The notes beneath the pieces are model-generated. The model did no database searches, had not been told where the DNA came from, and worked only from the letters and a program-made list of their open reading frames with translations. A program made the translations under genes and the position numbers. From contig NZ_CP110389.1 in the NCBI RefSeq assembly GCF_026015985.1, positions 1,954,001-2,018,000 on the forward strand: a stretch of 64,000 bases of DNA, read 5' to 3'. Positions 1-64,000 of the stretch are shown here, one piece after another. The stretch is from Rhodopseudomonas sp. P2A-2r (lineage in GTDB: Bacteria; Pseudomonadota; Alphaproteobacteria; Rhizobiales; Xanthobacteraceae). Every line of letters starts with the position of its first letter. Within the stretch, counting starts at the first letter, position 1.

Positions 1-213
1 GGCGTCAGCGCCGATCGAACTGGTGCGCACCGCGCGACCGTGATCGTGGGCATTGACCAGTGCCGGCATCGCCAGCAGCTTTTCAGCCGCGGCGCTTTTC
101 GACGGCGTGACCGCAGCGATCGCGTCGCCCTTGATGGCAATCGTCTGCGCGCCGAGCGATCCTGTGGGGCCGATCACATGGGTGCAATCGATGGTGCGGG
201 TGGGGTCGGTCAT
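1..213 (-). CDS. Amidohydrolase family protein, N-terminal fragment (cut by window edge)
   Basis: Reading leftward from the ATG at 213, 71 codons stay open to the window edge. The sequence starts MTDPTRTIDC and reaches the metal-binding strand NAHDHG near residue 52, the HxH element that ligates metal in amidohydrolase-superfamily enzymes. The preceding beta-rich segment (about residues 8-45) is the usual N-terminal composite domain of cytosine-deaminase or hydantoinase-like members. The gene follows an NMT1-type binding protein on the same strand, so it may be the last member of the catabolic cluster at 421-8308. The substrate cannot be told from this fragment. Confidence 0.75.
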   Translation of the reverse strand, partial: MTDPTRTIDCTHVIGPTGSLGAQTIAIKGDAIAAVTPSKSAAAEKLLAMPALVNAHDHGRAVRTSSIGADA

Positions 214-351
214 ACCGTGATCTCCGAACGTTTCAGCGAGTCGTCCCCGCCCGGCGCGCCTTTGGCGCGCGCAGGGCGTGGACCCATACGCCGTGCAGAT
301 ATGAGTCATGGGGCGGGTGCCGGTCTGCGACCACGGGCCCGGAGGTTATGG

Positions 352-371
352 GTCCCCGCTTTCGCGGGGAC
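352..371. repeat. Short perfect hairpin in intergenic DNA
   Basis: GTCCCCGC and GCGGGGAC form a perfect 8-bp stem around a TTTC loop. It lies between the amidohydrolase fragment and the binding-protein gene. Hairpins of this type are very common between genes in Bradyrhizobium-group genomes (recalled, not searched). No T tract follows on either strand, so it is not scored as a terminator. Confidence 0.6.
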
Positions 372-420
372 GACATGTAGAGTCTGGGTGCCTTACACCG
401 GCACAGTGCCGCGTCGTGCT

Positions 421-1458
421 TTAGTTCGCAACCGTCGGCGGCACGCGATCGGCCTTGGCGGGGAGGAACCCGCGATCGAACACATCGCCTGATGCTGGCA
501 CCTTCGGCAGTTCGAACGACGCGGCGACGGTGGCGATGGCCGAGGTCAGACGCTTGTCGCCGACGTCGCCGAGGCCCAGCTCGCGGGCTTCCGGCGTGTC
601 GATCAGGGTCTTGTAGACATAGAGCAGGCGGCGCTTCTCGATGTCCTTCTTGATCAGCGACTCCTCGGCGGCCAGCAGGTCGATGGCGGCGTCGGGATTT
701 TGCACCGTCTCCTTCAGCGCGCGGTTGATCGCGCGCAACAGGCCCTTGACCGCCTCGGGCTTCTCCTTCGCCAGCTTCGGCGACACCATGATGCCGTTGG
801 AATACAGGTCCAGCCCATAGTCCGAATAATACATCCAGCGGAAATCCTTGTCCGGATCGAGCTTGAGCGACACCAGGTTCATGTAGCTGGTAGCGGTGAA
901 CACGGCCACGGATTCCACCTGGCCCTGCAGCAGCATCTGCTCCTGCAGCGCCGGCGATACCGTGGTGAGGTTGATCTTGCCGTAGTCGACGCCGTTCTGC
1001 TTGGCCAGCAGCGGCAGCAGCTTGACGGAGGCGCCGCCGGCCGGTGCGCCGAGCTTGGAGCCGGCGAGATCCTTCAGCGTCTTGATCGGGCTGTCGGCCT
1101 TGGTCAGCAGCGCGAACGGCGCCTTGCTGTAGATCATGTAGACCATCACGGGTGCTTCGCCGGGCTTGGTCGCGGCATTCTGGATGATGGCGTTGATGTC
1201 GCCGAAGCCGGCGTCATAGGCGCCGGACATCACGCGGGTCACCGTGGCGGCCGAGCCCTCGCCCTGGTCGATGGTGACGTCGAGGTTCTCGTCCTTGAAG
1301 TAGCCCTTCGCCTTGGCCCAGTAGTACGGCGCGTGCACGCCCTGGATCTTCCAGTCCAACGTGAACTTGATCTTGGTCGGATCTGCTGCCGCAGCACCTG
1401 ACGCGAAGGGCACGGCGAGACTGCCGGCGATGAGAAGGGACGTCAGGATACAGCGCAT
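421..1458 (-). CDS. ABC transporter substrate-binding protein, NMT1/THI5-like (first of two)
   Basis: A 345-residue periplasmic binding protein. The start at 1458 is chosen because GGAG lies 7 nt upstream and the protein then opens with a clean signal peptide (MRCILTSLLIAG...) ending at an alanine-rich cleavage region before ADPTKIKF. The mature part has the NMT1/SsuA signature: LDWKIQG near the N-terminus, then GYFKDENLDVTIDQGEGSAA and GAYDAGFGDINA. It is a paralogue of the protein at 7259-8308 (shared LDVT.DQG.GS, GFGDIN and DLYSNGI/DLYSNAI). These families bind small heterocycles, nitriles or sulfonates; the ligand is unknown. It lies downstream of the transporter genes on the same strand, separated by a repeat. 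Confidence 0.9.
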   Translation of the reverse strand: MRCILTSLLIAGSLAVPFASGAAAADPTKIKFTLDWKIQGVHAPYYWAKAKGYFKDENLDVTIDQGEGSAATVTRVMSGAYDAGFGDINAIIQNAATKPGEAPVMVYMIYSKAPFALLTKADSPIKTLKDLAGSKLGAPAGGASVKLLPLLAKQNGVDYGKINLTTVSPALQEQMLLQGQVESVAVFTATSYMNLVSLKLDPDKDFRWMYYSDYGLDLYSNGIMVSPKLAKEKPEAVKGLLRAINRALKETVQNPDAAIDLLAAEESLIKKDIEKRRLLYVYKTLIDTPEARELGLGDVGDKRLTSAIATVAASFELPKVPASGDVFDRGFLPAKADRVPPTVAN

Positions 1459-1521
1459 GTCAGGTCTCCGGTGAGGGCGGGGTGGTGATTGTTGAAGCAG
1501 AACGCTGGGGGCGGCGGCGTT

Positions 1522-1699
1522 CACCTCTCCCCGCACAGCGAAGCGAAGCTTCGCCAGGCGGGGAGAGGTCTGATTGCGGCGATGCGCAGCATCGCGCGAT
1601 CCGGGTGAGGGGGACTATCGCGTGAAACACCGGCTCCCCTCACCCGACCGACTTCGCTGCGCTCGCCGGTCGACCTCTCCCCGCAAGCGGGGAGAGGTG
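1522..1699. repeat. Dispersed CTCTCCCCGC-type palindromic repeat
   Basis: About 180 bp of nested inverted repeats with CACCTCTCCCCGC at one edge and GCGGGGAGAGGTG at the other. Internal segments are rich in GATGCGCAGCATCGC and CTCACCCGACC. The same element family recurs at 10219-10405, 60281-60430 and 63351-63470. It separates two genes of one strand and encodes nothing convincing. Confidence 0.75.
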
Positions 1700-1731
1700 A
1701 AGAGCGCCGTCGTTGCTTTGTGGATTGCTAC

Positions 1732-2313
1732 CTAAAGCCATTTCGGCACGTCGGTTTTCTGGAAGTGCCGCAACTTGTCGAGCAGCGCCGCCGGCTCCGG
1801 ATCAACGCAGATCGAGTGGCGGTGCGCAGCCGGCAGGAATTTCGTCACCACCATATGATCGATGAAAGCGAGGAACGGCGCGAAGAAGCCGGCGATGTCC
1901 AGCAGGCCGACCGGCTTGTCGATCTCCGAGAGCTGGTTCATGGTCCAGACCTCCATCATCTCTTCCATGGTGCCGATGCCGCCCGGCAGCGCGATGAAGG
2001 CATCCGCCAGCTCGGTCATCCGTTCCTTGCGGTTGCGCAGCGTGCCGACCGTCTCGCTGCGGGTCAGCGCGGCGTGCGAGTGGCCGCGCGCAAGCAGGCG
2101 CTCGGTGATCACGCCATGGGCGCTGCCCCCGGCCTTGAGCACGGCATCGGCGACCACGCCCATCAGCCCTTTGGTGGTGCCGCCATAGACCAGCGTGATG
2201 CCGGCCGCGGCGACGGCGGCGCCGAGCTTCGCCGCGCCCTCCGCATAGACATCGGACTCGCCGAAGTTGGAGCCGCAGAACACGGCCACGCTGTTGATCG
2301 CACGCGCGGCCAT
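1732..2313 (-). CDS. LOG family protein (nucleoside 5'-monophosphate phosphoribohydrolase)
   Basis: A 193-residue Rossmann-type protein of the LOG (lonely guy)/TIGR00730 family. Characterised members split ribose 5-phosphate from N6-substituted AMP or other nucleotides. Visible motifs are VAVFCGSNFG at the N-terminus, YGGTTKGLMG (nucleotide-binding glycine loop, about residues 44-53) and the family signature PGGIGTMEE (about residues 110-118). The start at 2313 overlaps the formamidase stop by one base (TGATG), which implies translational coupling. An open frame continues upstream to 2670, but it runs through the formamidase gene and has no family similarity. Family assignment is firm; the actual substrate in this cluster is not known. 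Confidence 0.9.
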   Translation of the reverse strand: MAARAINSVAVFCGSNFGESDVYAEGAAKLGAAVAAAGITLVYGGTTKGLMGVVADAVLKAGGSAHGVITERLLARGHSHAALTRSETVGTLRNRKERMTELADAFIALPGGIGTMEEMMEVWTMNQLSEIDKPVGLLDIAGFFAPFLAFIDHMVVTKFLPAAHRHSICVDPEPAALLDKLRHFQKTDVPKWL

Positions 2314-3259
2314 CAGCGCTTGGCCTGTTCGAGCAGCGCGAAGGGCATCATCACATGGATGCCCTTGCTGCGGTTGACCAGCTGCGTGACATGCATGTCG
2401 GCGGCGAGGCTGCAGAGCATGTAGGCGTCGTCGGCGGTCAGCGTGGTCCTTGCCACCACCAGCGCGATCATCCGCCGCAGCGCGACGCGGGCTGCCTCGT
2501 TGAGATCCTCGTCGAAGGCCATCGAGATCAGATGGGTTTTTGTCTCGGCGTAGGGTGCCTCGAGATTGGCGCCTTTCACCAGATCGATCCTGAAGGTGCC
2601 GGTCAGGCCAGTCTCCACCGCAGTGAGGCAGACCTCGCCGTCGCCCTGCGCGGCATGGCCGTCGCCGCACGAGAACAGCCCGCCTTCCACCGCCACCGGC
2701 AGGTACAGCACCGCGCCGGCGCCGAGTTCCTTGTTGTCGATGTTGCCGCCGAATGTCGACGGCATCACCGAACTGACACGGCCGACGGCGGGCGCGGGGC
2801 TGCGCCCATCACGCCGAAGAACGGCTGCGCCGGCAGCGCCATGCCCCATGATGTGTGCACCACGCCCTTGGCGCGATCGATGCCGTGATGGACGCGGCGC
2901 GCATGGGGGAAATCGTCCGGCAGCGTGCCGAAGCCGGGCTTGAACAGGTTAAAACCCCAGTCGTCGGCGAGCTGCACGTCGAGGATTTCGACGCGCAGCG
3001 CGTCGCCGGGCATCGCGCCCGTAATCGCCACCGGGCCGGTGAGCAGATGCGGCCCGACCTCCGGCTTCACCGCGGCGTGGATCGCGGTCAGTTCCGGCCG
3101 CACATTCATGCCGGGCTGCGCCGGCAGGTCGTCGGGGGCGCCGCTGACGCTGTTGATGACGATGGTGTCGCCGGGGTTGATAGTCGCGACCGGCTTCAGC
3201 GCCGCGTCGAAATGGCCCCAGTGAACGGTGGAAGGCGTGGGAAGAAGGGTCTGTGTCAT
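2313..3259 (-). pseudogene. Acetamidase/formamidase, one frame break (probably a sequencing error)
   Basis: Hydrolyses formamide or a similar short amide to acid and ammonia. The N-terminal part starts MTQTLLPTPS at 3259 and has VHWGHFDAAL, PGDTIVI and GPVAITGAMPGD. It ends out of frame after PFFGVMGAAP. The remainder, in another frame, continues GRVSSV, then FGGNIDNKEL, GDGHAAQGDGE and MHVTQLVN, all typical of the FmdA/AmdA family. The break lies at the run of four G at 2796-2799 (plus strand). One more base there gives a continuous 315-residue protein, the expected length. The gene starts 10 bp after the permease gene and is coupled to the LOG gene by TGATG. It is likely functional in the organism. 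Confidence 0.85.
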
Positions 3260-3268
3260 CTGTTGTCC

Positions 3269-4045
3269 TCAGCCACCGGCGGCAAATGTATCGCTGCGCA
3301 CGGCCCAGCCGGTCACCCGTGCTTCGATCAGCGAGAAGATGACATACAGTCCGACGCCGAGCGCGGCGAGAATAAACAGCCCGGCGAACACCAGCGGCAC
3401 GTCGAAGGAGGAGGAGGCGATCATCATCAGGTTGCCGATGCCGCGGTTGGAGGCCACCGTTTCCGAGATCACCGTGCCGACGAAGGCGAGCGTCGCCGCC
3501 ACCTTCAGCGAGGCGAAGAAATACGGCATGGTGCGCGGCAGGCCGACATTCCACAGGATCTCCATCCGGGTCGCGCGCAGCGTCTTCATGACGTCCTGCA
3601 ATTCCGGCTCGGTGGCGGCAAGGCCGGTGGCGACGTTCACCACGATGGGGAAGATGCACATGATCATGGCGGTGAGGATCGCTGGCACGGTGCCGGCGCC
3701 GAACCACAGCACGAAGATCGGCACCACGGCGACTTTCGGGATCGACGAGAACCCGACCAGCATCGGATAGGCCACGTCATAAGCGAGCTTCGACGAGCCG
3801 ATCAGCGCGCCGAGCAGAATGCCGATGACGATGCCGAGGGCGAAGCCGACCATGGTGGTGTACAGCGTCTGCACCGCGTGCGGCATGATCGCCGGAAACC
3901 GCGTCCACAGCGTGATAAGCACCTGGCTCGGCCGCGGCAGCACGATGTCCGAGACGTGGAACATCAGGCACAGCAATTCCCAGGCAACGAAGAAGCCGAT
4001 GATGCAGGCGGTGGAGAGAATGCGGCGGCGCGTGGTCTCGCTCAT
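3269..4045 (-). CDS. ABC transporter permease, SsuC/TauC-like
   Basis: A 258-residue inner-membrane permease of the nitrate/sulfonate/taurine (BPD_transp_1) type, with about six hydrophobic segments. The EAA loop contacting the ATPase appears around residues 160-190 (ATRMEILWNVGLP...). The start at 4045 (MSETTRRR) overlaps the ATPase stop as ATGA, typical of coupled ABC operons. An upstream extension of the frame lies inside the ATPase gene and was rejected. It works with the ATPase at 4042-4884 and the NMT1 binding proteins on either side. Substrate specificity is set by those binding proteins and is unknown. Confidence 0.92.
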   Translation of the reverse strand: MSETTRRRILSTACIIGFFVAWELLCLMFHVSDIVLPRPSQVLITLWTRFPAIMPHAVQTLYTTMVGFALGIVIGILLGALIGSSKLAYDVAYPMLVGFSSIPKVAVVPIFVLWFGAGTVPAILTAMIMCIFPIVVNVATGLAATEPELQDVMKTLRATRMEILWNVGLPRTMPYFFASLKVAATLAFVGTVISETVASNRGIGNLMMIASSSFDVPLVFAGLFILAALGVGLYVIFSLIEARVTGWAVRSDTFAAGG

Positions 4046-4884
4046 GACGTGGCCTCCTGCACGGCGCGGGCGGCGACGATGCGCTCGCGCAGGCGCTGGG
4101 TCAGCGTGACGAATTCCGGTTCGAACGACACCTCGATGGTGCGCGGCCGCGCGAACGGCACCACGCTGTCGTCGACGATGCGGCCGGGGCGCGCCTGCAT
4201 GACGCAGATCCGCGATGCCAGGTAAGCGGCTTCCTTGAGGTCGTGGGTCACCAGCAGCACGGTCGGCTTCTTCTCGATCCACAGGTTCTGCATGATCTCC
4301 CACAACTCCTCGCGGGTGAATTGATCCAGCGCGCCGAAGGGCTCGTCGAGCAGCAGCAAAGTGGGATCGTGGATCAGCGCGCGGCACAAGGACGCCCGCT
4401 GCTGCATGCCGCCGGACAGCTGCCAGGGAAACTTGTCGCCGAAGCCGCCGAGCCCGACCTGCTTCAGCGAGGCCTCGACGCGGTCGCGATACTCGGTCTT
4501 GCGCTTGGCGCCGAACTCCGCTTTGAACGGCGGCACGATCTTCAGCGGCAGCATGACGTTGTCGCGGATGTTCAGCCACGGCAGCAATGTCGGGTTCTGG
4601 AACGCCATACCAATCCGCGCGGCGCCCGCGCCAATCTCGCGGCCGGCGACGAACACATGGCCCTGCGAGGCACTCAGCGTCCCCGCCACCAGCTTGAGGA
4701 TGGTCGATTTGCCGCAGCCCGATGGCCCGACCAGAGCGACGAACTCGCCGTGGTCGATGCGCAGCGAGGTTTCCTCCAGCGCGGTGACAGCATGTTTGGA
4801 ATCGCCGAAGGTGACCCGGACCTTCTCCAGCTCGATCACATTGTCCGCAGCGCGGGGTTTTTGAACTGCGACCGGAGCGTTCAT
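4042..4884 (-). CDS. ABC transporter ATP-binding protein, SsuB/TauB-like
   Basis: A 280-residue ATPase with all key motifs: Walker A GPSGCGKST (about residue 57), signature LSGGMQQR, Walker B LLLLDEPFGALD and switch histidine in LVTHD. DEPFGALDQFTR is characteristic of the nitrate/sulfonate/taurine importers. The start at 4884 (MNAPVAVQK) leaves 4 bp after the preceding amidohydrolase stop, and the 3' end overlaps the permease start by 4 bp. An upstream frame extension inside the amidohydrolase gene was rejected. Confidence 0.93.
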   Translation of the reverse strand: MNAPVAVQKPRAADNVIELEKVRVTFGDSKHAVTALEETSLRIDHGEFVALVGPSGCGKSTILKLVAGTLSASQGHVFVAGREIGAGAARIGMAFQNPTLLPWLNIRDNVMLPLKIVPPFKAEFGAKRKTEYRDRVEASLKQVGLGGFGDKFPWQLSGGMQQRASLCRALIHDPTLLLLDEPFGALDQFTREELWEIMQNLWIEKKPTVLLVTHDLKEAAYLASRICVMQARPGRIVDDSVVPFARPRTIEVSFEPEFVTLTQRLRERIVAARAVQEATS

Positions 4885-4888
4885 CGGA

Positions 4889-6307
4889 TCAGGCTTTCTG
4901 CGCGGTGATGGCGGCCATGGTGCTGTCAGTGTTTCGCGGCTCCGGCACCGGCATCTGCTGGATCGCATGCACCGAACGGCCGGTGCCGCGCGCATCCTCC
5001 TGCAAGATTCGGTCCTTCATCGCGAAACGGCCGCGCACGATGGTGTGGATCGGCAGCGCGCTGGCGGCGCGGCCGTGCCACGGCGAGATCTTCGACGTCG
5101 ACTGGATCGCGGCATCGTCCACCGTCCACTTGCGGTTGAGATCGACGATGGCGATGTCGGCGTCGGAGCCGACCGTCAGCGTGCCCTTGCGCGGATACAG
5201 GCCCCAGACCTTGGCCGGCGCCTCGGCGCTCCAGCGCACATAGTCCTGCAGCGTGGCGCGGCCCTTGTTGATCTCCGTCAGCATCAGCGGCATCTGGGTC
5301 TCGACGCCCGGGAAGCCGCAGTCCACCGTCCAGATGTCAGCCCGTGTCTTTTCCTCGGGCGCATGCGGCGCGTGGTCGGTGGCGATCATGTCCACAGTGC
5401 CGTCCATCAGTGCGTCCCAGATCGGCTGCTGGTTGGGCCTCTCGCGCACCGGCGGATTGACGCGCACCACGCCGCCGAACTTGTCGTAGTCGGTCTCGTC
5501 GAGCAGCAGATATTGCGGGCAGGTCTCGCCGGTAATGTCGACGCCGCGCGCCTTGGCCTCGGCAAGTGGACGCAACTCGGCCGCCGACGAAATATGCAGC
5601 ACGTGGATGCGGGCGCCGGTCCATTCCGCCAGCGTCGCGGCGCGCTCGACTGCTTCCACCGCGACCACCGCAGGCCGCGCCGCCAGATGCGCGATCGGCT
5701 CGGTGCGGCCTGCGGCGCGCAATCGCGCCTCGCGGCGCTCCATGATCGAATTGGTCTCGGCATGCAGCGAGATGCGCTTGCCGGTGGGCGCCACCACCTC
5801 GAAGGCTTCCAGCATCGCGCCGGTCGACGGCGAGGGGATGCGGCCGAAGGTGTTGCCCATGTACAGCTTGAAGCCGATCACGCCGCCGTCGATCAGCGCC
5901 GGTACATGCGCGATGCTGTCCTCGCCGAGCACGGCGTAGAGCCCGTAATCCACATAGGCCTTGGCCGAGGCGATGGCGTGCTTGTCGGCCAGCGATTGCG
6001 CATTGTTGATGGTCGGCAGCGTGTTGGGCATGTCGAACACGCAGGTGATGCCGCCGAATGCCGCCGCGGCGGTGCCGCTGGCAAAGTCTTCCTTCTGCGG
6101 ATAGCCGGGATCCCTGAAATGCACGTGGACGTCGATGGCCCCCGGCAGGATGTGCAGCCCGCTGGCGTCCAGCGTCTCTTTTGCCGGCGGCATCGCATCC
6201 GCCGCGCCGATGGCGAGAATCCTGCCGTCCTTGATGGCGATGCTGGCGGAGTAGGTGGCATCCGGCGACACGATAGTGCCGCCGTTGATGACGAGGTCTG
6301 CGATCAT
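4889..6307 (-). CDS. Dihydroorotase/hydantoinase-type amidohydrolase
   Basis: A 472-residue cyclic-amide hydrolase. The binuclear-metal set is complete: H61 and H63 in DVHVHFRDPG, the lysine expected to be carbamylated K147 in GFKLYMG, H182 in LHAETNS, H238 in HVLHISS and D311 in ATDHAPH. TDHAPH favours a class I dihydroorotase-like enzyme, but its place in a transporter/formamidase cluster argues for a catabolic ring opening instead of pyrimidine synthesis. Two ATGs are possible. GGAG lies 8 nt from 6307 but only 2 nt from 6313, so 6307 is preferred. The frame continues far upstream through the SDR gene, which is not real. Neighbour genes are 4 bp (ATPase) and about 15 bp (SDR) away. Confidence 0.88.
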   Translation of the reverse strand: MIADLVINGGTIVSPDATYSASIAIKDGRILAIGAADAMPPAKETLDASGLHILPGAIDVHVHFRDPGYPQKEDFASGTAAAAFGGITCVFDMPNTLPTINNAQSLADKHAIASAKAYVDYGLYAVLGEDSIAHVPALIDGGVIGFKLYMGNTFGRIPSPSTGAMLEAFEVVAPTGKRISLHAETNSIMERREARLRAAGRTEPIAHLAARPAVVAVEAVERAATLAEWTGARIHVLHISSAAELRPLAEAKARGVDITGETCPQYLLLDETDYDKFGGVVRVNPPVRERPNQQPIWDALMDGTVDMIATDHAPHAPEEKTRADIWTVDCGFPGVETQMPLMLTEINKGRATLQDYVRWSAEAPAKVWGLYPRKGTLTVGSDADIAIVDLNRKWTVDDAAIQSTSKISPWHGRAASALPIHTIVRGRFAMKDRILQEDARGTGRSVHAIQQMPVPEPRNTDSTMAAITAQKA

Positions 6308-6321
6308 GGTCATGTCTCCGC

Positions 6322-7116
6322 TCACAGCATGGCCCAGCCGCCATCGACCGGCAGGTCGACGCCGGTGATCTGGCGCGACACGTCGCTGGCCAGAAACAGG
6401 CAGGCATTGGCGACGTCCTGGTCGACGGTGACGCGCTTCAGTGCATAGTCGGCGGCATGGCGCTCGGCGGCTTCTTCCTCGGAGATGCCGAGCTTCAGCG
6501 CCATGTCGCGACAGACCTTGTCGCGGAAGCGCGGGCCGTCGACCATGCCGGGCGCCACGCAGTTGACGTTGATGTTGTGCTGGCCGACCTCGAGCGCAAA
6601 GCTCTTGGTGATGCCGCGCAGGCCCCATTTGGACGCCGAGTAGGCGACACGGCCTGCACGCCCGCGCATGCCAAAAGTGCCGCCGACATTGACCACCTTG
6701 CCGTAGCGCTGCGCGATCATGCTGGGCAGTGCCGCGCGCATGGCGTGGAAGCAGCCGTTCATGTTGAGGGTGACGATCTCGTCGAATTCCTCCGGCGTGG
6801 TCTGCACGCCGGTCTTGCCGATCGGCCCGGAACCACCGGCGACGTTGACGAGGATGTCGATGCGCCCGCCGAACGCCTGCTTGGCGGTCTCCACCGCGGC
6901 GTCGCATTGCTCGGCCCTGGTCAGGTCGCAGGCGATCACGACGGCCTGGCCGCCTTTGGCCTTCACTTCGTCGGCTACCGGCTGAATCGCGGCGGTGTCG
7001 CGGCCCATCAGCGCCAGCTTGCAGCCTTCGGCAGCGAAAGCGAGGCTGATCGCGGCGCCCATGCCCTTGGCGGGGCCGGTGATCAGCACGACGCGGTTGT
7101 CGAGGGAGAGGTTCAT
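6322..7116 (-). CDS. SDR family oxidoreductase with an altered catalytic serine position
   Basis: A 264-residue short-chain dehydrogenase/reductase. The cofactor glycine motif is TGPAKGMG (residues 13-20), followed by CDL and NVAGGSG. The active-site pair Y159/K163 is in YSASK, and the C-terminal PVDGG is standard. The catalytic serine normally sits 13 residues before the tyrosine; here that position is G146, followed by T147 (VNVGGTFG). Threonine may substitute, or the reaction may be unusual. Start 7116 (MNLSLDNRVV) is preferred over 7140 because the extra eight residues fall outside the family alignment. The gene heads the operon running into the amidohydrolase and ABC genes. Confidence 0.9.
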   Translation of the reverse strand: MNLSLDNRVVLITGPAKGMGAAISLAFAAEGCKLALMGRDTAAIQPVADEVKAKGGQAVVIACDLTRAEQCDAAVETAKQAFGGRIDILVNVAGGSGPIGKTGVQTTPEEFDEIVTLNMNGCFHAMRAALPSMIAQRYGKVVNVGGTFGMRGRAGRVAYSASKWGLRGITKSFALEVGQHNINVNCVAPGMVDGPRFRDKVCRDMALKLGISEEEAAERHAADYALKRVTVDQDVANACLFLASDVSRQITGVDLPVDGGWAML

Positions 7117-7140
7117 GGAAATGACTTTCTGCGGTTTCAC

Positions 7141-7250
7141 TCAGCCCTCATCCTGAGGAGCGCGCACTTGCGCGCGTCTCGAAGGATGAGCGCCACAATC
7201 CCTCATGGTTCGAGACACGCGCCCAGGGGCGCGCTCCTCACCATGAGGGG
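7141..7250. repeat. Dispersed CTGAGGAGCG-type palindromic repeat
   Basis: The gap between the second NMT1 binding protein and the SDR is filled by inverted copies of CCTGAGGAGCGCGC / GCGCGCTCCTCACCATGAGG with inner CGCGCGTCTCGAAGGATGAG. A related element lies at 37989-38115. It may attenuate transcription from the binding protein into the SDR operon; this is inference. Confidence 0.7.
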
Positions 7251-7258
7251 TCTCGTTC

Positions 7259-8308
7259 TCACATCGCCGCCTTGATCGCCGTCGGCCGTTCGCTGAGCGG
7301 CGGCATGAAGCTGCGATCAAAGATCTCGTTCACCTTCGGCGTGCGCGGCAGTTCCTTGGCGCTGACCAGGATGTCGATGGCCTTGGCCATTCTGATATCG
7401 CTGATGTCGCCGTGGCCGATCTTGGCGATCTCCGGGGCATTCATCTCGTCGGCGAAGGTGGCGTTGAGGCGCGCCAGTTCGACGTCCTGCTTGATCAGCG
7501 ATTCCCGCTTGGCGACGGCGTCGACGGCCGCCTTGGGATCGGCCATGGCGTCCTTGATGCCGTGGTTGAGCGCCTTGAGGAAGCCCTTCACCGCGGCCGG
7601 ATTCTCCTTGGCGAATTTGCGCGAGACGATGATGGCGTTGGAATACAGGTCCATGCCGTAGTCGCCGAACTTGATGAAGCGCAACTCCTTGTCGGGATCG
7701 ACGCCGATCAGCTTGGCGCTGAAGCGGATGGTGGTGATGTAGCCGAACACGCCGTCGACCTGGTCCTTCATCAGCATCTGCTCGCGCAGGTTCGGCTGCA
7801 TGTTGGTGATCTCGACCTTGGCGCAGTCGATCTTGGCGGTGGCGCACAGCGCCGGGAACAGTTTCAGCGCGCCGTCATTGGCGGCGCCGCCGAGCTTCTT
7901 GCCGATGAAGTCGGCCGGCGTCTTGATGGCGCTGCCGGCCTTCACCGCCACGGTGAAGGGCGGCCGGTTGTACATCTGGTAGACGCCGATCGGCGCCTCG
8001 TCGGGCTTCTTGGCGGCCAGTTCGATCAGCGCGTTGATGTCGCCGAAGCCCATGTCATAGGCGCCGTTGGCGACCTGCGGCACCGCGGCGCCGGAACCGT
8101 TGCCCTGGTCGAAAGTGACGTCGAGGCCTTCCGCTTTGAAGTAGCCACGGTCGTCCGCGAGGAACAACATGCCCTGCGGCCCCTCGTACTTCCAGTTCAG
8201 GATCATCTTGATCCTGGTCTGTGCCTGGGCGGTGGCGAAAGGGCCTGCGGTTACCGCCAGCGCGAGCGCAAGCGTCCGCAGTCCACGAAATCCATGGTGT
8301 CCGATCAT
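7259..8308 (-). CDS. ABC transporter substrate-binding protein, NMT1/THI5-like (second of two)
   Basis: A 349-residue periplasmic binding protein, paralogous to 421-1458. Start 8308 (MIGHHGFRGL) has AGGA 9 nt upstream and gives a signal peptide ending in ATAQAQ before TRIKMIL. Mature motifs are LNWKYEGPQG, GYFKAEGLDVTFDQGNGSGA, GAYDMGFGDINA and GDYGMDLYSNAI. It is the first gene of the cluster, divergent from the LysR gene at 8467. Only one permease/ATPase pair is present, so the two binding proteins probably share it and may widen or split ligand range. Confidence 0.9.
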   Translation of the reverse strand: MIGHHGFRGLRTLALALAVTAGPFATAQAQTRIKMILNWKYEGPQGMLFLADDRGYFKAEGLDVTFDQGNGSGAAVPQVANGAYDMGFGDINALIELAAKKPDEAPIGVYQMYNRPPFTVAVKAGSAIKTPADFIGKKLGGAANDGALKLFPALCATAKIDCAKVEITNMQPNLREQMLMKDQVDGVFGYITTIRFSAKLIGVDPDKELRFIKFGDYGMDLYSNAIIVSRKFAKENPAAVKGFLKALNHGIKDAMADPKAAVDAVAKRESLIKQDVELARLNATFADEMNAPEIAKIGHGDISDIRMAKAIDILVSAKELPRTPKVNEIFDRSFMPPLSERPTAIKAAM

Positions 8309-8466
8309 CGCTGTTGTCCTGTTGAAGCCTGCCATCCCTGGCCGTGCTGGCTTCAGCGCGGCCGCTCCTCGGACAAGTAAAGCCTGTTCCAGTGAGCTTA
8401 TCTGCTGCTATGTTTCTGACGGAGCGGTGCCGAAAAGGCATCACTCGGAATTCGTCCGGAGACGCC

Positions 8467-9372
8467 ATGCGGCACCTGAAACTGCTGACCCATGTGGTGG
8501 AGGTAGCGCGGTCGGGCTCGATCCGCCGCGCCGCTGAGCTGTTGAACCTGACGCCGTCGGCGATGAACCGGCGCATCCAGGATCTCGAGGCCGAGGTCGG
8601 CACGCCGTTGTTCGAGCGCCGGCCGCGCGGAGTGAAACTCACCACCGCCGGCGAGATGTTCGTGCGCTATGCGCGCAGCCAGATCGCCGATGCCGAGCGT
8701 ATGAAGTCGCAGGTCGAGGATCTCAGGGGCCTGCGCCGCGGCCCGGTGCAGATCGCCTGCAGCCAGGCGCTGGCCCATGATTTCCTCGCGGCGCGCATCG
8801 CCACCTTTCGCGAAAAACATCCGAAGGTGGTGTTCGATCTCAAGGTGATGGACCACGAGCGGGCGCTGGCGGCGCTCGCCGCCTACGACGTCGATCTGGC
8901 GCTGGTCTATCGGCCGGCGATGTGGCCGTCGCTGCGGGTCATCGCGCATATCCCACAGCGGCTGGCAGTGATCTGCCGCGCCGATCATCCACTGGCGGCG
9001 AAGAAGATGCTGCGGCTGTCGGATTGCGCCGACTATCCCGCGGCGCTGCCGGACCGTACCTTGAGCGGTCGCCAGGTGCTCGACGAGGTCACCGCGCGGC
9101 GCAACCTGCGGCTCAACATGCTCGCCGAATCCAATTCGTTCGAAATGCTGCGCGGACTGGTGTTCCGCTGCAACATGATCTCGTTCCAGATCGAGATCGG
9201 CGCACCGACCGGCGATCTCGGTCTCGGGCTGGTCAGCCGCCCGGTCGACGTCCGCGACGTGCCGACCGCCGACCTCGTGCTGTGCCAGCTGCGCGGCCGC
9301 ACCCTGCCGGTTGCCGCGGCGACGTTTGCCGAGATTTTGGCGAAGAGCCTGAACGAGATGAAGGCGGGGTAG
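8467..9372 (+). CDS. LysR family transcriptional regulator
   Basis: A 301-residue LTTR. The N-terminal winged helix-turn-helix is clear (residues 1-60: VVEVARSGSIRRAAELLNLTPSAMNRRIQ, with LFERRPRGVKLTTAGE). The C-terminal effector domain starts near residue 90 (GPVQIACSQAL). The start at 8467 (MRHLKLL) is chosen because GGAG lies 6 nt upstream; upstream in-frame starts add residues outside the family. It is divergent from the binding protein at 8308 with a 158-bp shared intergenic region, so it is the likely regulator of the catabolic cluster. Effector unknown. Confidence 0.92.
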   Translation: MRHLKLLTHVVEVARSGSIRRAAELLNLTPSAMNRRIQDLEAEVGTPLFERRPRGVKLTTAGEMFVRYARSQIADAERMKSQVEDLRGLRRGPVQIACSQALAHDFLAARIATFREKHPKVVFDLKVMDHERALAALAAYDVDLALVYRPAMWPSLRVIAHIPQRLAVICRADHPLAAKKMLRLSDCADYPAALPDRTLSGRQVLDEVTARRNLRLNMLAESNSFEMLRGLVFRCNMISFQIEIGAPTGDLGLGLVSRPVDVRDVPTADLVLCQLRGRTLPVAAATFAEILAKSLNEMKAG

Positions 9373-9375
9373 GCG

Positions 9376-9600
9376 CGCTGTCGCCCTTCGTTTCCCGGGC
9401 GCGCGACCGCGTCGTTCGTGTCCCGGTCGCACTGTTGCTCTTCGTGTCCCGGGCGCGCTGCAGCACAGGCGATGCGCAGCATCGCCGACGGTGCTGCTGC
9501 GCAGACCCGGGACCCAGCTTGCTTGATGTCAACAAGCTGGGCCCCTGGATCTGCGGCGCACCACGCCGCAAGCGCGGCGCAGTGCACCGCGTCCGGGGTA
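9376..9600. repeat. Composite GC-rich dispersed repeat (TCCCGGGCGCGC type)
   Basis: Two copies of a CGTNTCCCGGGCGCG-like unit lie at 9388-9460, followed by nested inverted repeats. One is CCCAGCTTG ... CAAGCTGGG around 9512-9541. It closes with GCGTCCGGGGTACGGAA. It has no coding features and follows the LysR gene directly. It may end LysR transcription, but no canonical T tract is visible. Confidence 0.6.
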
Positions 9601-9647
9601 CGGAACGGCAGCGACAGGCGCGCAGAGAAAATATTCCGCAATTCCTC

Positions 9648-9675
9648 TTGACGGTTTCCCATCTAAGATTATAAT
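9648..9675 (+). promoter_or_regulatory. Near-consensus sigma70 promoter upstream of a structured non-coding element
   Basis: TTGACG at 9648-9653 and a perfect TATAAT at 9670-9675 are separated by 16 bp. The segment is AT-rich against very GC-rich flanks. No start codon with a believable gene follows; a highly structured element begins about 7 bp after the -10 box. Alphaproteobacterial housekeeping promoters often lack such a good -10, so this should be strong. Confidence 0.6.
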
Positions 9676-9681
9676 CCCTCG

Positions 9682-10118
9682 CATCCCGCCCCACCGAGAG
9701 GGGCGTATCGCGATCGTCAGGTTCGCGGGGCGGGGTGCGGTGGACGCAGCAGCGTCAGGCGCGGAATTCGGTTCAGGGCTCGCCAGAATGGCCAGTGAGA
9801 ACCGGAGGAAGCGCAGACGACAGCGCTGCGCGGACGGCGAAGGCGTGTGGTCCTGGTGCCCCGCGTGAGCACCAAGCCCGGTGGAGAGTCCGCGGCAACC
9901 CGTCCGCGGAACACCCTCAACCGGAGGCGACGGCGACGAGAAACCGTGTCGGCCGCCGGGGAGAGCACGCAATAAGCCGTTAACACCATCGCGCGCGGAA
10001 CGCCGGATCAGTCCGGTGTGACCGTGGCAAGCCTTGTGCGCTTACTACACTTTGCGCACAAGCCCATGGGTGCATCGGGCACCCGGCGTTCCGCGCGCCC
10101 TCTCGATTTCGAGGGGGC
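9682..10118 (+). ncRNA. Candidate structured non-coding RNA / repeat-derived RNA element
   Basis: About 440 nt without a plausible gene but with ordered hairpins. CGCCCC/GGGGCG is at 9687-9705 and TGGTGC/GCACCA at 9854-9874. A perfect 16-bp long-range stem joins 9991-10006 to 10083-10098. That stem encloses CCGGATCAGTCCGG and a 9-bp stem joining CTTGTGCGC (10033-10041) to GCGCACAAG (10054-10062). A 9-bp hairpin (one wobble) with ATTT loop follows at 10097-10118. A strong promoter sits immediately upstream. From memory, elements sharing GGGGAGAGCACG...AATAAGCCG followed by such a long stem recur in Bradyrhizobiaceae genomes, but I know of no function. Ends are approximate. Confidence 0.5.
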
Positions 10119-10218
10119 AAGGGAATGCAGCACACCCCGGGCGCGCAAGCGTCGCGGGATTGTTGTTGCTTGGCTGTTTGACAGTTGAATCGGATGTTCA
10201 GGCAAGGCGCCTGAAGAA

Positions 10219-10405
10219 TCCCTCCCCGGAGCGCGGCGCAGCCGCGCGAGGCGGGGAGGGTCGGCCGAACAAAGGCGATGCGCAGCATCGGCGAAGTGGA
10301 GGCCGGGGTGGGGCGCGCCACGCGCTGCAGTGTTTGCTGCGCGTCCCCCACCCGACCGCGCTGCGCGCGGCCACCCTCCCCACCGCGAAGACGCGGGGGA
10401 GGGGA
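10219..10405. repeat. Dispersed CTCTCCCCGC-type palindromic repeat, second copy
   Basis: Same family as 1522-1699: CCCTCCCCGGAGCGCGGC...GGCGGGGAGGG at one end, then GGCGATGCGCAGCATCGGCGAAG. It closes with CCACCCTCCCC...GGGGGAGGGG. It lies between the candidate ncRNA and the DUF1328 gene. No gene is seen in it. Confidence 0.7.
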
Positions 10406-10439
10406 AAAGGAAGAGCGCACTACCAGATCAGCTCGGCCG

Positions 10440-10613
10440 CTACGCCCGGAAGATGGTGAACCCCAGGATCAGCAGCACCACGAAGATGATCACGAAGATA
10501 TAGAACAGCACCCGCGCCACGTCGGCCGAGGCCGCCGAGACGCCGGTGAAGCCGAGAATGCCGGCCACGATCGACACGACAAAGAAGATCAGGGCCCACT
10601 TCAGAATGCTCAT
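10440..10613 (-). CDS. DUF1328 (UPF0391) small membrane protein
   Basis: A 57-residue protein with two hydrophobic helices (about residues 5-25 and 33-53) separated by a short ASADVARV turn. It opens [19 protein letters not shown], the usual look of the YtjA/DUF1328 family. The start at 10613 has GGAG 8 nt upstream; a longer frame to 10787 adds unrelated residues. A good EcfG-type promoter lies 25-51 bp upstream, so it is probably a general-stress gene. Molecular function is not established for the family. Confidence 0.9.
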
Positions 10614-11008
10614 CGCTTGACTCCGTTGCTGCGGGACAAAACGCCACATGCCGGTGAAAGTTCCGGCGGCGGAACGCGCGGCGGGAGGGGAGCGCCGCTG
10701 CCGGCAGGGGCAGCCGCAGCGCCGCTCTAAACCCCATATTAACCAAGGGATCGGTAAATGAAGATGCGCGAACAGCGCGTTAGCCATCGTGACGCCCGGT
10801 CGGCAAGAGCTTTCGGAACTGCGGTTCCGGTATCCGGCAAGGGGGCGGCGGCGACGGTTGACGATCGCGGCGCGCGATGCGCTATTTGGTCGGTCGCGAG
10901 GGCATCCTGCCGGATTAACGTAAGCGCCAAAATTCGTTTGTGCCGCCTTGCTGTTGATCTATGAGATTCGGCGGGTTCGGCGTTGGCCGGGCCGGCAAGA
11001 GGTACGAG
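10614..11008. other. Non-coding stretch between divergent genes
   Basis: About 395 bp between the DUF1328 gene and the first exopolysaccharide glycosyltransferase. The EcfG-type promoter at its left edge is listed separately. The rest has short palindromes (for example GCGGTTCCGG near 10823) and a modest AT-rich patch near 10732-10760. No convincing gene or consensus promoter for the rightward cluster could be picked. Confidence 0.5.
10638..10664 (-). promoter_or_regulatory. EcfG (general stress response) promoter for the DUF1328 gene
   Basis: Reading leftward, GGAAC (10664-10660) is followed after exactly 16 bp by CGTTTT (10643-10638). GGAAC-N16/17-CGTT is the established consensus for the EcfG sigma factor that drives the PhyR-NepR-EcfG general stress response in alphaproteobacteria. 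It sits 25 bp before the start codon of a small membrane protein, a typical regulon member. Confidence 0.7.
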
Positions 11009-12178
11009 ATGCGCGTCGCGATTGTACATGACTGGCTGTATGTCGTCGGCGGCGCCGAGCAGGTCCTGCGTGAGATCCTGCACTGCTATCCCGATGCCGA
11101 CGTGTTCACCCTGTTCGATGTGCTGACGCCGGAAGATCGCGCCAAGATCGGCATCAGGCAGACGCACACCAGCTTCCTGCAGAAGATGCCGTTCATCGCC
11201 AGCCGCCATCGCTCCTATCTGCCGCTGATGCCGCTGGCCATCGAGCAGTTCGATTTCTCCGACTACGATCTGGTGATCTCGTCGAGCTATGCGGTGGCCA
11301 AAGGAATCCTGACCGGGCCGAACCAGGTCCACGTCGCCTATGTACATTCGCCGATGCGCTATGCCTGGGATCTGCAGCACGCTTATCTCAAGGAAAGCGG
11401 CTATGCGCGCGGGCTGAAGGGCATGATCGCGCGGCTGATCCTGCACAACATCCGGATGTGGGACGCGCGCACCGCGCACGGTCCGGACGTGATGATCGCC
11501 AATTCGAGATTCGTGGCGCGCCGGATTCTGAAGATCTACGGCCGCGTCGCCCAGGTGGTGTATCCGCCGGTGACCCTGTCGGCGCTATCAGTAGAACTGC
11601 CGGTCGGCCGGCATTTTCTCGCCGCCAGCCGGCTGGTGCCCTACAAGAAGATCGAAGCGGTGGTGCGCGCCTTCGCGGACCTGCCGGACGAACAGTTGAT
11701 CGTGGCCGGCGACGGCCCGGAGGCGGCGCGCCTCAAGGCGCTGGCAACGCCGAATGTCAGCTTCGCCGGCTTTGTCAGCGACGCCGAGCTGCGCCGGCTG
11801 ATGGCGACGGCACGCGCCTTCGTGTTCGCGGCGGAGGAAGACTTCGGCATCATCGTGGTCGAGGTGCAGTCCGAGGGCACGCCGGTGCTGGCGCTGGGAC
11901 GCGGCGGCGCGCGCGAGACGGTGTCGACCGCGCTCGGCCGCCGCACCGGCATGCTGTTCGACACGGCGGAGCCTGCCGCGATCGCCGAGTGCGTGCGCGC
12001 CTTCGTGGCGCAGGAACAACTCTTCTCGCGCGACGACTGCCGGGCGCAGGCCAGCCAGTTCTCTGCCGAGCGGTTTCGTGCTGAGTTCATGGCGGTGGTC
12101 GAAGGCGCCATGGAGCAGAGCCGCTCCGGTCTCGACGTCAAATCCGGCCGTCCACTGCCATCCCGTGTCTCAGCCTGA
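11009..12178 (+). CDS. Glycosyltransferase, GT-B fold family 4 (exopolysaccharide)
   Basis: A 389-residue cytoplasmic glycosyltransferase. The start at 11009 (MRVAIVHDWLYVVGGAEQVL) carries the N-terminal glycine motif of GT4 enzymes and has AGAGG just upstream; an ATG 48 bp earlier lacks support. The donor-binding half begins near residue 205 (FLAASRLVPYKKIE) with AGDGPE and the EX7E region EEDFGIIVVEVQSEG. It is the first gene of a rightward run with overlapping starts and stops (TGATG with the next gene). It probably adds a sugar to the lipid-linked repeat unit; the sugar cannot be predicted. Confidence 0.9.
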   Translation: MRVAIVHDWLYVVGGAEQVLREILHCYPDADVFTLFDVLTPEDRAKIGIRQTHTSFLQKMPFIASRHRSYLPLMPLAIEQFDFSDYDLVISSSYAVAKGILTGPNQVHVAYVHSPMRYAWDLQHAYLKESGYARGLKGMIARLILHNIRMWDARTAHGPDVMIANSRFVARRILKIYGRVAQVVYPPVTLSALSVELPVGRHFLAASRLVPYKKIEAVVRAFADLPDEQLIVAGDGPEAARLKALATPNVSFAGFVSDAELRRLMATARAFVFAAEEDFGIIVVEVQSEGTPVLALGRGGARETVSTALGRRTGMLFDTAEPAAIAECVRAFVAQEQLFSRDDCRAQASQFSAERFRAEFMAVVEGAMEQSRSGLDVKSGRPLPSRVSA

Positions 12179-14568
12179 TGGCCGCAATGACTGATAGGCA
12201 CCCAACCACAATGGACGCGACTGACAGCAACGAAACCCGGGAGCCGGGTCTGGTGCAGCGGATCTGGCAGCGCCGCGGCCTAGTCGCCGCAGTGCTTGGC
12301 GGCGTGCTGGTGCTGACGGTCATCGCACTTCTGGTGCTGCCGGTGCGCTACCTCGCCACCGGCTCGGTGATCGTCGCCGAGCAGGAGCTTGGCAACAACT
12401 CGACCTCCGCGGCCTGGGCACAGAAGATCGGCGATCCCGCCGACCTCGAGAGCCAGTTGCTGGTGATCCGCTCGCCGCGGGTGATGCGACTGGCGATGGC
12501 GCTGCCCGGCGTGCTCGATGCCGCGGTCGCAGATTGTCGTGCCGCCCGCGGCGGAAGCATCTGCGATCGGATGCAGACCGACAGCGCAGACTTCGTCGAC
12601 TACGTGCAGAACCGCTACGCCATCGGTGCCGTCGGCCGCTCGCGGGTCATCAATATTTCCTACCAGTCGTCGATCCCCGAGGTCGCGCAGACCATGGCCA
12701 ATGCGCTGACCAACGCCTTCCTCGAGGACCAGCGCGCCGCCGGATCGAACAGCCGCGAGGTCGCGGCTTCGTGGTTGCGCAAGGAACTGGCCCAGCTCGA
12801 CACCCAGTTGCGCGACGCCGATGCCAAGATCCAGGCATTCCGGCGCAACAAGGGCCTGGCCCGCGGCGCCACCGCGCCGATCAGCTCGGAGCGCCTGACC
12901 AGCATCAGCCAGCAACTGTCGGTGGCCGAGGCGGCGCGCGCCGACGCCGCGGCGCGGCTGCAGGAAATCAAGGCCAACCAGTCGCGCGGCGCCAGCGACG
13001 CGCCGTCAGTGCTGTCGAGCCGTGCGGTGGCGGATCTGAAGCAGCAGCTCACGGTGGTGAGTGCACAGCTGGCGAGCCAGTCCAACGTGCTGGGCCCGCG
13101 GCATCCGGCGCTGCGCGCGCTGGAGCGCGAACGCGACCTGGTGCAGCAACGGCTGACTGCCGAGATCGCCAGCATCGCGGCGAGCGCGCAAAAGACCTAT
13201 GACGCCAATGACGCGCTGGTGACCTCGCTGCGCAAGCAGGTCGATGCCGTGAAGGCGGAGGTCGGGTCGGCCACCACCGACGAGGCCTCGATCGAGAGCA
13301 TGGTGCGCGACACCGAAATCAAGCGCCAGCAATATGCCGAGCTCTACAAGCGCACCAGCGAGCTGGAGACCGAGCGCCGGGTATTGCTCGGCAGCACCCG
13401 GCTGGTCAGCCTCGCGGAGTTACCGAACAAACCGTTCTTCCCGAAAAAGATCCCGTTCCTCGCGGCCGGCGGGACCATCGGCCTGCTGCTGGCCCTTGCT
13501 GCCGTGCTGTTCGGGGATCGGCTGAAGCCCGCCGCCGCCTGGCTGCCCACACGCCCGGCCTTGCCGCGCAAGGCCGCGCCGGTGGCTGCGACACCGGCCG
13601 TCGCTGTCGCTCCGCCTGCGGCCGCTTCTGCGATCGCCGCGCCGGCAAAGCCGGCCGCGCCATTGCCGGCAATTCCGGCGCCGGCTGCTGCTCCGCCGCT
13701 GTCACCGGCAGCGGCGCCGACGCCGCCACCGGTCACGGCCGCCGTTGCGAAACCGGTCGCGACACCGGTTGAGCGCGCCACTGAACTTTCCGTCGTGACC
13801 GGCGCGTCGATCCTGGCGCGGCTGCCGGTGATCGCCAATGACGTGCCGGAGTCGCCGATCAGTGCCATCCTTGCCGGGCAATCCGGCCTGTCGCTGGTCC
13901 GCTCGCTCTCGGTGGCGCAGCAGGACCCCGCCTATCAGGCGGCGCTGCGCGATCTCGCCGCTGGCCTGGCGGTTGGGGCCAAAGCCGGGGCCTGCCAGAA
14001 GATCCTGATGACCGCGCCTGGCGCGGGCGAGGGCAAGACATTCCTGACGCTGGCGCTGGCGCAGCATCTCGCCATCGCCGGGCGCAAAGTGCTGGCCGTG
14101 GAATGCGACTTGCGCACGCCGCGCTTCGAGGCGGCGCTGGCGCTTGCCGGAGGACGCGGACTGCAGGCCGTGCTGCTCGGCGACGCCCAACCGGGCGACG
14201 TGGTGGTCCGCACTTCGATTCCGAATCTGGACGTGATCGCCGCCGGCCCGGCCTCCAGCCAGTTCGATCTGCTGCGCCGCAGGCAGATGTCCGACCTGCT
14301 GCTGTGGAGCCAGAGTTACGAAGTCGTGCTGGTCGACGGTCCGATTCCGGCCGTGCTGATGGATGTCGGCGTGCTGGCGCGGCAGGTCGACGGCGTGCTG
14401 CTCAGCATGCGGGCCGGCAGTTTCTCCATCGGCGAGGCGGTGGCGACCACCAGCGCCATCAAGGCGGCCGGCGGCAAGGTGCTCGGCATCGCCATGACCA
14501 TGATGAAGCCGGATGCGTCCGCCCGTCCGGCCGAGCCGGCGGTCGATGCCTATCTCAGGGCGACGTGA
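12178..14568 (+). CDS. Wzc-like polysaccharide copolymerase fused to a BY-kinase-type ATPase
   Basis: A 796-residue inner-membrane protein controlling chain length and export. Order: cytoplasmic N-tail, membrane helix (about 38-60), Wzz-type periplasmic region with long coiled-coil stretches (about 190-400) and a GNVR-like KPFFPKK before the second helix (about 418-445). A 100-residue Ala/Pro linker (about 455-555) leads to an ATPase domain. P-loop APGAGEGKT lies near 613-621, the A' motif reads VECDLRTPR (first Asp of the usual DxDxR is Glu) and Walker B is VVLVDGP. The usual C-terminal tyrosine cluster is absent: one Tyr in VDAYLRAT. It may be a weak or non-autophosphorylating kinase. Starts at 12187 or 12211 are alternatives. 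Confidence 0.9.
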   Translation: MAAMTDRHPTTMDATDSNETREPGLVQRIWQRRGLVAAVLGGVLVLTVIALLVLPVRYLATGSVIVAEQELGNNSTSAAWAQKIGDPADLESQLLVIRSPRVMRLAMALPGVLDAAVADCRAARGGSICDRMQTDSADFVDYVQNRYAIGAVGRSRVINISYQSSIPEVAQTMANALTNAFLEDQRAAGSNSREVAASWLRKELAQLDTQLRDADAKIQAFRRNKGLARGATAPISSERLTSISQQLSVAEAARADAAARLQEIKANQSRGASDAPSVLSSRAVADLKQQLTVVSAQLASQSNVLGPRHPALRALERERDLVQQRLTAEIASIAASAQKTYDANDALVTSLRKQVDAVKAEVGSATTDEASIESMVRDTEIKRQQYAELYKRTSELETERRVLLGSTRLVSLAELPNKPFFPKKIPFLAAGGTIGLLLALAAVLFGDRLKPAAAWLPTRPALPRKAAPVAATPAVAVAPPAAASAIAAPAKPAAPLPAIPAPAAAPPLSPAAAPTPPPVTAAVAKPVATPVERATELSVVTGASILARLPVIANDVPESPISAILAGQSGLSLVRSLSVAQQDPAYQAALRDLAAGLAVGAKAGACQKILMTAPGAGEGKTFLTLALAQHLAIAGRKVLAVECDLRTPRFEAALALAGGRGLQAVLLGDAQPGDVVVRTSIPNLDVIAAGPASSQFDLLRRRQMSDLLLWSQSYEVVLVDGPIPAVLMDVGVLARQVDGVLLSMRAGSFSIGEAVATTSAIKAAGGKVLGIAMTMMKPDASARPAEPAVDAYLRAT

Positions 14569-15722
14569 TGCCTGCGCCGCGGGTGATGTTCGTCAGTCAC
14601 ACCGGACAGGTCTCGGGCGCCGAACTGGTGCTGCTCGACGTGGTGCAGCCCTGGGTGGGCGCGTCGGCCTTTCTGTTCGAGGACGGTCCGCTGCGCCAGG
14701 CGCTGGCAAGCCGGGAACTCGACGTCACCGTCTCGCGCTGGGGCCAGGGCCTCGGCGGCGTGCGACGCGACAGCTCGATCCTCAGGGTGGTGCCGCTGGT
14801 CGGTCGGCTCTGCGCCATCGTTCTTGAAGTCGCCCGCGCCGCGCGCAGTCGCGATATCGTCTACGCCAATTCGCAGAAGGCCTTTGTGCTCTCCGCTATC
14901 GCCGCCACCCTGGCGCGGCGCCCGCTGGTCTGGCACCTGCACGACATCATCAGCGGCGTCCACTTCGGCGCCATGCAGCGCCGCGTTCAGGTGTTGCTCG
15001 CCAATTCTTGCGCATCGAAGGTGATCGTGCCGTCGCAGGCCGCGGCGGCCGCCTTCGTCGCCGAAGGCGGCCGCCAGGATCTGGTCGAGGTCATTGCCAA
15101 CGGCCTCGACGTCACGCCGGAAAGCCAGTCGCCGGCCGAGATCAGGCAGCAACTGGGATTGCCCACCGGCCCGCTGATCGGTGTGTTCAGCCGGCTGGCG
15201 CCGTGGAAGGGACAGCACGTGGTGCTACAGGCGCTGGCGCAGCTGCCCGGCGTGAGCTGCATCATTGCCGGCGACGCGCTGTTCGGCGAACAGGCCTATG
15301 CGACGCGTCTCAGCAAGCTCGTGGATGAACTTGGTCTTGCCGACCGCGTCCACTTTCTCGGCCAGCGCAGCGATGTGCCGCGGCTGATGAGCGCCGTCGA
15401 TGCGGTGATCCATCCCTCGATCGATCCCGAACCGTTCGGCCGCACCCTGGTCGAGGCGATGCTCGCCGGCGTGCCGGTGATCGCCACCGATGCCGGGGCG
15501 GCGTCGGACATTCTGGAAGCCGGCAAGGCCGGCACGCTGGTGCCGCCCGACGATTCCGAGTCGCTGGCGCGCGCGGTGAAGCGGGTGCTGTCGCGGCCCG
15601 CCGACCTCAACGGACAGGTCGCTTACGCAGTCGCCCGTGCGCGTTCGCATTACGGCATGGCGCAGATGCTGCAATCCATCTCCGGCGTGATCGGTCGGTT
15701 GGGCGCGGGAGCCGCGGCATGA
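14568..15722 (+). CDS. Glycosyltransferase family 4 protein
   Basis: A 384-residue GT-B enzyme. The start overlaps the copolymerase stop (TGATG) and the end overlaps the polymerase start (ATGA), so translation is coupled through the cluster. The N-terminal SHTGQVSGAELVLLD acceptor motif, ANSQKAF and WHLHDII are followed by the donor half GVFSRLAPWKGQHV, LGQRSDVPRLM and the EX7E motif EPFGRTLVEAM. It is very likely part of exopolysaccharide repeat assembly. Confidence 0.92.
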   Translation: MPAPRVMFVSHTGQVSGAELVLLDVVQPWVGASAFLFEDGPLRQALASRELDVTVSRWGQGLGGVRRDSSILRVVPLVGRLCAIVLEVARAARSRDIVYANSQKAFVLSAIAATLARRPLVWHLHDIISGVHFGAMQRRVQVLLANSCASKVIVPSQAAAAAFVAEGGRQDLVEVIANGLDVTPESQSPAEIRQQLGLPTGPLIGVFSRLAPWKGQHVVLQALAQLPGVSCIIAGDALFGEQAYATRLSKLVDELGLADRVHFLGQRSDVPRLMSAVDAVIHPSIDPEPFGRTLVEAMLAGVPVIATDAGAASDILEAGKAGTLVPPDDSESLARAVKRVLSRPADLNGQVAYAVARARSHYGMAQMLQSISGVIGRLGAGAAA

Positions 15723-17116
15723 GCGTGGGAGCAGTTCCCGCGTTCCGTATCGGCATCTGGCCGCTGCCCGGCTGGCTGGCCGCAGCGGCGCTGATCGTCG
15801 GAACGGCTGTGCTCGGCGGCGCGCTGGGCGGCCTCGCCAAGCCGCTGTTCGTGCTCGGCTGTGCCGCGCTCGGCTGGTACGCATGGCAGCAAGGTGCGGC
15901 CTCGCATCTGCAATCCATGCTGGTGCTGTTTGCCTTCGCGCCGTTCGTGCGCCGGGTTGTCGACCTGTCCGCTGGCTTCGATCAGTCCGGCCTGCTGCTG
16001 ATCGGTCCGATGCTGGCCATCCTGGCGCCGGCGCCAGGACTGCTGCGATTGCTGAATTCGTCGCGCGGGCCGAGCCCGGTGATGGTGCCGCTTCTGGTGG
16101 TCGGCGGCTGCGTCGCCTATGCCACCGCGCTGTCGATCATGCAGGCCGACTGGATGAGCGCCGCCTCAGGGGCGTTGAAATGGACCGCACCGCTGATCTA
16201 TGCGGCGGCGCTGATCGCACATGCCGACCGCGACGAAATGGTGCAGGCGGCAGCCCCGGCGTTTCTCATCATCCTGCCGATCATCGGCATCTACGGCATC
16301 TTCCAGTATGTCGACCCGCCGAGCTGGGATATTTACTGGATGCAGCTCGCATCGATTCCCTCGGTCGGCCAGCCGGTGCCCTACGGTGTTCGTACCTTCA
16401 GCACGATGAACGGGCCGGCGAGTTTCGCGACCTTCACCGCGATCGGCCTGATCGTGGTGTGCTTCTCCCGGCTGCGCTGGGAATTGCTGCTGCTGGTGTG
16501 CCCCGCCGCCTTCGCTCTGCTGCTGTCGTCCTACCGCACGGCGTGGATCTCGCTGGCGGTCGGCATCCTGTTCTGCCTGCTGTTCAACACCACGCGCCGC
16601 AAAGCCGGCTTCATCCTGGTGGGGACCGTGGCGGTGGTCGTTCTGGCAGCGACGCTGACGCCGTTCGGCGACATGATCAGCGATCGCTTTGCCTCGCTGG
16701 GCGAGGGCGCAAAGGACGGCAGCGCGCAGGAGCGGATGGATGAATTCGTCACGCTGTGGAACATGCCGGACAGCTCGCTGATCGGCTCAGGCTTCACCAC
16801 CACCGATGTCGGCAGCGCGGGAGCGATGCCGGTCGACGGCATGATCGTGGCTTGCTGGCTCATGATGGGCATTGTGGTCGGCCTGGTTTGCCTGACCGCA
16901 TTGGTCTGGGCGGCGCTGACAACGCTGTGGGTGGCGTGGCAGGACGGCGGAGCGGAGGCGATCGTCATCGGCGCGCTCGGCTGCGGCGCGCTGGTGCAGC
17001 TGCCGCTGGCCAATATCACGTCCGGTGAGAATGGCTTCTTCTTCTGGACCTTTGCGGTGCTGCTGTCGTCGGCGCCGCGCTTCCTTCACGGCGGGGATGC
17101 AGAGACGATTTCTTAA
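15719..17116 (+). CDS. O-antigen ligase / Wzy-type polysaccharide polymerase
   Basis: A 465-residue polytopic inner-membrane protein with roughly eleven hydrophobic segments and one large periplasmic loop in the C-terminal half. In the Wzy_C region, SSYRTAWISL (about residues 263-272) carries the arginine typical of the loop of these enzymes. The later GSGFTTTDVG...MPVDGMIVACWLMMG resembles the WaaL/WzyC pattern of a periplasmic motif before a helix. It overlaps the previous gene by 4 bp. The role is joining undecaprenyl-linked repeat units or transferring polymer. Confidence 0.85.
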   Translation: MSVGAVPAFRIGIWPLPGWLAAAALIVGTAVLGGALGGLAKPLFVLGCAALGWYAWQQGAASHLQSMLVLFAFAPFVRRVVDLSAGFDQSGLLLIGPMLAILAPAPGLLRLLNSSRGPSPVMVPLLVVGGCVAYATALSIMQADWMSAASGALKWTAPLIYAAALIAHADRDEMVQAAAPAFLIILPIIGIYGIFQYVDPPSWDIYWMQLASIPSVGQPVPYGVRTFSTMNGPASFATFTAIGLIVVCFSRLRWELLLLVCPAAFALLLSSYRTAWISLAVGILFCLLFNTTRRKAGFILVGTVAVVVLAATLTPFGDMISDRFASLGEGAKDGSAQERMDEFVTLWNMPDSSLIGSGFTTTDVGSAGAMPVDGMIVACWLMMGIVVGLVCLTALVWAALTTLWVAWQDGGAEAIVIGALGCGALVQLPLANITSGENGFFFWTFAVLLSSAPRFLHGGDAETIS

Positions 17117-17334
17117 CAATGAACGGAATTTCGAGTGGCCGTCACCATTTGGCGCCGGTGATGCGAATGTCGCGATTAACCTTCTCGTCGATATCTGCCG
17201 AATGCGGCGCTTCGGACATTTTGTCGCTCGGCCTCGACGCGGCGGCGCGTGATAGGATGCTGCTCGCCGGGGTTGTTTGAATTGATCGTTTGTATTCGGG
17301 ATAGGCAGCCGGTTTCGGCTCGGGAAGCTCGTCA

Positions 17335-18357
17335 ATGAAGCAGATATTGTCAGCGATGGCGAAACGGATGGCGGCCTCCGAGACATTGGTCCGGCCGATC
17401 ACGATGGCTGCCGACCTTTTCACCGGCACGCGTGGCTGCCTGATGACGTTTCATCGTGCCGCGCCTTCAAAGGTTTGGGAGACCCTGCCGAACCGCGATT
17501 TCTATCTCGATCTCGATTTTCTCGACACCTTCCTCTCATATCTGACGGAGCGCGGCTGGGATGTGGTGACGATGGAGGAGGCGCTGCGTCGCGCCCAGCT
17601 CGGCAAGCCGAATGACCGTTTCGTCAATTTCTCGGTGGATGACTGCTACCGCGATACGTTCGAGGAGGTGGTCCCGCTGTTTCGCCGCCATGGCGTTCCG
17701 GTGACCCTGTTTGTTACTACCGGCATTCCCGACGCAACGCTGGCGCTGTGGGCCGCCGGACTCGAGGATGTGCTGCTGCGGCACGATCGGGTGGCGCTGG
17801 AGGACGGTGATATCGACGTCAGCACGCCGGAGCGCAAGCAGGCGGCCTTTCACCGCATCGCGGCGGCATGGGACGGTCCGCAGGCCGCTGGAGAATATGC
17901 AACGTTCTGCAAACGCAACGATATCGACATCGAGGCGATGCACTGGAAGCACGCGATTTCCTGGGAGATGCTGGAAGCGCTGCGCGACGATCCGCTGGTC
18001 GAGATCGGCGCACACACCGTCAGCCACGCCCGGATTTCGTCGCTGGCGCCAGCGGATGCGCTGGCCGAATTGCAGGGCAGCCGCGAACGGTTGATCGAGC
18101 GGCTCGGCGTCGCGGCCCGACACTTTGCATTTCCCTATGGCCGCGCCTTTGATTGCGGGCCGCGCGATTTCGACATCGCCCGCCGGGCCGGATTTGCCAG
18201 CGCGGCAACGACGCGCAAGGGGCTGGTACGCAGCGGACAGCAACCGTTCGAGCTGCCGCGCAACACGATCAATGGCGGCCATCGCAGTCTGGCGACGATG
18301 GAGCTTCATCTGACGGGCGTGACCGGCGCCGCGGCGCGGATGACCGGGCGTGTCTAG
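17335..18357 (+). CDS. Polysaccharide deacetylase (NodB fold, carbohydrate esterase 4 type)
   Basis: A 340-residue protein. Deacetylase motifs are present in order: TFHRA (about residue 38), NFSVDDCYRD with D102/D103 in the place of the usual TFDD, the zinc-ligand HTVSH and FAFPYG. Motif 1 has SVDD, not TFDD; both aspartates (base and metal ligand) are retained. No signal peptide is evident, unusual for an enzyme acting on exported polymer, so it may act on lipid-linked precursors in the cytoplasm. It follows a 218-bp non-coding gap after the polymerase gene and overlaps the next gene by 8 bp. Confidence 0.88.
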   Translation: MKQILSAMAKRMAASETLVRPITMAADLFTGTRGCLMTFHRAAPSKVWETLPNRDFYLDLDFLDTFLSYLTERGWDVVTMEEALRRAQLGKPNDRFVNFSVDDCYRDTFEEVVPLFRRHGVPVTLFVTTGIPDATLALWAAGLEDVLLRHDRVALEDGDIDVSTPERKQAAFHRIAAAWDGPQAAGEYATFCKRNDIDIEAMHWKHAISWEMLEALRDDPLVEIGAHTVSHARISSLAPADALAELQGSRERLIERLGVAARHFAFPYGRAFDCGPRDFDIARRAGFASAATTRKGLVRSGQQPFELPRNTINGGHRSLATMELHLTGVTGAAARMTGRV

Positions 18358-19497
18358 ACAAGCTCGTCTGAAAATTCTGTCGATCGCCCATCCGGCGGTG
18401 AGTAGCGAAGGCGGTCGCCTGCGCTACCATTCGCTGGCGGCGCGCGACGATGTCGACGTCCATCTTGTGGTGCCCGCCGTCTGGCAGGAGTTTGGCCGCA
18501 GCTTCGTCGGTACGCCGTCCGACGATCCCGCGCTGAAGATTCATGTGCTACCGATCCGGCTGCCGCGGGCCGGCCCGATGGGGTGGTATCTGCATTTCTA
18601 TCCTGGCCTGCGCCGGCTGATCCGCGAAATCGATCCGGATGTGGTGCATCTGTGGGAGGAGCCGTGGAGCGTCGTGGCGCTGCAGGCGCGCGTGCTGAAG
18701 GGGCGCGCCGCGCTGGTGATGGAGGTCGACCAGAACATCCTCAAGCGCCTGCCGCCGCCGTTCGAGGCTATCCGCAAGCAGGTGCTGCAGCATACCGATC
18801 ACGTGCTGTCCCGCAGTCCGGACGCCACGGCGGTGGTGCGCGCCCGCGGCTATCGCGGTCCGGTCACTCCGATCGGCTACGGCGTCGACCTGACCAGCTT
18901 CTTCCCCGCACCGGATATGCCGGTTGCAGAATCCATGCGATCCGGCCTGCGCATCGGCTATGTCGGTCGGCTGATCGAGGAAAAGGGCCTCGACGATGCG
19001 CTCGATGCGATGGCGCGCGCGGCGGTCCCGGTCTCGTTGGCGATCATGGGGAAGGCCCGCATGAGGACCGGCTGCGGCAGCGCGTGACGGAACTCGGCCT
19101 CGGCGAGCGTGTCAGCTTCCAGGGCTGGGGAACGCCCGCCGAGGTCGCGTCATTCATGCGCAGCCTCGACATCATGGTACTCCTCACGCGGACAACCAAA
19201 TCCGTACGCGAGCAATTCGGCCGGGTCATCGTCGAGGCGCAGGCCTGCGGCATTCCGGTGATCGGCTCGGAATGCGGCGCCATTCCCAGCGTGGTCGGAG
19301 ATGGCGGCTGGATCGTGCCCGAGCGCGATCCCGGGGCACTGGCGAAGCTGCTCGAACAGGTCGCCGACGATCCCGCGCTGCGTAGCGCTCGGGGGACCGC
19401 GGCGCGGCACAATGTCGAGGCCCGGTTCACCTACGAGGCGGTATCGCATGTCCTGGCGTCGGCCTGCCTCGCCGCCGCCGGCAGGGGCGAGTCATAG
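18350..19497 (+). pseudogene. Glycosyltransferase family 4, one frame break (probably a sequencing error)
   Basis: The GTG start at 18350 overlaps the deacetylase stop by 8 bp. The first part (MSRQARLKILSIAHPAVSSEGGRLRYHSLA..., YGVDLTSFF, GYVGRLIEEKGLDDAL) breaks at LAIMG. The second part resumes in another frame with GEGPHEDRLRQRV and carries FQGWGTPAEV, the EX7E motif EQFGRVIVEAQACG and SECGAIPSVVGDGG. The break is a run of four G at 19048-19051; a fifth G joins the two into a 382-residue enzyme of normal length. It belongs to the exopolysaccharide cluster and is probably intact in the cell. Confidence 0.85.
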
Positions 19498-19517
19498 CGG
19501 CGCCGGCAGCCTTGGGT

Positions 19518-20696
19518 TCAGCTGCCGACCGCAACCGCGGTCGCGACAGGATTTGGTTTGGCAGCATGCACCTGCTTCAGCAGTTCGATGTACTGCGCGC
19601 CGATGTGGTCCCAGCCGTAATTCAGCGATGTGGCGCGCGCACCGTCGCGCATGCGCTCCATCAACGCGGCGTCGGAAAATGCGCGACCGATCTTGCCGGC
19701 AATGTCATCGGCATTCCTGGCAATCCGATAGCCATTCACGCCGTCGACGAGATAGTCCTCGATGCCGCCGACCGGAGTGGCGAACACCGGCACCGAACAG
19801 GCCATCGCCTCCATGCAGACCAGCGAGAAGGTCTCATAGGCGGTGGGCAGCAACAGCGCGTCGGCTGCGGCATACAGCGCCGGCATGTCGCACCGTGGGC
19901 CGGCAAACACAAGGCGACTGCCGGCGGTGGGGGCGAGCTTGCGATAGGGAGCGGGGTTGTCCGAACCGACCACAAGCAGCCAGACATCGGAACCGAGACG
20001 CTCCAGCGCGCCGATCGCATGGGCCAGCCCCTTGCGTCGAAATTCATGTCCGGCGAACAACAGCAGCCTGGCGTCGGCGGGAATGCCGAACTCCCTGCGA
20101 ATGGACAGCCGGGCATCCGGGTCCAGCCTGAAGCGGCCTATATCGATGCCGTTGGGAATGATGCGGATGCGCGACAGCGGCACCGAATAGAGAGATTGCA
20201 GTTCGGTGGATACGCGGGGCGACACAGCCACGAACATCCGGTAGCGCAGGCCACCGATCATCCACCGCTCGCGCAGGCCGATCCACAGATGCATGGGATT
20301 GAGCAACCACCACCAGATGTTGGCGTTGCGCTTTTCGGCAAGGCTTTGGGCGTTGACGGCATGGACCACCAGCACGTCGCCCTTCAGGCTGTCACCATGG
20401 CTGAGGACTACCGCGTTGGGATGTCTGGCGATGGCGCGGGTGGCCAGGATGGTGAAGATAGGTACGACGAACAGGCGACCGAGGTGTCGCAATACGCCAC
20501 GGGTGGGAATGTGCGACAACCAGGGCGCGATCCGCTCGATGGTGATGCCGCTGGCGACCGGACCGTCCACTGCGCTGGCCAGCACGGTATTCGGGATCTT
20601 GGCACGGCCGAAAGCGCGCGCCAATTCGAAGGCTACGGTTTCGACGCCGCCGACCGTACTCAACTCCTGCACAATTTGGACGATCTCGAATGTCAT
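19518..20696 (-). CDS. Glycosyltransferase family 4 protein
   Basis: A 392-residue GT-B enzyme on the opposite strand to the main cluster. N-terminal STVGGVETVAFELARAF is the acceptor-side glycine motif. The donor half starts near LLLFAGHEFRRKGLAHAI, with VVGSD and AYETFSLVCMEAM (EX7E) and PVGGIEDYLVDG. It ends 21 bp from the convergent glycosyltransferase and starts 22 bp from a divergent glycoside hydrolase, so those two may share a promoter region. It is likely an accessory transferase of the same polysaccharide. Confidence 0.92.
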   Translation of the reverse strand: MTFEIVQIVQELSTVGGVETVAFELARAFGRAKIPNTVLASAVDGPVASGITIERIAPWLSHIPTRGVLRHLGRLFVVPIFTILATRAIARHPNAVVLSHGDSLKGDVLVVHAVNAQSLAEKRNANIWWWLLNPMHLWIGLRERWMIGGLRYRMFVAVSPRVSTELQSLYSVPLSRIRIIPNGIDIGRFRLDPDARLSIRREFGIPADARLLLFAGHEFRRKGLAHAIGALERLGSDVWLLVVGSDNPAPYRKLAPTAGSRLVFAGPRCDMPALYAAADALLLPTAYETFSLVCMEAMACSVPVFATPVGGIEDYLVDGVNGYRIARNADDIAGKIGRAFSDAALMERMRDGARATSLNYGWDHIGAQYIELLKQVHAAKPNPVATAVAVGS

Positions 20697-20718
20697 GGTC
20701 CGTAGCCTAAGAGGGAAA

Positions 20719-22064
20719 ATGTCTCAGCTTCGAGAAAATCCGGTCGCCGTCGCAATTGTTCTCGCCGCGCTTTTGATGGGCTCGCAGGCTTTCGCAGTCG
20801 ACGCAACCGCGCAGAATTCAACGCTGCGTGATCGCGTCGGGGGCGGAAACATCGTGACACATTTGACCGGTGCTCCGACGGCGCAAATGTACCAGGCGCT
20901 CCGCGGCGTCGGCGCCAAGCTTGGACGGGTGAACTCATATGGCTGGCGGGATCTCGATCGCAAGCCGACTCCTCGCAATTTCGATGCCGCGATGCGTGAA
21001 GCCCACCGACACGGCATCACCCCGATTATTCTGCTCGAATATGATGGCAGCTACCAATTCCTGGAGCGGCCGCAACCGATCGGATCGTACGACGACTGGT
21101 TCGCCGCCGGACAGGTTCTTGCGCGACGTTTTCGTCCGAATGGTGAATGGGCCCGTGAAAACGGTATATACGGATGGGGTGCGACGGTGTTTACCGCGAT
21201 CAACGAGCCGGACGTGCTGGCCAATATTCCGCGTGATGACTACCGGGATGCGCTGGCCGGCTTCGCCGACGGCGTGCACAGCATCGATGCCACGTTGCGC
21301 GTGGTGCCGGGGGCTTCGCAACCTGCAATTCGGCTGCCGATGCGACGCTGCGTGGCTATGGTCCGGCGATCGCCGGCCTGCTTGAGGACGGGCGCCTCGA
21401 TGGCATCGATCTGCACACCTATTACAACGCGAAGTGGTACCCGCTGACCCGGGGCCGCGAATTCTCCGCGCAGACGTGCTTCGATCGCGTCAAGGCGGCG
21501 ATGGCGCTGAAGCGTGATATCAATTTCTACGCGACCGAATTCAATGTTTCGCGCGATGGCGCATGGGAAGATCCGAATCTTGCCGCGCGCCTGTTCCTGA
21601 CCGCGTTCTGGGACGAGGTGGGTGTTGTCGGTTCCGACGGGAAACGGTCGGCGACAGTGCTGGCGTTGCCGTGGAATCTGGGCGACACTGGCAGGTTCGA
21701 AGGGCCCGGCTATGCGATGGCGGCTTCGGAAGCCCCGTGGAAGCCGGATTCACGTGCCAAGACGTTGCGCACGGTCCTTGCTCTCGCCGGTGACATGACG
21801 TTCACCGCACTGGACGTCCGTGCCGGTCGGTTCACGCTCGAAAACGACAGCGCGCAACTCATGGTCTGGCAGGACCTGCCGGGATGGACCGAGACGCCAG
21901 GCACGGTATGGGAGGTGCAACTGCCCGAATGGGCCGAGCGCGCCGAACTCTGGGGCTGGGACGGCAAGCGCCGCGATATCCGCGTCAGCGCCGGCAAGGC
22001 GGTGATCAGCGGCCTCGCCGGCAACGAGACTTACATGCTGCGCCTGCCGAAGCCGCGTCGATAG
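20719..22064 (+). pseudogene. Secreted glycoside hydrolase (clan GH-A-like), one frame break (probably a sequencing error)
   Basis: Starts MSQLRENPVAVAIVLAALLMG, a signal peptide, with GAGGGAAA just before the ATG. The TIM-barrel signature of retaining clan GH-A enzymes is visible: the acid/base region TAINEPD (first part) and the putative nucleophile in NFYATEFNVS (second part, near 21530). Between them frame is lost after RVVPG; the continuation GFATCNSAADATLRGYG follows in another frame. The break is a run of five G at 21309-21313; a sixth gives a 448-residue protein. The C-terminus (about 80 residues) is a beta-rich accessory region. It probably trims or releases exopolysaccharide. Confidence 0.8.
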
Positions 22065-22079
22065 TTTTTCGACTGCGCA

Positions 22080-22946
22080 TCAGAACGTCACTGCGATATA
22101 GGCTTTGGTGACGTCACGCGTCGCGGCCTCCAGATGGCCGCGCAATTTGATCTGTGCCGCGCGTGGCGTCCGAAACGCCGGGGCGACAATGGACAGCGCA
22201 GCCACGATGCCGTTCGCATCCTTGATGCCATCCGCCACCGCATAGACATGCGAGCTGATCTCGGCATGCGACTCCGACCACCCGCGTTCCCGGATCACCG
22301 CGAGCTCGTTCACCAGCGCCTTGCGGTGCGGACCGAAACCGGGATCGCGGGAAACCACTTCATCCAGCACCGTATCGCGTTCGGCTGGCGACAGATGCGC
22401 GAGCAGTAATTTGGGCGCCGCGCCGCGATGCAGCGGCAGGGCTGTGCCGACGTCGAAGGTCAGACGAATGCGCGACGACGACTCGACCCGCTCGATGCAG
22501 ACGGCGCGGTCGCCGGACCGGCGCACCAGGATCACGGTCTCACCGGTCTCCTGCGATAATCGTTTCATGTGCGGGCGAGCCACTGACGCGAGGTCGGTGC
22601 CTGCGCGCGCCGCCTGCGCGAGGCCGATCACGCGCGGCGCCAGCACGAAGGATCCGCGTCCGTCTTCATCGATCAGTTCGGCCTCGCGCAGGATGGCCAG
22701 ATAGCGATAGGTCGACGACAGTGGCAGGCCGATCTGTTCGGCGAGGCTTTCCGCGGAATGTCGGGGTCTTTCGACGGAGAATGCCAGCAATGCGCGCAGG
22801 ATCTTTCGTGAACTGCCGTCTGCGGCTGCAGCGGGCCGAGCCCGGCGCCCGGCCTTCGGAGCCGTTCGTATGGTTGGCACCAAGTCCTCGGTCGAATCCG
22901 GGTCGCCGGTGATCCCCACGGGACTGTCCTCCATGCCGTCGGGCAC
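22080..22946 (-). CDS. IclR family transcriptional regulator
   Basis: A 288-residue regulator. After a 45-residue basic, flexible N-terminus comes the IclR winged helix (SSRKILRALLAF ... SAESLAEQIGLPLSSTYRYLAIL, about 45-95). The C-terminal GAF-like effector domain follows (residues 110-288: SQETGETVILVRR, LPLHRGAAPKLLLAHL, ISSHVYAVADGI). It lies on the same strand upstream-to-downstream of the cytosine-deaminase-like gene with a 143-bp gap and may regulate it. The start could also be the ATG at 22934. Confidence 0.9.
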   Translation of the reverse strand: MPDGMEDSPVGITGDPDSTEDLVPTIRTAPKAGRRARPAAAADGSSRKILRALLAFSVERPRHSAESLAEQIGLPLSSTYRYLAILREAELIDEDGRGSFVLAPRVIGLAQAARAGTDLASVARPHMKRLSQETGETVILVRRSGDRAVCIERVESSSRIRLTFDVGTALPLHRGAAPKLLLAHLSPAERDTVLDEVVSRDPGFGPHRKALVNELAVIRERGWSESHAEISSHVYAVADGIKDANGIVAALSIVAPAFRTPRAAQIKLRGHLEAATRDVTKAYIAVTF

Positions 22947-23089
22947 TGATATCTCGTCATGCTTCTAGTCCAAGACGGCATTCCCAGCAATTGAGAAGCC
23001 GCCAGGGATCGCCGGCTGTCTGCCTTGCGTTAACGCGCAATGAACGAGATGCCCGATTTTTGTGACGCCGGTGCAGTCCGATACCCGGA

Positions 23090-24377
23090 CTATGCCGGCG
23101 GCGCGTAAGCGGCGGGATCAACGCCGGAGGGGCGCCCGTCGAGGGCCAGACGGCCGATCCGGGCCGGCGTTTCTGCTATGACGCGGCCGCGGCGGACCAC
23201 GGCGAGGCGCGTGGCCTTGAGGCGGATCGCCTCGATGGGATCGCGGGCCTGCAGCAGCACCAGATCGCCGTTACAGCCGACATCGAGGCCGTAGCCTTCG
23301 ATGCCCATGATCTTCGCCGGATTGGTGGTGATGGTCTCGAAGCAATAACGCATCGCCTCGCGGCTGGTCATCTGCGCCACGTGCAGTCCCATATGGGCGA
23401 CCTCCAGCATGTCGGCGGAGCCCAGGGAATACCACGGATCCATGCAGCAATCCTGGCCGAACGCGACGTTGATGCCCATGGGCCGCATCTCCGGCACCCG
23501 CGTCATGCCGCGGCGCTTCGGATAGGAGTCGTGGCGGCCCTGCAGCACGATGTTGATCAGCGGATTGGCAATCGCAGCAACCCCCCTTCGGCCATCAATG
23601 GCAGCAACTTCGAGACGTAGTAATTGTCCATCGAATGCATTGAGGTCAGGTGCGAGCCGGCGACGCGGCCGTGCAGGCCGAGCCGCTGCGTCTCATAGGC
23701 CAACGCCTCGATATGCCGCGACAGCGGGTCGTCGCTTTCATCGCAATGCATGTCGACGCGCAGGCCTCGCTTTGCTGCAATCTCGCACAGCGCCTTCACC
23801 GAGGCGGCGCCGTCGGCCATCGTGCGTTCGAAATGCGGGATGCCCCCGACCACGGATACGCCCTTGTCGAGGGCGCGGGCGAGATTGGCCGCCGCGGTCG
23901 GCGAACGGAAATAGCCATCCTGCGGAAACGCCACAAGTTCGAGATCGAGATACGGTGCGACCTGGCGCTTGACGTCGAGCAGCGCATCGACGGCGAGCAG
24001 GCTGTCGTCGCAGATGTCGACATGGCTGCGCACGGCGAGCAGGCCTTGGGTAACCGCAAGGTCGCAATAGCGTAGCGCGCGTTCGACCAGAGCCTCATAG
24101 GTGAGCAGCGGCTTCAACTCGCCCCACAGCGCAATGCCTTCCAGCAAGGTGCCGGAGACGTTCAGCCGGGGCAGGCCTAGCGACAATGTTGCGTCCATGT
24201 GAAAGTGGACGTCGATGAACGGGGAGACACCAGGTAGCCGGCGGCGTCGATCACGCGTGTGGCGCCGCCGACGATGGCCGGCTGCACGGCCAGGATGCGA
24301 CCGCCACCGATGGCAATGTCCTGATCCGTCCGGCCGTCGGGGAGGTTGGCGTGGCGGATCAGAAGATCGAATGTCAT
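23090..24377 (-). pseudogene. Cytosine deaminase-type amidohydrolase, two frame breaks (probably sequencing errors)
   Basis: Three frames carry successive parts of one protein. Part 1 (MTFDLLIRHANLPDGR...VIDAAGYLVSP) is followed in another frame by FIDVHFHMDATLSLG (HxH metal site), MHCDESDD and SHLTSMHSMDNYY. The third frame has ANPLINIVLQGRHDSYP and FGQDCCMDPWYSLG, equivalent to the metal/catalytic Asp loop of CodA. Break 1 is a run of four G at 24221-24224 (plus strand) and break 2 a run of six C at 23581-23586. Adding one base to each gives a 429-residue CodA-family enzyme of normal length. It deaminates cytosine or a related cyclic amide in the cytoplasm. Confidence 0.85.
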
Positions 24378-24456
24378 GCGCGATACCAGACCGTTGCAAG
24401 AAGCAGTGTGCGGAACTATCGCCGCAGCACAGCATCATTGCAAGTCGCCGGTGTTG

Positions 24457-24819
24457 TCAGTGTATCGACTTCTCGGCCTCGCGCAGCAGGTCGATCGGGC
24501 TCCACGGCTTGGCCATGAAGGTGGTGCCGTCGGGCAGTTCGCGGGCGCGTGGCGCCCCGGACGTGACCACGATGCGCACATCAGGAAATTGCGTGTGCGC
24601 GACATGCGCCAGTTCGATGCCATCCATGAGTCCGGCGAGTTCCACGTCGGTGAACACCAGCGAGACGCTGTCACCTGCGGAGGCAAGCACCAGCATTGCT
24701 GCCTCGCCGCTTTCACACTGGATGACCTCCATCTCGCTCTCTTCCAGCAGCACGCTGACAAGCATGCGCTGCATTTCATCGTTCTCGACGACAAGCGCGG
24801 TACCGCGATGATGACCCAT
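24457..24819 (-). CDS. Single-domain response regulator (CheY-like receiver)
   Basis: A 120-residue receiver domain with no output domain. Acidic pocket residues are in VVENDE (about 10-15), the phosphoacceptor Asp in FTDVELAG (about residue 57), the switch Thr/Ser in VTSGAP and the conserved Lys in FMAKPW. The N-terminus MGHHRG is chosen because GGAG lies 6 nt upstream. That ribosome-binding site is inside a perfect 7-bp hairpin (24826-24845), suggesting translational control. No histidine kinase is nearby, so the partner is encoded elsewhere. It lies 73 bp after hmuV on the same strand. Confidence 0.92.
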   Translation of the reverse strand: MGHHRGTALVVENDEMQRMLVSVLLEESEMEVIQCESGEAAMLVLASAGDSVSLVFTDVELAGLMDGIELAHVAHTQFPDVRIVVTSGAPRARELPDGTTFMAKPWSPIDLLREAEKSIH

Positions 24820-24845
24820 GGTTTTCTCCGTGGTTGTTCACGGAG
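24820..24845 (-). promoter_or_regulatory. Hairpin masking the ribosome-binding site of the response regulator
   Basis: On the minus strand CTCCGTG-AACAAC-CACGGAG forms a perfect 7-bp stem with a 6-nt loop. The 3' arm contains GGAG, the Shine-Dalgarno, which ends 6 nt before the ATG at 24819. Such masking is known from RNA thermometers and other translational switches; whether this one responds to anything is inference. Confidence 0.5.
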
Positions 24846-24892
24846 GCAATGCCCGAGCACTTCAGCGGTTCAGAAAAAGTCAGGTTCCGCAC

Positions 24893-25705
24893 TTAAAAAT
24901 GGGCGCCTGGCGAGGAAACCTGCCGCATGCTCTGCGGCAATACAAACGGTAGCCCCTCTGTGGTGCGCTCTACGGTAACGTCGATTTCAAAGGCGCGCCT
25001 GACGATTGCGCTGCTGATCGTCTCAACGGGGGTGCCTTCAGCCGCCACCTTGCCGCCGTGGAGCACGAGGATGCGGTTGGCGAATCGCACGGCGAGATTG
25101 AGATCGTGCAGCACGGCCACGACCGCCGTGCCGTTGCGCGCGCGGCGTCGCGCGATCTCGACCAGCGCAATCTGGTGGCGCAGGTCGAGGCTCGATGTGG
25201 GCTCGTCGAGCAGCAGGATGCCCGGTCCATGGACGCGCTCGCCGCAGGCCAGTTGCACCAGCACCCGGGCGAGATGGGCGCGCTGCTGTTCGCCGCCCGA
25301 CAGGGTCGGCAGTTCGCGGTTGCGCAGCGCGTCCAGCCCGACCTCGTCGATGGCTGCATCCACCAGCGCCTGCACCGCTGCACCCGGCCTGTTGCTGCAG
25401 CCCATGGCGACGATTTCGCGCACCGTGAAGGGAAAGCTCACCGTGACGTGTTGCGACAGCATCGCGCGCCGCAACGCCAGTTCGGCAGGCGCGTAAGAGG
25501 AGAGTGCGCGGCCTTGCAGCCGGACGGCGCCGGCGTTGGGCACCAGATCCGCCGACAGCAGGCGCAGCAAGGTCGATTTGCCGGCGCCGTTGGGACCGAC
25601 GATGGCCAGCGTCTCGCCGCCGCGGATGCACAGATCGACGCGGTCGAGCAATGTGGCACGGCCGACGGCCATCGACAGTTGCGATGTCTCGAGCGCGGCG
25701 CTCAC
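24893..25705 (-). CDS. hmuV: Haem ABC transporter ATP-binding protein HmuV
   Basis: A 270-residue ATPase of the FecE/HmuV class: Walker A GPNGAGKST, Q-loop MLSQHVTVSFPF, signature LSGGEQQRAHLARVL, Walker B ILLLDEPTSSLDL and VLHDLNLAV. SQHVTVSFPFTV and DEPTSSLDLRHQ are characteristic of haem importers. The GTG start at 25705 overlaps the hmuU stop as GTGA. It is the last gene of hmuPTUV and energises haem import across the inner membrane. Confidence 0.93.
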   Translation of the reverse strand: MSAALETSQLSMAVGRATLLDRVDLCIRGGETLAIVGPNGAGKSTLLRLLSADLVPNAGAVRLQGRALSSYAPAELALRRAMLSQHVTVSFPFTVREIVAMGCSNRPGAAVQALVDAAIDEVGLDALRNRELPTLSGGEQQRAHLARVLVQLACGERVHGPGILLLDEPTSSLDLRHQIALVEIARRRARNGTAVVAVLHDLNLAVRFANRILVLHGGKVAAEGTPVETISSAIVRRAFEIDVTVERTTEGLPFVLPQSMRQVSSPGAHF

Positions 25706-26799
25706 AGCCCGACCAGCCCGCGCTGGCGCAGCAGGATCAGCAGGAATATCGGCGCGCCCACCGCGGCGGTGAGAATGCCGATCGGCATCTCCGCCGGCGC
25801 GACGATGCTGCGGGCCATGGTATCCGCGCCGATCATCAGGGTCGCGCCGAGCCCGACCGAGGCCGGCAGCAGCAGGCGATGGCCGGGGCCAATCACCAGC
25901 CGCAACAGATGCGGCACCACGATTCCGACGAAGCCGACCACGCCGCACACCGACACTGCGGCGCCGGTCATTGCGGAGACCAGCACGATGCAGATCCGTT
26001 TCAGCCGTTCGACATCGACGCCGGAATGAAAGGCTTCGGATTCGCCGAGGATCAGGATGTCGAGGCCGCGATGGATGAATGTCATCGCCACCAGCGCGAC
26101 GGCCATGATCGGCGCCAGCGTGGCTGCCTTGGTCCAGGTGGCGCCGCTGAGCGAACCGAGAAGCCAGAAGGTGATGTCGCGCAACTGGCGGTCGTCGGCG
26201 ACGAACACCAGGAGGCCGATGCCGGCATTGGCGATGGCGGCGATGGCAAGGCCCGCGAGCAGGAAGATGGCGATCGAGGTCCGTCCGCTGCGGCTGGCGA
26301 TGCGGTACAACACGATCGTCGTCGCGAGTGACCCGATGAAGGCAGCCATGGGCAACAGCACCGGTTGCAGCACCGCAAGGTGGCTGGCGAAACGGCCGTC
26401 GCTGACGACGATGGCGGCAGCGGCAGCGAAAGCGCCGCCACTGGAGACGCCGACCAGCGCCGGATCGGCCAGCGGATTGCGGAACAGCCCCTGCATGATC
26501 GTGCCGGCGGAGCCGAGCAGACCACCGATCATTGCCGCGATGGCGATCCGCGGTAGCCGGATCGACCACAGGATCAGTTGATCCCGTGCCGCCAAGGCGT
26601 CACCGGGCGATGCGCTGACAAGGCCGAGCGCGGCGGGCAGCCGCGCCAGCGGAATGCCGGCGGCGCCGATCGCTGCGGCGAGCAGCATCGCCAGCAGCAG
26701 CGCCAACAGCAGCACGCCGAGCACCGGCAGCGCGCGTGGCCGGTGCGCGCGCCGGGCCAGCGTCACCGCAGCCATCCGTTGGGCGTCGGCCATTGTCAT
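25702..26799 (-). CDS. hmuU: Haem ABC transporter permease HmuU
   Basis: A 365-residue FecCD-family permease with about nine to ten membrane helices. The family signatures IRLPRIAIAAMIGGLLGSAGTIMQG (residues ~78-102) and NPLADPALVGVSSGGAF are present, as is the ATPase-contact loop near GESEAFHSGVDVERLK and PHLLRLVIGPGHR. It starts 1 bp after the hmuT stop and overlaps hmuV. An ATG two codons downstream (26793) is an equally acceptable start. Confidence 0.93.
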   Translation of the reverse strand: MTMADAQRMAAVTLARRAHRPRALPVLGVLLLALLLAMLLAAAIGAAGIPLARLPAALGLVSASPGDALAARDQLILWSIRLPRIAIAAMIGGLLGSAGTIMQGLFRNPLADPALVGVSSGGAFAAAAAIVVSDGRFASHLAVLQPVLLPMAAFIGSLATTIVLYRIASRSGRTSIAIFLLAGLAIAAIANAGIGLLVFVADDRQLRDITFWLLGSLSGATWTKAATLAPIMAVALVAMTFIHRGLDILILGESEAFHSGVDVERLKRICIVLVSAMTGAAVSVCGVVGFVGIVVPHLLRLVIGPGHRLLLPASVGLGATLMIGADTMARSIVAPAEMPIGILTAAVGAPIFLLILLRQRGLVGL

Positions 26800-26800
26800 G

Positions 26801-27766
26801 TCACTGGCGGCAATTGATGGTCAGCGATGCCGGCTTGAAGCGGGCCGCCTCCGCCGCCAATGCCGGATCGAGCCTGGCGGCAAGATCGCGCGCCGCCGCG
26901 GCCGTGCGCGGGCCGAATCCCAGCAGGTAGAGGCCGTCCATGGCGACGAAGCTTCTGGCGCGCGCCGCCGGTGTTAGGGCGAAGGCCGGATTGGCGAACA
27001 CCGCTTCGGCCTTGAGCTGTTCCTTGCCGCGCTCCATCGCCAGCACATGGTCCGGGCGCGCCGCGACGATCGCCTCTTCATTGATGATCTTGTAGCCGTC
27101 GAAGTCGTCGATCGCATTGACGCCGCCGGCAAGCGCGATGATCTCGTTGGCGGCCGTATGCCGCCCGGCCGCCATGGCGCGGCCGTCGAGCAGCGACATC
27201 ACGAACATCACGCGTGGCGGCGTCGTCACCTTGGCGCGCAACCGGCGCAGCCAGCCGAGATCCTGCGCGACCGCGTCGGCAAGGCATTCGCCCCGCGCCT
27301 CGACGCCGGCGACGCGCGCCACCATGCGGATCTTCTGCAGCATGCCGTCTTCGCTGAACGTTTCGGGGACGACGATCAGCGGTACCTTGGCGGCATCGAT
27401 GACGTCGATGGTCTCCTTCGGCCCGGAGCCGGCGATCGCCAGCACGAGTTGCGGGTGCAGTCCGAGGATGCCCTCGGCGGAGAGCTGGCGCATGTAGCCG
27501 ACATTGGGCTTGTCGGCCATCGCCTGCGGCGGGTAGAGGCTGGTGCTGTCGATAGCGACGATGCGATCCTCGACCCCCAGCGCATAGAGGATCTCGGTGA
27601 GGGCGCCACCGACGGCGACGATGCGGGTCGGATGGCCAATGGTCACATCGTGGCCGCGCGCATCGTGCACGATGACGTCTTCGGCGCTGGCGGACGCGAT
27701 CGACATCAGGCAGGTCGCCGCGGTGAGCAGCGTCATCAGGCGGAAGCGGCTGCGGCGGGATGTCAT
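26801..27766 (-). CDS. hmuT: Periplasmic haem-binding protein HmuT
   Basis: A 321-residue class III periplasmic binding protein. The signal peptide covers about residues 1-28 (LLTAATCLMSIASASAE). Motifs include RIVAVGGALTEILYALG, NVGYMRQLSAEGIL, SGPKETIDVIDAAKVPLIVVP and NEIIALAGGVNAIDDFDGY, the HmuT/HemT pattern. It follows hmuP by 7 bp and precedes hmuU by 1 bp. It delivers haem from the outer-membrane receptor HmuR to HmuUV. Confidence 0.92.
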   Translation of the reverse strand: MTSRRSRFRLMTLLTAATCLMSIASASAEDVIVHDARGHDVTIGHPTRIVAVGGALTEILYALGVEDRIVAIDSTSLYPPQAMADKPNVGYMRQLSAEGILGLHPQLVLAIAGSGPKETIDVIDAAKVPLIVVPETFSEDGMLQKIRMVARVAGVEARGECLADAVAQDLGWLRRLRAKVTTPPRVMFVMSLLDGRAMAAGRHTAANEIIALAGGVNAIDDFDGYKIINEEAIVAARPDHVLAMERGKEQLKAEAVFANPAFALTPAARARSFVAMDGLYLLGFGPRTAAAARDLAARLDPALAAEAARFKPASLTINCRQ

Positions 27767-27773
27767 GAGGGCA

Positions 27774-27980
27774 TCACTTGGTGAGGATGAGCTTGTTCTG
27801 CGACGTCAGCCGCAGACGATAGGTCTCGTGGCCATGAGCAATCGTGATTTCACGGCCGGTCTCGAACAGGTCGCCGCTATCGATCCGGTTGGCCTGTACG
27901 GAAATGTGGCGTTCGGCGCCGCTGGTCGCCGCCGGAGCTTGGGGGCCGTCGTGGGTTTCGTCGCGAGGGGCTGTCGTCAT
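27774..27980 (-). CDS. hmuP: Haemin uptake protein HemP/HmuP
   Basis: A 68-residue protein whose C-terminal half carries the HemP family pattern: SGDLFETGREITIAHGHETYRLRLT followed by SQNKLILTK at the extreme C-terminus (quoted here in parts). HmuP has been described in rhizobia as a regulator needed for expression of the haem receptor. It is the first gene of the minus-strand hmu operon and is divergent from hmuR, which fits that role. AAGGA lies 11 nt upstream of the ATG. Confidence 0.9.
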   Translation of the reverse strand: MTTAPRDETHDGPQAPAATSGAERHISVQANRIDSGDLFETGREITIAHGHETYRLRLTSQNKLILTK

Positions 27981-28008
27981 TCGGTCGAACTATCCTTTGT
28001 GCCTCCGA

Positions 28009-28038
28009 CTTATAGTTTTTATTGGCCGGCTTCGCCAA
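28009..28038 (-). promoter_or_regulatory. Possible promoter for hmuPTUV
   Basis: On the minus strand TTGGCG (28038-28033) and TATAAG (28014-28009) are spaced by 18 bp, 29 bp before the hmuP start. The surrounding 244-bp hmuP/hmuR gap is AT-richer than its flanks and must also hold the hmuR promoter. I could not recognise an iron-control element (Irr box) or Fur box with confidence. Confidence 0.35.
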
Positions 28039-28224
28039 GCGAGGCAATCTACAATTGATATAAACAGCCGCGCGATTGCTTGACCGGTTTGTTCCCTCTA
28101 CGTAATTGAAAATGGCAGTACGATGGCAAATGCCGTCGGATGTCTTTTCGAAAGCCAGCAAGCCCCTGCGTTTCCGCAGCGCCAGCCAGCCATGCCTGTT
28201 GAACTTTGCGCTGGGGGAATTAGG

Positions 28225-30573
28225 ATGGTTTTCGGGGCCAGGATGACGCGCGGCTTGTTGCTGGGTGCGTCGATCGTTTCATTGGGGTTGCTGGTGTCGC
28301 AGCCAGGCTTGGCACAGGAGCCACCGCATGGGGCAGTCCAGCCGCAGAGGCCGAAACCTGCCAAGAAGAAGCGCGCTGCGCAGGCGGCGCCTGCCGCTGT
28401 CCAACAGCTTCGCGATGCCCGCGCGCAGGTTGCAGGCAACAGTCAATCGCTGGATGAAATCGCCGTATCGGCATCGAAGACGCAGGAACGCGCTATCGAT
28501 GCGCTGGCCCCGGTGAGCGTCGTGACGCTGGAGCAGATCCAACTGCAGCAGCCGAAGCGGCTCAGCGACCTGTTCTACAACATGCCCGGCGTCTGGATGC
28601 AGGATCGCGGAGACGATGCTTCCACCGCCATCAACATTCGCGGTCTGCAGGACTTCGGTCGCGTGGCAGTGCTGGTCGACGGCGCCCGCCAGAATTATCA
28701 GCGATCGGGGCACAACGCCAACGGCTCGTTCTTTCTCGACCCCGAACTGGTCGGCGGCGTGGACGTGACGCGTGGCCCTACCGCCAACGTTTACGGCTCC
28801 GGCGCAATCGGCGGCGTCGCCTCGTTCCGCACCAAGGACATCCAGGACGTGTTGCGGCCCAATGAGCGATGGGGCGTCGACATGAGCGGATCCTACGGCT
28901 CCAACAACAATCGCGGGCTCGGCTCGGTGTTCGGCGGTGTGCGCGTGGATCCGACGGTCGATGTGTTCGGCGGCGCGGTGTACCGCAGCCAGGGCAACTA
29001 CACTGATGGTGCCGGCACGGAGATCGGCAACACCGGTAACGACATCGCTGCCGGATTGATGAAGGTAACCGTGCGGCCCGCCGACGGCCACGAGGTCAAG
29101 TTCGGCGGCGTGTTCCAGGACTATCAGTATACGGTCGGCCAGATGAACCGCGGCCCCACCAACACCACGGCGCTGGCTGCGCTCAACCAGGGCTCGTCGG
29201 TCTATGGGTCCACCGCCAAGAACTACACGGGCACCGTGAGCTGGAAGTATTCGCGGCCGGACGACATGCTGTTCGACTTCAACGTGTCGCTGTATGGCAA
29301 CCGCGTCGATAACGACCAGACCAAGACCTACCACTATTCGACCTCGGGCGCTGCGCTGTGCGGCGCCGGAAATTTCGGCAACAATATCTCGGGCTGCGTC
29401 GGCGACAGGCGCAGCTATTTGCTCGACACCATCGGCATCGACGTCAACAATACCTCGCGGTTCAATTTCGGCGACTGGCGCAACGCTGTAACCTACGGCT
29501 TCGACGCCTTTAACGACAAGGTCACGACCTTCGATTCGCGCGGCAACTCCAACATCACCACACCGAGCGGCGAGCGCACCGTGTCAGGCGGCTTCGTTCA
29601 GCTGAAAAACAACTACTCCACCTGGCTCGAAGTCATCAGCGCGCTGCGCTATGATCACTACGAGCTGAATTCTGCCGGCCTGACCGGCGGCAGTACCTCG
29701 TCCAGCGGTGACCGGTTGTCGCCAAAGATAACGGTCGGCGTCACCCCGGTGACGGGCTTCACGCCCTATGTCAGCTATGCCGAAGGCTATCGCGCTCCGT
29801 CGATCACCGAAACCCTGATTGCCGGCGCCCATGCGACGGGCGGCGGCCCGGCGTTCTTCACCTGCGCCGACGGCACCGCCGGCCTGTTCTGCTTCCTGCC
29901 GAACCCCAACCTGCGGGCCGAGGTCGGCAAGAACAAGGAAATCGGCGTGAACCTGAAGTACAACGACATTTTTACGACTGGTGACAGCGTCCGCGCCAAG
30001 TTCAACTTCTTCCGCAACGATGTCGACGATTACATCGATCTGGTTGCCTCGGCGCCGGAGCGCACCAACTTCGGTCCGTTCAGCCGCAACTACCAGTACC
30101 AGAACATCGCCAATGCCAGGATCGAAGGCTTCGAGGCGGAAACCGCTTACGATGCCGGCCTGTGGTTCGTCGGCGTCGGCGCCACCGTGCAGCGTGGCAA
30201 GAACACCCAGACCAATGTCGGTCTGGCCACCATCCAGCCGCGCAAGGTCACCACGTCGGGCGGCGTCCGATTGCTGGATCGCAAGCTGACCATCTCAGCG
30301 CAATGGGCTTCGGTGGCCGCCAATACCGACATTCCCGTCGGCTACCAGCCCTCTACAGCATATGACCTGGTCAACCTTTACGTGGCTTACCAGCCGACCC
30401 AGGACATCACGCTGAACTTCTCGGTCGATAACTTGCTCAACCAGTATTATCGCCCCTATGCCATTCCCGGCAATTCGGTGGATGGCACGACCCAGAACGA
30501 TGCGCTGTGGACCAGTGCGTGCCCTGGCATCGTCTACAAGGGCGGCCTGAAGATCCATTTCGGCGGCGCATGA
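28225..30573 (+). CDS. hmuR: TonB-dependent haem receptor HmuR
   Basis: A 782-residue outer-membrane receptor. A signal peptide (MTRGLLLGASIVSLGLL...) is followed by a Lys/Pro-rich stretch, a TonB box-like DEIAVSAS and the plug domain (LSDLFYNMPGVWMQ, INIRGLQDFGRVAVLVDG). The 22-strand barrel ends GGLKIHFGG. The haem-receptor hallmarks FRAP/NPNL appear as YRAP and NPNL, with a histidine between them (IAGAHATG). Start 28225 (MVFGARMTRG) follows GGGGGAATTAGG; ATG 28243 is an alternative. It is divergent from hmuP and followed by a terminator, then hmuQ. Confidence 0.92.
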   Translation: MVFGARMTRGLLLGASIVSLGLLVSQPGLAQEPPHGAVQPQRPKPAKKKRAAQAAPAAVQQLRDARAQVAGNSQSLDEIAVSASKTQERAIDALAPVSVVTLEQIQLQQPKRLSDLFYNMPGVWMQDRGDDASTAINIRGLQDFGRVAVLVDGARQNYQRSGHNANGSFFLDPELVGGVDVTRGPTANVYGSGAIGGVASFRTKDIQDVLRPNERWGVDMSGSYGSNNNRGLGSVFGGVRVDPTVDVFGGAVYRSQGNYTDGAGTEIGNTGNDIAAGLMKVTVRPADGHEVKFGGVFQDYQYTVGQMNRGPTNTTALAALNQGSSVYGSTAKNYTGTVSWKYSRPDDMLFDFNVSLYGNRVDNDQTKTYHYSTSGAALCGAGNFGNNISGCVGDRRSYLLDTIGIDVNNTSRFNFGDWRNAVTYGFDAFNDKVTTFDSRGNSNITTPSGERTVSGGFVQLKNNYSTWLEVISALRYDHYELNSAGLTGGSTSSSGDRLSPKITVGVTPVTGFTPYVSYAEGYRAPSITETLIAGAHATGGGPAFFTCADGTAGLFCFLPNPNLRAEVGKNKEIGVNLKYNDIFTTGDSVRAKFNFFRNDVDDYIDLVASAPERTNFGPFSRNYQYQNIANARIEGFEAETAYDAGLWFVGVGATVQRGKNTQTNVGLATIQPRKVTTSGGVRLLDRKLTISAQWASVAANTDIPVGYQPSTAYDLVNLYVAYQPTQDITLNFSVDNLLNQYYRPYAIPGNSVDGTTQNDALWTSACPGIVYKGGLKIHFGGA

Positions 30574-30599
30574 TCGCGTCACGGAACAACCACGTGTGA

Positions 30600-30631
30600 G
30601 AAAATCGCGCTCATGTTCGGGCGCGATTTTC
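30600..30631 (+). terminator. Intrinsic terminator after hmuR
   Basis: GAAAATCGCGC and GCGCGATTTTC form a perfect 11-bp stem around a 10-nt loop, starting 27 bp after the hmuR stop; the 3' arm ends in TTTTC. It may separate hmuR from hmuQ transcription or work as a partial attenuator, since hmuQ starts only 38 bp further on. Confidence 0.7.
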
Positions 30632-30668
30632 AGTATGATGACTGCCAGCAATCAGAAGGAGATATTCC

Positions 30669-31004
30669 ATGTTCATCGCCATGAACCGCTTCCAGGTTAA
30701 AACCGGCTCCGAACAGGCGTTCGAAACCGTCTGGGCGACGCGTGAGTCCTATCTCGGCGAACTGCCGGGCTTCGTTGAATTTCATCTGCTGAAGGGGCCC
30801 GTCGCCGAGGATCACACGCTGTACTCGTCGCACACCACCTGGGCCAGCAAGGCGGATTTCGAGGCCTGGACCAAGTCCGAGCAATTCCGCAAGGCCCATG
30901 CCCGCGCCGACAACAAGACTGGCGAGAGCCTGTATCTCGGCCATCCGAAGTTCGAGGGTTTTGAAGTGATCCAGTCCGAACGCAAGACCAGCGCCGCGGC
31001 TTAA
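30669..31004 (+). CDS. hmuQ: HmuQ-like haem-degrading monooxygenase (IsdG fold)
   Basis: A 111-residue ABM-superfamily protein. The pattern MNRFQVKTGSEQAFE...WATRESYLGELPGFVEFHLLKG (quoted in parts) and the later FRKAHARA, giving a His near residue 77, match the IsdG/HmuQ haem oxygenases of rhizobia. These open the haem ring in the cytoplasm and release iron. A strong ribosome-binding site, AAGGAGATATTCC, precedes the ATG. It is placed right after the receptor gene, as in Bradyrhizobium hmu loci. Confidence 0.88.
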   Translation: MFIAMNRFQVKTGSEQAFETVWATRESYLGELPGFVEFHLLKGPVAEDHTLYSSHTTWASKADFEAWTKSEQFRKAHARADNKTGESLYLGHPKFEGFEVIQSERKTSAAA

Positions 31005-31010
31005 AGGTCT

Positions 31011-31109
31011 GTAGCCCGGATGCCATTCCGGGGCCGACCCACCGACGACGAAAACTGTCCCGGATTGCGTCGTCCCGCGCTGCGCGCGGGCCAACTTCAT
31101 CCGGGCTAC
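31011..31109. repeat. Small repeat with 12-bp terminal inverted repeats
   Basis: GTAGCCCGGATG at 31011-31022 is exactly inverted as CATCCGGGCTAC at 31098-31109, bounding a 99-bp non-coding segment with inner palindromic parts such as CGCGCTGCGCGCGGG. It sits between hmuQ and hutX. The form resembles a MITE or palindromic unit; no target-site duplication could be recognised. Confidence 0.7.
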
Positions 31110-31138
31110 ACGCTGTTGCAGACCTTGAGGACCTAATC

Positions 31139-31657
31139 ATGACCGCCGCCATGCTCGATGATCTCTCCACCTACATGCGCGAGAACCCGGGTGCGGTGAT
31201 CGAGGACGTGGCGCGTGACCGCAAGGTCACGGCGCGCGCCGTGATCGAGGCCTTGCCGGCGGAGATGGTGAGGATCGGCGGCGGCGCCGACGCCTTCGTG
31301 ACGGCGATGCAGGACATCGCCACCTGGGGTATCGTGACCCTGATCGTCCATACCGGCGACGGGATTTTCGAGGTCACCGATCCCGTCGCGCCTGGCGCAG
31401 TCGGCCGCGGCTACTTCAATCTGAGCCATCCCACCGGCCTGCACGGCCATTTGCGCCATGAGCGCTGCGCCGGCATCGCCTTCGTCGAGCGGCCGTTCAT
31501 GGGCAAGGCATCGGCCTTCGTCGCCTTCCTCAATGTCGATGGCGGGGTGATGTTCAAGGTGTTCGTCGGCCGTGACGAGAGCAGGGCGCTCAGGCCGGAC
31601 CAGTTGGAGCGGTTCAGGGAGTTGTCGGCCACGATCTGCGGCGTCGCGGTCGCCTGA
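31139..31657 (+). CDS. hutX: HutX-family haem utilisation cytosolic carrier
   Basis: A 172-residue protein of the HutX/HugX (ChuX) family, which binds haem in the cytoplasm and hands it to degradation enzymes. Conserved stretches are YFNLSHPTGLHGHL, FVERPFMGKASAFV, and MFKVFVGRDESRAL. It is downstream of hmuR-hmuQ on the same strand, so the cluster supplies uptake, carrier and degradation. GAGG lies about 10 nt before the ATG. Confidence 0.88.
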   Translation: MTAAMLDDLSTYMRENPGAVIEDVARDRKVTARAVIEALPAEMVRIGGGADAFVTAMQDIATWGIVTLIVHTGDGIFEVTDPVAPGAVGRGYFNLSHPTGLHGHLRHERCAGIAFVERPFMGKASAFVAFLNVDGGVMFKVFVGRDESRALRPDQLERFRELSATICGVAVA

Positions 31658-31779
31658 CGTTCCGTCGCCCCGAAAAGCCGCGGTGTCTTGCCCGCTGCGG
31701 CAATTGACGAAGGGATGATTTCTCCTATGGTGCCGCCGATCGGACGGCGGCAATGGACCATCCGAGTGAAGGATGGGTC

Positions 31780-32163
31780 ATGACCAAGAAGATCATTATC
31801 GCGACGTCCAAGGCGCCGGCGGCTGCCGGGCCCTATTCGCAGGCCGTGCGCACAGGCAACCTGGTGTTCTGTGCCGGACAGCTGCCGATGGATCTGGCAG
31901 GCGTACTGCCCGCGACAATCGAAGAACAGACTCACCTGTCCCTGAAGAATGTCGCGGCCGTGCTCGAGGCCGGCGGCGCCAGCCTGGCATCGGCGGTGAA
32001 GACCACCGTGTTCCTGAAGGACATGAACGATTTCGCCGCGATGAACGCGGTCTACGCGACCTATTTCCCGGAAAATCCCCCGGCGCGCTCGACCGTCGAG
32101 GTCGCACGGCTGCCGAAGGATGCGCTGGTCGAGATCGAGGCGATCGCCATCAGCGAAGGCTGA
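31780..32163 (+). CDS. Rid family (RidA/YjgF-like) protein
   Basis: A 127-residue protein of the Rid superfamily, small trimeric enzymes that hydrolyse reactive enamine/imine intermediates. Conserved parts are GPYSQAVRTGNLVFCAGQLP, VFLKDMNDFAAMNAVY and ARSTVEVARLPKDALVEIEAIA, the last containing the substrate-carboxylate arginine of active Rid proteins. The start 31780 (MTKKIII) follows AAGGA by 8 nt; an ATG at 31753 is less likely. It has no clear functional link to the haem genes beside it. Confidence 0.9.
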   Translation: MTKKIIIATSKAPAAAGPYSQAVRTGNLVFCAGQLPMDLAGVLPATIEEQTHLSLKNVAAVLEAGGASLASAVKTTVFLKDMNDFAAMNAVYATYFPENPPARSTVEVARLPKDALVEIEAIAISEG

Positions 32164-32235
32164 TCGAAGCTGTCAGTCCGGGGCGCGAGACAGCGGCGAA
32201 GCCGCTGGACCGCGAACCCGAAATGACAACCTGTT

Positions 32236-32514
32236 CTACCCACGAAAGTCGATCGCCCGCAGAATAATGCCTGGCGGCCGGCCTTCGAGTTCGACTGCGA
32301 TGAATTTGCGCGAGGCGCATTCGCCGATCCTGTCGCGCAAGCGCAGGAATTGCTGCTCGCGCTGGCTTGCGGCCGTGCGTTTCACGCCCTCGATCTGGTC
32401 CATTGCGTCGGTGCTGATGGCGCAGGGCACGCTGGTCGTGTTGTCCATCATCGTGAACAGCACGACCGAGCGGTCGATATCGTATTCGGTGAAGCCAGCG
32501 TCCGTCAGCGCCAT
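32236..32514 (-). CDS. DUF1488 family protein
   Basis: A 92-residue protein. FTEYDIDRSVVLFTMMD then VPCAISTDAMDQI and a charged helical middle match the small DUF1488 family common in rhizobia, of unknown function. The start at 32514 (MALTDAG) is preferred because AAGGAG lies 9 nt upstream; the frame is open a further nine codons. It is followed by repeat-like DNA at 32164-32235 and preceded by another small minus-strand gene. Confidence 0.8.
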   Translation of the reverse strand: MALTDAGFTEYDIDRSVVLFTMMDNTTSVPCAISTDAMDQIEGVKRTAASQREQQFLRLRDRIGECASRKFIAVELEGRPPGIILRAIDFRG

Positions 32515-32540
32515 GATCCGTGCTCCTTCAGCGGCAGTCA

Positions 32541-32714
32541 CTACTTGCGCTTGGCCGGCGGATTGAGCTCGGTGAGCTTGGTCGCGCAGGCGGCTTCGGT
32601 CGCGATCGGACCCGTGACGAACGTGCCGCTGATCTTGGTGATATACCAGCCGGATTCGACACCGAGACGAAGCGACTCTGCGGCCTGAACATGCCGCGAC
32701 GTGAGGATTTCCAT
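32541..32714 (-). CDS. Small hypothetical protein (57 residues)
   Basis: The frame from ATG 32714 (MEILTSRHVQAAESLRLGV) is preceded by AGGGA at 7-11 nt and encodes a soluble-looking small protein ending LTELNPPAKRK. Middle residues ESGWYITKISGTFVTG suggest a beta hairpin. It sits 26 bp upstream of the DUF1488 gene on the same strand and could be co-transcribed. I do not recognise the family. An open frame up to 32840 adds arginine-rich residues that look non-coding. Confidence 0.6.
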   Translation of the reverse strand: MEILTSRHVQAAESLRLGVESGWYITKISGTFVTGPIATEAACATKLTELNPPAKRK

Positions 32715-32864
32715 GAATTTTCCCTGAGGTTGAATGTCAGGGTGCGCCCTTTCAGGGCGAATAGCCATGGCCAATCGGAAACATCTGTCGGGAATCGCAC
32801 GCCGACGTCGCGTCCGGCTGCGGTCTTGCCCTATCGGCAACGCGCGAAAGGGTGGTCTCCGACG

Positions 32865-34286
32865 TCAGGCGCCGGCGGTCATCGTCTTGCGATACAGCGC
32901 GCTGTAGCTGGCCGCCGAGATGGTCCAGCTGAAGGATTTCGACATGGCGCTGCGGCGCATCGAGTTCAGCCGGTCCTTGGAGCCGAAGGTGGCGAAGGCG
33001 CGCAGGATGCCACCGAGCAGGGATTCCGTGGACGGCTTGGTGAACAGGAAGCCGGTCTCACCATCGACGATGGTTTCGGCGAGGCCGCCGGTCTGGTGAC
33101 CGATCGGCAAGGAGCCGAAGCGCTGGGCATACATCTGGCTCAGGCCGCAGGGCTCGAAGCGGGACGGCATCAGCGTGAAATCGCTGCCGGCGAAGATGCG
33201 ACGGGCTTCGCGGTCGTTGAAGCCGATGGCCACGCCGATGGCATCGGGCCGTCGGCGATGCGCATCCATCAGCGCGCGCTCGATCTCGGGTTCGCCGGTG
33301 CCGGTCACGACGATCTGGCCGCCGGCGGAGACGATGGCATCGGCGGCGGACAGCACGAGGTCGACGCCCTTCTGGTGCACCAGGCGGGCGACCAGACCGA
33401 AAATAGGCCCGCGCGACAGCGCGAGCCCGAATTGCTGGCGGACGCCGTCGGCATTGGCGCGTTTGGCCTCCCAGTCGCCGGCGCCGAACGGGCGCATCAG
33501 CTCGGCGCAGACCCGGGGGTCCCAGCTCTCGTCAATGCCGTTGAGGATGCCGGTGAGCTGCGCGGCGTTGGAGCGCTTGCGCAAGAGGCCTTCCAGCCCG
33601 CAGCCCAGCTCTGGCGTGGTGATCTCGCGGGCGTAGGTCTCGCTCACGGTCGTGAGGTGCGATGAATAGATCAGGCCGCCCTTGAGGAACGACAGCTTGT
33701 CGTAGAATTCGAGGCCATCGATATGGAAGGAGTCCGCCGGTGCGCCGATGCGACGCAGCGTCTCCTTGGGAAACAGGCCCTGATAAGCGAGGTTGTGAAT
33801 GGTCAGGATGGTCGGGATCTTGATCTGGTTCCAGGCCAGATAGGCCGGCACCAGCGCCGATGGCCAGTCATTGGCGTGCACCAGATCCGCCGACCAGTTC
33901 GGGTCGAGCTTGCCGGCCGCCAGCAGCGCGGCAGCCGAGGCGAAGCGGCCAAAGCGGATATCGTTGTCTGGCCAGTCCTGGCCGCCGGCGTCCCCATAAG
34001 GATTGCCGGTGCGGTCGTAGAGCTGCGGGCAGAGCAAGATATAGACGGGCATCCCGTCCTTGGTCGCCGCCAGGCCGAGCTGGCAGGCGGGCATCTCCGC
34101 CAGCGCAGGGCATTCGCCGACCACCTCGATGCTTTCGAACTGGGCGACCACGGCGCGGTAGCCGGGCAGGATGACGCGGACATCGGTCCACAGCCGTAAA
34201 GCCCTTGGCAGGGCGGCAGAAACAGCCGCGAGGCCTCCCACCCGAATGAAGTCGTCAATCTCAGGAGTGACGAACAGAACCCTCAA
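32865..34286 (-). CDS. glgA: Glycogen/starch synthase GlgA-like (GT5), variant N-terminal motif
   Basis: A 473-residue ADP-glucose glucosyltransferase-type protein. The TTG start at 34286 has GAGGG 6 nt upstream. It also aligns residue for residue with E. coli GlgA, in which K15 of KTGG binds ADP-glucose; here the motif is RVGG with R15. A GTG at 34310 is the alternative. GTGEPEIE and FEPCGLSQMYAQRFG (C-terminal catalytic Glu region), QTGGLAETIVDG and HANDWPSALVPAYL are conserved. It stands alone, with no glgBCPX genes in the window. The substitution raises doubt about donor specificity. Confidence 0.85.
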   Translation of the reverse strand: MRVLFVTPEIDDFIRVGGLAAVSAALPRALRLWTDVRVILPGYRAVVAQFESIEVVGECPALAEMPACQLGLAATKDGMPVYILLCPQLYDRTGNPYGDAGGQDWPDNDIRFGRFASAAALLAAGKLDPNWSADLVHANDWPSALVPAYLAWNQIKIPTILTIHNLAYQGLFPKETLRRIGAPADSFHIDGLEFYDKLSFLKGGLIYSSHLTTVSETYAREITTPELGCGLEGLLRKRSNAAQLTGILNGIDESWDPRVCAELMRPFGAGDWEAKRANADGVRQQFGLALSRGPIFGLVARLVHQKGVDLVLSAADAIVSAGGQIVVTGTGEPEIERALMDAHRRRPDAIGVAIGFNDREARRIFAGSDFTLMPSRFEPCGLSQMYAQRFGSLPIGHQTGGLAETIVDGETGFLFTKPSTESLLGGILRAFATFGSKDRLNSMRRSAMSKSFSWTISAASYSALYRKTMTAGA

Positions 34287-34470
34287 GACGTGCCCTCGTG
34301 CCAGCAGCACCTGCTACTATGCAAATCCCGGTCCAGCGTTTCCTCGGCTTTGGAACTCGCGGAACCAAGTTTGTTAGTTGGCAGTGCGATAAGTCTCTCT
34401 GCAGTGCAGTATAGCACGTGACTTAATACGCTATTGCGAAATTCCCACACTGGCGTGAGATTCTTTACGA

Positions 34471-35855
34471 TCACCCCAGGGGTGTCGACTTTACCGCGAC
34501 GCGCAGCAGGCTCATCACGCAGCCGACGGCGGCAAAGCCAGCACCCAGTGCCAATGCCAGTGTGGCGCCCTCGTGGCCAATGAGGCCAAAACAAAAGGCA
34601 GCCAACGCCGCGCCCGTGGTCTGGCCGGTGAGCCGGGCGGTGGCGACGATGCCGCTGGCGCCGCCGCTGCGGCCTGGCGGCGCGCTGGACATCAATGCCT
34701 TCATGTTCGGGGTCTGGAAAAATCCAAACCCGGCGCCGCACAGGACCGTCCGCCAGACGATGTTGGCGACGCTGGGTTCCGGCGGCAGCGTGGCCAGCAG
34801 CACCATGCCGATGCCGAGCATGGCCAGGCCGAGGCCGCAGAGAAGGCCGGCGGAGTAGCGATCGGACAGCCGGCCGGCGATCGGCGCCATGATCGCCACC
34901 ACCAGCGGCCACGGGGTCATGAAGAAGCCGGTCTCGACCTGCGAGCGGTGCAGGATCTCCTCGAAATAGAAGGGCAGCGACACGAAGGCGAGGCCCTGGA
35001 CCGCAAAGGAACAGATGGCGGTGGCTGCCGACAGGGCGAAGACAGGAAGGCGGAACAGGTCGATGGGCAGCATGGGGGCGGGATGGCCGGCCTGCCTGCG
35101 CAGCAACAGCCAGCCGAACAGCAGTCCGGCGACGATCTCGCCGACCACGATGCCTGTGGTGGCGTGATGTGCCGCACTGCCGATGCCGAGGATCAGCAGG
35201 CCGAGGCAGCCGGCCGCCAGCACGGCGCCCGGAAAGTCGAAGGTGTGGCTGGCCCGCATGGTTTTCGGCAGCGTCTTCATGCCGATCAGCATGGCGATCA
35301 CCCCGAACGGCAGGTTGACGGCGAACAGCCACGGCCAGGTCGCCACCGACAGGATGCCGGAAGCGATGGTCGGCCCGAGGGTGAAGGAGGTGGCGACCAC
35401 GAGGGCGTTATGGCCGAAGCCGCGGCCCAGCATGCGTTGCGGATAGACGAAGCGGATCAGCGCCGTGTTGACGCTCATGATGCCGGCGCCGCCCAGGCCC
35501 TGCAGGACCCGGGCGATCAGCAGAGTGGGCAGCGACCATGCCAGCGCGCAGGCGACCGAGGCGATGGTGAACAGCAGCAGCCCGGCCAGATAGACGCGCT
35601 GGTGGCCGATGATTTCCCCAGCGCGGCCAGCGGCAGCAACGTCGCCACCATGGCGATCTGGTAGACGTTGACTACCCAGATCACGTCGGCGGGAGTGGCG
35701 CTGAGGTTGCTGGCGATGGCGGGCAGCGCGATGTTGGCAATCGCAGTGTCGAGCGACGCCATTGAGATCGCGGTGAAGATCGCGGCGGCGGCCCAGCGGC
35801 GCTGCTCCGGCGGCAGTCCGTCGGTCGGCAACGGCGCCGCAATTCCTTGAGCCAT
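34471..35855 (-). pseudogene. MFS transporter (DHA2-like), one frame break (probably a sequencing error)
   Basis: Starts MAQGIAAPLPTDG at 35855; first helices ISMASLDTAIANIALPAIASNL and VIWVVNVYQIAMVATLLPLAAL are lost from frame after LAALG. The continuation EIIGHQRVYLAGLLLF lies in another frame and runs through about 12 more helices with LLIARVLQGLGGAGIMS (motif C-like region). The break is a run of four C at 35616-35619 (plus strand). A fifth restores a 461-residue, 14-helix DHA2-type drug or metabolite exporter. No adjacent regulator or fusion protein; substrate unknown. Confidence 0.85.
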
Positions 35856-35986
35856 GAGGGATAGGTTCCTGAAGCGGCGGCCGGAACGATCGCCAGAGCG
35901 CGCTATCTAGTACGGAAAGCCGCGATCCTGCAGACGGCGATCTGCATATGGCATATGCGCGTCCGGCTGCAACGGTCAGCTCGGGG

Positions 35987-37393
35987 TCAGGGTCGCGGGA
36001 GCCGCGGCCTGAACCAGCTGCCGGAGGCCACCGCGATGGCGATGGTGCTGCCATAGATTACCAGCGCCACGGTGAGCGCGACGAACAGCCAGGTCAGCGA
36101 CCCCGTCAGCCGCAGCACCAGCCAGCCGCCACCGATGGAGATGACCAGGCGCGCCAGGCCCGCCACCAGCGGCCAGATCATCCGGCCGGCGCCCTGCGAG
36201 GCAAAATACAGCGACAGGCCGAGGCCGAAGAAGCCATAGGCCGGGCCGACGATGCGCAGATAGGTGCTCCCGGTGGCGATCATCTGCGGGTCGTTGCCGA
36301 ACAGGCCGAGCCAGGCCGCCGGCCAGATTGCCGCGACGAGGCCCACGGTTTCGGTGATGACGAACACCATGGCGCCGCCGATCAGCGCGCCGCGCAGGGC
36401 CCGGTCGTTCTGACCGGCGCCGATATTGGTGCCGACCAGCGCCACCAGCGGGCCGCCAAAGCCGAACGCCAGCGGGATCATCAGATATTCCAGCCGGGCA
36501 CCGGTACCATAGCCGGCCACGGCGTCGCCGCCGCCGGCCGCACCGACCAGGCCGGTGGTCAACAGCACCGTCAGGCTGGTCTGCAGCGACACCACCGCGG
36601 CGATGGCGCCGACGCGCAAAATGTCCGCCGACAGATCCCAGCGCGGCCGCGCCGGCTTGAATTGTACCATGCAGCGGCCGGACAGGATGTAGCCGGCGAG
36701 CACGGCGGTGACGATGGCGGTGGTCACCACCACCGCCCAGCCGCCGCCGGCGATGCCCAGCGCGGGAACCGGGCCGTAGCCGAAGATCAGCAGGGGTGAC
36801 AACGGCACCAGCAAGACCACGCCGACGCACACGGCCAGCGACGGCACCAGCATGTTGCCGGTGCCGCGGATGATGCTGGCCAGCGCATTCATCAGCCAGA
36901 CCAGCACGCTGCCGCCGAACACGACGTTGGAATATTGCATGGCGGCGTCCAGCGCCGCGCCGTCGGCCCCCATGGCGTGGTACAGCGGCCGGCCCCAGAT
37001 CAGGAAGATCGCGGCGCCGACCAGGCCGATGATGACGTTGATGCCTACCGCATGCATGACCAGCGCCTCGGCGTCGTGGTGGCGGCGGGCGCCGAGCGCG
37101 CGGGCGATGGCCGAGGAGATGCCGCCGCCCATGGCACCGGCGGACAGCATCTGCATCATCATGAAGCCAGGAAACACCACGGCCATGCCGGTCAGCGCAT
37201 CGCTACCGAGCTTCGATACCCACCAGGTCTCGATCAGTCCGGTGGAGGCCTGCGCCAGCATCACCAGCAGGTTCGGCCACGCCATGCGCAGCAGCGTCGG
37301 CACGATCGGCGCATGCAGGAGTATCTTGGTGCGCGGATTCATTTCGTGCGTGGCAGCTGCGGCGACGATGGCCTGGGGCGGATCGAGCTTCAT
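35987..37393 (-). CDS. MATE family efflux transporter
   Basis: A 468-residue inner-membrane antiporter with twelve hydrophobic segments in two MatE halves. Conserved features include PTLLRMAWPNLLVMLAQASTG (start of helix 1), MGGGISSAIARALGARRHHDA and in the second half ALVGTNIGAGQNDRA. It starts at 37393 overlapping the HxlR stop by ATGA once a missing base there is allowed for, so the two are probably coupled. It likely exports a cationic or aromatic compound, with induction by the HxlR regulator. Confidence 0.92.
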   Translation of the reverse strand: MKLDPPQAIVAAAATHEMNPRTKILLHAPIVPTLLRMAWPNLLVMLAQASTGLIETWWVSKLGSDALTGMAVVFPGFMMMQMLSAGAMGGGISSAIARALGARRHHDAEALVMHAVGINVIIGLVGAAIFLIWGRPLYHAMGADGAALDAAMQYSNVVFGGSVLVWLMNALASIIRGTGNMLVPSLAVCVGVVLLVPLSPLLIFGYGPVPALGIAGGGWAVVVTTAIVTAVLAGYILSGRCMVQFKPARPRWDLSADILRVGAIAAVVSLQTSLTVLLTTGLVGAAGGGDAVAGYGTGARLEYLMIPLAFGFGGPLVALVGTNIGAGQNDRALRGALIGGAMVFVITETVGLVAAIWPAAWLGLFGNDPQMIATGSTYLRIVGPAYGFFGLGLSLYFASQGAGRMIWPLVAGLARLVISIGGGWLVLRLTGSLTWLFVALTVALVIYGSTIAIAVASGSWFRPRLPRP

Positions 37394-37898
37394 CGGGGCG
37401 TGTCCTGGGGGGTGCGGTGGACTTGCGGCCGAGCCGCTTCTGCACCTGCGGTCCCGCTGCGGGGCCGGCGGCGTTGCGATGGGTGGCGTCGGTGATCGGC
37501 TTGCCGGTATTGCGGTCCACCAGGATCGGGTCGGCGGGCAGGCCGGTCGCGCTGTCGACCAACTGCACGCTGGCGCCCTCCGGCGCGAAATGCCGGTTGC
37601 CCCAAGCCTGCAGCGACAGCAGCACCGGGCGGAAATCGCGGCCGCGCGGGGTCAGGATGTATTCGTCGCGCGGCGGATGCTCGCAATAGCGCCGTCGCTC
37701 CAGCAACCCGGCGTCCACCAGGGCATTGAGCCGGCGGGTCAGCATGTTGGGCGCAATATTGAGGTTCTTCTGAAACTGGTCGAACCGTGTCATTCCATAA
37801 ATGGCGTCGCGCAGGATCAGGATGCTCCACCATTCGCCGACGCGCTCAAGGCTGCGGGCGACCGGGCATTCCATGTTTCCAAAGTTCTTGCGCTGCAT
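37390..37898 (-). CDS. HxlR family transcriptional regulator
   Basis: A winged-helix regulator opening MQRKNFGNMECPVARSLERV with the usual Cys, then WWSILILRDAIYGMTRFDQFQKNLNIA and NMLTRRLNALVDAGLLERR. As read, the frame runs on to 37203 through the MATE gene. A missing C in the six-base run at 37407-37412 would instead end the protein at 37390 (169 residues, ...PPQDTPR), creating an ATGA overlap with the MATE start. That shorter form is adopted. A GTGACT-N11-AGTCAC dyad lies 18 bp upstream and could be its operator. Confidence 0.88.
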
Positions 37899-37915
37899 CC
37901 ATTCATTATGGTCGT

Positions 37916-37938
37916 GTGACTATCATCATGCAAGTCAC
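37916..37938. promoter_or_regulatory. Inverted repeat upstream of the HxlR gene, possible operator
   Basis: GTGACT and AGTCAC are perfect inverted 6-mers separated by 11 bp (ATCATCATGCA), 18 bp before the HxlR start codon. Dimeric HxlR-type proteins usually bind such dyads near their own promoters. No footprint knowledge applies here. Confidence 0.45.
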
Positions 37939-37988
37939 AGATTGGAGAGCGGCCGTTCGGTGTCGTGGAGAGGGTTTTCGTTGTCTGA

Positions 37989-38115
37989 GCCGTCACCCTG
38001 AGGAGCGAGCCCTTGCGAGCCTCGAAGGGCGACGGCGGGCGGCCATCCTTCGCGGCTCGCCGAAGTCGGCGAGCGCCTCCAGCCGAAACGCAATTGCGTT
38101 TCGGCTGAGATGACG
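37989..38115. repeat. Dispersed CTGAGGAGCG-type palindromic repeat, second copy
   Basis: CCGTCACCCTGAGGAGCGAGCC and inverted partners, including CCTTCGCGGCTCGCCGAAG and an AACGCAATTGCGTT palindrome at 38088-38101. Related to 7141-7250. It lies between the HxlR gene and the 3' end of the AMP-ligase gene. Confidence 0.65.
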
Positions 38116-38158
38116 GCTAAGTGTGCGGCGGCGATGCGTTGCGAAGCGGTCGTGCGGG

Positions 38159-39721
38159 CTATCCCACCATGCGTTCGCGGCCGACCCAGAAGCTGGCACG
38201 GAGCGACTTCTTGTCGATCTTGCCGACGCCGGTGAGCGGCAGTTCGCTGACGAACTTGATGTGCTTGGGCGCGTGCGCCGAGCCCTTGCGGGTCTTCACC
38301 AGGTTGATCAGTTCCTCTGCCGAGGGGCGCGCCCCATCGCGGGCGACGATGATGGCGGTGACCGCCTCGCCCCATTTGTCGTCGGGCACGCCCACCACCG
38401 CGCACATCGCCACATCCGGGTGCTGGGTCAGCACATCTTCGACCTCGCGCGGAAAGATGTTGAAGCCGCCGGACACGATCATGTCCTTCTTGCGGTCGAG
38501 GATGAACATGTAGCCGCGCTCGTCGGCGCGGGCGATGTCGCCGGTATGCAGCCAGCCGTTCTTGAGGGTCTCGGCGGTCTGCTCCGGCCGTTGCCAGTAT
38601 TCCGCCATGACGTGCGGTGCACGGACGCAGATCTCGCCGGCCTCGCCGGGGGCGACTTCCTGATCGTCGTCGTCGAGAATCCTGACATCGCAAGCCGAGA
38701 TCGGAAAGCCGCAGGACAGGAACAGATCCGGCCGGCTGGCGTCGTGATCGGTCTTGCGCAGCACCGACACCGGATAGCATTCGGTCTGGCCGTAAAGCTG
38801 GGAGAACACCGGCCCGATCCGCTCCATGCCTTCCAGCAGCCGGCTCGGCGACATCGGCGACGCGCCATACAGCAACAGTTCGAGCGACGTGAGGTCAGTC
38901 TTCGGTAAGGCCGGATGGTCGAGCAGCATGTAGATCATGGTAGGCACGAACAGCGTAAAATTGATGCGCTCGCGCTCGATCGTTCTGAATACGGCCTCGG
39001 GATCGAAGCCTTTGAGCATGTGCACCGTTCCGCCGCGGATCAGCGCCGGCAGCACCTTGGTGCCGGCGACATGGCTGATCGGTGCGACGGTCAGATAGCG
39101 CGGCGTGTCGGGAATCTCGAAGTCGGCGAGGATGGCGCTGGCAAAGCCTGCGACCTGGCGGTGCTGGCGCAGCGCGCCCTTGGATTTGCCGGTAGTGCCG
39201 CCGGTGTAGTTCAGCACCGCGTCGTCGTCGGGCCCGGCGAAGTCCCGGGGCGTGGCGCTGCCGGCGGCGTCGGCCGCTAGCAGCAGGTCGATGCCGTAGT
39301 CGGCGCGGCCCAGCGTGAAGACATGGCGCAGGCCCTGCGCGCGTGCCGCCAACTCGCCGCCGCGCAGCAGGAAGGTGTCGGCATCGATCACCAGGATCTC
39401 CGAGCCGGCATCCTCGATCTGGTCGATCTGGTCCTGCAGCGAGCCGAGCGGATGCAGCCAGGAGATGGCGAAGCGCGACAGCTGTGCGGCGACGCCGGCG
39501 CACCAGGTGTCAGCGCGGTTGGCAGTGAGCAGCGCCACGCGGGTGCCGGGCTGCGCGCCGAGGCTCATAAACACCTTCTGAAATTGTCCGATCAGGTCGG
39601 CGGTGCCGCGATAGCTGATCGATCCGCCCGGCCAGCTGAAGGCAATGCGCTCGGGATAGCGCGCCAGCGCCCGCAAGGTCTGGCTGCCGACCGTCGGAAA
39701 TGTATTGAGCCAATCGCCCAT
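38159..39721 (-). CDS. AMP-dependent acyl-CoA synthetase/ligase
   Basis: A 520-residue adenylate-forming enzyme. Start 39721 (MGDWLNTF) follows GGAGG by about 5-7 nt. Motifs are the P-loop YTGGTTGKSKGA (about 172-183), YGQTE (A5), GWLHTGD (A7), DRKKDMIVSGGFNIFPREVE (A8) and the C-terminal catalytic lysine GVGKIDKK (A10). It activates a carboxylic acid to its CoA thioester; fatty or aromatic acid preference is unclear. Divergent from the nitronate monooxygenase gene with a 68-bp gap. Confidence 0.9.
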   Translation of the reverse strand: MGDWLNTFPTVGSQTLRALARYPERIAFSWPGGSISYRGTADLIGQFQKVFMSLGAQPGTRVALLTANRADTWCAGVAAQLSRFAISWLHPLGSLQDQIDQIEDAGSEILVIDADTFLLRGGELAARAQGLRHVFTLGRADYGIDLLLAADAAGSATPRDFAGPDDDAVLNYTGGTTGKSKGALRQHRQVAGFASAILADFEIPDTPRYLTVAPISHVAGTKVLPALIRGGTVHMLKGFDPEAVFRTIERERINFTLFVPTMIYMLLDHPALPKTDLTSLELLLYGASPMSPSRLLEGMERIGPVFSQLYGQTECYPVSVLRKTDHDASRPDLFLSCGFPISACDVRILDDDDQEVAPGEAGEICVRAPHVMAEYWQRPEQTAETLKNGWLHTGDIARADERGYMFILDRKKDMIVSGGFNIFPREVEDVLTQHPDVAMCAVVGVPDDKWGEAVTAIIVARDGARPSAEELINLVKTRKGSAHAPKHIKFVSELPLTGVGKIDKKSLRASFWVGRERMVG

Positions 39722-39789
39722 GTGATCCTCCCCGCTGGTTTTGCATTGGCCTTCGTTCGTGCCAATATTTGCGCAAAGGCTAACAACGA

Positions 39790-40791
39790 ATGCGTCGCGG
39801 GGAAACACAAACCCGCGGCAAGCGAGGAAACATCTTGCAAGCTCCCGATCGCCTGGCGCGCTTTCGCGATCGCCTCAGGCTGCCGCTGATCGCCGCGCCG
39901 ATGTTTCTGGTCTCCGGCGTCGAGTTGGTGGTGGCCGCCTGCAGCAACGGCGTGATCGGCTCGTTTCCATCAGCCAATTGCCGTACGGCGGAACAACTCG
40001 ATGGCTGGCTCGGCGAAATCAGCGAGCGTCTGCGCTCGCATGCCGACGCGACGGGGCAGGCTGCGGCGCCGGTGTGCCCCAACCTAATCGTACACCGCTC
40101 CAACCTCCGTCTCGCCGACGACCTCGCGGTGGTGCTGCGCCACGCGCCCGAACTGGTGATCACCTCGGTGGGTTCGCCTGCGCCGGTGCTTGCGCAGCTC
40201 CACGACGTCGGGGCATTGGTGTTCGCCGATGTCGCCAGCATTCGCCATGCCGAGCGCGCGGTCGTAGCCGGCGCCGACGGACTGGTGCTGCTGACCGCGG
40301 GGGCAGGGGGCCAGACCGGCTGGCTCAACCCGTTCGTATTCGTCCGCGCTGTCCGACAGTTCTTCGACGGGCCAGTGGTGCTGGCCGGTGGCATCTGCGA
40401 CGGACACGCGCTGCGTGCGGCGCAGGCACTGGGTTGCGATCTCGCTTACATGGGCACCAGGTTCATCGCCACCCACGAGAGCATGGCGGACACTCGCTAC
40501 AAGGAGATGCTGGTCGTCAGCAGCGCCGACGATATCTTGCTGACCACGGCGTTTACCGGATTGCAGACCAACATGCTGCGGCCATCCATCGTCGCAGCCG
40601 GCCTCGATCCCGAGGCGCTGCCGGCGCGCGGCGCCATCGACATCGCGGAGGATATCGACGTCGGCGCCCGCGACGGCCGTCCGGCGCGCTGGCGCGACAT
40701 CTGGAGTGCGGGCCAGTCCACGTCGGGCGTGAACTCAATCGTGTCGGTCGCGGAACTGGTCGGCCACACAGCCATTGAGTATCGCGGCTGA
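39790..40791 (+). CDS. Nitronate monooxygenase / 2-nitropropane dioxygenase-like flavoprotein
   Basis: A 333-residue FMN-dependent TIM-barrel enzyme. LIAAPMFLVSGVELVVAACSNGVIGSFPS (N-terminal FMN region, given in parts), ADVASIRHAERAVVAGADGLVL, the glycine-rich GAGGQTG and VVLAGGICDGHALRAAQALGCDLAYMGTRF phosphate-binding part fit the family. It oxidises toxic nitronates such as propionate 3-nitronate. The real start may be the TTG at 39835, which has GAGGAAA upstream; the 15 residues before it are not family-like. Confidence 0.85.
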   Translation: MRRGETQTRGKRGNILQAPDRLARFRDRLRLPLIAAPMFLVSGVELVVAACSNGVIGSFPSANCRTAEQLDGWLGEISERLRSHADATGQAAAPVCPNLIVHRSNLRLADDLAVVLRHAPELVITSVGSPAPVLAQLHDVGALVFADVASIRHAERAVVAGADGLVLLTAGAGGQTGWLNPFVFVRAVRQFFDGPVVLAGGICDGHALRAAQALGCDLAYMGTRFIATHESMADTRYKEMLVVSSADDILLTTAFTGLQTNMLRPSIVAAGLDPEALPARGAIDIAEDIDVGARDGRPARWRDIWSAGQSTSGVNSIVSVAELVGHTAIEYRG

Positions 40792-40867
40792 TTGTTGCCT
40801 GCCGTTCATCGCGTTATGCTACAGCCTGCTCACGGCGGACCCAGCCAAAGGTTTTCAGGAGAATTTG

Positions 40868-41485
40868 ATGCGTAAATTTTTGAACGTGCTGGCGGCGCTT
40901 GCCATGCTGAGCCTGACCAATTGCGGTTACAACGCGATCCAGACCAATGACGAGCAGGTCAAATCGGCATGGTCCGAGGTGGTCAATCAGTATCAGCGGC
41001 GCGCCGATTTGGTGCCCAACCTGGTCAATTCGGTGAAGGGGTTCGCGCAGCAGGAAAAGGACGTGCTGCTCGGCGTTACCAACGCCCGCGCCAAGGTGGG
41101 CAGCATCCAGGCGACTCCCGAGGTACTGAATGATCCCGCCGCCTTCCAGAAATTCCAGGCAGCGCAGGGTGAGTTGTCCGGCGCGCTGTCGCGGCTGCTG
41201 GTGGTCACCGAGAATTATCCGCAGCTCAAGTCCGACGCGCTGTTCCAGAATCTGATGACGCAGCTGGAGGGCACCGAGAACCGCATCACCGTGGCGCGCA
41301 ACCGCTACATCAAGACGGTGCAGGACTATAACGTCGGCGTGCGCACCTTTCCGAACAACCTGACGGCGATGATCTTCGGCTACAAGGAAAAGCCGAATTT
41401 CTCGGTCGTCAACGAGAACGAGATCTCCACCGCGCCCAAGGTCGATTTCAACCCGGCACCGGCGCCCGCGGCGCCGGCGAAGTAA
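40868..41485 (+). CDS. LemA family protein
   Basis: A 205-residue membrane-anchored protein with an N-terminal hydrophobic segment and lipobox-like LTNC at about residues 18-21. It then has the LemA core: QVKSAWSEVVNQYQRRADLVPNLV, and a helical region ending VGVRTFPNNLTAMIFGYKEKPNF (given in parts). Start 40868 has AGGAG 6-7 nt upstream. It is followed within 20 bp by two TPM-domain genes, a conserved LemA-TPM-TPM arrangement of unclear cell-envelope function. The C-terminus is Pro/Ala-rich. Confidence 0.9.
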   Translation: MRKFLNVLAALAMLSLTNCGYNAIQTNDEQVKSAWSEVVNQYQRRADLVPNLVNSVKGFAQQEKDVLLGVTNARAKVGSIQATPEVLNDPAAFQKFQAAQGELSGALSRLLVVTENYPQLKSDALFQNLMTQLEGTENRITVARNRYIKTVQDYNVGVRTFPNNLTAMIFGYKEKPNFSVVNENEISTAPKVDFNPAPAPAAPAK

Positions 41486-41504
41486 AACGCCGGTCGGCGC
41501 CGCC

Positions 41505-42361
41505 ATGACCATGATCAAGGCTGCGCTGCTGGCGCTGCTGCTGTGCTGGGGCGGTGCCGCCGCGGCCGATGTCGCCGTGCCGGCGCTGAGCGGTCGGGTG
41601 GTCGATCGCACCATGACGCTGACGCAGGCGCAGCGCGAGGGCCTCGACCAGACGCTGCGCGAATTCGAGGCCCGCAAGGGCAGCCAGGTCGCAGTGCTGA
41701 TCGTGCCGACCACGGCGCCGGAGAGCATCGAACTGTTCTCGATCCGCGTCGCAGAAGCCTGGAAGATCGGCCGCAAGAAGGTCGACGACGGCGCCATCCT
41801 GGTGATCGCCAAGGATGACCGCACGCTCCGCATCGAGGTCGGCTATGGCCTGGAAGGCGCACTCACAGATCTCACGTCGAAACGCATCATCGACGAAGTC
41901 ATCGTGCCGAAATTCAAGGCCGGCGATTTCGCTGGCGGCATCATCGACGGCGTGGACCGCATCCTCAAGGTGATCGACGGCGAGCCGCTGCCGGTGCCGG
42001 ACGAGCCGCTGGTGAGCGCCAAGGTTTTCGACGCGATCGGGGAATACGCGCCGCTGCTGCTGGTCGGCGTGCTCGTTTTCGGCGGCATGCTGCGCCGGCT
42101 GTTCGGTCGGCTGTTCGGCTCGCTCATCACTGGCGGCCTGGTGGCGGTGGTCGTCTGGTTCGTCGTTGGCACCGCGCTGGTCTCGGCGGCTCTGGGCATC
42201 ATCGCTTTTTCTTCACCCTGATCGGTGATGCCTTGATTTCAGGCGGTGGGGGCGGCAGTCGCGGCTCGTGGTCATCGGGCAGTTCGTCGAGCAGCAGCAG
42301 TGGCGGGTTCAGCGGCGGCGGCGGCAGTTTCGGTGGCGGCGGCGCCTCGGGAAAGTGGTGA
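41505..42361 (+). CDS. TPM-domain membrane protein with glycine/serine-rich tail (one frame break near the end)
   Basis: Signal peptide (residues 1-21), TPM domain (about 24-165: ALSGRVVDRTMTLTQAQ, LFSIRVAEAWKIG, VGYGLEGALTD) and two membrane helices. As read the frame stops at 42221 after IIAFSSP. A sixth T in the run at 42206-42210 would continue FFFTLIGDALIS into a Gly/Ser tail ending in GGASGKW and TGA at 42361. That tail is the normal C-terminus of this family, so the longer gene is annotated (285 residues). It would then end 2 bp before the next TPM gene. Confidence 0.85.
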
Positions 42362-42363
42362 TC

Positions 42364-42861
42364 ATGTCGATTGCGCGGATCAGCAGGCATCTCGTTGCCA
42401 ACCGCTCGCGGGTTCGCAAGGCGTTTCCGCCGCATGCGCTGGCGGCGATCGAGCAGGCCATCAAGGCCTCCGAGCAAGGCCACGCAGGCCAGATCCGCTT
42501 TGTCGTTGAAGGCGCGCTCGACGGCGCGCCATTGTTCCGCAATCAATCGGCGCGGGCGCGCGCGCTCGACGTGTTTTCAAATCTGCGGATCTGGGACACC
42601 GAACACAATAATGGCGTGCTGATCTATTTGCTGCTCGCCGACCGTGATGTGGAAATCGTTGCCGATCGCGGCGTCCACGCGCACGTCGGCGCCGACGGCT
42701 GGGAGGCCATCTGCCGTGCGATGGAGGCCGACTTCCGCGCCGGCCATTTCGAGCGCGGTGTGCTCGCCGGTATCCACGCTGTCACGCAGCATCTGGTGCG
42801 GCATTTTCCGAAGCGGGGCCGCGGCGACAACGAACTGCCGGATGCGCCGGTGGTGCTTTAG
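42364..42861 (+). CDS. TPM-domain protein, second copy
   Basis: A 165-residue soluble TPM-domain protein: FPPHALAAIEQAIKASEQGH, ALDVFSNLRIWDTEHNNGVLIYLLLADRDVEIVADRGV (given in parts), AVTQHLVRHFPKRG. No signal peptide. The ATG at 42364 lies 2 bp after the restored end of the preceding TPM gene; frames further upstream lie inside its glycine tail. It completes the LemA-TPM-TPM operon. Confidence 0.88.
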   Translation: MSIARISRHLVANRSRVRKAFPPHALAAIEQAIKASEQGHAGQIRFVVEGALDGAPLFRNQSARARALDVFSNLRIWDTEHNNGVLIYLLLADRDVEIVADRGVHAHVGADGWEAICRAMEADFRAGHFERGVLAGIHAVTQHLVRHFPKRGRGDNELPDAPVVL

Positions 42862-42901
42862 TCGTTGTATTTGTAGTTGGGACGCGATCACGCCGGCTGT
42901 C

Positions 42902-43019
42902 ATCACCCGCGCATGCGGGTGATCCAGCAATCGCTGTCGACATTTTGATCACAGGTTGTTGCGTTTACTGGATTGCCCGGTCCCAAGCGCGCAATTGCGC
43001 GCCAGGCCGGGCGATGACA
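42902..43019. repeat. Pair of palindromic intergenic elements
   Basis: ATCACCCGC-GCAT-GCGGGTGAT (42902-42923) is a perfect 9-bp hairpin. A second palindrome at 42972-43015 has outer GCCCGG/CCGGGC and a perfectly symmetrical GCGCGCAATTGCGCGC core. They lie between convergent genes and may act as bidirectional terminators. Short related scraps occur at 32175-32235 and 46613-46665. Confidence 0.6.
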
Positions 43020-43046
43020 GCAGGGGACGTCCTCGAACCGTGAAGT

Positions 43047-43658
43047 TCAAGCCTCTACCGACTTTCTCTCGCCCACGCGTGCGAACCACGCCGCGATACT
43101 CGAATTCGCTGGATCCATGGGCTGGCCGACCTTGCCGCCGAAATCGAGCCAGCAATAGAGCACGATGTCCGCCATCGTGAAGCGCGGTCCGCACAGAAAA
43201 TCCTTGCCGGCGATCTGGCCGTCGAGCCAGCGCAGCCGGTCGGCGACAATGCGCTTGAGGCCGGGCGCCGCTTCTGGGACGCAGACGATGCGGCTCTCGA
43301 ATCGCTTCAAGCCCTCGGCGAAGCGATAGCCATTGGCCAAGTGCTGGCAGATGTTGAGGTCGATGCGCTGCCGCCACATCCTGCATTCTGCGCGTTCCGC
43401 AGCGGTGGCCCCAATCAGCGGCGGAGCCGGGTGGATCTCCTCGATATATTCGCAGATCGCCACGGTCTCCGAGATGTAACTGCCGTCGTCGAGTTCCAGT
43501 GTCGGCATCTGGCCGTGGGGATTGCGCGCCAGATGCGGTGGCTGGCGGTTTTCGCCGGCGGCGAGGTCGACGGTCTCGGCGGGAATGGTCAGGCCCTTTT
43601 CGGCGAGAAACATCCGTACCACGCGAGGGTTTGGCCCGATTGAATCGTAAAGTCGCAT
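43047..43658 (-). CDS. Glutathione S-transferase family protein
   Basis: A 203-residue GST. The thioredoxin-like N-domain (MRLYDSIGPNPRVVRMFLAEKG) has SIGPNPR at the catalytic Ser/Tyr position. NPHGQMPTLELDDGSYISETVAICEYIEE (given in parts) holds the cis-Pro and glutathione-binding SE. The helical C-domain carries the conserved FTMADIVLY. Convergent with the TPM genes; no substrate inferred. Confidence 0.92.
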   Translation of the reverse strand: MRLYDSIGPNPRVVRMFLAEKGLTIPAETVDLAAGENRQPPHLARNPHGQMPTLELDDGSYISETVAICEYIEEIHPAPPLIGATAAERAECRMWRQRIDLNICQHLANGYRFAEGLKRFESRIVCVPEAAPGLKRIVADRLRWLDGQIAGKDFLCGPRFTMADIVLYCWLDFGGKVGQPMDPANSSIAAWFARVGERKSVEA

Positions 43659-43842
43659 GCCGTGTTTCTCCTGACGTCCGTGACGTTCATTTCAAATGGG
43701 TTTGACGGGATTGTCGGACTTCCTGTCAAGCCGTTCATCCGCCGGAACAACAGGTGAAATTTCCGTAACCAGCGTCGGCGGTAAGGATTTGGCAAGCAAT
43801 GAAAGTTACCAAAAGGTCAACCCATTCCGGAGAATTGCGCCC

Positions 43843-44784
43843 GTGAGCGAGCACCCCACCGACCACAACAGCGCCAGCGACGCTGAAATCAAGGCCTCGA
43901 CCGGCGAAACCGCCACCGATGCCGTCACCGTCGAGTCTCCCAAGCTGGCGCCGGAGCATGGCGATGGCGCCAAGTCTGAAGTCGTCAAGCCTGATGTCGC
44001 CAGGATCGGGGCGTCGCGCGCCGAGGCGTCGCGCGGTCCCGGCAAGATCATGATCATGTCGCCGCAGCGCGAACGCTCGTGGGAAGACTATGTGGATGCC
44101 GAGGCGCAGGCCGAGCACGAACAGCGTCCCGAGGGGACCGGCAAGCGACGGATGTCCGCGGTCACCGCGGTCGTCCTGCTGGCGGCGCTGACCGGCGCGA
44201 CCGGGGGATCGCTGGCCACCGCCGGGTTCGGACATCTGTTCGGTAATGACGACAGCAAGAGCGCCGTCGCCCAGACCCGCGCCCTCGAGGAGACCGTCGC
44301 GCGTCTGGACGCCGATGTCGCCGCGCTGAAGATCGGTGCCGAGCGGGCCAGCCGACAGGCCACCAGCGCGTTCAGCAAGACCGGCGACCGTCTCGACAAG
44401 ATCGAGAAGGCGCAGGCCGAGCCCGCCGCCAAGCTGGCGAAACTCGGCGATAGCGTCGCCAAGCTCGGCGAGGCCGTCGAAAAGCTGCAGAAGCCGCCCG
44501 CGCCGGTGGCGGCACCCGTTGCATCCGTGCAGCCCAAGGAAGTGACCGGCTCAATCGCGCCGCCGGCTCCCGCGCCGAAGCCGGAACTGGCGCGCCTGCC
44601 CACCGTCGATGGCTGGGTGTTGCATGACGTGTCCGACGGCGGCGCGACCATCGAAGGCCGCCAGGGCATCTTCGAGGTCTATGCCGGCGATCCGGTCCCA
44701 GGCCTCGGCCGCATCGACGCCATCCGCAAGCAGGATGGCCGTTGGGTTGTCGTCACCAGCAAGGGCCTGATCGTCGCGCGCTGA
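43843..44784 (+). CDS. Membrane-anchored coiled-coil protein of unknown function
   Basis: A 313-residue protein. Charged, disordered N-terminal region (1-105), one membrane helix near 108-130 (VTAVVLLAALTGATGGSLA), then a predicted coiled coil (about 145-220, TRALEETVARLDADVAALK and repeated KLAKLGDS units) and a Pro/Ala linker with PKEVTGSIAPP. A compact C-terminal domain of about 60 residues follows (VDGWVLHDVSDGGATIEGR, VYAGDPVPGLGRI), resembling the small beta domain of PilP/GspC-like proteins. The GTG start at 43843 follows GGAG by 10 nt; an ATG at 43696 is open but poorly supported. Found in many rhizobia as hypothetical. Confidence 0.75.
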   Translation: MSEHPTDHNSASDAEIKASTGETATDAVTVESPKLAPEHGDGAKSEVVKPDVARIGASRAEASRGPGKIMIMSPQRERSWEDYVDAEAQAEHEQRPEGTGKRRMSAVTAVVLLAALTGATGGSLATAGFGHLFGNDDSKSAVAQTRALEETVARLDADVAALKIGAERASRQATSAFSKTGDRLDKIEKAQAEPAAKLAKLGDSVAKLGEAVEKLQKPPAPVAAPVASVQPKEVTGSIAPPAPAPKPELARLPTVDGWVLHDVSDGGATIEGRQGIFEVYAGDPVPGLGRIDAIRKQDGRWVVVTSKGLIVAR

Positions 44785-44822
44785 TGCGGCGCGGCTGATT
44801 TTCGGCTAGGTTTTCCGGTGTT

Positions 44823-46391
44823 ATGCGGGCCGCGGTCCGAAGCCACCGAGAACACGCCGTGCCAATCCGTCTTGCGCTGATCGTCCTGCTCGGCAGCCTT
44901 GTCCTGCCGTGCTTCGCTCGTGCCGAGCCGCCGAAACCGCTGGCGATCACCGATCCCGTGGCGCTGCGCCAGCTCGACGCCGGCGACGCCGCGCATCCCG
45001 GCTTCGGCATCGGCCGCATGCTTGATCCCGCCGCTGCGGGCGCCGCTCCCATTGCCAACGACGCATTATTCGCACGGCCGGCCATGGCCGGCATGCGCAC
45101 TGCTCTCGATACCGAATTCGCACGCTTCGTCGCCGGGTACCGAGCCGACGAGGTCGGCGTCGGCCCTGGCCATGCCGTGCAACTGTTCGATCGCGCGGCG
45201 CTCGACTCCGGCGCGATGCGTTTTGTCCTGTCGGGAATCGTCAGCCGGATGGACCGCGCTTTTATCGCGCCTGAAACGTGTGGCGAGGTTCGGCTGCTGT
45301 ACCGCCTGATGCGGTTGGATAGCGCGGCGGGGCCGGCGCGGCTGCCGATGACGCTGAACCTTGTGCTCAATGGCCGGAGCGCTGCCGACACGGCGATCGA
45401 CTGCGCCGAGATCGCGCGGCGCTGGCTTGCGGTCGTCGACCTGCCGAACGGCGGTGCCGACCTCGCGGCACGGCTGACGGCGCCGGACGGCGCGCTGGCG
45501 CTGGTGACGCCGGACCACATCGATCGCATCGAGATCAACCTGCAGATCGCGCACACGCCCAAATCGGAGTTGCGCGATTTCCGAACGCACTATCTGCAAA
45601 AGGTCTTCCGCCTTGATGCGCAGACCGGCAAGTTCGAACAGGCGCCGCTGGAAAACCAGATCGACCGTGACCGCATTCTTGCCGACGACGGCCTGCGCCG
45701 CGCCTTTCGGGAATGGCTGCTCGACCCGCGGCATTTTGCTGAGCTTGATCGCGGCACGCTGCTGATCCCCCGCCAATTCCTTGCCACGGCTTCGGTCGCC
45801 GCAACGCCGGTCGGTTTCGTGCGCTCCAGCCTGCAGCCGGCATTTGGCCTGATGGCCTCGGACGAAGCCAGCACGTCGGCGGTATTCACCGCGAGCGATG
45901 TTGTCGCCGCCTTGCAGGCCGCCGCGGCGCAGGGCATCGCATTGCAGAACATCCGCTCGCCCGCCGGCTTCGAACGCCGTCTCAACGATATCAGTTGCGG
46001 CGGCTGCCATCAGATCCGCGGGATCGGGGGCTTCCACTTTCCCGGCGTAGACACGTCGAGGGCACACCCCAACGCGGCCAACGTGCCAGCGTCGCCTCAT
46101 TTCGTCGGCGATCAGCCACGCCGCCGCGATATCGCGATGGCGATGCGCGCGGGCAGGGCGCCGGACTTTTCGCGCGGCTTCTCCGACCGCCCGCAGGAGC
46201 ACCGCAGTGCGATGCTGGCCGGCAGCGAACATCTCGACGGCTGGGGCGCGACCTGTTTGCGGCCCGGCGCTACAGCCGCAGATATGGACATAAGCTTTGC
46301 GTCATGGACCTGCGCAAAAGGTCTGTCGTGCCAGCCGACCGGCGAGGCGGGGTCGTCGCGGCTGGGAATGTGTTTCGTCGGAACCAAGTAG
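44823..46391 (+). CDS. Secreted hypothetical protein with a single CxxCH haem motif
   Basis: A 522-residue exported protein: signal peptide (IRLALIVLLGSLVLPCFARAE) with ATG 44823 or, more compactly, GTG 44859 as start. No standard domain was recognised across most of the length. Near residue 397 it has SCGGCHQIRGIGGFHFPG, a c-type-cytochrome-like CGGCH, about 125 residues before the C-terminus. The tail has paired cysteines (CLRPG, WTCAKGLSCQ). A Met or His sixth ligand is not evident. Possibly a periplasmic haem enzyme or a cysteine-rich envelope protein. Its 3' end carries an EcfG promoter for the next gene. Confidence 0.7.
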   Translation: MRAAVRSHREHAVPIRLALIVLLGSLVLPCFARAEPPKPLAITDPVALRQLDAGDAAHPGFGIGRMLDPAAAGAAPIANDALFARPAMAGMRTALDTEFARFVAGYRADEVGVGPGHAVQLFDRAALDSGAMRFVLSGIVSRMDRAFIAPETCGEVRLLYRLMRLDSAAGPARLPMTLNLVLNGRSAADTAIDCAEIARRWLAVVDLPNGGADLAARLTAPDGALALVTPDHIDRIEINLQIAHTPKSELRDFRTHYLQKVFRLDAQTGKFEQAPLENQIDRDRILADDGLRRAFREWLLDPRHFAELDRGTLLIPRQFLATASVAATPVGFVRSSLQPAFGLMASDEASTSAVFTASDVVAALQAAAAQGIALQNIRSPAGFERRLNDISCGGCHQIRGIGGFHFPGVDTSRAHPNAANVPASPHFVGDQPRRRDIAMAMRAGRAPDFSRGFSDRPQEHRSAMLAGSEHLDGWGATCLRPGATAADMDISFASWTCAKGLSCQPTGEAGSSRLGMCFVGTK

Positions 46392-46404
46392 CCGAGCGAA
46401 CGTT
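46380..46404 (+). promoter_or_regulatory. EcfG (general stress response) promoter for a small membrane protein
   Basis: GGAAC at 46380-46384 and CGTT at 46401-46404 are spaced by exactly 16 bp, matching the EcfG consensus of alphaproteobacteria. It overlaps the 3' end of the CxxCH gene and lies 41 bp before the ATG of a 52-residue membrane protein. Confidence 0.7.
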
Positions 46405-46444
46405 CACCGGATAGCGCGTCAGTTCTATCGGCGGGAGCCACGTG

Positions 46445-46603
46445 ATGAACGAGGCGGAAAAGACCACGAAGCAACGCGACCGTGCCATTGCCGAGAATGA
46501 GAGCGCGCAGCAAACCACGGGTGATATTCGTGTCAGTGTCTGGGCAGTTGGGGTCGCCGCGCTGATCGGCGTGGTGGCGTTCGGATGGGTGCTGATGCGG
46601 TAG
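46445..46603 (+). CDS. Small single-pass membrane protein (52 residues), stress-promoter linked
   Basis: Found by translating the DNA behind the EcfG promoter. ATG 46445 has GGGAG 7 nt upstream and the frame ends at TAG 46601-46603. The N-terminal 30 residues are polar and charged (MNEAEKTTKQRDRAIAENES); residues 31-50 form one hydrophobic helix (VWAVGVAALIGVVAFGWVLM) ending with Arg. No family is recognised. Promoter, ribosome-binding site and membrane topology together make it a convincing small gene. Confidence 0.7.
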   Translation: MNEAEKTTKQRDRAIAENESAQQTTGDIRVSVWAVGVAALIGVVAFGWVLMR

Positions 46604-46665
46604 ATCTCGATTTGTCGTCGTTCGGGGCCCGAACGGCGAAAGCGTGAGTGAACCCGGAATGACGA

Positions 46666-47871
46666 CTATGCCACTGCGCCGGCCGCCCGCAGCGCCGCAA
46701 TTGCTTCGTCGTCGAAGCCGGCGTCGCGCAGGATCTCGTCGCTGTGCTGGCCGATGCCGGGTGGCAGTCGCGGCTTCTTCTTCCGGGTGCCGTCGATCCA
46801 GATCGGGCTGTTGATGGTCATGATGTCGGAGTCCTCGAACGGCACCAGCACATCATTGTCGATCATCTGCCGGTCGTTCGGGATGTCGTCGAGAATTCCG
46901 ACAAAGCCGAACACCAGTCCCTTGCCGTCGAGTAAGGTGCGCCATTCGGCCAGATCCCGCTGCGCGAAGGCGTCGTCGAGGATCGCGATCAGTTCGAGCG
47001 AGCGCGCATGGCGGCCGGCCTTGGCGGCGAAGCGCGCGTCATCAGCCAGTTCCTCGCGTCCGATGCACCGGGCGAGGATCGGCCATTGCCGGTCCTCGGC
47101 GAGCAGCGACAGCATGATCCAGCGGCCGTCGCGGCAGCGGTAGTGATTGGCAAGCGCGTTCAGCGCGCGCTCGCGCGGCCGTCGCTTCTCGAAGGTGGCA
47201 CCGACCAGCTTGGCCTGCGCCAGCACGCTGGAGGCCCACACGCCGTTGGCCATCAGGTTGGATTTCACCTGGCTTCCCTTGCCGGTCCGCTCGCGCTTGT
47301 ACAGCGCGGTGACGATGGCGCCGTACAGCGCCATGGCGCAGGGATGGTCGCCCATGCCGGCCACCGAGCGCGCCGGCGTTGTGTCGTCGTCGGCGCGCAC
47401 CAGGTCCATCATCCCCGAGCGCGCCCACCATGCGGTGGAATCGAAGCCCGGCTTGTCGGCCTCGGCGCCGCGGTCGCCATAGCCGGTGAAGCAGGCATAG
47501 ATCAGGCGGTCGTTGAGCGGCGCCAGATCGTTGTAAGCCATCTTCAGCCGCGCGCGCACCGGCGGCGGAAAGTTGGTGATGAACACGTCGGATTCTGTGA
47601 CGAGCCTGTATAGCACCGCCTGACCTTCCGGCTTGGCGAGATCGAGCGCGAGGCTCTTCTTGTTGCGGCTCTCCATCATCCAGGCGTAGTTGTGTTCGCT
47701 GCGGGGATAGCCCGGCAGGTTGGGCAGGTTGCGATAGGGATCGCCGGCGCCCGGAGGCTCGATCTTGATGACGTCGGCGCCGAAATCGGACAGCACGGTG
47801 GCGGCGGCCGGTGCGGCGATGAAGCTCGCGCAATCGAGAACCTTGAGGCCCTTGAAGATGCCATCTTCCAT
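46666..47871 (-). CDS. CaiB/BaiF family CoA-transferase (class III)
   Basis: A 401-residue class III CoA-transferase. Start 47871 (MEDGIFKGLKVLDCASFI) has GGAG 9 nt upstream. Family traits: VLDCASFIAAPAAATVLSDFGADVIKIEPP (N-terminal CoA site, given in parts), ENYAW-like HNYAWMMESRNKKSLALDL and YGDRGAEADKPGFDSTAWWARSG, where a conserved Asp (FDSTAWW) matches the catalytic aspartate position. It moves CoA between acids. It lies next to the acid-binding transporter genes and could activate an imported acid. Confidence 0.9.
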   Translation of the reverse strand: MEDGIFKGLKVLDCASFIAAPAAATVLSDFGADVIKIEPPGAGDPYRNLPNLPGYPRSEHNYAWMMESRNKKSLALDLAKPEGQAVLYRLVTESDVFITNFPPPVRARLKMAYNDLAPLNDRLIYACFTGYGDRGAEADKPGFDSTAWWARSGMMDLVRADDDTTPARSVAGMGDHPCAMALYGAIVTALYKRERTGKGSQVKSNLMANGVWASSVLAQAKLVGATFEKRRPRERALNALANHYRCRDGRWIMLSLLAEDRQWPILARCIGREELADDARFAAKAGRHARSLELIAILDDAFAQRDLAEWRTLLDGKGLVFGFVGILDDIPNDRQMIDNDVLVPFEDSDIMTINSPIWIDGTRKKKPRLPPGIGQHSDEILRDAGFDDEAIAALRAAGAVA

Positions 47872-48007
47872 GTAACGTCGCTCCCGTGGATTCCGTTGTT
47901 CTTGTTCGCGTGACGGAATTGAGGGCAGGGCAACGAATTCCGATGCTGCATTTGACCCGGCTTGGCGCGGCGATGCAACCGCCGCAGCGTGCATGACCGC
48001 ATGTGCA

Positions 48008-48040
48008 AGAAAAGCCCTCCGCGCGGCTGCGCGAAGGGCT
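48008..48040 (-). terminator. Intrinsic terminator after binding protein 1
   Basis: On the minus strand AGCCCT...AGGGCT with an inner CGCGC stem is followed by TTTTCTTG, 43 bp downstream of the stop at 48083. Confidence 0.75.
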
Positions 48041-48082
48041 GTTGATCGGCGGCAGCCTTGCCGCGCTGTGGAATGCCGGCGC

Positions 48083-49311
48083 CTATCCGCCGACGTCGGC
48101 GCTGATGACGTCGCCGAACAGCTCCCACTTCTCGCCCTTGAATCGCATCAGCTGCAACTGGCTGACCGGTGCGAAGTCGGTCGCGGAGGTGTTGATCTTG
48201 ATGCCGGGCAGCAGCACCTCGGTGCGGAAGTCCTTGAGGCTGGCGGCCTGCTTCATCACGTTTTCTCGGGTCAGGTTGTCGCCGCATTGCTTGAGGATCT
48301 GCACCAACGTCTGCGCGACGCCGTAGCCGACGACGGTGCCGCCGTCGAGCACGTTGCCCTCCGGGAAATCCTTCTTCATGAAGGCATAGAACGCCTTCAT
48401 GCCCGCATCGTCGTTCCACTGCGGATCGGATGCGTCCTTGAGATAGGCCGCCGAGATGATGTCCTGGGAGGCCTCGTAGCCGGCGGGCTTGATGACGCTG
48501 CCGACGGAGGCGGAGACGTTGTTGAGGAAGTGGGTGGTCTTCCAGCCGATCTCGGCGATCTTCTTGATCGCCTGCGCGGCGAATTTCGGCGTCGTGATGT
48601 TCACGAACACGTCGGCATTGGTCGCTTTCAGCTTGACGATGTGGTTGTCGATGGTCGGCTCGGAGGTTTCATAGCTTTCCTCCATCACGATCATCGAGGC
48701 GGCCTTGGCGCCGAGGCCGTCCTTCAGCCCCTTCAGATAGTCCTTGCCGTAATCGTCGTTCTGGAAGAGCACGGCGATCTTGGCGCCCGGCTTTTCCTTC
48801 AACAGGTACTTGGCGTAGATCTGGGTTTCGCTCTGGTAGCTGGGCTGCCAGCCCATCGTCCAGGGAAAGTCCTTGGGGTCGTTCCATTTTGTGGCGCCGG
48901 TGGCCACGAACAGTTGCGGCACTTTCTTGCTGTTCATGTATTTCTGGATCGCCGAGTTCGACGGCGTGCCGAGCGAATTGAAGATGAGCAGGACTTCGTC
49001 GCTCTCCACCAGCTTGCGCGCCTGTTCGACGGTCTTCGGCGGGCTGTAGGCGTCGTCGTAGCTGATGAAGTTGACCTTGCGGCCGTTGATGCCGCCTTCG
49101 GCGTTGATCTTCTTGAAGTAGGCTTCCTCGGTCTTGCCGATCACGCCATAGGCGGACGCAGGTCCGCTGTAGGGCATGATGTTGCCGATCTTGATTTCGG
49201 TATCGGTCGCGCCGGTGTCGTATTTTTCTGCGCCATCGCGCCCGTCGTGGTGACGGCGAGCAGAAGCAGGGCAGCCGGAAGCGCGGCCGCGCGCAAGCTT
49301 GACTTGGGCAT
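48083..49311 (-). pseudogene. Branched-chain-type ABC substrate-binding protein 1 (frame break in signal peptide, probably a sequencing error)
   Basis: A LivK/Peripla_BP_6 protein. Start 49311 (MPKSSLRAAALPAALLLLAV) has AGGGAG upstream and a signal peptide ending GAMAQK. Frame is lost right there and the mature part KYDTGATDTEIKIGNIMPYSG is in another frame. A sixth A in the run seen as five T at 49223-49227 joins them into 409 residues, exactly the length of its three neighbours. Mature motifs: GGINGRKVNFISYDDAYSP, FPWTMGWQPSYQSE, EPTIDNHIVKLK. It binds an acid or amino-acid-like ligand for LivHMGF. Own terminator at 48008-48040. Confidence 0.85.
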
Positions 49312-49413
49312 TCGTTTTCTCCCTGGGAAAATGATGTGTCGTGTCTGTTTTTTCACGGAGCTCGTGCCGGCTCCTGCAGGGATTGAACATGATTTGAGAC
49401 AGCCATTCAACAC

Positions 49414-49444
49414 AAAGGCCCTCCGCATGATGCGGAGGGCCTTT
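49414..49444 (-). terminator. Intrinsic terminator after binding protein 2
   Basis: AAAGGCCCTCCGCA and TGCGGAGGGCCTTT form a perfect 14-bp stem with a 3-nt loop, 29 bp after the stop at 49473. Symmetry makes it usable on either strand. Confidence 0.85.
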
Positions 49445-49472
49445 GGTTTCCAAGTGACGGTATCGGAGGGTG

Positions 49473-50702
49473 TCAGTTCGTCGTCATATCGGCGTTGATG
49501 ACGTCGCCGAACAGGTCCCACTTGCCGTTGTTGAAGCGCATCATGCGCAACTGCTGGATGGGCGCATAGTCGGTGGCCGAGGTGGTGATCTTGACGCCGG
49601 GCAGCAGGGTGTCGACCTCGAAGTCCTTGAGGCTGGCGGCCTGCTTCATGACGTTGGCGCGGGTCAGATCGTCACCGCACATCTGCAGCACCTTGACCAT
49701 GGTCTGGGCGGCGCCATAGCCGTACAGCAGGCTGTTGTCGGAGCGGTCGGCGCCGGGCATGTACTTGTCGACGAAGGCCGACCATTTCTTCATGCCGGGA
49801 TCGTCCTTCCACTGCGGATCGGCGCCGTCCTTGCGATAGTCTGCGGACAGCACGCCCTGGGCCGCCTCGAAGCCGGCGGGCTGCATCACCGCGCCGACGG
49901 AGACGCTGACATTGGTGACGAGCTGCAGCGGCTTCCAGCCGAGCTCGGCAATCTTCTTGATGGTCTGCGCGGCAAACTTCGGCGTGGTGAAGCTGATCAC
50001 GACGTCGGGGTTGAGAGACTTCATCTTGACGATGTGGGAATCCACCGTCGGCTCGGAGATCTCGTAGCTCTCCTCGGTGACGATCATCGAGGCCTTGCTG
50101 CCGAGCGCCTCGCGGAAGCCTTTCTGGTAATCCTTGCCGAAATCGTCGTTCTGGTAGAGCACGGCGATCTTGGCGTCCGGCTTTTCCTTCATCAGATATT
50201 TGGCGTAGATCTGCGCCTCGACCTGGTAGCTAGGCTGCCAGCCCATGGTCCACGGAAAGTTCTTCGCATCGTTCCACTTGCTGGCGCCGGTCGCCACGAA
50301 CAGCTGCGGGACCTTCTTGGTGTTCATATACTTCTGGAACGCGGTGTTCGACGGAGTTCCCAGCGAATTGAAGACCAGCAGAACCTCGTCGCTCTCCACC
50401 AGCTTGCGCACCTGCTCGACCGCCTTGGGCGGGCTGTAGCCGTCGTCATAGCTGATGAAGTTGATCTTGCGGCCGTTGATGCCGCCCTGGTCGTTGATCA
50501 TCTTGAAATAGGCGTCTTCGGTCTTGCCGATCAGCCCGTAGGACGAGGCCGGACCACTATAGGGCATGATGTTGCCGATCTTGATCTCGGTGTCGGTCGC
50601 GCCGGTGTCGTATTTCTTCTGCGCGAAGGCATGGCCGCTCGCGACGATGCTGAGGGCTGCGGCAATCGATAGCGAAATTGCGCGCGACGGAATAGCAGGC
50701 AT
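49473..50702 (-). CDS. Branched-chain-type ABC substrate-binding protein 2
   Basis: A 409-residue periplasmic binding protein (Peripla_BP_6). Signal peptide MPAIPSRAISLSIAAALSIV...HAFAQ, mature KKYDTGATDTEIKIGNIMPYSG, GGINGRKINFISYDDGYSP, FPWTMGWQPSYQVEAQIYAKYL, EPTVDSHIVKMKS and a C-terminal DYAPIQQLRMMRF. The leader just before its ATG is shared almost exactly with binding protein 4, which suggests a recent duplication. Expressed from its own unit between two terminators. Confidence 0.92.
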   Translation of the reverse strand: MPAIPSRAISLSIAAALSIVASGHAFAQKKYDTGATDTEIKIGNIMPYSGPASSYGLIGKTEDAYFKMINDQGGINGRKINFISYDDGYSPPKAVEQVRKLVESDEVLLVFNSLGTPSNTAFQKYMNTKKVPQLFVATGASKWNDAKNFPWTMGWQPSYQVEAQIYAKYLMKEKPDAKIAVLYQNDDFGKDYQKGFREALGSKASMIVTEESYEISEPTVDSHIVKMKSLNPDVVISFTTPKFAAQTIKKIAELGWKPLQLVTNVSVSVGAVMQPAGFEAAQGVLSADYRKDGADPQWKDDPGMKKWSAFVDKYMPGADRSDNSLLYGYGAAQTMVKVLQMCGDDLTRANVMKQAASLKDFEVDTLLPGVKITTSATDYAPIQQLRMMRFNNGKWDLFGDVINADMTTN

Positions 50703-50785
50703 TTCAGAACTCCCGAATTTTTTGACGGCTTTTTGGCGGCCTTGTGGCCTGCCGGATTGAACACCGTTTGCGGCGTCGCATCAAC

Positions 50786-50816
50786 AAAAAGCCCCTGCGG
50801 CATGTCCGCAGGGGCT
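50786..50816 (-). terminator. Intrinsic terminator after binding protein 3
   Basis: AGCCCCTGCGG and CCGCAGGGGCT form a perfect 11-bp stem with a 5-nt loop; on the minus strand it is followed by TTTTTG. It lies 35 bp after the stop at 50851. Confidence 0.88.
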
Positions 50817-50850
50817 GTTTTCGATATGCTACTTAAGAAGGGCTCCGGCC

Positions 50851-52080
50851 TCAGTCGGCGCTCCCACCGCCGTCGATGACCGGGCCGAACGTGGTCCACT
50901 GGCTGCCCTCGAACCGCATCATCTGCAACTGCTCGATCGGGAAGAAGTCCGTCGCCGATGTATTGATCGTCACCCCCGGCAGTACGGTGTCGGGCGTGAA
51001 GTTCCGCAGGCTGGCTGCCTGCTTCATCAGGTTGGCGCGGGTCAGGTTGTCGCCGGCCTGCCGCAGCACCTGTACCATGGCCTGCGCGGCCCCGTAGCCA
51101 TAGACCACCGAGATGTCGCTGCGGCTGGCGGTCGGCGCATAGCGAGCGAGAAAGGCGGTGAAGCGCTTCATGCCCTCGTCCTCGTCCCATTGCGGATCGG
51201 CGCCGTCCTTGGCGTAATAGGCCGACAGGATGCCCTGCGCATTGTCGAAACCGGCGGGCTTCATCACCGAGTTGACCGAGGCGCTGGCATAGCTCTGGAT
51301 ATACAGCGGCTTCCAGCCGAGTTCGGCGACCTTGCGGATGCTCTGCACGGCGGATTTCGGCGTGGTGACGCTGAGCACCGTGTCCGCGCCGCTCGCCTTC
51401 AGGTTCAGGATATGCGAGATCGATGGTCGGTTCGGCAATCTCGTAGCTCTCCTCGCGCACGATCATCGAGACGCGTGCGCCCAGACCTTCCTTCAGGCCT
51501 TTCAGCACCTCCTTGCCGAGATCGTCGTTCTGGTACAGCACCGCGATCCGCGCTTCAGGCTTCTGCGCCAGCAGATAGCGCGCATAGATCCGGCCCTCGC
51601 TGCGGTAGGGGGCTGCCATCCCATGGTCCACGGAAAGGACGACGGATTGCCGAAATTCTCCGAACCGGCGCCGACGAACAATTGCGGCACGTGCCGGGCA
51701 TTGAGATATTTCTGGATCGCGGTGTTGGAGGGCGTGCCGAGCGGGTTGAAGATCGCCAGCACCTCGTCGCTCTCGACAAGCCGGCGCGCCTGCTCGACCG
51801 CCTTGGCGGGATTGTAGGCGTCGTCATAGCTGATGAAATTGATCTTGCGGCCGTTGATGCCGCCCTGGTCGTTGATCATCTGGAAGTAGGCGGCTTCAAT
51901 GGTCCCGGCCACAGCATAGGCCGAAGCAGGGCCGCTGTAGGGCATGATGTTGCCGATCTTGATTTCGGTGTCGCTGGCGCCCGGATCGTAGCGCGTTTCG
52001 GCATTTGCGCAGGTGGCGGCGGCGAGCAGCAGGAGTGCGGCTGCTGGCGATGTGGCGACAGGGAAACGCAGGGCGATCAT
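50851..52080 (-). pseudogene. Branched-chain-type ABC substrate-binding protein 3, two compensating frame breaks
   Basis: Three frames hold one protein: MIALRFPVATSPAAALLLLA (signal peptide) through FPWTMGWQPP; then YRSEGRIYARYLLAQKPEARIAVLYQNDD through EIAEPTID; then SHILNLKASGADTVLSV to the end (given in parts). Break 1 is a five-G run at 51608-51612 (one base short). Break 2, near 51418-51428, is one base too long and not in a homopolymer. The net length is still 1230 bp, exactly as in the neighbours (409 residues). Either two sequencing errors or a genuinely damaged copy; the second break makes this the least certain case. Confidence 0.8.
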
Positions 52081-52171
52081 CGGGTGTCCTCGACAGTAAC
52101 GGCAGGCGGTGGCGGCATTTTTGGCCAGCAGAGCCGCGGACAAAACACCTTTCCGGCCGGCGCATCAAGAC

Positions 52172-52204
52172 AAAGGCCCCGCGCGATCGAGTCGCACGGG
52201 GCCT
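52172..52204 (-). terminator. Intrinsic terminator after binding protein 4
   Basis: AGGCCCCG and CGGGGCCT form a perfect 8-bp outer stem (52174-52204); the minus-strand transcript continues TTTGTC. It lies 26 bp after the stop at 52230. Confidence 0.8.
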
Positions 52205-52229
52205 CGTTGCGTTCAGCGTGTTCAGAAGG

Positions 52230-53459
52230 TCAGCCGCCGAGATTGCCGGCGATCACCGGGCCGAACAGCTCCCACTTCTCGCCGGTGAAGCGCTGCATGC
52301 GCAGCTGATCAATCGGGTAGAAGTCTGTCTCGCTGGTGGAGATGGTGACACCGGGCAGCAGGGTGTCCGGTGCGAATTGCTTGAGGCTCGCAGCCTGCTT
52401 CATGATGTTGGCGCGGGTCAGGTCGTCGCCGGCCTGCTTGAGCACCTGCACGATGGTCTGGGCCTCGCCATATCCATAGGCCACCGAGGCGTCGTTGCGG
52501 TCGAGGCCGGGGGCGTATTTGGCGAGGAAGGCGTAGAATTTCTTCATGCCCTCGTCATTGTCCCAGGCGGTATCCGCGCCGTCCTTGGCGTAGTGCGCGG
52601 TCAGGATGCCCTGGCCGTTCTCGTAGCCCGCGGGCTTCATCACGCTGCCGACGGACGCGCCGACATTGGCCTGGAAGTACATTGGCTTCCAGCCGAGTTC
52701 GGCGGCCTTCTTGATCGCCTGCGCGGCGAATTTCGGCGTGGTCATGCTGAAGAACGTGTCGGCGTTGGTCGACTTCAGCTTGACGATGTGGGACTCGATG
52801 GTCGGCTCCGACACTTCGTAGCTTTCCTCGGCGACGATCATCGTTGCCGCCTTGGCGCCGAGACCGTCCTTCAGGCCCTTCAGCATGTCCTTGCCGAAGT
52901 CGTCGTTCTGGAACATCACCGCGATCTTGGCGTCGGGCTTTTCCTTGAGCAGGTGCGCAGCATAGATGCGGCCTTCGCTCTGGTAGGCCGGCTGCCAGCC
53001 CATGGTCCAGGGGAAGGTCTTGTGCTCGCCGAACTTGGTCGCGCCGGTGGCGACGAACAGCTGCGGCACCTTCTTGGAATTCATGTACTTCTGGATCGCC
53101 GAATTCGACGCGGTGCCGAGCGGGCTGGCGATGAACAGAACTTCGTCGCTCTCCACCAGCTTGCGGGCTTGCTCAACGGCCTTGGGCGGGCTGTAGCTGT
53201 CGTCGTAGCTGATGTAGGTGATCTTGCGGCCGTTGATGCCGCCCTGTTCGTTGATCATCTTGAAGTAGGCTTCTTCCATCTTGCCGATCACGCCATAGGC
53301 CGAAGCCGGGCCGCTGTAGGGCATGATGTTGCCGATCTTGATCTCGGTGTCCGAGGCGCCGGTGTCGTATTTTTTCTGGGCGAAGGCGCTGCCGTTGATG
53401 GCAATGCTAAGAACCGCGGCAGCGGATAAAGCGGCTGCACGCGAACGTGTCGAAGGCAT
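52230..53459 (-). CDS. Branched-chain-type ABC substrate-binding protein 4
   Basis: A 409-residue Peripla_BP_6 protein. Signal peptide MPSTRSRAAALSAAAVLSIA...SAFAQ, mature KKYDTGASDTEIKIGNIMPYSG, GGINGRKITYISYDDSYSP, FPWTMGWQPAYQSEGRIYA, EPTIESHIVKLKS. It is closest to the livMHGF operon but is separated from it by a terminator at 53549-53581, so it has its own promoter. Paralogous to binding proteins 1-3. Confidence 0.92.
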   Translation of the reverse strand: MPSTRSRAAALSAAAVLSIAINGSAFAQKKYDTGASDTEIKIGNIMPYSGPASAYGVIGKMEEAYFKMINEQGGINGRKITYISYDDSYSPPKAVEQARKLVESDEVLFIASPLGTASNSAIQKYMNSKKVPQLFVATGATKFGEHKTFPWTMGWQPAYQSEGRIYAAHLLKEKPDAKIAVMFQNDDFGKDMLKGLKDGLGAKAATMIVAEESYEVSEPTIESHIVKLKSTNADTFFSMTTPKFAAQAIKKAAELGWKPMYFQANVGASVGSVMKPAGYENGQGILTAHYAKDGADTAWDNDEGMKKFYAFLAKYAPGLDRNDASVAYGYGEAQTIVQVLKQAGDDLTRANIMKQAASLKQFAPDTLLPGVTISTSETDFYPIDQLRMQRFTGEKWELFGPVIAGNLGG

Positions 53460-53548
53460 TTCAGAACTCCCGAATGGATGGACGTCTTGTTGTCGGACCG
53501 GTCTTTGATCCCGGCCGTTGATTACGTTCTTCCGCGACAGTGATCAAG

Positions 53549-53581
53549 AAAAAGCCCCTCGCGATATGATCGCAAGGGGCT
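53549..53581 (-). terminator. Intrinsic terminator after the liv operon
   Basis: On the minus strand AGCCCCTTGCGATCATATCG pairs back to CGCGAGGGGCT and is followed by TTTTTC. It lies 64 bp after the livM stop and ends the livGFHM transcript before binding protein 4. Confidence 0.85.
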
Positions 53582-53644
53582 GATTTATTGAGCATCGTGA
53601 ACGTTGGCAGCGGTGCGAAAAAGTTCCGCCTGCCTGTTGTGCGG

Positions 53645-54678
53645 TCAGTTTCTGCGCAGTTTCCCGATCAGGCTTTGCGCCCCATAGGCGAGCTGTCGCG
53701 CGCCGTGTGGAACCACGAAGATGATGATGATCAGGATCACGCCGAACACCGCGCCCGACAGTCCCTTGGAGATGCCTTCGGCGATGTTGGGAACGAAGAC
53801 GATGAAGGCCGACCCAGCGAGCGATCCGGGCAGCCAGCCAACTCCGCCGACCACCATGCCGAGGAACAGCGCGATCGCCAGCTGGATGGTGTAGCCATCG
53901 GGTGCGACGAACTGCACGGCGATGGCGCCGAGGCCGCCGGCGACGCCGGTGATCCCCGCACTGACGCCGAACGCCAGCGTCTTGTACAGCGAGACGTCGA
54001 CGCCCATGGCCGAGGCCGCGATCTCGTTGTCGCGGATCGCCATCATGGCGCGGCCGGACCGCGACTTCAGCAGGTTGACCGAGAAGACGTAGATCATGAT
54101 CGAGACGAACAGCGTGAAGTAATACAGCCACATGTCCTGCGACACCTTGAGGCCGAGCGAGGCGAGAATCTCCGGCGCGTCGGGCTTGGTGACGACGAGA
54201 CCCTGCACGCCGCCGGTCCAGTGCTCGAACACGCCGAGCTTCAGCAGTTGCGGCATGGCGGTGGCCAGCGCGAAGGTCGCCAGCGCCAGGTAAATACCGG
54301 ACAGCCGCAGCGCGGGCAGGCCGAACAGGAAGCCTGCGGCAAAGCAGATGATGCCGGCCACCGGCAGCGTCAGCACGTAGTTGATGTTGCCGTGCTCCAT
54401 CAGGATTGCCGAGGTGTAGGCGCCGAGCGCGTAGAAGGCGCTTTGCCCGAGCGAAAACTGGCCGCTGGCGCCGGTCAGGATGTTCAGCGCCAGTACCGCG
54501 ATGGCATAGATCAGCCACATGGTCATCTGGAAAATGATGAAGTTCTTGACGAACAGCGGCGTGATGAGCAGCAGCGCAAGGATCACGAGCGATGCCATCG
54601 GCCCGAGCGCCATGGCTTTTTCGGAATCGCGTCTTCGATCACCGGGGCTTCCGAAACGGCTTCTTGAACGGCGCTCAT
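53645..54678 (-). CDS. livM: Branched-chain amino-acid-type ABC permease LivM (frame break near the N-terminus)
   Basis: An inner-membrane permease with about nine to ten helices (LNILTGASGQFSLGQSAFYALGAYT is the family hallmark, given whole only here in part: GQFSLGQSAF). As read, the gene can start at the internal ATG 54613 (MALGPMASL). Allowing one more A in the run seen as five T at 54617-54621 extends it to ATG 54678 (MSAVQEAVSEAPVIEDAIPK), 2 bp after the livH stop and 344 residues. That longer form is annotated. It pairs with LivH. Confidence 0.88.
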
Positions 54679-54680
54679 GC

Positions 54681-55559
54681 TCAAACTCGCTTCACGATGG
54701 CACGGCCGAACAGGCCATTGGGTTTGACGACCAGCACTGTAATGATCAGCGCGAGCGCGATCGGCAACTTCAGCTCGTTGCCGACGCCGGGAATATAGGT
54801 GCCGACGAGGTTCTCGAAGATGCCGACCAGGAAGCCGCCGACCACCGCGCCGAGCGGGCTGGAGAGCCCGCCGACGACGGCCGCGGCAAAGCCGTAGATC
54901 AGCACGCCGCCCATCATGTTGGGCTCAAGGAACACCACCGGCGCGATCAGCATGCCGGCGATCGAGCCGATCGCCGCGGCCATGCCCCAGCCCAGAGCGA
55001 TCATCCAGCCGGTGTTGATGCCGACCAGCCGCGCCGATTCAGGCATCGAGGCGGCTGCGCGCATGGCGAGGCCGACCCGGGTGTAGCGGAAAAAGCCGAA
55101 CAGCAGCGCCAGCAACACCAGGGTGACCGCGATCATGCCGGCCTGATGGGTCGAGATCAGCTGGCTGCCGAGGAACGGCGAGGAGCCGAATGGCGTCGGG
55201 AACTGCTTGATGGTGAAGTCCCACACCAGGCCGGCGACACTGTTGATGATGGCGAATAGCGCGATGAAGCCGGCGACGTGGGTCAGGATCGGTGCCTTGG
55301 CGAGCGGCTTGAACAACAGCCGCTCGATGACGATGCCGCCGGCGAAGGAAAACACCAGCGTCAGCACAAAGGCGACCCAGTAGGGCAGGCCCCACTGCAT
55401 CAGCTGCCAGGCAACGAAGGTCGAGAACATCGCCATTTCGCCCTGGGCGAAATTGAGATGGTCGATCGCCTGATAGATCATCACCACGGCGAGCGCCATG
55501 CAGGCGTAGATCGCGCCGGTGGCGATGCCAGCCAGGACTTGATTGGTAAAAAGCTCCAT
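54681..55559 (-). CDS. livH: Branched-chain amino-acid-type ABC permease LivH
   Basis: A 292-residue permease with about eight helices. Typical LivH parts are GAIYACMALAVVMIYQAIDHLNFAQGEMAMF (given in part: HLNFAQGEMAM), MRAAASMPESARLVGINTG and GGLSSPLGAVVGGFLVG. It lies 10 bp after livF and 2 bp before livM, forming the membrane pore with LivM. Confidence 0.93.
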   Translation of the reverse strand: MELFTNQVLAGIATGAIYACMALAVVMIYQAIDHLNFAQGEMAMFSTFVAWQLMQWGLPYWVAFVLTLVFSFAGGIVIERLLFKPLAKAPILTHVAGFIALFAIINSVAGLVWDFTIKQFPTPFGSSPFLGSQLISTHQAGMIAVTLVLLALLFGFFRYTRVGLAMRAAASMPESARLVGINTGWMIALGWGMAAAIGSIAGMLIAPVVFLEPNMMGGVLIYGFAAAVVGGLSSPLGAVVGGFLVGIFENLVGTYIPGVGNELKLPIALALIITVLVVKPNGLFGRAIVKRV

Positions 55560-55569
55560 GGCTATTTCC

Positions 55570-56283
55570 TCAATATCCCAGATATGACTTGCGGACGTCT
55601 TCGTTGTTCGCGATCTCGTCGGCGGAGCCGGACATCACGATGCGTCCTGTTTCGATGACATAGGCCTTGTCGGCGAGTTCCAGCGCCAGCTGCGCATTCT
55701 GCTCGACCACCAGGATGGACACCTTGTCCTCCTTGTTGATCTTGCCGAGAATCCGGAACAGGTCACGTACGATCAGCGGCGCCAGGCCGAACGACGGTTC
55801 GTCGAGCAGCATGAGCTTGGGACGCAGCATCAATGCGCGGGCCACGGCGAGCATCTGCTGCTCACCGCCGGACAAGGTGCCGGCCTGCTGCAGATGGCGC
55901 TGCTTCAGCACCGGGAAGTGATCGTACATCCGCTCGATATCGGAACTGATCGCCTTGCTGTCCTTGCGGGTGATGGCGCCGAGCTGCAGGTTTTCCTCGA
56001 CCGTCATAGTCGTGAAGGTGCCGCGGCCCTGCGGCACGTGGGCGATGCCCAGCCGCACGATGTTCTCTGTCGAGGCGTTGTCGAGCTTCTTGCCTTCGAA
56101 CTCGATCGAGCCGGTGGAGCGGATCATGTTGCAGATTGCACGCAGCGTCGTGGTCTTGCCCGCGCCGTTGGCGCCGAGCAGGGTGGTCATGCTGCCTTCG
56201 TTGAGCGCGAATTCTAGACCATGCAGCGCCTGGACCTGGCCGTAATAGGCGCGCAGGTCCTTCACATTCAGCATCGCCGTCAT
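55570..56283 (-). CDS. livF: Branched-chain amino-acid-type ABC ATPase LivF
   Basis: A 237-residue ATPase: Walker A GANGAGKTT, signature LSGGEQQMLAVARAL, Walker B LMLLDEPSFGLAP and VVEQNAQLALELA, where Gln replaces the usual switch His as in other LivF proteins. Start overlaps the livG stop (ATGA). It powers LivHM uptake together with LivG. Confidence 0.94.
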   Translation of the reverse strand: MTAMLNVKDLRAYYGQVQALHGLEFALNEGSMTTLLGANGAGKTTTLRAICNMIRSTGSIEFEGKKLDNASTENIVRLGIAHVPQGRGTFTTMTVEENLQLGAITRKDSKAISSDIERMYDHFPVLKQRHLQQAGTLSGGEQQMLAVARALMLRPKLMLLDEPSFGLAPLIVRDLFRILGKINKEDKVSILVVEQNAQLALELADKAYVIETGRIVMSGSADEIANNEDVRKSYLGY

Positions 56284-57098
56284 GTGTCCTTGCTCCCCAG
56301 ATAGGCCTTGATGACGTCCGGGTCTTTCTGGACCTGCGCGGGCGTGCCCTCGGCAAGCTTCTTGCCGAAATTCAGCGCCACCACATGGTCGGCGATCGAC
56401 ATCACCAGGCCCATGTGATGTTCGACCAGCAGTACGGTGACGCCGCGGTCGTCCCGGATGCGCCGGATCAGGTCGCCGAGAATGTAGACTTCCTCGTGGT
56501 TGAGGCCGCCGGCGGGCTCATCCAGCAGCAGGATCTTCGGCTTCGCGGCGAGCGCACGCGCGAGTTCGACGCGTTTCTGGGTGCCGAAGGGCAAGCCGGC
56601 GACGACGATGCCGGCGACGCTCTGCAAATCGAGGTAGTCGAGAATCTCATCGACGCGCTTGTTGAGCGCGGCTTCGCCACGGCGCACCCAGGGCAATTGC
56701 AGGGAATCGCTTACGATATCGCTGTTGGTCGAGGCGTGGGTGCCGACGCGAACGTTGTCGCGCACCGAGAGGTTGGGAAACAGCGCAACGTTCTGGAACG
56801 TGCGGCCGATGCCGATTTCGGAAATCTTGTGCGCGGGACGCTTCAGGATGCTGTCGCCCTCGAGCAGGATGTCGCCTTTGCTCGGCTGGTACAGTCGGCT
56901 GAGGCAGTTGAACAAGGTGGTCTTGCCGGCGCCGTTGGGGCCGATCAGGCCGAGGATCTGGCCTTTCTGCATGTCGAACGATACGCCGTTCAATGCGACG
57001 ATGCCGCCGAACACGACGCTGACGTCGCGAACTGTGAGCAGCGGCATCGCCGAAGCGATGGGCGCCTGTTGCGCGAGCTGTGCCTGCATCATCTGCAA
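56280..57098 (-). CDS. livG: Branched-chain amino-acid-type ABC ATPase LivG
   Basis: A 272-residue ATPase: Walker A GPNGAGKTT, GRTFQNVALFPNLSV, signature-equivalent LPFGTQKRVELARAL (LivG proteins often lack the exact LSGGQ), Walker B ILLLDEPAGGLN and VEHHMGLVMSIAD. The 17-residue N-extension before MPLLTVRDV could mean a start at 57047 instead. First gene of livGFHM; 112 bp of non-coding DNA separates it from the 3' end of the IclR gene. Confidence 0.94.
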   Translation of the reverse strand: MQMMQAQLAQQAPIASAMPLLTVRDVSVVFGGIVALNGVSFDMQKGQILGLIGPNGAGKTTLFNCLSRLYQPSKGDILLEGDSILKRPAHKISEIGIGRTFQNVALFPNLSVRDNVRVGTHASTNSDIVSDSLQLPWVRRGEAALNKRVDEILDYLDLQSVAGIVVAGLPFGTQKRVELARALAAKPKILLLDEPAGGLNHEEVYILGDLIRRIRDDRGVTVLLVEHHMGLVMSIADHVVALNFGKKLAEGTPAQVQKDPDVIKAYLGSKDT

Positions 57099-57210
57099 TC
57101 GCCCTCGGTGGCACGGATCGGCGCGTTCAGCCGGATGCCATGACGACGAGAGCAGCGATGACGAAGGTTATCGAATCCCCTCAACCAAACGAGCAACTTT
57201 CCCTCCTGAT

Positions 57211-58035
57211 TTAAGTTTTTTCTGAACTTGTTTTTTCGTACGGCTGCGCAGTTCCGCCCAGCGCCGTTTCGATCTTCCTTACCATCGCCAACAGACGAGG
57301 TCCAATGTCGTCGCGCAGACGCTCTTCCGTGAAGCGGAATGCCGGCGCGCCGCAGTTGAAGGCATACGGACCAGTGCCGTCGTTGAGCGTTAGCGCGACA
57401 CCGGCGGCATGAATATCGTCGTGCCACTCGCCGGCCGAGATCGCGAAGCCGTGCTTGGCGACCATCTCGCCGGAGCGCTCGAGTCCGTCACGCACCTTCG
57501 CCCAACGCTGGCCGTAATGTTCGCGCAGTTCGCGCAACAGCACGCTGCGTTCTTCCGCGGGCAACGCCCAGAAGTAGGCGCGGCCCATGGCCGTCGTGGC
57601 GATCGGCACGCGCGATCCGACGTCGAGCTGCACGCCGACCGTCAATTCGCTGCGGCTTTGTCCGAAATAGATCATGCTCAGGCGATCGGGCGCGCCGATG
57701 GCGCAGGCGCCGCCGGTCTGCCGCATCAATTCGTTGCGATAGGATTCCGACAGATGCCGCACGCCCAGGTTCGCAAGTGCGGCATACCCCAGGGCCATGG
57801 CTGCCGGTGCGAGCTGATACTTCTCGAAGCGCGGCACCTGTGTAAGGTAACCGAGTTTCGTGAGCGTATAGGTCAGCCGCGAGATGGTCGGCTTCGGCAA
57901 TTTCGTGCGGGCTGCGATCTCCTGATTGCCGAGCAGCCCGTCATTGGGATGAAAGGCGCGCAATACGTCGAGGCCGCGGGCGAGCGCCACGACGAAACTG
58001 CGATCTGTCGCGACTGTCTTGCCTGGACGTTTCAT
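57211..58035 (-). CDS. IclR family regulator, probable regulator of the pim operon
   Basis: A 274-residue IclR protein: winged helix (FVVALARGLDVLRAFHPND, LGNQEIAARTKLPKPTISRLTYTL) followed by the effector domain (IYFGQSRSELTVGVQLDVGSRVP, TAMGRAYFWALP, FAISAGEWHDDIHAAGV). Start 58035 (MKRPGKTVATD) is chosen over an open frame to 58143 whose extra residues run through the operator region. It is divergent from pimF with a perfect 17-bp palindrome between them, which fits autoregulation and control of pimF. Also upstream of livGFHM on the same strand. Confidence 0.9.
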   Translation of the reverse strand: MKRPGKTVATDRSFVVALARGLDVLRAFHPNDGLLGNQEIAARTKLPKPTISRLTYTLTKLGYLTQVPRFEKYQLAPAAMALGYAALANLGVRHLSESYRNELMRQTGGACAIGAPDRLSMIYFGQSRSELTVGVQLDVGSRVPIATTAMGRAYFWALPAEERSVLLRELREHYGQRWAKVRDGLERSGEMVAKHGFAISAGEWHDDIHAAGVALTLNDGTGPYAFNCGAPAFRFTEERLRDDIGPRLLAMVRKIETALGGTAQPYEKTSSEKT

Positions 58036-58107
58036 GGATGGAAGAGCAACCCTCGTTGACAACGGACGCTCTTCAAAATAACCCTCGCTGTCAAGATGTG
58101 GAATTAA

Positions 58108-58124
58108 ATTTCGCAGTGCGAAAT
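58108..58124. promoter_or_regulatory. Perfect 17-bp palindrome, probable IclR operator at the pim promoter
   Basis: ATTTCGCA-G-TGCGAAAT is fully symmetrical, 36 bp before the pimF GTG and 73 bp upstream of the divergent IclR start. IclR-family dimers bind such palindromes. A TTGACA at 58056-58061 could be a -35 box, though no good -10 box follows, so which promoter it controls is inferred from position. Confidence 0.65.
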
Positions 58125-58160
58125 CAACAAGAACAGTATCCAATATCCAAGGAGAGCCGC

Positions 58161-60248
<2,088 letters not shown>

Positions 60249-60280
60249 TGGCAATGGCCTCGCTGCACTCGTCTCTTAAC

Positions 60281-60430
60281 CTCTCCCCGCTTGCGGGGAG
60301 AGGTCGGAGCCTGAGCGAAGCGAGGGCTTCGGGTGAGGGGGAACCGGTGTTTTACGCGCTGGCTCCCCTCACCCGACTCGAACGCGCTTCGCGCCTTCGA
60401 GCCACCCTCTCCCCGCAAGCGGGGCGAGGG
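60281..60430. repeat. Dispersed CTCTCCCCGC-type palindromic repeat, third copy
   Basis: CCTCTCCCCGCTTGCGGGGAGAGGTCGG at one side, ACCCTCTCCCCGCAAGCGGGGCGAGGG at the other (given in part), with GCGCTTCGCGC inside. It lies between pimF and pimA within the putative operon, so it would be transcribed and fold strongly, perhaps lowering or stabilising downstream message. Confidence 0.75.
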
Positions 60431-60479
60431 AAACGTGCTTCGCAGCGAATATCGATCAATCCGTGCAGGCGCACCACGC

Positions 60480-62161
60480 ATGACCCATCCCGGCGAACAA
60501 TTCTATCCGCCCGGCGTGCGCTGGGACGCGCCGATCGCGCGCGGTACGCTGCCTGATCTTCTGACGAAGGCCGCCGCTGATTTCGGTGATCGCACGGCGA
60601 TCGAATTCCGCGACCGGCCGCTGGGTTTCAATGCGCTCGAAGCGAAAGCCGAGATGGCAGCCGCAGCCTTCCTGCGCGTGGGCTGTGGCAAGGGGGCCTC
60701 GATCGGGCTGTTCCTCGGCAACACCCCGGATCATCCGGTGAATTTCTTTGGCGCGCTGAAGGCCGGCGCGCGGCTGGTGCATCTGTCGCCGCTCGACGGC
60801 GAGCGCGCGCTGTCGCACAAGCTCAGCGATTCCGCCGCGCGGGTGCTGGTCACCAGCAACGTCGCCACGCTGCTGCCGATGGCGCTGAAGTTTCTCGACA
60901 AGGGCCTGCTCGATCGATTGATCGTCTGCGAGGACGACGACTGGGGCGCTGTCGGCAATCCGCAACTGCCGCTGCCCAGCGATCCGCGCGTCGTCACATT
61001 TAGGACATTCGTCAGTGGCGCGACACCGCCCGCGCAGTGGCCTGCGATCTCTCCCGATGACGTGGCGCTGTTGCAATATACCGGCGGTACCACCGGCCTG
61101 CCCAAGGGCGCCATGCTCAGCCACGGCAACCTGACCTCGGCGGTGGCGATCTATAGCGCCTGGGGGCGCCGGCGCGCGCCGAGCGCAACCAGATCGAGCG
61201 CGTGATCTGCGTGCTGCCGCTGTTCCACATCTACGCGCTGACGGTAATCCTGCTCAGCCGCCTGAGCCTTGGCGACACCATCTCGTTGCATCAGCGGTTT
61301 GCGGTGGACAGCGTGCTCGACGACATCGAGCGAAAGCGCGCCACCGTATTTCCGGGAGTGCCGACCATGTGGATCGCCATCGCCGGCGATCCGTCGCTGG
61401 AGACCCGCGACCTGTCCTCGCTGGTGTCGGCCGGCTCCGGCGGCGCGCCGCTGCCGGTGGAAGTGGCGCGGATCTTCGAGAGCAAGACCGGTCTCAAGCT
61501 GAAGAGCGGCTGGGGCATGACCGAAACCTGCTCGCCGGGCACCGCGCATCCGCTCGCCGGGCCGGACAAGCCCGGCTCGATCGGGCTGATGATGCCCGGT
61601 GTCGAACTCGATGTGGTCAGTGCCGACGATCCGACGCGGGTGTTGCCGGTCGGTGAGACCGGCGAGATTCGCATCAAGGGTCCCAATGTGACCCGAGGCT
61701 ACTGGAATCGCAAGAAGGAAACCGCAGACTCCTTCGTCGGCGACCGCTTCCTCACCGGCGATATCGGTTACATGGATTCAGACGGCTATTTCTTCCTGGT
61801 CGACCGCAAGAAGGACATGATCATCTCCGGCGGCTTCAACGTCTATCCGCAGATGATCGAGCAGGCGATCTATGAGCATCCGGGGGTGCACGAGGTGATC
61901 GTGATCGGAGTTGCCGACCCCTACCGCGGCGAGGCGGCGAAGGCTTTCGTCAAGCTCAAGCACGGCGCCCATGCCTTCAGCCTTGAGGAACTGCGCGTGT
62001 TCCTCGCCGGCAAGCTCGGCAAGCATGAGCTCCCGGCGGCACTGGATTTCGTCGACGACCTGCCGCGCACCACGGTCGGAAAACTATCGCGACACGCGCT
62101 ACGCAACCTGCAACAATCGTCCATCAACCAACAACAAACAGCAACAGGAGGTCACCCATGA
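60480..62161 (+). pseudogene. pimA: Acyl-CoA ligase PimA, one frame break (probably a sequencing error)
   Basis: An adenylate-forming ligase that activates a carboxylic acid (dicarboxylic or fatty). Part 1 from ATG 60480 (MTHPGEQFYPPGVRWD) contains the P-loop YTGGTTGLPKGAMLSHGN and breaks after YSAWG. Part 2 in another frame resumes PARAERNQIERVICVLPLFH and holds GWGMTE, FLTGDIGYMD, DRKKDMIISGGFNVYPQMIE and the A10-like [12 protein letters not shown]. The break is a run of five G at 61162-61166; a sixth gives 560 residues. The end overlaps pimB by ATGA. Likely intact in the organism. Confidence 0.88.
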
Positions 62162-63345
62162 CCGAGGCCGTCATCGTTTCCACCGCGCGTACGCCGATCG
62201 GCAAGGCCTATCGCGGCGCGCTCAACGCCACCGGGGGTGCGACGCTGCTCGGCCACGCCATCGAGCACGCCGTCAAGCGCGCCGGGCTCGACCCGAAGGA
62301 AATCGAGGACGTCGTGATGGGCGCCGCGCTGCAGCAGGGCTCAACCGGCGGCAACATTGCCCGCAAGGCATTGCTGCGCGCCGGCCTGCCGGTCTCGGTG
62401 GCCGGCACCACCATCGACCGCCAATGCGCCTCGGGCCTGCAGGCGATTGCGTTGGCAGCGCGCTCGGTCTTGTTCGACGGCGTCGAGATCGCGGTCGGTG
62501 GCGGCGGCGAGTCGATCAGCCTGGTGCAGAACGACAAGATGAACACGTTCCACGCGGTCGATCCCGAATTGATGAAGATCAAGTCGGATGTCTACATGCC
62601 GATGCTCGATACCGCCGAGACTGTCGCCAAGCGTTATGGCATCTCGCGCGAGCGCCAGGACGAGTATTCGCTGGAAAGCCAGCGCCGCACCGCCGCAGCC
62701 CAGCAGGGCGGCAAGTTCAACGACGAGATCGCCGCCATCACCACCAAGATGGGCGTCGTCGACAAGGCGACCGGCGAAATCAGCTTCAAGGACATCACGC
62801 TGTCCAAGGATGAAGGTCCGCGCCCGGAAACCACCGCCGAGGGTCTCGCCGGCCTCAAGGCCGTGCGCGGCGACGGCTATTCGATCACCGCCGGCAACGC
62901 CTCGCAACTGTCCGACGGCGCCAGCGCCACGGTGATCATGACCGACAAGATGGCAGCGTCGAAGGGCCTCAAGCCGCTCGGCATTTTCCGCGGTTTCGTC
63001 TCCGCCGGTTGTGAGCCGGACGAGATGGGCATCGGTCCGGTCTTTGCCGTCCCGCGCCTCCTGAAGCGCCATGGCCTGAAGGTCGAGGACATCGATCTGT
63101 GGGAGCTCAACGAGGCCTTCGCCGTGCAGGTGCTGTATTGCCGCGACAAGCTCGGCATCGATCCCGACAAGCTCAACGTCAACGGCGGCGCCATCTCGGT
63201 CGGCCATCCCTATGGCATGTCGGGTGCGCGCCTCACCGGCCACGCACTGATCGAGGGCCGTCGCCGCAAGGCCAAGTATGCGGTCGTCACCATGTGTGTC
63301 GGCGGCGGCATGGGCTCCGCCGGCCTGTTCGAGATCGTGCACTGA
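62158..63345 (+). CDS. pimB: Acetyl-CoA acyltransferase (thiolase) PimB
   Basis: A 395-residue degradative thiolase. Active-site cysteine C90 ([10 protein letters not shown]), the [10 protein letters not shown] histidine and the C-terminal [11 protein letters not shown] cysteine are all present, as is NEAFAVQVL. It performs the last thiolytic step releasing acetyl-CoA. GGAGG sits upstream and the start overlaps pimA by 4 bp, consistent with coupled expression. Confidence 0.94.
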
Positions 63346-63350
63346 TTCTT

Positions 63351-63470
63351 CACCTCTCCCCTTTGGGGAGAGGTCGGATCGCTCTTGCGATCCGGGTGAG
63401 GGAGCCGGGCACAGTCGATGGGCCGGCGCCCCCTCTCCCCATCCCTCTCCCCAACGGGGAGAGGGGGCGC
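63351..63470. repeat. Dispersed CTCTCCCCGC-type palindromic repeat, fourth copy
   Basis: CACCTCTCCCCTTTGGGGAGAGGTC, GGATCGCTCTTGCGATCC and CCCTCTCCCC...GGGGAGAGGG nested palindromes (given in parts) between pimB and pimC. Same family as the three other copies. Confidence 0.75.
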
Positions 63471-63520
63471 GCGGTCCGAGTTTCGACTTCAAAGTAATTT
63501 TACGCTCACAGGAGGGTCCG

Positions 63521-64000
63521 ATGGATCTCAAGTTCAGCAAGGAAGAAGTGGCGTTCCGCGACGAAGTGCGGGCGTTCTTCAAGGAGAAGGTGCCGGCGGC
63601 GACGCGGCTGAAAATGCAGGAGGGGCGTCACCTCGGCAAGGACGAGATGGTCGCCTGGTGGCGTATCCTCAACGACAAGGGCTGGGGCGTGACGCACTGG
63701 CCGGAGGAATATGGCGGCACCGGCTGGAGCTCCGTGCAGCACTACATCTTCAACGAGGAACTGCAGCTGGCGCCGGCGCCGGCACCGCTCGCCTTCGGCG
63801 TCAGCATGGTCGGCCCGGTGATCTACACCTTCGGCAACGAGGCGCAAAAGAAGCGCTTCCTGCCGCGCATTGCCAGCGTCGAGGATTTCTGGTGCCAGGG
63901 ATTCTCCGAGCCCGGCTCCGGTTCGGATCTCGCATCCTTGAAGACCAAGGCCGAGCGCAAGGGCGACAAGTGGATCATCAACGGCCAGAAGACCTGGACC
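63521..64000 (+). CDS. pimC: Acyl-CoA dehydrogenase PimC, N-terminal part (cut by window edge)
   Basis: 160 codons from ATG 63521, preceded by AGGAGGG at 5 nt, stay open to the window edge. The N-terminal helical domain (MDLKFSKEEVAFRDEVRAFF) is followed by GWGVTHWPEEYGGTGWS and the FAD/substrate region GFSEPGSGSDLASLKTKAE, ending INGQKTWT, the usual acyl-CoA dehydrogenase pattern. The catalytic Glu lies beyond the window. By analogy with R. palustris it is the large subunit, with pimD expected next. Confidence 0.9.
   Translation, partial: MDLKFSKEEVAFRDEVRAFFKEKVPAATRLKMQEGRHLGKDEMVAWWRILNDKGWGVTHWPEEYGGTGWSSVQHYIFNEELQLAPAPAPLAFGVSMVGPVIYTFGNEAQKKRFLPRIASVEDFWCQGFSEPGSGSDLASLKTKAERKGDKWIINGQKTWT

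What the first reader, a model, noticed from the sequence alone, without database searches (positions are those of the whole stretch)
9648..10118. Strong sigma70 promoter driving a ~440-nt highly structured, apparently non-coding element
TTGACG-N16-TATAAT is followed within a few bases by a run of hairpins and a perfect 16-bp long-range stem (9991-10006 with 10083-10098) enclosing further stems. No reading frame within it looks like a protein. I recall similar long-stem elements containing GGGGAGAGCACG...AATAAGCCG scattered through Bradyrhizobiaceae, so this could be a family of transcribed repeats or an undescribed large ncRNA. The combination of near-consensus promoter and conserved fold is the clearest unexplained signal in the window.
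Basis: partly seen in the sequence, partly recalled or inferred. Interest (0 to 1): 0.75.

Follow-up and report, generated by a model that had tools for sequence, protein, structure and literature searches.

The report
Multicopy structured RNA genes, function unknown
The window holds one copy of what looks like a roughly 500-base RNA gene that soil and plant-symbiotic bacteria of the Bradyrhizobium group carry in many similar copies, apparently kept alike and kept switched on by selection, and that none of the RNA catalogues or papers searched describes.

Summary
TTGACG-N16-TATAAT, the perfect 16-bp stem and an improbable fold (z -7.35) are there; the conserved unit runs on to about 10191. It is one of 12 class I copies in this genome; about 16 more belong to a second class with a similar promoter and 5' domain, often the same 3' box, and a different body. 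Class I occurs in 17 of 18 genomes of the genus and 257 of 265 of the genus inferred to be Bradyrhizobium; 9 of 297 genomes sampled from the order match, all in the window's family. Promoter hexamers are conserved while the spacer diverges. A fold derived from 14 sequences holds on 22 others: 94.9% of cells paired, 75 double-changed cells against 21.7 in shuffles. Syntenic copies of two species are no more alike than random ones. Rfam 15 gave no match at threshold, and 14 published B. japonicum sRNA positions do not hold it. Best reading: free-standing, dosage-amplified, trans-acting structured RNA genes; molecular role unknown. Transcription was not measured. A selfish transcribed repeat remains the main rival.

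The parts
9625..9640 (+). AT-rich block just upstream of the -35, UP-element-like
   Evidence: Conserved among copies as AAAATATTCC / AAACATTTTTTCCTAT; the UP-element role is inferred.
9648..9653 (+). -35 hexamer TTGACG
   Evidence: mean pairwise identity of the hexamer 0.88-0.99 among copies of three genomes (11, 26 and 19 copies) against 0.50-0.63 for the spacer.
9670..9675 (+). -10 hexamer TATAAT
   Evidence: mean pairwise identity 0.78-0.93.
9682..9683 (+). Predicted transcription start at the foot of helix P1, with 6-7 nt between it and the -10
   Evidence: The foot of P1 lies 6-7 nt after the -10 in 12 of 12 class I copies of this genome; the start itself is inferred.
9681..9738 (+). 5' domain: terminal helix P1 (9681-9692 with 9727-9738) around an almost invariant loop GAGAGGGGCG (9696-9705) and an inner hairpin
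   Evidence: Covariation on a landmark alignment and on A1: 16 double-changed cells against 3.7 in shuffles, 0 of 500. The named copies were found by a pattern that fixes the loop, so their loop conservation is partly by selection of hits; the helix was left free.
9696..9702 (+). GAGAGGG, complementary to 10098-10104 (proposed closing helix, a pseudoknot with P1)
   Evidence: 94.9% and 96.3% of cells paired, but nearly invariant, so not proven by covariation.
9737..9743 (+). GCGGTGG, pairs with CCATCGC 9986-9992 (closes the central domain)
   Evidence: 100% of cells paired in A3; on A4 98.6% and 100% for its two parts, with a pair seen as G-U, G-C and A-U. No double change. The single-genome alifold pairs 9737-9749 with 9944-9956 instead.
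9844..9854 (+). CGTGTGGTCCT, pairs with 9959-9969 (GGGAGAGCACG)
   Evidence: 100% and 98.0% of cells paired; double changes at 2 pairs and 1 pair.
9855..9873 (+). Hairpin 9855-9860 with 9868-9873
   Evidence: 4 of 6 pairs with double changes on both alignments.
9931..9958 (+). Helix 9931-9935 with 9954-9958
   Evidence: Double changes at 1 pair and 2 pairs.
9993..10096 (+). 3' domain closed by the long stem 9993-10006 with 10083-10096
   Evidence: 94.0% paired over 38 unique stems against 86.3% (max 89.8%) with 3' sides dealt anew; double changes at 4 of 14 pairs on both alignments.
10099..10117 (+). CCTCTCG..CGAGGGGG hairpin, competing with the 9696-9702 pairing
   Evidence: Single-sequence fold; one search lists no terminator-like site here.
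10126..10191 (+). Tail stem-loop plus box GGCTGTTTGACAGTTGAATC (box 10172-10191)
   Evidence: TTTGACA within 190 nt downstream in 7 of 9 G000, 17 of 28 G015, 15 of 18 G017, 9 of 22 other and 13 of 56 named copies, 0 of 133 in control stretches; the 11-mer GCTGTTTGACA occurs 22 times in the genome, 21 at copies of the two classes.
9735..9983 (+). 82-codon open frame inside the RNA, judged spurious
   Evidence: not conserved in G015 and G017 copies.

Best explanation
The element is a free-standing RNA gene. Shown by computation: sigma70-type promoter hexamers conserved against a diverging spacer in the genus, an RNA whose predicted start is the foot of a covarying terminal helix, a global fold supported by compensatory changes across genera, no conserved protein frame, many dispersed copies in two co-resident classes, and homogenisation of the copies within a genome. 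Inferred: it is transcribed from most copies into an RNA of about 510 nt, the RNA acts in trans as the core of an RNP or an RNA-only assembly, and copy number sets its dose, as for rRNA genes. The molecular task is unknown. Because the 5' domain, and in many copies the 3' box, are common to both classes while the body differs, I expect the ends to handle synthesis, stability or assembly and the body to carry class-specific function.
For: Promoter: 12 of 12, 27 of 27 and 20 of 20 class I copies and 13 of 14 class II copies tested score at least 9 of 12; hexamers conserved, spacer not. Structure: and the test on sequences not used for derivation, (75 double-changed cells against 21.7, 0 of 500 shuffles; slid versions at most 55.2% paired); for the 12 of 22 least like the derivation set, 92.9% paired against 87.2% (max 89.2%) in shuffles. 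Spread. Two classes. Concerted evolution: 14 syntenic G015-G017 pairs 0.910 identical, the same as all cross-genome pairs (0.910), against 0.929 within G015 and 0.910 within G017; three of four G000 copies tested are 0.55-0.58 identical to their syntenic partners but average 0.74-0.84 to their own paralogs. No conserved frame. Not usually a leader in G017: 4 of 18 copies have a co-directed downstream gene.
Against: No transcript was measured. Many Bradyrhizobium copies lack the sigma70 consensus, though they have other recurring upstream motifs. Copy number varies widely (0 to 32 matches in the genus) and 8 of 265 genomes of the second genus gave no match (one of them, G080, had a DNA match), so it is hardly essential everywhere. 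The window copy has no counterpart beside 8 relatives' orthologues of its upstream gene, so copies do come and go. G017 paralogs (0.910) are no closer than cross-genome pairs. The fourth G000 copy tested, the diverged L011, is no closer to its own genome's copies than to others. Copies are related and homogenised, so covariation counts are not independent events. 10 of the 22 held-out sequences are over 0.80 similar to one in the derivation set, one (L210) 0.958.
Confidence: 0.62

Rival explanations
1. A transcribed selfish repeat: a non-autonomous element that once spread through RNA or DNA copies carrying its own promoter, and is now homogenised by gene conversion without doing anything for the cell.
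For: Dispersed, multi-copy, variable copy number; the window copy is absent beside the orthologous LysR gene of 8 relatives; copies mark a likely rearrangement breakpoint (L233 and L234 flanks match opposite sides of G017 L098) and several G017 copies lie at contig ends.
Against: Many positions are shared between species: 16 of 27 G015 copies have a flank matching one of 20 fetched G017 copies, and 8 of 12 G000 loci have a same-side, same-orientation flanking match (two of these eight match the two sides of one G017 copy). The promoter spacer and upstream sequence are more diverged than the hexamers and the RNA's 5' domain, which recent insertion would not give. Compensatory changes across genera. 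Exact-pattern scan of viral contigs 0, phage records 0, plasmids 1 partial match.
Confidence: 0.22
2. A DNA- or cis-acting element, for example an insulator between convergent genes or a recombination site, whose transcription is incidental.
For: 13 of 18 G017 copies with both neighbours called lie between convergent genes (heuristic gene calls).
Against: The bias is not seen in G000 (3 of 12). Covarying RNA helices and conserved promoter hexamers are not expected of a DNA site.
Confidence: 0.07
3. A messenger for a small protein (the 82-codon frame or another).
For: A frame starts at the conserved RTGCGGTGG and runs 82 codons in 7 of 12 G000 copies; the one plasmid match, covering 30% of the query, lies under an annotated hypothetical protein.
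Against: The frame stops after 14 codons in most G015 and G017 copies; copies differ by single-base indels; the signal is in base pairs.
Confidence: 0.03
4. A 5' leader or riboswitch-like regulator of the downstream gene.
For: Promoter and structured RNA upstream of some co-directed genes: 4 of 18 in G017, 5 of 12 in G000.
Against: In the window the next likely gene is on the opposite strand (frame 10440-10787; same call by the heuristic); 14 of 18 G017 copies have no co-directed gene next downstream.
Confidence: 0.04

Closest known systems
GOLLD, ROOL and OLE (large ornate bacterial RNAs; PMC12286853, abstract and section list seen)
   Same: Large, highly structured bacterial RNAs supported by covariation.
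   Different: No match to any Rfam 15 family at threshold. This RNA is dispersed in many chromosomal copies and was found only in one bacterial family in the order-wide sample; oligomerisation was not tested.
alpha-r14 / NfeR1 multicopy sRNAs of Rhizobiales (PMC7143759, passages seen)
   Same: Multi-copy alphaproteobacterial RNA genes with conserved sigma70 promoters (six copies in S. meliloti).
   Different: Table 1 coordinates make NfeR1 about 120 nt; it has three hairpins with anti-SD loops. Here about 510 nt, up to 32 matches per genome, one global fold, concerted evolution.
BjsR1-BjsR10 sRNAs and Br-REP1/Br-REP2 of B. japonicum USDA 110 (PMC5082802: abstract, passages, sections 12 and 15 read)
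   Same: Intergenic RNAs and repeats in the same bacteria; some BjsR have up to four copies, and Br-REP2 is said to be part of a larger repeat (data not shown).
   Different: None of 14 stretches at published BjsR positions matches this family; BjsR10b and 10c were not looked at. The Br-REP consensus sequences are short palindromes of other sequence (by eye). Whether the unshown larger Br-REP2 repeat ever adjoins this RNA was not tested.
Concertedly evolving multicopy genes, such as rRNA operons (PMC6053082, abstract read; rRNA case from general knowledge)
   Same: Copies at separate loci are kept alike within a genome.
   Different: The abstract describes 26 concertedly evolving genes that encode proteins; here a presumed non-coding RNA of unknown role.
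HEARO/OMEGA RNAs and IS-linked RNAs (recalled, no call)
   Same: Dispersed structured RNAs in many copies.
   Different: No Rfam match at threshold; a linked nuclease or transposase gene was not searched for.

Membership tests
Any Rfam 15 family, including the large ornate RNAs, RNase P, tmRNA and group I/II introns | Score at or above the family's gathering threshold | tested here: not met
   Window whole: 0 matches; window 9400-10420 up to E 10: 17 matches, all far below threshold; four class II loci up to E 1: 5, all below threshold, the best (sX15, 39.6 bits against 55) upstream of the RNA; eight further loci, five of them titled Bradyrhizobium, up to E 0.05: 1, below threshold and outside the RNA.
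tRNA or tmRNA gene | ARAGORN prediction | tested here: not met
   0 genes in the window.
BjsR1-BjsR10 | Lies at the published TSS or 5'-end positions in USDA 110 | tested here: not met
   14 stretches of G516 (contig length 9105828, the length given for USDA 110; nifH end at the expected place): no hit with four profiles at E 10. BjsR10b and 10c not tested.
BjrC sRNAs (Madhugiri 2012) | Sequence or position match | not tested
   Paper not held; no Rfam match, but I do not know which BjrC are in Rfam.
Br-REP1 / Br-REP2 | Consensus palindromes CCGGAATCTCGAGATTCCGG and the Br-REP2 sequence | tested here: inconclusive
   By eye only: consensus read, element read; no such palindrome seen in 9625-10191. 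No pattern search was run.
GOLLD/ROOL/OLE-type assemblies | Homo-oligomeric RNA complex | not testable with these tools
   Needs biochemistry.
Free-standing structured ncRNA gene | Promoter under selection | tested here: met
   for three genomes of the genus; not as sigma70 in many Bradyrhizobium copies.
Free-standing structured ncRNA gene | Compensatory base changes in a fixed structure on sequences not used to derive it | tested here: met
   (A4: 22 sequences besides the window); still above shuffles in paired fraction for the 12 most distant.
Free-standing structured ncRNA gene | Detected transcript | not testable with these tools
   No RNA data available here.

The most novel reading that the evidence does not exclude
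Two co-resident classes of a roughly 500-nt RNA with a closed global fold and shared ends form an abundant, dosage-controlled RNA machine, maintained by gene conversion like rRNA and peculiar to the Bradyrhizobium-Rhodopseudomonas-Tardiphaga family: a housekeeping-scale RNA that genome annotation has overlooked.
Probability: 0.3. Interest if true: 0.9.

Novelty: new variant of a known kind. Interest (0 to 1): 0.74.

Why it matters
It combines conserved promoters, a covarying global fold and rRNA-like concerted evolution, a combination I did not find described for a non-coding RNA of unknown role in the ten literature searches made. It could be tested at once with existing USDA 110 dRNA-seq data if multi-mapping reads are kept. 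It might also account for some spurious 'hypothetical proteins' and for assembly breaks and rearrangements at these repeats.

Tried and rejected
Known RNA family: rejected after Rfam at gathering and permissive thresholds. tRNA/tmRNA: none. Protein gene: the 82-codon frame is not conserved. Recent mobile insertion: shared positions and diverged spacers speak against it, but the window copy itself is not syntenic. Phage or plasmid origin: 0 viral contigs by exact pattern, 0 phage records, 1 partial plasmid match. Identity with published BjsR sRNAs: rejected for 14 positions.

Analyses that failed or were replaced: the first alignment mixed strands and was redone; the first landmark test used too strict a pattern, lost 63 of 158 sequences, and was replaced; MAFFT misaligns the 5' arm of P1 in Bradyrhizobium, so P1 was scored by landmarks and on A1 instead of in A3. 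One sequence of A4 (L112) was picked by a false 3' landmark; it was kept, and one search gives the figure without it (96.3% of 1338 cells, against 94.8% of 1397 with it; window excluded in both). Rows dropped before counts: of 225 profile hits before, 8 without a regular core and 7 by E-value or length; 2 of 158 unique sequences; 15 without a right and 4 without a left landmark of 181; for A1, 78 selected sequences became 43 by pattern and 39 after 4 odd lengths were left out; L051; a few copies whose -35 was out of register before (11, 26 and 19 used of 12, 27 and 20); L048, L051, L008 and the two G017 copies cut by contig ends; 4 loci without a regular core; for A4, of 108 copies 42 lacked the 3' landmark, 41 lacked the class I body motif, 1 was cut and 2 were near-duplicates. 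Two of about 16 class II copies had no regular core and were left out.

Full report
What was checked. TTGACG 9648-9653 and TATAAT 9670-9675 with a 16-nt spacer form the only sigma70-like site found in 9373-10430 (0.1 expected). The 16-bp stem 9991-10006 with 10083-10098 is perfect. The RNA from 9680 to 10125 folds far better than shuffles (z -7.35, 0 of 100).

A repeated gene, not a single one. The window lies in a 6.74-Mb single-contig genome (G000). The element has 10 near full-length copies and 2 diverged ones there (the further rows of that call are second pieces or antisense self-matches). That block ends in the box GGCTGTTTGACANTTGAATC, mostly 70-90 nt 3' of the long stem. TTTGACA is found there in 7 of 9 G000, 17 of 28 G015, 15 of 18 G017, 9 of 22 other and 13 of 56 named copies, and in none of the 133 control stretches, so the box is common in the genus and less so beyond it.

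A second class. Searching G000 for the box with up to one mismatch gave 18 places, 10 at known copies and 8 new. The eight carry a second class: a promoter of the same kind, a 5' domain built alike (terminal helix around GAGGGGCG), a different body, and the box. Similarity to one of them finds about 16 places in G000 (most read). The exact 11-mer GCTGTTTGACA occurs 22 times in G000, 21 times at a copy of class I (10) or class II (11) and once in an unrelated stretch. Class II is found in 17 of 18 genomes of the genus, the same ones as class I.

Spread. Model R1 of the class I 5' domain finds it in 17 of 18 genomes of the genus, with 1 to 32 matches; the miss is an 81% complete genome. In the genus of G516, inferred to be Bradyrhizobium, it is in 257 of 265 genomes, with at most 20 candidates scored per genome; one of the 8 misses, G080, had a DNA match. 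In an order-wide sample 9 of 297 genomes match, all nine in the window's own family (stricter filters). A DNA search of the family found 58 of 198 genomes and 15 of 47 genera, with only 3 candidates scored per genome, so a floor. The same exact pattern is in no viral contig; BLAST finds no phage record and one partial plasmid match.

The promoter is under selection in the genus. Of class I copies tested, 12 of 12 in G000, 27 of 27 in G015 and 20 of 20 in G017 score at least 9 of 12, and 13 of 14 class II copies of G000 do; in G000, 10 of 12 class I copies have at least 5 of 6 in the -35. Among copies of one genome the -35 is 0.88-0.99 identical and the -10 0.78-0.93, but the spacer only 0.50-0.63. 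The terminal helix begins 6-7 nt after the -10. Against generality: of 115 named copies with enough upstream sequence, 61 score as sigma70 (a loose automatic call that includes at least one Bradyrhizobium-type promoter, L117), 34 have a CAAATCA-type motif, 15 a dyad-like motif and 5 neither (sequences). So the start position seems kept while the control changed; that is inference.

The RNA fold is under selection. P1: with an alignment set only by sequence landmarks, 87.7% of 9 pairs in 156 unique copies are standard, against 81.7% (maximum 83.1%) when 3' sides are dealt anew, and at most 59% when slid. On A1, 16 double-changed cells against 3.7. Long stem: 94.0% against 86.3% (maximum 89.8%) over 38 unique stems. 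Across genera, RNAalifold on 14 sequences gives 82 pairs, 24 of them with double changes. A 64-pair fold taken from it scores 97.1% paired with 63 double-changed cells against 21.2. Fixed in window coordinates and applied to 22 sequences not used to derive it, it scores 94.9% (window included) with 75 against 21.7, 0 of 500 shuffles, and at most 55.2% when slid. Ten of the 22 are more than 0.80 similar to one of the derivation set, one of them 0.958; the other 12 alone give 92.9% paired against 87.2% (maximum 89.2%) in shuffles. New features are the closure of the central domain by 9737-9743 with 9986-9992, the pairing of 9844-9854 with 9959-9969, and complementarity of the loop 9696-9702 to 10098-10104. 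The last is too invariant to be proven by covariation and would form a pseudoknot with P1. Folding the G000 copies alone gives a partly different central closure, 9737-9749 with 9944-9956, so that region is not settled.

Concerted evolution. Sixteen of 27 G015 copies share a flank with one of 20 fetched G017 copies (G017 has 32 matches). For 14 such pairs the RNA bodies are 0.910 identical on average, no more than all cross-genome pairs (0.910), against 0.929 for paralogs within G015 and 0.910 within G017. Eight of 12 G000 loci have a same-side, same-orientation flanking match to a copy in a relative, 2 only in other orientation among the hits shown, 2 (one of them the window copy) none; two of the eight, L233 and L234, match opposite sides of one G017 copy. 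Of four G000 copies compared with their syntenic partners, three are 0.55-0.58 identical to them but on average 0.84, 0.84 and 0.74 identical to their own genome's copies; the fourth, the diverged L011, does not show this. At these distances the alignment of the bodies is rough. The window copy is missing beside the orthologous upstream LysR gene in 8 relatives.

Context. With heuristic gene calls, 13 of 18 G017 copies lie between convergent genes and 4 have a co-directed downstream gene; in G000 the pattern is mixed (3 of 12 convergent). This fits a free-standing unit better than a leader.

Coding. The 82-codon frame of the window is kept in 7 of 12 G000 copies but stops after 14 codons in most G015 and G017 copies.

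Known or not. Rfam 15: nothing at threshold. The published B. japonicum sRNAs BjsR1-10 do not coincide with it: 14 stretches at their positions in G516, whose contig length equals that given for USDA 110 in the abstract of PMC3927601 seen in the listing, gave no hit (BjsR10b and 10c not tested). G516 itself has 12 model matches. Ten literature searches listed nothing that I recognised as this RNA; the library lacks most subscription papers, among them the BjrC survey. Of papers I saw PMC5082802 (abstract, passages, sections 12 and 15), passages of PMC4842269 and PMC7143759, and the abstracts of PMC12286853 and PMC6053082; the rest only as listings.

Reading. The simplest account is a free-standing RNA gene family under selection for its transcript's fold, amplified for dose and homogenised by gene conversion. 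Transcription, trans action, dosage and gene conversion as the means are inferred. The strongest rival is a selfish transcribed repeat that uses the same means to persist. What would separate them is a phenotype on silencing, which I could not test.

Noticed in passing
window 9440-9600; G000 elsewhere: A palindromic REP-like repeat lies upstream of many copies of both classes, 25 of 44 matches cover only the first 93 bases (upstream part) of the class II query, one of them at window 9443-9517 on the minus strand.
   Followed up: no
L107-L226, roughly 15-45 nt upstream of the RNA: Operator-like dyads or motifs sit in the promoter spacer and differ by lineage: TTCCGAAAATCGGAA-type and GTCGGGCAAATCA in Bradyrhizobium-like copies, TCCTA..TAGGA in some Rhodopseudomonas copies. 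This hints at regulators of these RNA genes.
   Followed up: partly
L233, L234 (G000) and L098 (G017): Flanks of two G000 copies match the two sides of one G017 copy, as expected of rearrangement by recombination between copies.
   Followed up: no
G017 contigs C4, C8, C10, C13, C16: Several copies lie within a few hundred bases of contig ends, so short-read assemblies probably break at this repeat and undercount it.
   Followed up: no
window 10215-10410: GC-rich inverted sequence (CCTCCCCGG...GCGGGGAGGG and relatives) downstream of the element, shared by some other copies' flanks; looks like a separate repeat family.
   Followed up: no
L167: A 3.9-kb contig of a MAG labelled Candidatus Acidiferrales carries a copy; perhaps a misbinned contig of this bacterial family.
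   Followed up: no
NZ_CP100605.1 325449-325617: The one plasmid match (30% of the query) lies under an annotated 'hypothetical protein', so these RNA genes may be annotated as spurious proteins in places.
   Followed up: no
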